This document shows positions 1 to 13,651 of a DNA stretch of 13,651 nt, piece after piece (the stretch's first letter is position 1; the number at the start of each line of letters is the position of its first letter). Position numbers and translations under genes: made by a program. This DNA is from a bacterium (lineage in GTDB: Bacteria; UBP15; UBA6099; DSWB01), in the NCBI GenBank assembly GCA_020061125.1, contig JAGUYV010000340.1, positions 1 through 13,651 on the forward strand, given 5' to 3'. The notes under the pieces were generated by a model. It had not been told where the DNA came from and ran no database searches. It was given only the letters and a program-made list of their open reading frames with translations.

Positions 1-740
1 GGATGCGCGGCCGGTGGCGCGCCACCGCCTTTCTGGCGCATCACGCGCATGTAGTGCGGCGCGCAGGTGGGCTTGAACTGTATGGGCGAGGTTTTGGATT
101 TCTCGTGGATCCACTCCAGGAGATCTTCGTAGTCCTGTCCGTTGATTTCCTGCCCTTCCTGGAGCATGGCGCGGCCCGTGGGCACGAGAAGAAAAATGTG
201 GTGCGCCACGGCGCCGATGGACACGGCCAGATCATGAATCTTTTCGATGTTCATGTAGTTCGCAATCGAAACTGTGGTGTTGATCTGGAACTCGATGCCG
301 TTTTTCCTGGCGATGGCCAGGCCGTTCATGGCTTTTTCAAATGCGCCCGGTTCGCCCCGGATGGCGTCGTGTGAAGCGGCGTCGTGACCGTCTATGCTCA
401 CGCTGATTCGCTTGATGCCCGACTCCTTCATTCTGTGAGCGGTGCCGTCCGTGATAAGAGTCCCGTTCGGCGCCATGACCATGCGCAAACCGATTTCAGT
501 TCCGTGCGCGGCCAGATCGTAGACATCGTCGCGCAGCATCGGCTCGCCGCCCGTGAGAATGATGATGGGCTGGCCGACTTCGCGAATCTGGTCGAGCAGG
601 GCGATTCCCTTATCGTGCGATAGTTCGCCTTCATATACATGGTCCTGGGCGCTGGCGCGGCAATGCACGCACGAGAGGTTGCAGCGCCGTGTGATTTCCC
701 AGGCTACGAGTCGCAGGGTGGAGTCAATGGGTTTGGCCAT
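1..740 (-). CDS. ahbD: AhbD-like heme b synthase, radical SAM (partial, C-terminus beyond window edge)
   Basis: Read on the minus strand from ATG at 740-738, 246 codons are visible before the left edge. Seen: the radical SAM cluster motif CNLSCVHC with cysteines 20, 24 and 27, the SAM-binding TGGEP at 63-67, SIDGHD at 115-120, and KPTCAPHY near 223-230, which brings an auxiliary cysteine (226) as in AhbD proteins. Family knowledge: AhbD oxidatively decarboxylates the two propionates of iron-coproporphyrin III to vinyl groups, giving heme b, the last step of the siroheme-dependent pathway, in the cytoplasm. The C-terminal SPASM-type cysteine cluster lies outside the window. The start is 2 nt after the ahbC stop, with GGAG inside the end of ahbC as ribosome site, so the two are translationally close. 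Another SPASM-type radical SAM maturase is the main alternative, but the AhbC neighbour and hemA upstream argue for AhbD. Confidence 0.88.
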   Translation of the reverse strand, partial: MAKPIDSTLRLVAWEITRRCNLSCVHCRASAQDHVYEGELSHDKGIALLDQIREVGQPIIILTGGEPMLRDDVYDLAAHGTEIGLRMVMAPNGTLITDGTAHRMKESGIKRISVSIDGHDAASHDAIRGEPGAFEKAMNGLAIARKNGIEFQINTTVSIANYMNIEKIHDLAVSIGAVAHHIFLLVPTGRAMLQEGQEINGQDYEDLLEWIHEKSKTSPIQFKPTCAPHYMRVMRQKGGGAPPAAH

Positions 741-742
741 GG

Positions 743-1927
743 TCATTCGACTCCGATCTCTGCGTTCGTGAGGTAGCACGCGGGTTCCTCGGCCCAGGGG
801 TCGCCGGTCATGGCTTCGGCGCGCACGCGGAAGCCACCGCCGCAGATGTCCAGGAACCGGCATTTTGCGCAGCGCCCCTTTACATATTGCAGCTTGTTCT
901 TCAGGCCTTTCATCAGCGGGTCCGAGGTGTCGTTCCAGATTTCGCTGAATGGCCGCTGGCGCACATTGCCGAAAGTGTAGTGGCGCCAGAACTGGTCGGG
1001 ATGCACATTGCCGAGGTGGTCCACGCAGGAAATGCGCTGTCCCGACGCGCTGCCGCGATTTCTTTTGAGCAACTGCATGACCTGCTCCGCCTCCTGTTCA
1101 CGGCCTTCATCAAGCAAGGTCAGATAGATAAACGGGCCGTCGGCCTGCAGGTCCACGGTGAGCATCTCCAGGACACGGCCGGATTCGGCCAGTTCCCGGG
1201 TTTTGCGGAAAATGTCGAGGAGCAGTTTGCGCTTTTCGGGTTTGGGCACATCGTGCTCGATGAGCTTGCTGCCCCGGCCGGCGTACACAAGATGATAGAA
1301 GCAGCAGCGCGGGATATTGTTTTCGACGATGAAATCGAACACGAAGGGCATGATTTCCCTGTAGTTGTCGTTGGTGATGGTGAAGCGGAGTCCGACCTTG
1401 ACGCCTGCGTCCATGCAGTGCTTGATGCCGGTGAGGGCCTGCTCGAATGCTCCTTTGACGCCGCGGAATTTGTCGTGCGTGCGCGGTTCGCCGTCTATGC
1501 TGATGCCCACATACACGAAGCCCGTGTCTTTGATGCGTTTCGCGGTTTTTGCGTCAATGAGCGTGCCGTTGCTGGAGATGGTGATGCGCATGCCACGGTC
1601 GCGCGCATACGCGCCCAGCTCGAACATGTCCGGGCGCATGAGAGGCTCTCCGCCGGAAAACAGGAGCACGGGCGCGCCCATGGCGGAGATGTCGTCTATC
1701 ATGGCCTTTGCCTCGGCCGTGGTTAGTTCACCGGGCGCCGGATTCGCGCATGCACTGGCGTAGCAGTGCGTGCATTTCAGATTGCAGGCCTGTGTGCTGT
1801 TCCACACCACAATGGGTTTGTCGCCATGCCCGCCATGCCCGCCACGGAGCGTGGGGCTGTCTTCTTCGTAACGGATGCGATCCGATTCCGTGAGAATGCC
1901 GCAGTACAGTCTGGTGATGCTGATCAT
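743..1927 (-). CDS. ahbC: AhbC-like 12,18-didecarboxysiroheme deacetylase, radical SAM/SPASM
   Basis: A 394-residue protein. Seen: N-terminal SxLYCG-like start, a short His/Gly-rich stretch (29-36), the radical SAM motif CNLKCTHC (cysteines 48, 52, 55), SGGEP at 91-95, SIDGEP at 143-148, and a C-terminal SPASM-like region with cysteines 301, 353, 356, 362 and 384 around CAKCRFLDICGGGFR and a GDPWAEEPACYLT ending characteristic of the AhbC group. Family knowledge: AhbC removes the acetate side chains of 12,18-didecarboxysiroheme to give iron-coproporphyrin III, the substrate of AhbD. Length is normal for the family. The ATG at 1927 is preceded by AGAAGAG about 8 nt upstream. It lies 92 nt after the CcsA-like gene and 2 nt before ahbD, consistent with one transcript. 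Radical SAM peptide maturases share the fold but not the ending or the context. Confidence 0.92.
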   Translation of the reverse strand: MISITRLYCGILTESDRIRYEEDSPTLRGGHGGHGDKPIVVWNSTQACNLKCTHCYASACANPAPGELTTAEAKAMIDDISAMGAPVLLFSGGEPLMRPDMFELGAYARDRGMRITISSNGTLIDAKTAKRIKDTGFVYVGISIDGEPRTHDKFRGVKGAFEQALTGIKHCMDAGVKVGLRFTITNDNYREIMPFVFDFIVENNIPRCCFYHLVYAGRGSKLIEHDVPKPEKRKLLLDIFRKTRELAESGRVLEMLTVDLQADGPFIYLTLLDEGREQEAEQVMQLLKRNRGSASGQRISCVDHLGNVHPDQFWRHYTFGNVRQRPFSEIWNDTSDPLMKGLKNKLQYVKGRCAKCRFLDICGGGFRVRAEAMTGDPWAEEPACYLTNAEIGVE

Positions 1928-2019
1928 TTGACAACTCTTCTTTCTTTAATGTTTTTCAGCGTTTCAAACATAGCTGGCCGCAATTTTGTTTCCCGCTGCA
2001 AATCCGCCGATGGCGCAAA

Positions 2020-2847
2020 TCAATTGAAAAAGGTGCCGTGCATGTCTTTGGATAAAAAATTCACGCCGAGGAAAGTGATGAGCATGACCACGAAACCCAG
2101 GATGAGGACGATGTTGGTGCCGCGGCCGCGCATGCCGCGCACAGCGCGCGTGTGCAGATACACGCCGTACACCACCCACAAAATGAATGACCATGTCTGT
2201 TTCGGGTTCCAGAGCCAGAACGCGTCGTCCACATTCATGCTCCAGATTGCGCCCGTGACAATCGCGATGGTCAGCAGGGGGAAGCCCATGCTCACGAACC
2301 GGTAGCTCATGGTGTCGAGCCAGTCCAGCGCGGGCAGCTTGAGCCGCGACGGCGCACGCTTGACTTTGAGAAAATACTCCTTGAGGAAATACGCCAGCGC
2401 GGACACAAACGCGAGGGTGAAAAAAGCGTAGGCCGTGAATGCGAACGGAACATGGAAATAGAGCCACTTGCTTTTGAGGATCGGCACCAGGCCTGACGCT
2501 TTGTTCGTGGTGAAGAATGCGAATGAAAGCCCGAGCACGGCCAGAGGCGAGACAAACATTCCCAGGGAATAATTCTGGAACACGGTCTGCATGATCGCGT
2601 ATGCCGCAGCCAGGATCCACGAAAAGAGCATCATGGTCTCGAAAGTATTCGCGGCCGGGAAATGCCCGGAATCCACCCAGCGCGCGATGAGCAGCGCCGT
2701 GTGCAGGGCCACGGCGAGCCAGATGCCCCGCGCCAGAGCGCGCTTGAGCGCTTCGCGGCCCCACAGCGCCGCCGCGCCGAGCGTGATGCTCAAAATCAGA
2801 TATGCCGCAATGGTCGCAACAAGGAGAATGATCACGGCCTGTCCCAT
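2020..2847 (-). CDS. CcsA/HemX-family integral membrane protein (cytochrome c assembly family)
   Basis: 275 residues with about eight hydrophobic segments (roughly 4-28, 42-58, 68-90, 94-113, 128-155, 182-203, 217-231, 245-264). Family landmarks seen: SGHFPAANTFE with His62, YFHVPFAF with His132, WLWNPKQTW at 211-219 followed by YLHTR with His232, and GVNFLSKDMHG ending in His270. These match the periplasmic and membrane histidines of CcsA/ResC/HemX proteins. The tryptophan-rich motif is off-consensus: where CcsA proteins have WGxxWxWDPK, this has DDAFWLWNPK. The gene starts 2 nt after the hemA stop, with AAGGAA inside hemA as ribosome site. Known roles of relatives are heme export for cytochrome c maturation (CcsA) and control of HemA level (Bacillus HemX). 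The hemA-adjacent position makes a HemX-like role at least as likely, so no symbol is assigned. Confidence 0.85.
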   Translation of the reverse strand: MGQAVIILLVATIAAYLILSITLGAAALWGREALKRALARGIWLAVALHTALLIARWVDSGHFPAANTFETMMLFSWILAAAYAIMQTVFQNYSLGMFVSPLAVLGLSFAFFTTNKASGLVPILKSKWLYFHVPFAFTAYAFFTLAFVSALAYFLKEYFLKVKRAPSRLKLPALDWLDTMSYRFVSMGFPLLTIAIVTGAIWSMNVDDAFWLWNPKQTWSFILWVVYGVYLHTRAVRGMRGRGTNIVLILGFVVMLITFLGVNFLSKDMHGTFFN

Positions 2848-2849
2848 GG

Positions 2850-4154
2850 CTATTTCCTTTCCCCGTTGTTATCGCCGCCGTCCGCAGGTTCGAGATCGAA
2901 CAGCTTCTTGAGCGCTTCCATGTACGCGGCGCCGTCGTTGTCGGCCGCGGCTTCCTTGAGGCGCACCGTGGGCTGGTGCAGAATCTTGTTCGTGATGGCG
3001 CGCGTGAGCAGTGTGATGGCCTGCTGGTCTTCATCGGACAAGTGTCCGAATTTTTTCATGGCCTTGCGCAGTTCTTTTTCTCGGATGGATTCGATTTTGG
3101 AACGGAAATGGGTGAGCACGGGAACGGCCTCGCGGCCCGACATCCAGGCGTCCCACTCGCCCAATTCCTGCATGATGATGGTCTCGACTTTGACGATTTC
3201 CTTGCGCCGTTTTTCCAGGTTCTTTTGCACCACGGTTTTGAGATCGTCAATATTGTAAAGAAACACGCTGGAGAGTTTGGCCACATCGGGATCCACATCG
3301 CGCGGCACTGCAATGTCCGCGATGTACAGGGGCCGGCCCCGGCGGCGCTGAACGGCTTTCCTGACATCGGCGTAGTGAATGATGAAATGCGGGGCCGCGG
3401 TCGAGGAGATCACCACATCCGCGGATTCGAGCAGTGCGGGCACCTTGTCAATGGAAGCGGGCGTTGCTCCCAGAACTGCGGCCGTATCCTGCGCCTTGGA
3501 CAGCGTACGGTTGGCCACGGTGATGTTGCAGGGGCCGAGATTCTTGAGGTGATTACACGCCACTTCGCACATTTTGCCTGCGCCCACGATGAGCACATTT
3601 TTGCCCTTGAGATCGCTGAAAATCTGGCGGGCCATGTCTATGGCGGTCTGGGCCACGGACACGGGGTTGCGGCAGATGGCGGTTTCCGTGCGCGCCCGTT
3701 TGCCGACTTTTATGGCCTGGTTGAACAGCGAGTTCAAAATCTCGCCCGTGGCGTGTTCCTCCATGGCGTGCTGATACGCGGCCTTGACCTGCGCCAGCAC
3801 CTGCCCCTCTCCCACAATCATGGAGTCCAGGCCGCATGAGACGCGGAACAGGTGCTCCGCGGCTTCGCCTCCCCGGTAACTGAAAAACCATTTCTGGGAT
3901 TCCGCTGTATCGGGATCCACCCCGAACCGTTCTGCTATGAACCTGTTGATAATCGAAAGCGTGTCATGGTAAGTGGGCGCGCAGACATACAGCTCCGTGC
4001 GGTTGCATGTACACAGGAGCAGTGCTTCCTGAACCGGCGATCTCTGCGCCAGCTCGGCGGAAGCCTGTCCCAGCGCGGATTCGGGAAGCGCGAATTTTTC
4101 GCGCACCGTCACCGGGGCGCTGTAGTGGTTGAGGCCTTTAACGACAATCACCAT
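2850..4154 (-). CDS. hemA: Glutamyl-tRNA reductase
   Basis: 434 residues from ATG at 4154. A TTG four codons upstream (4166) is in frame, but the family N-terminus begins like MVIVVKGLNHYSAPV, and GGAA sits 7 nt before the ATG. Seen: the catalytic region LLLCTCNRTELY with Cys50 at the canonical position, GEGQVLAQVKAAYQ, NPVSVAQTAIDMA, a Rossmann motif VLIVGAGKM in the NADPH domain, VANRTLSKA, and a C-terminal dimerisation helix region. Function: reduces glutamyl-tRNA(Glu) to glutamate-1-semialdehyde with NADPH, the first committed step of C5 tetrapyrrole synthesis in the cytosol. It is the first gene of the leftward heme operon, so the pathway entry enzyme and the final heme enzymes are co-transcribed. 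The length is in the usual range and all key motifs are intact. Confidence 0.97.
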   Translation of the reverse strand: MVIVVKGLNHYSAPVTVREKFALPESALGQASAELAQRSPVQEALLLCTCNRTELYVCAPTYHDTLSIINRFIAERFGVDPDTAESQKWFFSYRGGEAAEHLFRVSCGLDSMIVGEGQVLAQVKAAYQHAMEEHATGEILNSLFNQAIKVGKRARTETAICRNPVSVAQTAIDMARQIFSDLKGKNVLIVGAGKMCEVACNHLKNLGPCNITVANRTLSKAQDTAAVLGATPASIDKVPALLESADVVISSTAAPHFIIHYADVRKAVQRRRGRPLYIADIAVPRDVDPDVAKLSSVFLYNIDDLKTVVQKNLEKRRKEIVKVETIIMQELGEWDAWMSGREAVPVLTHFRSKIESIREKELRKAMKKFGHLSDEDQQAITLLTRAITNKILHQPTVRLKEAAADNDGAAYMEALKKLFDLEPADGGDNNGERK

Positions 4155-4171
4155 GGCTTGTTCCAAAGGTT

Positions 4172-4177
4172 ATTATA
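4172..4177 (-). promoter_or_regulatory. Candidate -10 box for the hemA operon within a self-complementary TATTATAATA
   Basis: On the minus strand TATAAT lies at 4177-4172, inside the palindrome TATTATAATA (4171-4180). The best -35 at 17 nt is poor (ATTCCA, 3 of 6). A start 7 nt downstream would leave only about 11 nt of leader before the hemA ATG, just enough to hold the GGAA ribosome site. Because the box is its own reverse complement, the plus strand also reads TATAAT (4174-4179) towards mscS. Assigned from sequence alone. Confidence 0.4.
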
Positions 4178-4328
4178 ATAGGACATTCTGATAATGGAAT
4201 ATATCGAGGCCCCGAATACGAAAATCCGCAATCCCCAGCGCATGCCGTCTGCGCACGGTTTCGTTCGCGCCAGCGGCGGGTTTTGCGCGGTTCGCGCTTT
4301 GCGTATAGAATGAAAACGGATAAGTTGC

Positions 4329-4334
4329 GGAGGA
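4329..4334 (+). promoter_or_regulatory. Ribosome binding site that fixes the mscS start
   Basis: GGAGGA lies 8 nt before the ATG at 4343. The reading frame is open further upstream, to 4283, but upstream candidates lack a comparable site and would add a basic, non-conserved extension. Confidence 0.8.
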
Positions 4335-4342
4335 AATCGCTC

Positions 4343-5227
4343 ATGTTCAATCTTGCTGACGCTAAAAATCTTGTTCACGATTTTCTGCTGACTGCGGCCG
4401 CACGCGGCCCTAAAATTCTGATCATTCTGTTTCTGTGCTGGGTGGCGATCCGCTTCGTGAAACTGCTCACAGCGCAGGTCATGAAGCTTATGCGCGGCGC
4501 AAGCGCGGGGCCGGGCGACGAGCGTGAGCAGCGCATGAAGACATTGAGCGCTATCGTGTCCAGCGCCCTCAAGGTCGCAATTTACATTGTGGGCATCCTG
4601 ATGGTTCTGCCGGAACTGGGCATCAACATCGGCCCCATCCTGGCGGGCGTCGGCGTCCTCGGACTGGCCATAGGCTTCGGCGCGCAGAACCTGGTGCGGG
4701 ACATCGTGACCGGTTTTTTTATCATTCTGGAAAATCAGTACGCGGTCGGGGATGTCATTCAGATAGGAGGCGTGTCCGGCGTGGTCGAAGACATCTCGAT
4801 CCGGGTCACCGTGCTGCGGGATGTTCAAGGCGTGGTCCATTATGTGCCCAACGGGCAGATCACCGTGGTGGACAATATGACCAAAATCTGGTCGCGCGCG
4901 CTTGTCGAGCTAGATGTTGCATACGGCGAAAATCTGGACCGGGTCATGGTGGTCATCCGCGAAACCTGCGAGGAATTCAGGCGGGATCCCCAATGGGCCG
5001 ACATATTGCTCGATGATTTCGAGATACCGGGCATCGAGCGTCTGGACGCCTCATCCGTGGCCATCCGCGTGATGGTGAAAACCAGGCCGCAGGAGCAATG
5101 GAATGTAATGCGGGAAATGCGAAAACGGTTCAAGAACAAATTTGACGAGGCCGGCATCGAGATTCCGTTTCCGCAGCATTCCGTGTGGATGCGTTCGCAC
5201 CAGGAGCAGCTTGAAACAGGGAAATAG
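4343..5227 (+). CDS. mscS: Small-conductance mechanosensitive channel, MscS family
   Basis: 294 residues, close to E. coli MscS length. Seen: transmembrane segments near 23-45, 70-92 and 97-128. The third is the glycine/alanine-rich pore helix running into the family signature GFGAQNLVRDIVTGFF and then ENQYAVGDVIQIGG, the start of the beta domain. HYVPNGQI around 168-175 and the mixed alpha/beta C-terminal domain ending IEIPFPQHSVWM follow. Function: tension-gated release of solutes across the inner membrane on hypo-osmotic shock. Transcribed divergently from hemA. The downstream gene is over 350 nt away, so it is probably monocistronic. The start was chosen by the GGAGGA site. Nothing is missing from the family core. 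Sensory-domain extensions seen in larger MscS relatives are absent. Confidence 0.94.
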   Translation: MFNLADAKNLVHDFLLTAAARGPKILIILFLCWVAIRFVKLLTAQVMKLMRGASAGPGDEREQRMKTLSAIVSSALKVAIYIVGILMVLPELGINIGPILAGVGVLGLAIGFGAQNLVRDIVTGFFIILENQYAVGDVIQIGGVSGVVEDISIRVTVLRDVQGVVHYVPNGQITVVDNMTKIWSRALVELDVAYGENLDRVMVVIRETCEEFRRDPQWADILLDDFEIPGIERLDASSVAIRVMVKTRPQEQWNVMREMRKRFKNKFDEAGIEIPFPQHSVWMRSHQEQLETGK

Positions 5228-5394
5228 CAATAATTATCTGCTTCCACCTTTATCGTGTGGAAAGGACGAATAACGACACAAGCAGCGCCGCGCTCGAACG
5301 CGCAGTGTGCCTGGCAAAGCTTGGGCGAAACGAACAAACGCACGCATCCCGGCGCATGGCGGCTTAAAAAGCTGAAAATAGTGGATTCCTGCAT

Positions 5395-5422
5395 TCGACA
5401 ATTTGATAAATTTCATTATAAT
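5395..5422 (+). promoter_or_regulatory. Candidate sigma70-type promoter for the phosphoesterase gene
   Basis: TCGACA (5395-5400, 5 of 6 to TTGACA), a 16-nt spacer, then a perfect TATAAT (5417-5422). The predicted start near 5429 would give a leader of about 155 nt before the GTG at 5585. Transcription from here would make the phosphoesterase independent of mscS. Confidence 0.55.
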
Positions 5423-5428
5423 CTACTG

Positions 5429-5459
5429 ATCGAAAGACTCGGTGCGATGCGGTTTCGAT
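5429..5459 (+). promoter_or_regulatory. Leader hairpin at the predicted transcript 5' end
   Basis: ATCGAAA (5429-5435) and TTTCGAT (5453-5459) form a perfect 7-bp stem with a 17-nt GC-richer loop. The hairpin begins at the position expected for transcript start from the 5395-5422 promoter, so it could cap the mRNA. The same palindrome could equally be a protein site just downstream of the promoter. Confidence 0.35.
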
Positions 5460-5584
5460 GAAGAACGAAACGCGTTATTCCGAATGCAAAATTACAAAAT
5501 AATGGCAATGAGTGAAATATTTTATGATTGGCTCCCGGCCCGATTCCACCGGCGTCAATAAAGAAGATTGGAAATTATGGCATA

Positions 5585-6622
5585 GTGAGAAAACCGGCGG
5601 TTTTCTTCAAAACAGCAATTTTCATGATTTGCCTCGGGTTCCTCGTTTGCGGCTGCGGCGGAGGCTCATCATCCGGCGGCGGGCACGCGCCGGTTTCACG
5701 GTTTTATGACGGAGCCCCGTTTTCCATCATCGTTCTGCCGGACACACAGATGTATTCCCATCTGTATCCGGACATTTTCACCAGACAAACCCAATGGATA
5801 AAAGACAATGTTCAGGCGCATGAAATCGCATTTGTGTTGCATGAGGGCGACATCGTAAACATTCCCGGCCCCGGATCCAGACAATGGGAGAACGCCGCGC
5901 GAAGCATGAGCATTCTGGACGGGGTTGTTCCCTATGCGATTGTTCCCGGAAACCATGACTACGACGACCAGGGCAAAACCCGCGCCACGACTATGTTCAA
6001 CAGATTTTTCCCGATTGATAAATACCGGCACAATACAACCTTCGGCGGCTCGTACGAACAGGACAAAATGGACAACACCTTCCATTTGTTCAACGCAGGA
6101 AACACCAATTGGCTCGTTCTGTGCCTTGAGTTCGGACCGCGAGATGCGGTTCTTGAATGGGCTTCGCAAGTCATTAAAAAATACCCCAATCGCAGGGTTA
6201 TCCTTCTTACGCATTCCTATCTTGAATTTGACAGCAACTTGAGCGGCGCCGATCCCACGCATTCCAGCACTCCTTCGAAAATGGGTATTGCATCCCAGCC
6301 GGGCGGCGCCAACGACGGCAAGCAAGTCTGGGACAAGTTAGTGTCCCAGCATCGCAATATCCAGTTCGTGTTCTCCGGCCATACTCCTGGCGACGGAACC
6401 GGCCGCCGCACCGGTTACGGAAAACATCGCAATCCCGTCTACGAAATGGTTGCAAATTACCAGTACGGAGAAAACGGCGGGAATGGCTATCTGCGAATAA
6501 TCCGGTTCGAACCGTCAAAAGCATCGGTCACGGTCAGCGCCTACTCTCCATGGCTGGGTGAATTTTTGACGGATGCTGAAAATCAGTTTGTGTATCAGGG
6601 CGTGGAATTCGATTCGCCTTAA
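5585..6622 (+). CDS. Secreted calcineurin-like metallophosphoesterase, predicted lipoprotein
   Basis: I start this at GTG 5585 (345 residues). That gives a textbook signal, MRK followed by a hydrophobic run to VCGC with lipidation expected at Cys24, then a Gly/Ser linker. GGAAA lies 10 nt upstream. An in-frame TTG at 5528 would bury the signal under 19 polar residues. Metallophosphoesterase motifs in order: LPDTQ (51-55; Gln where many relatives have His), HEGD (86-89), PGNHDYD (121-127), LLTHS (207-211) and FSGHTPGDGTGRR (263-275). Together they provide the two-metal centre of the fold. Function: probable hydrolysis of a phosphoester outside the cytoplasm; substrate unknown. Codon use has more AT-ending codons, with GC near 50% in sampled stretches against 58-73% in genes to the right, hinting at separate acquisition. 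No catalytic motif is broken. Confidence 0.85.
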   Translation: MRKPAVFFKTAIFMICLGFLVCGCGGGSSSGGGHAPVSRFYDGAPFSIIVLPDTQMYSHLYPDIFTRQTQWIKDNVQAHEIAFVLHEGDIVNIPGPGSRQWENAARSMSILDGVVPYAIVPGNHDYDDQGKTRATTMFNRFFPIDKYRHNTTFGGSYEQDKMDNTFHLFNAGNTNWLVLCLEFGPRDAVLEWASQVIKKYPNRRVILLTHSYLEFDSNLSGADPTHSSTPSKMGIASQPGGANDGKQVWDKLVSQHRNIQFVFSGHTPGDGTGRRTGYGKHRNPVYEMVANYQYGENGGNGYLRIIRFEPSKASVTVSAYSPWLGEFLTDAENQFVYQGVEFDSP

Positions 6623-6643
6623 TCGACAATCGCTCAATTCACG

Positions 6644-6668
6644 CGCATGGGTTAACAATCCCCATGTG
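6644..6668 (+). terminator. Weak hairpin after the phosphoesterase gene
   Basis: CGCATGGG (6644-6651) pairs with CCCATGTG (6661-6668), 8 bp with one G-U, and a 9-nt loop, starting 22 nt after the stop codon. There is no T-run, so it may slow or mark the 3' end rather than terminate alone. Confidence 0.3.
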
Positions 6669-6758
6669 ATGTATTAACGCATCCTCGGCTGCCGGTTTCG
6701 ATTCCCCTCATGTTTTTCTTCGCAAGCGGAATCATTCGCTTTGCCAATCGGGTTGATA

Positions 6759-6764
6759 TATAAT
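6759..6764 (+). promoter_or_regulatory. Possible -10 box for the 6807 gene
   Basis: TATAAT at 6759-6764 sits 43 nt before the ATG at 6807. TTGCCA (6741-6746, 5 of 6) is only 12 nt upstream, too close for a standard -35, and the correctly spaced hexamer is poor. Offered as a possible promoter with an unusual or activator-dependent -35. Confidence 0.3.
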
Positions 6765-6806
6765 ATGAACGAATTGAACAGGGACAAAATCACGGGAGGC
6801 GGATCC

Positions 6807-7811
6807 ATGAAACTGGCGCGAATTGCCATGATCGGAGCGGCGCTGGTGTTCGTGCTGCTGGCCGCACCTGCGGCGCGGGCGCAACTGGACGGCAGTCTTC
6901 CTCCGGGAACCCAGGAAGTGCTCGAAGAGATTCAGCGCACTATGTATCCGCCCTGGCTGCATACCGTCACCCTGGAACCGGACCCGCCACGCGCAGGGGA
7001 GCCAACTCTTGTTTCCGCGGAAATTTACAGCGACGCCAACAAAATCAACGACAAGGCCATAGAAGCCTATCTCTTCTATTCCACAGATGAGGCCAGAACC
7101 TGGGAAGTCATCGAGATGGACGACAAAGGGAGCGCGCGATACTGGGAGGCGGAGCTGCCGCCGTTCGAACCGGGCACGGAGGTGTGGTACGGGTTCAGCG
7201 CGGGCGACGCCACAGGCAATGTGTTCATGGAAACCCCGTGCTATGTTACGACCTGGCCCCCGGAAGATGACACATGCATGTTCGACATCGCCCTGGACGA
7301 ACCGCCCGTTGACGATCCCCGGCAGCTTATTCCCAACGATTTTGACATACGCCACATGAAGGCCGGCGTTGACGAAGACAATCTTTACATCGAAATGACG
7401 GTTGAGGGCAGCATCGAGCCAGGCTCCGTTTCACCGGCTTACATGCATCTGTACGGGTTCGGCGTGGCCAACATGGACAAGGGAAATCCCACGGACATAG
7501 TGTCACAGGGATTCCTCGGCCTCTATGTGCCTCTGGCCCATGTCGCCAACATGCAGCCGTGCATGATCGTCTCCCAGCCCCACAACGAAATCCTGTTCAC
7601 TTCGGATTTCATTCAGTGCCACGCGCAGGGCGAGCATCTGTGGTTCCGCATAGACAACAGGCAGATCGGACCAACCCGGCCCAAGGGGCATTTGAAGATC
7701 ATCGCCGCCAACGGCGTGGTCACTTCCATCGCGCCGTTCGGCGGCATGTATTACGACTACACCCATGTCACTTCCCTGTCTCTCAAGGGCCGGTCCTTCG
7801 TGGTCGAGTGA
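6807..7811 (+). CDS. Exported protein of unknown function with an Ig/FN3-like N-terminal half
   Basis: I do not recognise this protein. The start is ATG 6807, with GGAGG 7 nt upstream; the frame is open earlier, but those codons precede a clear signal peptide. Seen in 334 residues: a signal peptide MKLARIAM...PAARA with AxA cleavage after residue 25 (signal peptidase I, not lipidated). Residues about 55-150 are beta-rich, with aromatic and acidic turns such as ARTWEVIEMD and a GTEVWYGFSAGDATGN stretch resembling bacterial Ig/FN3 or carbohydrate-binding modules. Residues about 175-334 contain KAGVDEDNLYIEM, a Gly/aromatic-rich middle and a SLSLKGRSFVVE end, with no motif I can name. Cysteines at 145, 157, 252 and 271 could form periplasmic disulfides. 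No membrane anchor follows the signal. It lies between the phosphoesterase and sugar importer genes, so a role in extracellular substrate binding is conceivable but unproven. Confidence 0.75.
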   Translation: MKLARIAMIGAALVFVLLAAPAARAQLDGSLPPGTQEVLEEIQRTMYPPWLHTVTLEPDPPRAGEPTLVSAEIYSDANKINDKAIEAYLFYSTDEARTWEVIEMDDKGSARYWEAELPPFEPGTEVWYGFSAGDATGNVFMETPCYVTTWPPEDDTCMFDIALDEPPVDDPRQLIPNDFDIRHMKAGVDEDNLYIEMTVEGSIEPGSVSPAYMHLYGFGVANMDKGNPTDIVSQGFLGLYVPLAHVANMQPCMIVSQPHNEILFTSDFIQCHAQGEHLWFRIDNRQIGPTRPKGHLKIIAANGVVTSIAPFGGMYYDYTHVTSLSLKGRSFVVE

Positions 7812-7831
7812 GCTTTCGGCGATATTCGACA

Positions 7832-7860
7832 TTTACATTTGATATGCATAGAAGTATGAT
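7832..7860 (+). promoter_or_regulatory. Strong sigma70-type promoter of the sugar importer operon
   Basis: TTTACA (7832-7837, 5 of 6), exactly 17 nt, then TATGAT (7855-7860, 5 of 6). Predicted start near 7867; leader about 84 nt to the GTG at 7951. It lies only 20 nt after the stop of the preceding gene, so the importer has its own promoter. The -10 overlaps a palindromic box. Confidence 0.6.
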
Positions 7861-7885
7861 CCCGGATAATTGGAATCCCGGATTC
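7858..7885 (+). promoter_or_regulatory. Candidate operator: two palindromic ATCCCGGAT boxes overlapping -10/+1
   Basis: ATCCCGGAT occurs at 7859-7867 and again at 7875-7883. Each copy is a perfect odd-centred inverted repeat (ATCC-C-GGAT), and the second extends to a perfect 13-bp palindrome, GAATCCCGGATTC (7873-7885). Their centres are 16 bp apart, about one and a half helical turns. They cover the end of the -10 hexamer and the predicted start, where a repressor would block RNA polymerase. No regulator gene lies in the window. Confidence 0.5.
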
Positions 7886-7935
7886 GCGCGTGCGGCAGCA
7901 AAGCCGGATTGTGCGCGCCGGGAGGTATGGCCACA

Positions 7936-7940
7936 GGGAG
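7936..7940 (+). promoter_or_regulatory. Ribosome binding site supporting the GTG start of the ATPase gene
   Basis: GGGAG lies 10 nt before GTG 7951. A second GGAGG at 7921-7925 is only 1 nt from ATG 7927 and cannot serve that codon. Starting at GTG 7951 places the conserved ALEMRGIVKEFPGV beginning at the distance usual for the family. Confidence 0.55.
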
Positions 7941-7950
7941 AGAAACAGCA

Positions 7951-9507
7951 GTGAGCGGGTCCCCGGACACAGCCCTGGAAATGCGAGGCATCGTCAAGGA
8001 ATTTCCGGGCGTTAAAGCGCTCAAGGATGTGACCTTTTCGTGCGTGCAGGGAGAGGTGCATGGGCTTGTGGGCGAAAATGGCGCGGGCAAAAGCACGCTC
8101 ATGAAAGTGTTGAGCGGCGTGCATCCCTATCCCACATACGACGGCGAGATTTTTATCAAGGGCAAGCTGGCGCGCTTTCCGGGCACGCGCGAAGCCGAGC
8201 GCGCGGGCATCGCCATCATCCATCAGGAACTTAATCTCATCGCGGAACTCACCGTGGCCGGAAACATGTTCCTGGGCCGCGAGCCGGTCAAGCGGCCGTT
8301 CGGCGTCATTGACATAAAGAAAATGAACGCGGACGCGCAAAAATATCTGTCCGCATTCATTATGAATCTGGATCCCGGAACCCTGGTCAAGGACCTGTCC
8401 GTGGGCAAGCAGCAGATGGTGGAAATCGCCAAAGCCCTGTCCATCAACGCAAAAGTCCTTGTGCTTGACGAACCCACCAGCGCGCTCACGGAAACCGAGA
8501 CCGCCTGCCTGTTCCAGGTGGTGCGCGAACTCAAAAAACAGAATGTCACCATGATTTACATATCGCACAAGCTCGAAGAGATCTTCGAGATCTGCGACCG
8601 GGTCACGGTGCTGCGCGACGGCGAAACCGTGGGCACGCAGGATATCCGCGATCTGGACAGGGACAAGCTCGTATCCCTCATGGTGGGGCGTGACCTGACC
8701 AATCTGTATCCGGAGCGCGCGGCGCGCATCGGGGACGAAGTACTGCGCGTCAGCAATCTGAATGTGGCGCATCCGTTCCTTCCCGGAGAGCGCGTGGTGC
8801 GCGATGTGAGTTTCAGCGCGCGGCGCGGCGAAGTTCTCGGGATCAGCGGCCTCATGGGCAGCGGCCGCAGCGAACTGGTCACAGCGTTGTTCGGCGCGTT
8901 TCCCGCGGATGTGCGTGGCGAGGTGTTTATCGAAGGACGCAGGGTGCAGTTGAAATCCCCGCGCAAGGCCATCAGGGACGGCCTCGCCCTGGTCACCGAG
9001 GACCGAAAGCAATACGGCCTGGTATTGGATATGAGCGTGGGAGAAAATGTCACCCTCGCTTGCCTGGACACCATCAGCCCCATGCAATGGATCCCCGCAA
9101 AGCGCGAATTGGAATGCATTGACAAGTATTTGAAGGAGCTGAACATCAAGGCGGCCACGCACCGCGTGGCGGTCAAAACCTTGAGCGGCGGCAACCAGCA
9201 GAAGGTGGTTATCGCCAAATGGCTGGCCAACGCGCCCGGAATCCTGATACTAGACGAACCCACGCGCGGAGTGGATGTGGGCGCGCGGTTCGAGATTTAC
9301 CAGATCATGAACAGGCTGGCCGAGGCCGGCGTGTGCATCATCATGGTGTCTTCGGAAATGCAGGAAGTGCTGGGCATGAGCGACCGCATACTGGTCATGC
9401 ACGAGGGACGGCTCACCGGCGAGTTCACACGCGCCGAGGCCACGCAGGAAAAAATCATGGCATGCGCCACCGGGGCGGCCCCGGCCGCGCACGGCCGCGA
9501 TTCTTGA
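7951..9507 (+). CDS. Sugar ABC importer ATPase, tandem-domain RbsA/XylG/MglA type
   Basis: 518 residues from GTG 7951. Two ABC domains in one chain. The first has Walker A GENGAGKST (41-49), a Q-loop in IIHQELN (90-96), a signature region DLSVGKQQ (148-155), Walker B VLVLDEP (169-175) and ISHKLEE. The second has a degenerate Walker A GLMGSGRSE (300-308), an intact signature LSGGNQQK (411-418), Walker B ILILDEP (431-437), and Ser where the switch His is normally found. This asymmetric pattern is normal for carbohydrate importers of the CUT2 class. Function: powers uptake of a monosaccharide through the permease encoded two genes downstream. PTYDGEI after the first Walker A resembles XylG/GguA proteins, but the substrate cannot be fixed. 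The binding-protein gene follows after 29 nt. It is first in the operon behind the strong promoter and candidate operator. Confidence 0.93.
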   Translation: MSGSPDTALEMRGIVKEFPGVKALKDVTFSCVQGEVHGLVGENGAGKSTLMKVLSGVHPYPTYDGEIFIKGKLARFPGTREAERAGIAIIHQELNLIAELTVAGNMFLGREPVKRPFGVIDIKKMNADAQKYLSAFIMNLDPGTLVKDLSVGKQQMVEIAKALSINAKVLVLDEPTSALTETETACLFQVVRELKKQNVTMIYISHKLEEIFEICDRVTVLRDGETVGTQDIRDLDRDKLVSLMVGRDLTNLYPERAARIGDEVLRVSNLNVAHPFLPGERVVRDVSFSARRGEVLGISGLMGSGRSELVTALFGAFPADVRGEVFIEGRRVQLKSPRKAIRDGLALVTEDRKQYGLVLDMSVGENVTLACLDTISPMQWIPAKRELECIDKYLKELNIKAATHRVAVKTLSGGNQQKVVIAKWLANAPGILILDEPTRGVDVGARFEIYQIMNRLAEAGVCIIMVSSEMQEVLGMSDRILVMHEGRLTGEFTRAEATQEKIMACATGAAPAAHGRDS

Positions 9508-9536
9508 ATAAATAACCGCTTCCAGGGAGGAAACAC

Positions 9537-10481
9537 ATGAAAAAGAGAACCGCAACAGCCGCAACACTTCTGGCCGCGCTGGGTTTCGTATTGTGCGCGG
9601 CGCTGATCCTGGCCCCGTCATGCAGCAAAAAGGGCAGCGGGAAGAAAGTTATCGGCGTTTCCCTGCTCAAAGAAAACGACGACTTTTACAAAACCTTAAA
9701 AAAAGGCCTTCAGGAAACCGGCGAAAAGATGGGCTATGAAATGGTGATCCTGTCCGCGGACACGGACGAAGACAAGCAGGACAAGAACATGGACGCCATC
9801 CTGCTCAAGAATCCGTCGGCCGTGGTTCTCTGTCCGGTGAATTCCCGGGGTGTGCACACGATTATCAAAAAAGCCACGGCGCAGAATGTGCCCGTGTTCA
9901 CTGCGGACATCGCCGCGGAACGGGGCGAAGTGGTGGCGCACATCGCATCCGACAATTACATGGGCGGTCAGCTCGCGGCCGAACGCATGGCCAAGCTCAT
10001 CGGCAAGGGCGGACTCGTGACTATTATTTACCAGCCCGGCACCGAGTCCGTGGCTGCGCGCGTCAAGGGCTTCGTGGATAAAGGCGGCGAATTGGGCCTC
10101 ACCTTCATAGAAGACACGGACGGCAATGTCATGCAATACGACGGCAACGACGACCAGCAGAAGAGCGAGGAAAAAGCCAAGACCGCCATCGCGGGCAACC
10201 CGGCCCTCAAAGGCATCTTCGCGGCCAATGACAACATGGCCACGGGCGCGGAAGCCGCCATCCTGGGCAGCGGCCGCGGCGACATCGTGCTCATCGGTTA
10301 CGACGCCTCGCCCCTGGCGCAGAAAAAGATTGACGCGGGCGGCGTGTGGAAAGCCGATGTGATGCAGAATCCTTACGACATCGGCAAGATCACCGTCGAG
10401 ACCATTGACAAGCACATCAAGGGCGAAAAGGTCAACGCCGTGATCGGCGTGGCCGTGGGCCTGTACGACGGCAAGAAATAA
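9537..10481 (+). CDS. Sugar-binding lipoprotein of the ABC importer, RbsB-like
   Basis: 314 residues; ATG 9537 has AGGGAGG 6 nt upstream. Seen: a basic start (MKKR), a hydrophobic stretch and a lipobox-like LAPSC, with lipidation expected at Cys29, followed by a Ser/Lys/Gly linker. The mature part is a type I periplasmic binding fold (Peripla_BP_4): KKVIGVSLLKENDDFYKTLKKG opens the first lobe, AVVLCPVNSRG and VPVFTADIAA form strand and hinge elements, ASDNYMGGQLAAE is the usual motif after the hinge, and GIFAANDNMATGAEAAI and VLIGYDAS lie in the second lobe. Function: captures a pentose or hexose outside the cytoplasmic membrane and delivers it to the permease. It lies between ATPase and permease genes, an uncommon order. 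RbsB is the nearest family by eye; specificity is uncertain. Confidence 0.92.
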   Translation: MKKRTATAATLLAALGFVLCAALILAPSCSKKGSGKKVIGVSLLKENDDFYKTLKKGLQETGEKMGYEMVILSADTDEDKQDKNMDAILLKNPSAVVLCPVNSRGVHTIIKKATAQNVPVFTADIAAERGEVVAHIASDNYMGGQLAAERMAKLIGKGGLVTIIYQPGTESVAARVKGFVDKGGELGLTFIEDTDGNVMQYDGNDDQQKSEEKAKTAIAGNPALKGIFAANDNMATGAEAAILGSGRGDIVLIGYDASPLAQKKIDAGGVWKADVMQNPYDIGKITVETIDKHIKGEKVNAVIGVAVGLYDGKK

Positions 10482-10485
10482 CCGC

Positions 10486-10518
10486 GGCGCGGCGCATCGC
10501 GCCCCGTTCCGGCACGGG
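10486..10518 (+). repeat. Two GC-rich hairpins between the binding-protein and permease genes
   Basis: GGCGCG (10486-10491) pairs with CGCGCC (10498-10503), loop 6. Then CCCGT (10503-10507) pairs with ACGGG (10514-10518), loop 6. They share base 10503, so they are alternative or stacked. Neither has a T-run. Such intercistronic structures often protect the upstream message and lower expression of the downstream gene, which would fit more binding protein than permease. Confidence 0.4.
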
Positions 10519-10529
10519 ACCATTTGCTT

Positions 10530-11498
10530 ATGGGCAAAAAAAATCCGGTTTTGAATTTTCTGATCGAAAACGGCATGTACATCGTCATGCTGCTGATTTT
10601 CGTATACTTCGCGGCGTCGGCGCCCGGGTTTCTCACCGCCAACAATCTGGCGCGCATTCCTCTTCAAAGCGCATTTGTGATTCTCATCGCCACGGGCATG
10701 ACCATGGTGATCATCACCGGCGGCATAGACCTGTCCGTAGGCTCGGTGGTGGCGTTCACGGCCGTGATCTTCTCGATTATTCTCAAGCGTTACGAGCTTG
10801 CCGTGCCCCTGGCCGTGCTCGCGGCCCTGGCCGCGGGATCCCTGTCAGGCGTCACCAGCGGGTTTTTCGTGGTCAAGTTCCGCGTGCCCCCGTTCATCGC
10901 CACCCTGGCCATGATGACCATTGCGCGAGGTCTGGCGCGCCTGTTCGCGCAGAACACCAAGATCTTCATTGAAAACCCCGGCATCGAGAAGTACAGCGAT
11001 TTCATCATGATTAAGCAGGTGGCCGTGACCGAGGCCATCGGCATCCCGTACCTTGTCATTCTCATGCTCGCCGTGGTAACCCTCCTTGGTCTGGTGTTGA
11101 TGAAGACGCGCTTCGGCCGCTACATCATCGCTACAGGAGGCAACGAGGAGGCTTCCCGGCTCTCGGGCGTGAATGTGAACCGGGTCAAATTCCTGGTCTA
11201 TGTGATCAATGCGTTTCTGGCCGCAGCCGTGGGCATCATGATGGCCAGCAAGTTCATGAACGGCAATCCCGAGTTCGGCGTGATGTGGGAACTGGACGCC
11301 ATCGCCGCATGCGTGGTGGGCGGCACCAGCCTCATGGGCGGCAAGGGCAATATCTTCAAGGTGCTCCTGGGCGCGCTCCTCATCGGCATGCTCGACAACG
11401 GGCTGCTGATACAGGGTCGCAGCTCGGAAATGATTTACATCATCAAGGGAATAATCATTCTGGGCGCTGTAATTATTGATCAGATAAAAGAGCGGTGA
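10530..11498 (+). CDS. Sugar ABC importer permease, RbsC type
   Basis: 322 residues from ATG 10530. The frame also contains TTG two codons earlier, which I do not use. Only a weak GGGA lies upstream (10516-10519, spacing 10), suggesting modest translation. Seen: a largely hydrophobic chain with about eight to ten membrane segments, the family motif GGIDLSVGSVVAF (64-76), KFRVPPFIATLAMMTIARG in the middle, the cytoplasmic coupling region GGNEEASRLSGVNVNRVK, and VVGGTSLMGGKGNIF near the C-terminus. These place it in the BPD_transp_2 (CUT2 permease) family. Function: forms the membrane channel, probably as a homodimer, for the sugar delivered by the upstream lipoprotein. No second permease gene is present. 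Followed by a stem-loop at 11540-11567 that probably ends the importer unit. Confidence 0.93.
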   Translation: MGKKNPVLNFLIENGMYIVMLLIFVYFAASAPGFLTANNLARIPLQSAFVILIATGMTMVIITGGIDLSVGSVVAFTAVIFSIILKRYELAVPLAVLAALAAGSLSGVTSGFFVVKFRVPPFIATLAMMTIARGLARLFAQNTKIFIENPGIEKYSDFIMIKQVAVTEAIGIPYLVILMLAVVTLLGLVLMKTRFGRYIIATGGNEEASRLSGVNVNRVKFLVYVINAFLAAAVGIMMASKFMNGNPEFGVMWELDAIAACVVGGTSLMGGKGNIFKVLLGALLIGMLDNGLLIQGRSSEMIYIIKGIIILGAVIIDQIKER

Positions 11499-11539
11499 CG
11501 GCCGGCAATGGAGCGCCAGGAATGCACAGGCAAGAAACA

Positions 11540-11567
11540 AATGAGCGCGGCGCAAGCCGCGCTCATT
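11540..11567 (+). terminator. Perfect 12-bp stem-loop after the permease gene
   Basis: AATGAGCGCGGC (11540-11551) pairs perfectly with GCCGCGCTCATT (11556-11567) around a GCAA (GNRA-type) loop. It lies 41 nt after the permease stop and 92 nt before rpiB. Downstream on the plus strand only TT follows before GCATAAAC, so a classic T-run is missing. On the minus strand the stem is followed by TTTCTT-rich sequence. It may be a partial or processing terminator between importer and rpiB. Confidence 0.55.
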
Positions 11568-11659
11568 GCATAAACTTCTCGGAGCGGCTCTTCCGCGAAA
11601 TTCGTTTTTACTGCAGCGAATACGATCACCAAGATTAGCAGCAAAGGAGTCTCATAGAC

Positions 11660-12118
11660 ATGGGTTTCAAAAAAATTTCCCTTGGCAGCGACCACGCGGG
11701 GTTTCAGATGAAACAGGCGCTGCTGGACTATTTCAAGGCCAGAGGCGTGGCCGTTGTGGATGTTGGCACGGGCAGCGCGGATTCGTGTGATTATCCCGAA
11801 TATGCGGAAAAAGCCGCGCGCATGGTGCCGGACGGTAGCGTGGATGCGTGCGTACTGGTGTGCGGCTCCGGCGTGGGCATGAGCATGGCCGCAAACAAGG
11901 TCGCGGGCGTGCGTGCATTCGTGTGCAGCGAACCCGTGAGCGCGCGCATGTCGCGCCTGCACAATGACTGCAACTGCATCTGCCTGGGCGGGCGCATGAT
12001 CGGACTCGAAATGGCGAAAGCGATTCTGGATTCATGGCTCGGCACGGATTTCGAGGGCGGCCGTCACCAGCGCCGGGTGGAACAGCTTGATGCGATCATT
12101 CAGAGAAATTCTGTCTAA
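11660..12118 (+). CDS. rpiB: Ribose-5-phosphate isomerase B (RpiB/LacAB family)
   Basis: 152 residues, typical family length; ATG 11660 has AAAGGAG about 10 nt upstream. Seen: SDHAGF at 10-15, DYPEYAEKAA at 44-53, the active-site loop VCGSGVGMSMAANK with Cys68 as the enolisation base (Cys66 in E. coli RpiB), HND beginning at His101, LGGRMIG, and the GGRHQRRV phosphate-binding end. Function: interconverts ribose 5-phosphate and ribulose 5-phosphate in the cytosol; relatives also isomerise allose 6-phosphate. The Thr after the catalytic loop Cys-Gly in E. coli is Ser here, a conservative change. Placement after a ribose/xylose-type importer suggests it handles the imported sugar after phosphorylation, but no kinase is present. 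LacA/LacB subunits share the fold; an intact Cys68 favours RpiB. Confidence 0.95.
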   Translation: MGFKKISLGSDHAGFQMKQALLDYFKARGVAVVDVGTGSADSCDYPEYAEKAARMVPDGSVDACVLVCGSGVGMSMAANKVAGVRAFVCSEPVSARMSRLHNDCNCICLGGRMIGLEMAKAILDSWLGTDFEGGRHQRRVEQLDAIIQRNSV

Positions 12119-12145
12119 TCATGAATTTGTGATCGTTTGTTGTTC

Positions 12146-12165
12146 ATTCGTGTGGATTCGTGATG
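12146..12165 (+). repeat. Short tandem ATTCGTG repeat in the rpiB-nnr gap
   Basis: ATTCGTGTGG (12146-12155) is followed directly by ATTCGTGATG (12156-12165), two 10-nt units sharing the first seven bases. TTGTTC just before may be a decayed copy. It sits in a 69-nt gap between rpiB and nnr, outside any coding frame I support. Confidence 0.45.
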
Positions 12166-12187
12166 ATCTTTTATCGGGAGGCGCGCC

Positions 12188-13651
12188 ATGAAGCTCGTCA
12201 CAGCGGATCAGATGCGCGGACTGGACCGCGCGGCCATTGACACATACGGCATTCCCGGGGTCGTGCTCATGGAGAATGCGTCGCGCGCCGTGTTCGAGAT
12301 CATGGCGTCGCGCGCCGTGCCGCTGGGCGGCAGAAAAGTGTGCGTGGTGTGCGGCCGGGGCAACAACGGCGGGGACGGATTCGCCGTGGCGCGGCACCTG
12401 CTGAACGCGGGCGCGATCCCGGTTGCGGTTCTGGCCTCGGATCCTTCGTCCGTGTCCGGTGACGCTCGCACGAATCTTGATATCTGCCTCAAGCTCGGCA
12501 TCCCTGTTAAAAATGTAGCCGATGAGAAACAAATGCCCGCGTTGCGCGCCGCGTTGCGCAATGCGGATCTGATCGTGGATGCGCTGCTGGGAACCGGCGT
12601 CAAGGGCGCGCCTCGGCCTTTTTTCGCAAAAATCATCCGGGCTATGAACAAAAGGCAGGTTCCGGTGTACGCCGTGGATGTGCCGAGCGGCGTGGACGCG
12701 GATTCGGGCCGGGTTCCGGGCGAGGCCGTGCGCTCGGATCACACCATCACCTTTGGCGCGCCCAAAATCGGTCTTTTCGTGTATCCGGGCGCGGAATTCG
12801 CGGGCCAGGTCTATATCGCAGATATCGGTATTCCCACGCACTTGATCAGGGAACTCAAGACGGACGCGCATCTCACGGGACCAGCTTACATTGCGGCGCA
12901 TGTGAAGCCGCGGCGTGCGGATGCACACAAGGGCGACTGCGGGAAAGTCCTGGTCATAGGCGGTTCGCACGGCATGAGCGGCGCGGTGTGTCTGGCCGGC
13001 GCCAGCGCCCTGCGCACGGGCGCGGGACTGGTTCATCTTGCTGTGCCCGAGTGCATTTCACACATTGTGGACAAATCGTTCACCGAGGGCGTCACCATCC
13101 CGCTGCCGGATATGGACGGAACCCTGTCCGAACTGTGCATGGAGGATTTGCTGCCGCGCATGGGAGCGGCCAGCGCGATTATCCTCGGGCCGGGCCTAGG
13201 CGTGAACCGCGCCGTGTGCGAAGTGGCGGGACAGGTTCTGGCGCAGGCGCGCGTGCCGGTTGTCGTAGATGCCGACGGGCTGAATTGCCTGGCCCGCATG
13301 AAATCCGCGGCGTTCACAAAGCGGATGAAAGCGCCATTGATCCTCACGCCTCATCCCGGGGAAATGGCGAGGTTGCTTAAAAGCGATACCGGCGCCGTGC
13401 AGTCGGTCAGGCTCGACGCGGCGCGCGCATGCGCCCGGAAATTCCGCGCCACGGTGGTGCTCAAGGGCGCGTACTCGATCATCGCCGCGCCGCGCGGGGA
13501 TTGTTATGTGAATCCCACGGGCAATGCGGGCATGGCCACGGCAGGAAGCGGCGATGTGTTGAGCGGCGTGATTGGCGCGCTGGCGGGGGAGGGCGTGAAT
13601 CCCTTCGCAGCGGCCGTGTGCGGCGCGTACATCCACGGCCTGGCCGGGGAC
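12188..13651 (+). CDS. nnr: Bifunctional NAD(P)HX epimerase/dehydratase (partial at right edge)
   Basis: ATG 12188 has GGGAGG 6 nt upstream. 488 codons run open to the window edge; family members are near 500-520 residues, so only a short tail is missing. N-terminal YjeF_N epimerase domain: LMENASRAV (27-35), CGRGNNGGDGF (55-65), LLGTGVKG (133-140) and DVPSGVDADSG (164-174). C-terminal ribokinase-like dehydratase domain: HKGDCGKVLVIGGS (248-260) with GMSGA, LGPGLG (333-338), DADGLN (361-366), LTPHPGE (386-392) and GNAGMATAGSGDVLSG (445-460), containing the catalytic Asp456. Function: epimerises R-NAD(P)HX and dehydrates the S form with ADP or ATP, restoring NAD(P)H; a cytosolic metabolite-repair enzyme. 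GC is higher here than in the genes to the left. It may share a transcript with rpiB. Confidence 0.94.
   Translation, partial: MKLVTADQMRGLDRAAIDTYGIPGVVLMENASRAVFEIMASRAVPLGGRKVCVVCGRGNNGGDGFAVARHLLNAGAIPVAVLASDPSSVSGDARTNLDICLKLGIPVKNVADEKQMPALRAALRNADLIVDALLGTGVKGAPRPFFAKIIRAMNKRQVPVYAVDVPSGVDADSGRVPGEAVRSDHTITFGAPKIGLFVYPGAEFAGQVYIADIGIPTHLIRELKTDAHLTGPAYIAAHVKPRRADAHKGDCGKVLVIGGSHGMSGAVCLAGASALRTGAGLVHLAVPECISHIVDKSFTEGVTIPLPDMDGTLSELCMEDLLPRMGAASAIILGPGLGVNRAVCEVAGQVLAQARVPVVVDADGLNCLARMKSAAFTKRMKAPLILTPHPGEMARLLKSDTGAVQSVRLDAARACARKFRATVVLKGAYSIIAAPRGDCYVNPTGNAGMATAGSGDVLSGVIGALAGEGVNPFAAAVCGAYIHGLAGD

Follow-up and report, generated by a model that had tools for sequence, protein, structure and literature searches.

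The importer locus and its twin boxes

The window, by which we mean the whole 13,651-bp stretch of DNA analysed here, carries on its forward strand the genes of an RbsABC-type sugar importer, followed by rpiB and an NAD(P)H-hydrate repair gene that leaves the contig end at 13651 (Table 1). The importer, rpiB and the repair gene are presumed to form one operon, and the GTG start at 7951 agrees with the conserved start of the importer orthologues. The substrate of the importer is uncertain: the ATP-binding protein barely exceeds the cut-off of the xylose model PRK13549 (702.9 bits vs. 699), and the RbsB-like binding protein scored below all curated cut-offs. In family f3 (L203-L205), a 1416-aa GH38 alpha-mannosidase-like protein takes the place of rpiB behind the orthologous importer, and the importer may therefore not carry ribose.

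Two further features of the window stand apart from the importer genes. A 348-aa, apparently secreted protein without a Pfam match is encoded directly upstream of the importer promoter (6765-7811, + strand). On the minus strand at 1-4166 lie genes for two radical SAM proteins (one with a SPASM domain), a cytochrome c assembly protein and glutamyl-tRNA reductase; this cluster looks like heme biosynthesis, possibly by a siroheme-dependent route.

Table 1 Features of the importer locus, in window coordinates
Feature	Coordinates	Strand	Remarks
Sigma-70-like promoter TTTACA-17-TATGAT	7832..7860	+	10/12 consensus matches; TTTACA 7832-7837, 17-bp spacer, TATGAT 7855-7860
Box 1	7859..7867		ATCCCGGAT; lies across the tail of the -10 and the predicted +1
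Box 2	7873..7885		ATCCCGGAT (7875-7883) within the 13-bp palindrome GAATCCCGGATTC
Sugar ABC importer ATP-binding protein (RbsA/XylG type)	7951..9507	+	GTG start, preceded by AGGGAGAG (7935-7942)
RbsB-like sugar-binding protein	9537..10481	+	Peripla_BP_4
RbsC-like permease	10530..11498	+	BPD_transp_2
Ribose-5-phosphate isomerase B (rpiB), presumed same operon	11660..12118	+	TIGR01120 above cut-off
NAD(P)H-hydrate epimerase/dehydratase, presumed same operon	12188..13651	+	both yjeF domains above cut-off

The first-pass annotation had described two perfect 9-bp inverted repeats with a spacing of 16 bp, one of them extended to 13 bp, and re-inspection of the sequence found both. The two copies of the 9-mer start 16 bp apart and leave a gap of 7 bp. 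Each is an odd palindrome, ATCC-C-GGAT, with 4-bp arms and an unpaired central base; the extension to 13 bp is confined to box 2, the corresponding stretch around box 1 being TGATCCCGGATAA. Each box is close to self-complementary, so a single inverted repeat with arms of 9 bp around a 7-bp centre is an equally good description of the pair.

The boxes were also said to lie over the -10 and +1 of a well-formed promoter, and this description held, with box 1 at the -10/+1 and box 2 in the early leader. The promoter matches the consensus at 10 of 12 positions, and shuffling of the 501-bp region is expected to give only 0.2 matches as good. With the start site predicted from the -10 (about 7867), box 1 covers the final 2 bp of the -10 and reaches about +1, and box 2 occupies about +8 to +16, at the start of the leader.

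Frequency of the boxes in the genome

When the segment 7812-7950 was shuffled with its dinucleotides preserved, 10 of 30,000 shuffles held an odd palindrome of any sequence repeated at 9-40 bp. Genome-wide, ATCCCGGAT occurs at 83 single sites in 4.1 Mb, from which simple arithmetic gives about 0.05 expected pairs, and the window holds the sole pair with a gap of 2-30 bp. Repeated-palindrome pairs of any kind numbered 8 in 257 kb of the same genome; they were mostly GC-only words, and the window pair was the only one among them made of ATCCCGGAT. The pair is locally unusual, yet not beyond the reach of a reading of the whole genome.

A home-made codon-usage gene caller divided the 82 distinct perfect boxes into 61 coding and 21 non-coding ones. 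The non-coding share (21/82) exceeds the 12.9% of the sampled sequence that is non-coding (p 0.0014), and the excess falls to p 0.035 when the two sites of the window and three copies in a dispersed repeat are left out. The genes flanking the 21 non-coding perfect boxes are unrelated and have no common theme, and a regulon defined by the perfect box was rejected on these grounds together with the 61 of 82 boxes that are coding. The genome-wide motif search proposed by the first-pass annotation was thereby answered in two ways: the pair is unique, and the single copies are mostly coding and outline no regulon. The 13-bp palindrome has one further perfect copy (L112 2436-2448), which lies ~70 bp beyond the 3' end of the nearest called gene and not at a promoter position.

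Besides those of the window, two boxes fall in promoter-like sequences, one ahead of an Rrf2 regulator gene (L134) and the other ahead of an rpsT-like gene (L170), which we take to be rpsT from identification by eye only. The Rrf2 gene (1524-1952) has the promoter TTGACA-17-TATTTT, with one box in the spacer. Of random 9-mers from non-coding DNA, 13% overlap a promoter-like site, and two or three promoter boxes among about 20 are therefore the expected number. At both sites (L134 1450-1490 and L170 335-370) ATCCSGGAT stands in identical register, 2 bp past the -35 and with a 17-bp spacer; the count of boxes is at chance level.

The dispersed repeat is a non-coding sequence of ~200 bp with at least 8 near-identical copies (L192-L199; e.g., L192 around 1521, - strand), often just past gene ends. 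Its ends are hairpin-like (CCGGATTCGTC...GACGAATCC on the left, CCCAAATTC...GAATTTGGG on the right), and it looks like a MITE or a similar dispersed element. Its left end accounts for three of the non-coding boxes. The possibility that the boxes of the window have the same origin was considered, but the sequence common to window and repeat is only about 10-12 bp long, and the match was judged a coincidence.

Conservation and candidate regulators

Orthologues of the importer with 69-77% identity were found in five genomes of the same order. The first-pass annotation had proposed to look for the boxes upstream of orthologous importers, and there they were absent, both in these five genomes, all from other families of the order, and among the wider homologues (0/80 with a perfect box in the 400 bp preceding the match). 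The other six of the 7 genomes of the phylum had no twin box; when 2 mismatches were allowed, one twin appeared, in G006, beside an unrelated gene.

The nearest genomes compared are from other families, with different upstream genes or leaders, which makes the conservation test a weak one. Four genomes of family f3 have a conserved leader, which is unlike that of the window, and in G001 a different gene lies directly upstream of the orthologous importer. It is plausible that an operator here would be specific to the lineage. Absence from orthologous operons and many copies in coding sequence had been named beforehand as what would speak against a regulatory role; we found no conservation among orthologues and mostly coding single copies, the former by this weak test.

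No transcription factor gene was found in the window, and the assembly was searched for the LacI, DeoR, RpiR, GntR and ROK families. LacI (PF00356, E 0.001), DeoR and RpiR gave no match in the assembly, whose completeness of 79% leaves their absence uncertain. The doubt raised at first reading about a regulator of the LacI/GalR type is in keeping with the lack of a detectable LacI-family protein in this 79%-complete genome, and a regulator of the pair would probably not be of LacI, DeoR or RpiR type. Two GntR/FCD genes are present, with no non-coding box within 1 mismatch nearby; autoregulation by GntR proteins is not obligatory. A ROK repressor was rejected, as both ROK proteins start directly with the ROK domain; because they are without an N-terminal HTH, they look like kinases. 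Of the regulator genes noted here, only that of Rrf2 carries a box in its own promoter, at a frequency explained by chance. Among the literature matches listed for the 9-mer, no title or abstract mentioned such an operator.

A putative operator and its alternatives

The likeliest reading, in which we place about even confidence, is that the pair is a lineage-specific operator for a repressor acting on the importer/rpiB operon. A repressor protein would bind the ATCCCGGAT pair across -10/+1/+16 and sterically block RNA polymerase from the importer/rpiB promoter until an inducer releases it; this inducer would probably be the transported sugar or its phosphate. This reading is argued for by the good promoter with the boxes on its -10/+1 and early leader, by the rarity of such a pair in shuffles (10/30,000) and its uniqueness in the genome, by the sugar importer and rpiB downstream, which make up a class of operon that is usually regulated, and by the modest over-representation of boxes in non-coding DNA (21/82 vs. 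12.9%). Against it stand the lack of a box upstream of orthologues and homologues and of a second twin in the 7 genomes of the phylum, the missing regulon with a non-coding excess that shrinks to p 0.035, and the lack of a regulator gene in the window and of a box close to either GntR gene. An operator is a plausible reading that the comparative evidence does not support, and one that would be ordinary if true.

The earlier proposal of a repressor operator with two dimer sites agrees with the promoter-occluding geometry, whereas the two dimer sites are not established. The boxes are 16 bp apart from centre to centre, about 1.5 turns, so that two dimers would sit on opposite faces of the helix. 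Two dimers and one larger dimer on a single 25-bp operator are equally compatible with the sequence.

The putative operator resembles the LacI-family (RbsR-type) operators of ribose operons in that a symmetric site overlaps the promoter of an RbsABC-type importer. LacI sites are even, CG-centred palindromes; here, in contrast, the site is the odd-centred ATCC-N-GGAT, and the 79%-complete genome has no detected LacI-family gene. In E. coli rpiB is under RpiR control, and the present operon is similar in combining rpiB with a sugar importer of the same superfamily, but no RpiR-family HTH was detected in the 79%-complete genome. The Rrf2 gene at L134 has ATCCCGGAT in its own promoter, as the importer does, but as a single box in the spacer instead of a twin over the -10/+1; known Rrf2 sites are longer interrupted palindromes. 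We consider it improbable, if conceivable, that a different regulator family, possibly this Rrf2 protein, controls the importer operon through a compact ATCC-N-GGAT operator.

The main rival of the operator reading is chance, by which two copies of a non-rare 9-mer fell near a promoter and were noticed through palindrome scanning. We take this as a serious possibility, held with somewhat less than even confidence. The 83 single copies, most of them coding, fit such an origin, as do the lack of conservation, the chance rate at which non-coding boxes overlap promoters, the roughly 0.05 ATCCCGGAT pairs expected genome-wide and the 8 pairs of any palindrome in 257 kb. Chance accounts less readily for the low yield of local shuffles (only 10/30,000), for the coincidence of the pair with the best promoter-like site of the region, and for the composition of the other palindrome pairs, which are mostly GC-only words.

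The boxes might instead work as RNA, pairing mutually or with leader sequence close to the ribosome-binding site: box 1 can pair with box 2, and the predicted fold of the leader pairs box 2 with CCGGGA. However, the predicted start at about 7867 leaves box 1 untranscribed, the folds are not significantly better than those of shuffles (z -1.0 and -0.35), and there is no Rfam match. Since box 1 is probably not transcribed and nothing sets the folds apart, we disfavour an RNA hairpin and give it very little credence. It is likewise very improbable that box 1 is a mere G+C-rich discriminator for growth-rate or ppGpp control and box 2 incidental, a reading suggested by the CCCGG immediately after TATGAT that leaves the exact repeat 16 bp downstream unaccounted for.

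If no repressor binds the pair, the locus shows how easily an operator-trained eye finds an operator in a single genome. If the putative operator is indeed bound by a repressor, it would offer a first way into the control of sugar genes in an uncultured phylum represented here by only 7 genomes, and in a genome in which a search for the usual sugar-repressor families came up empty.
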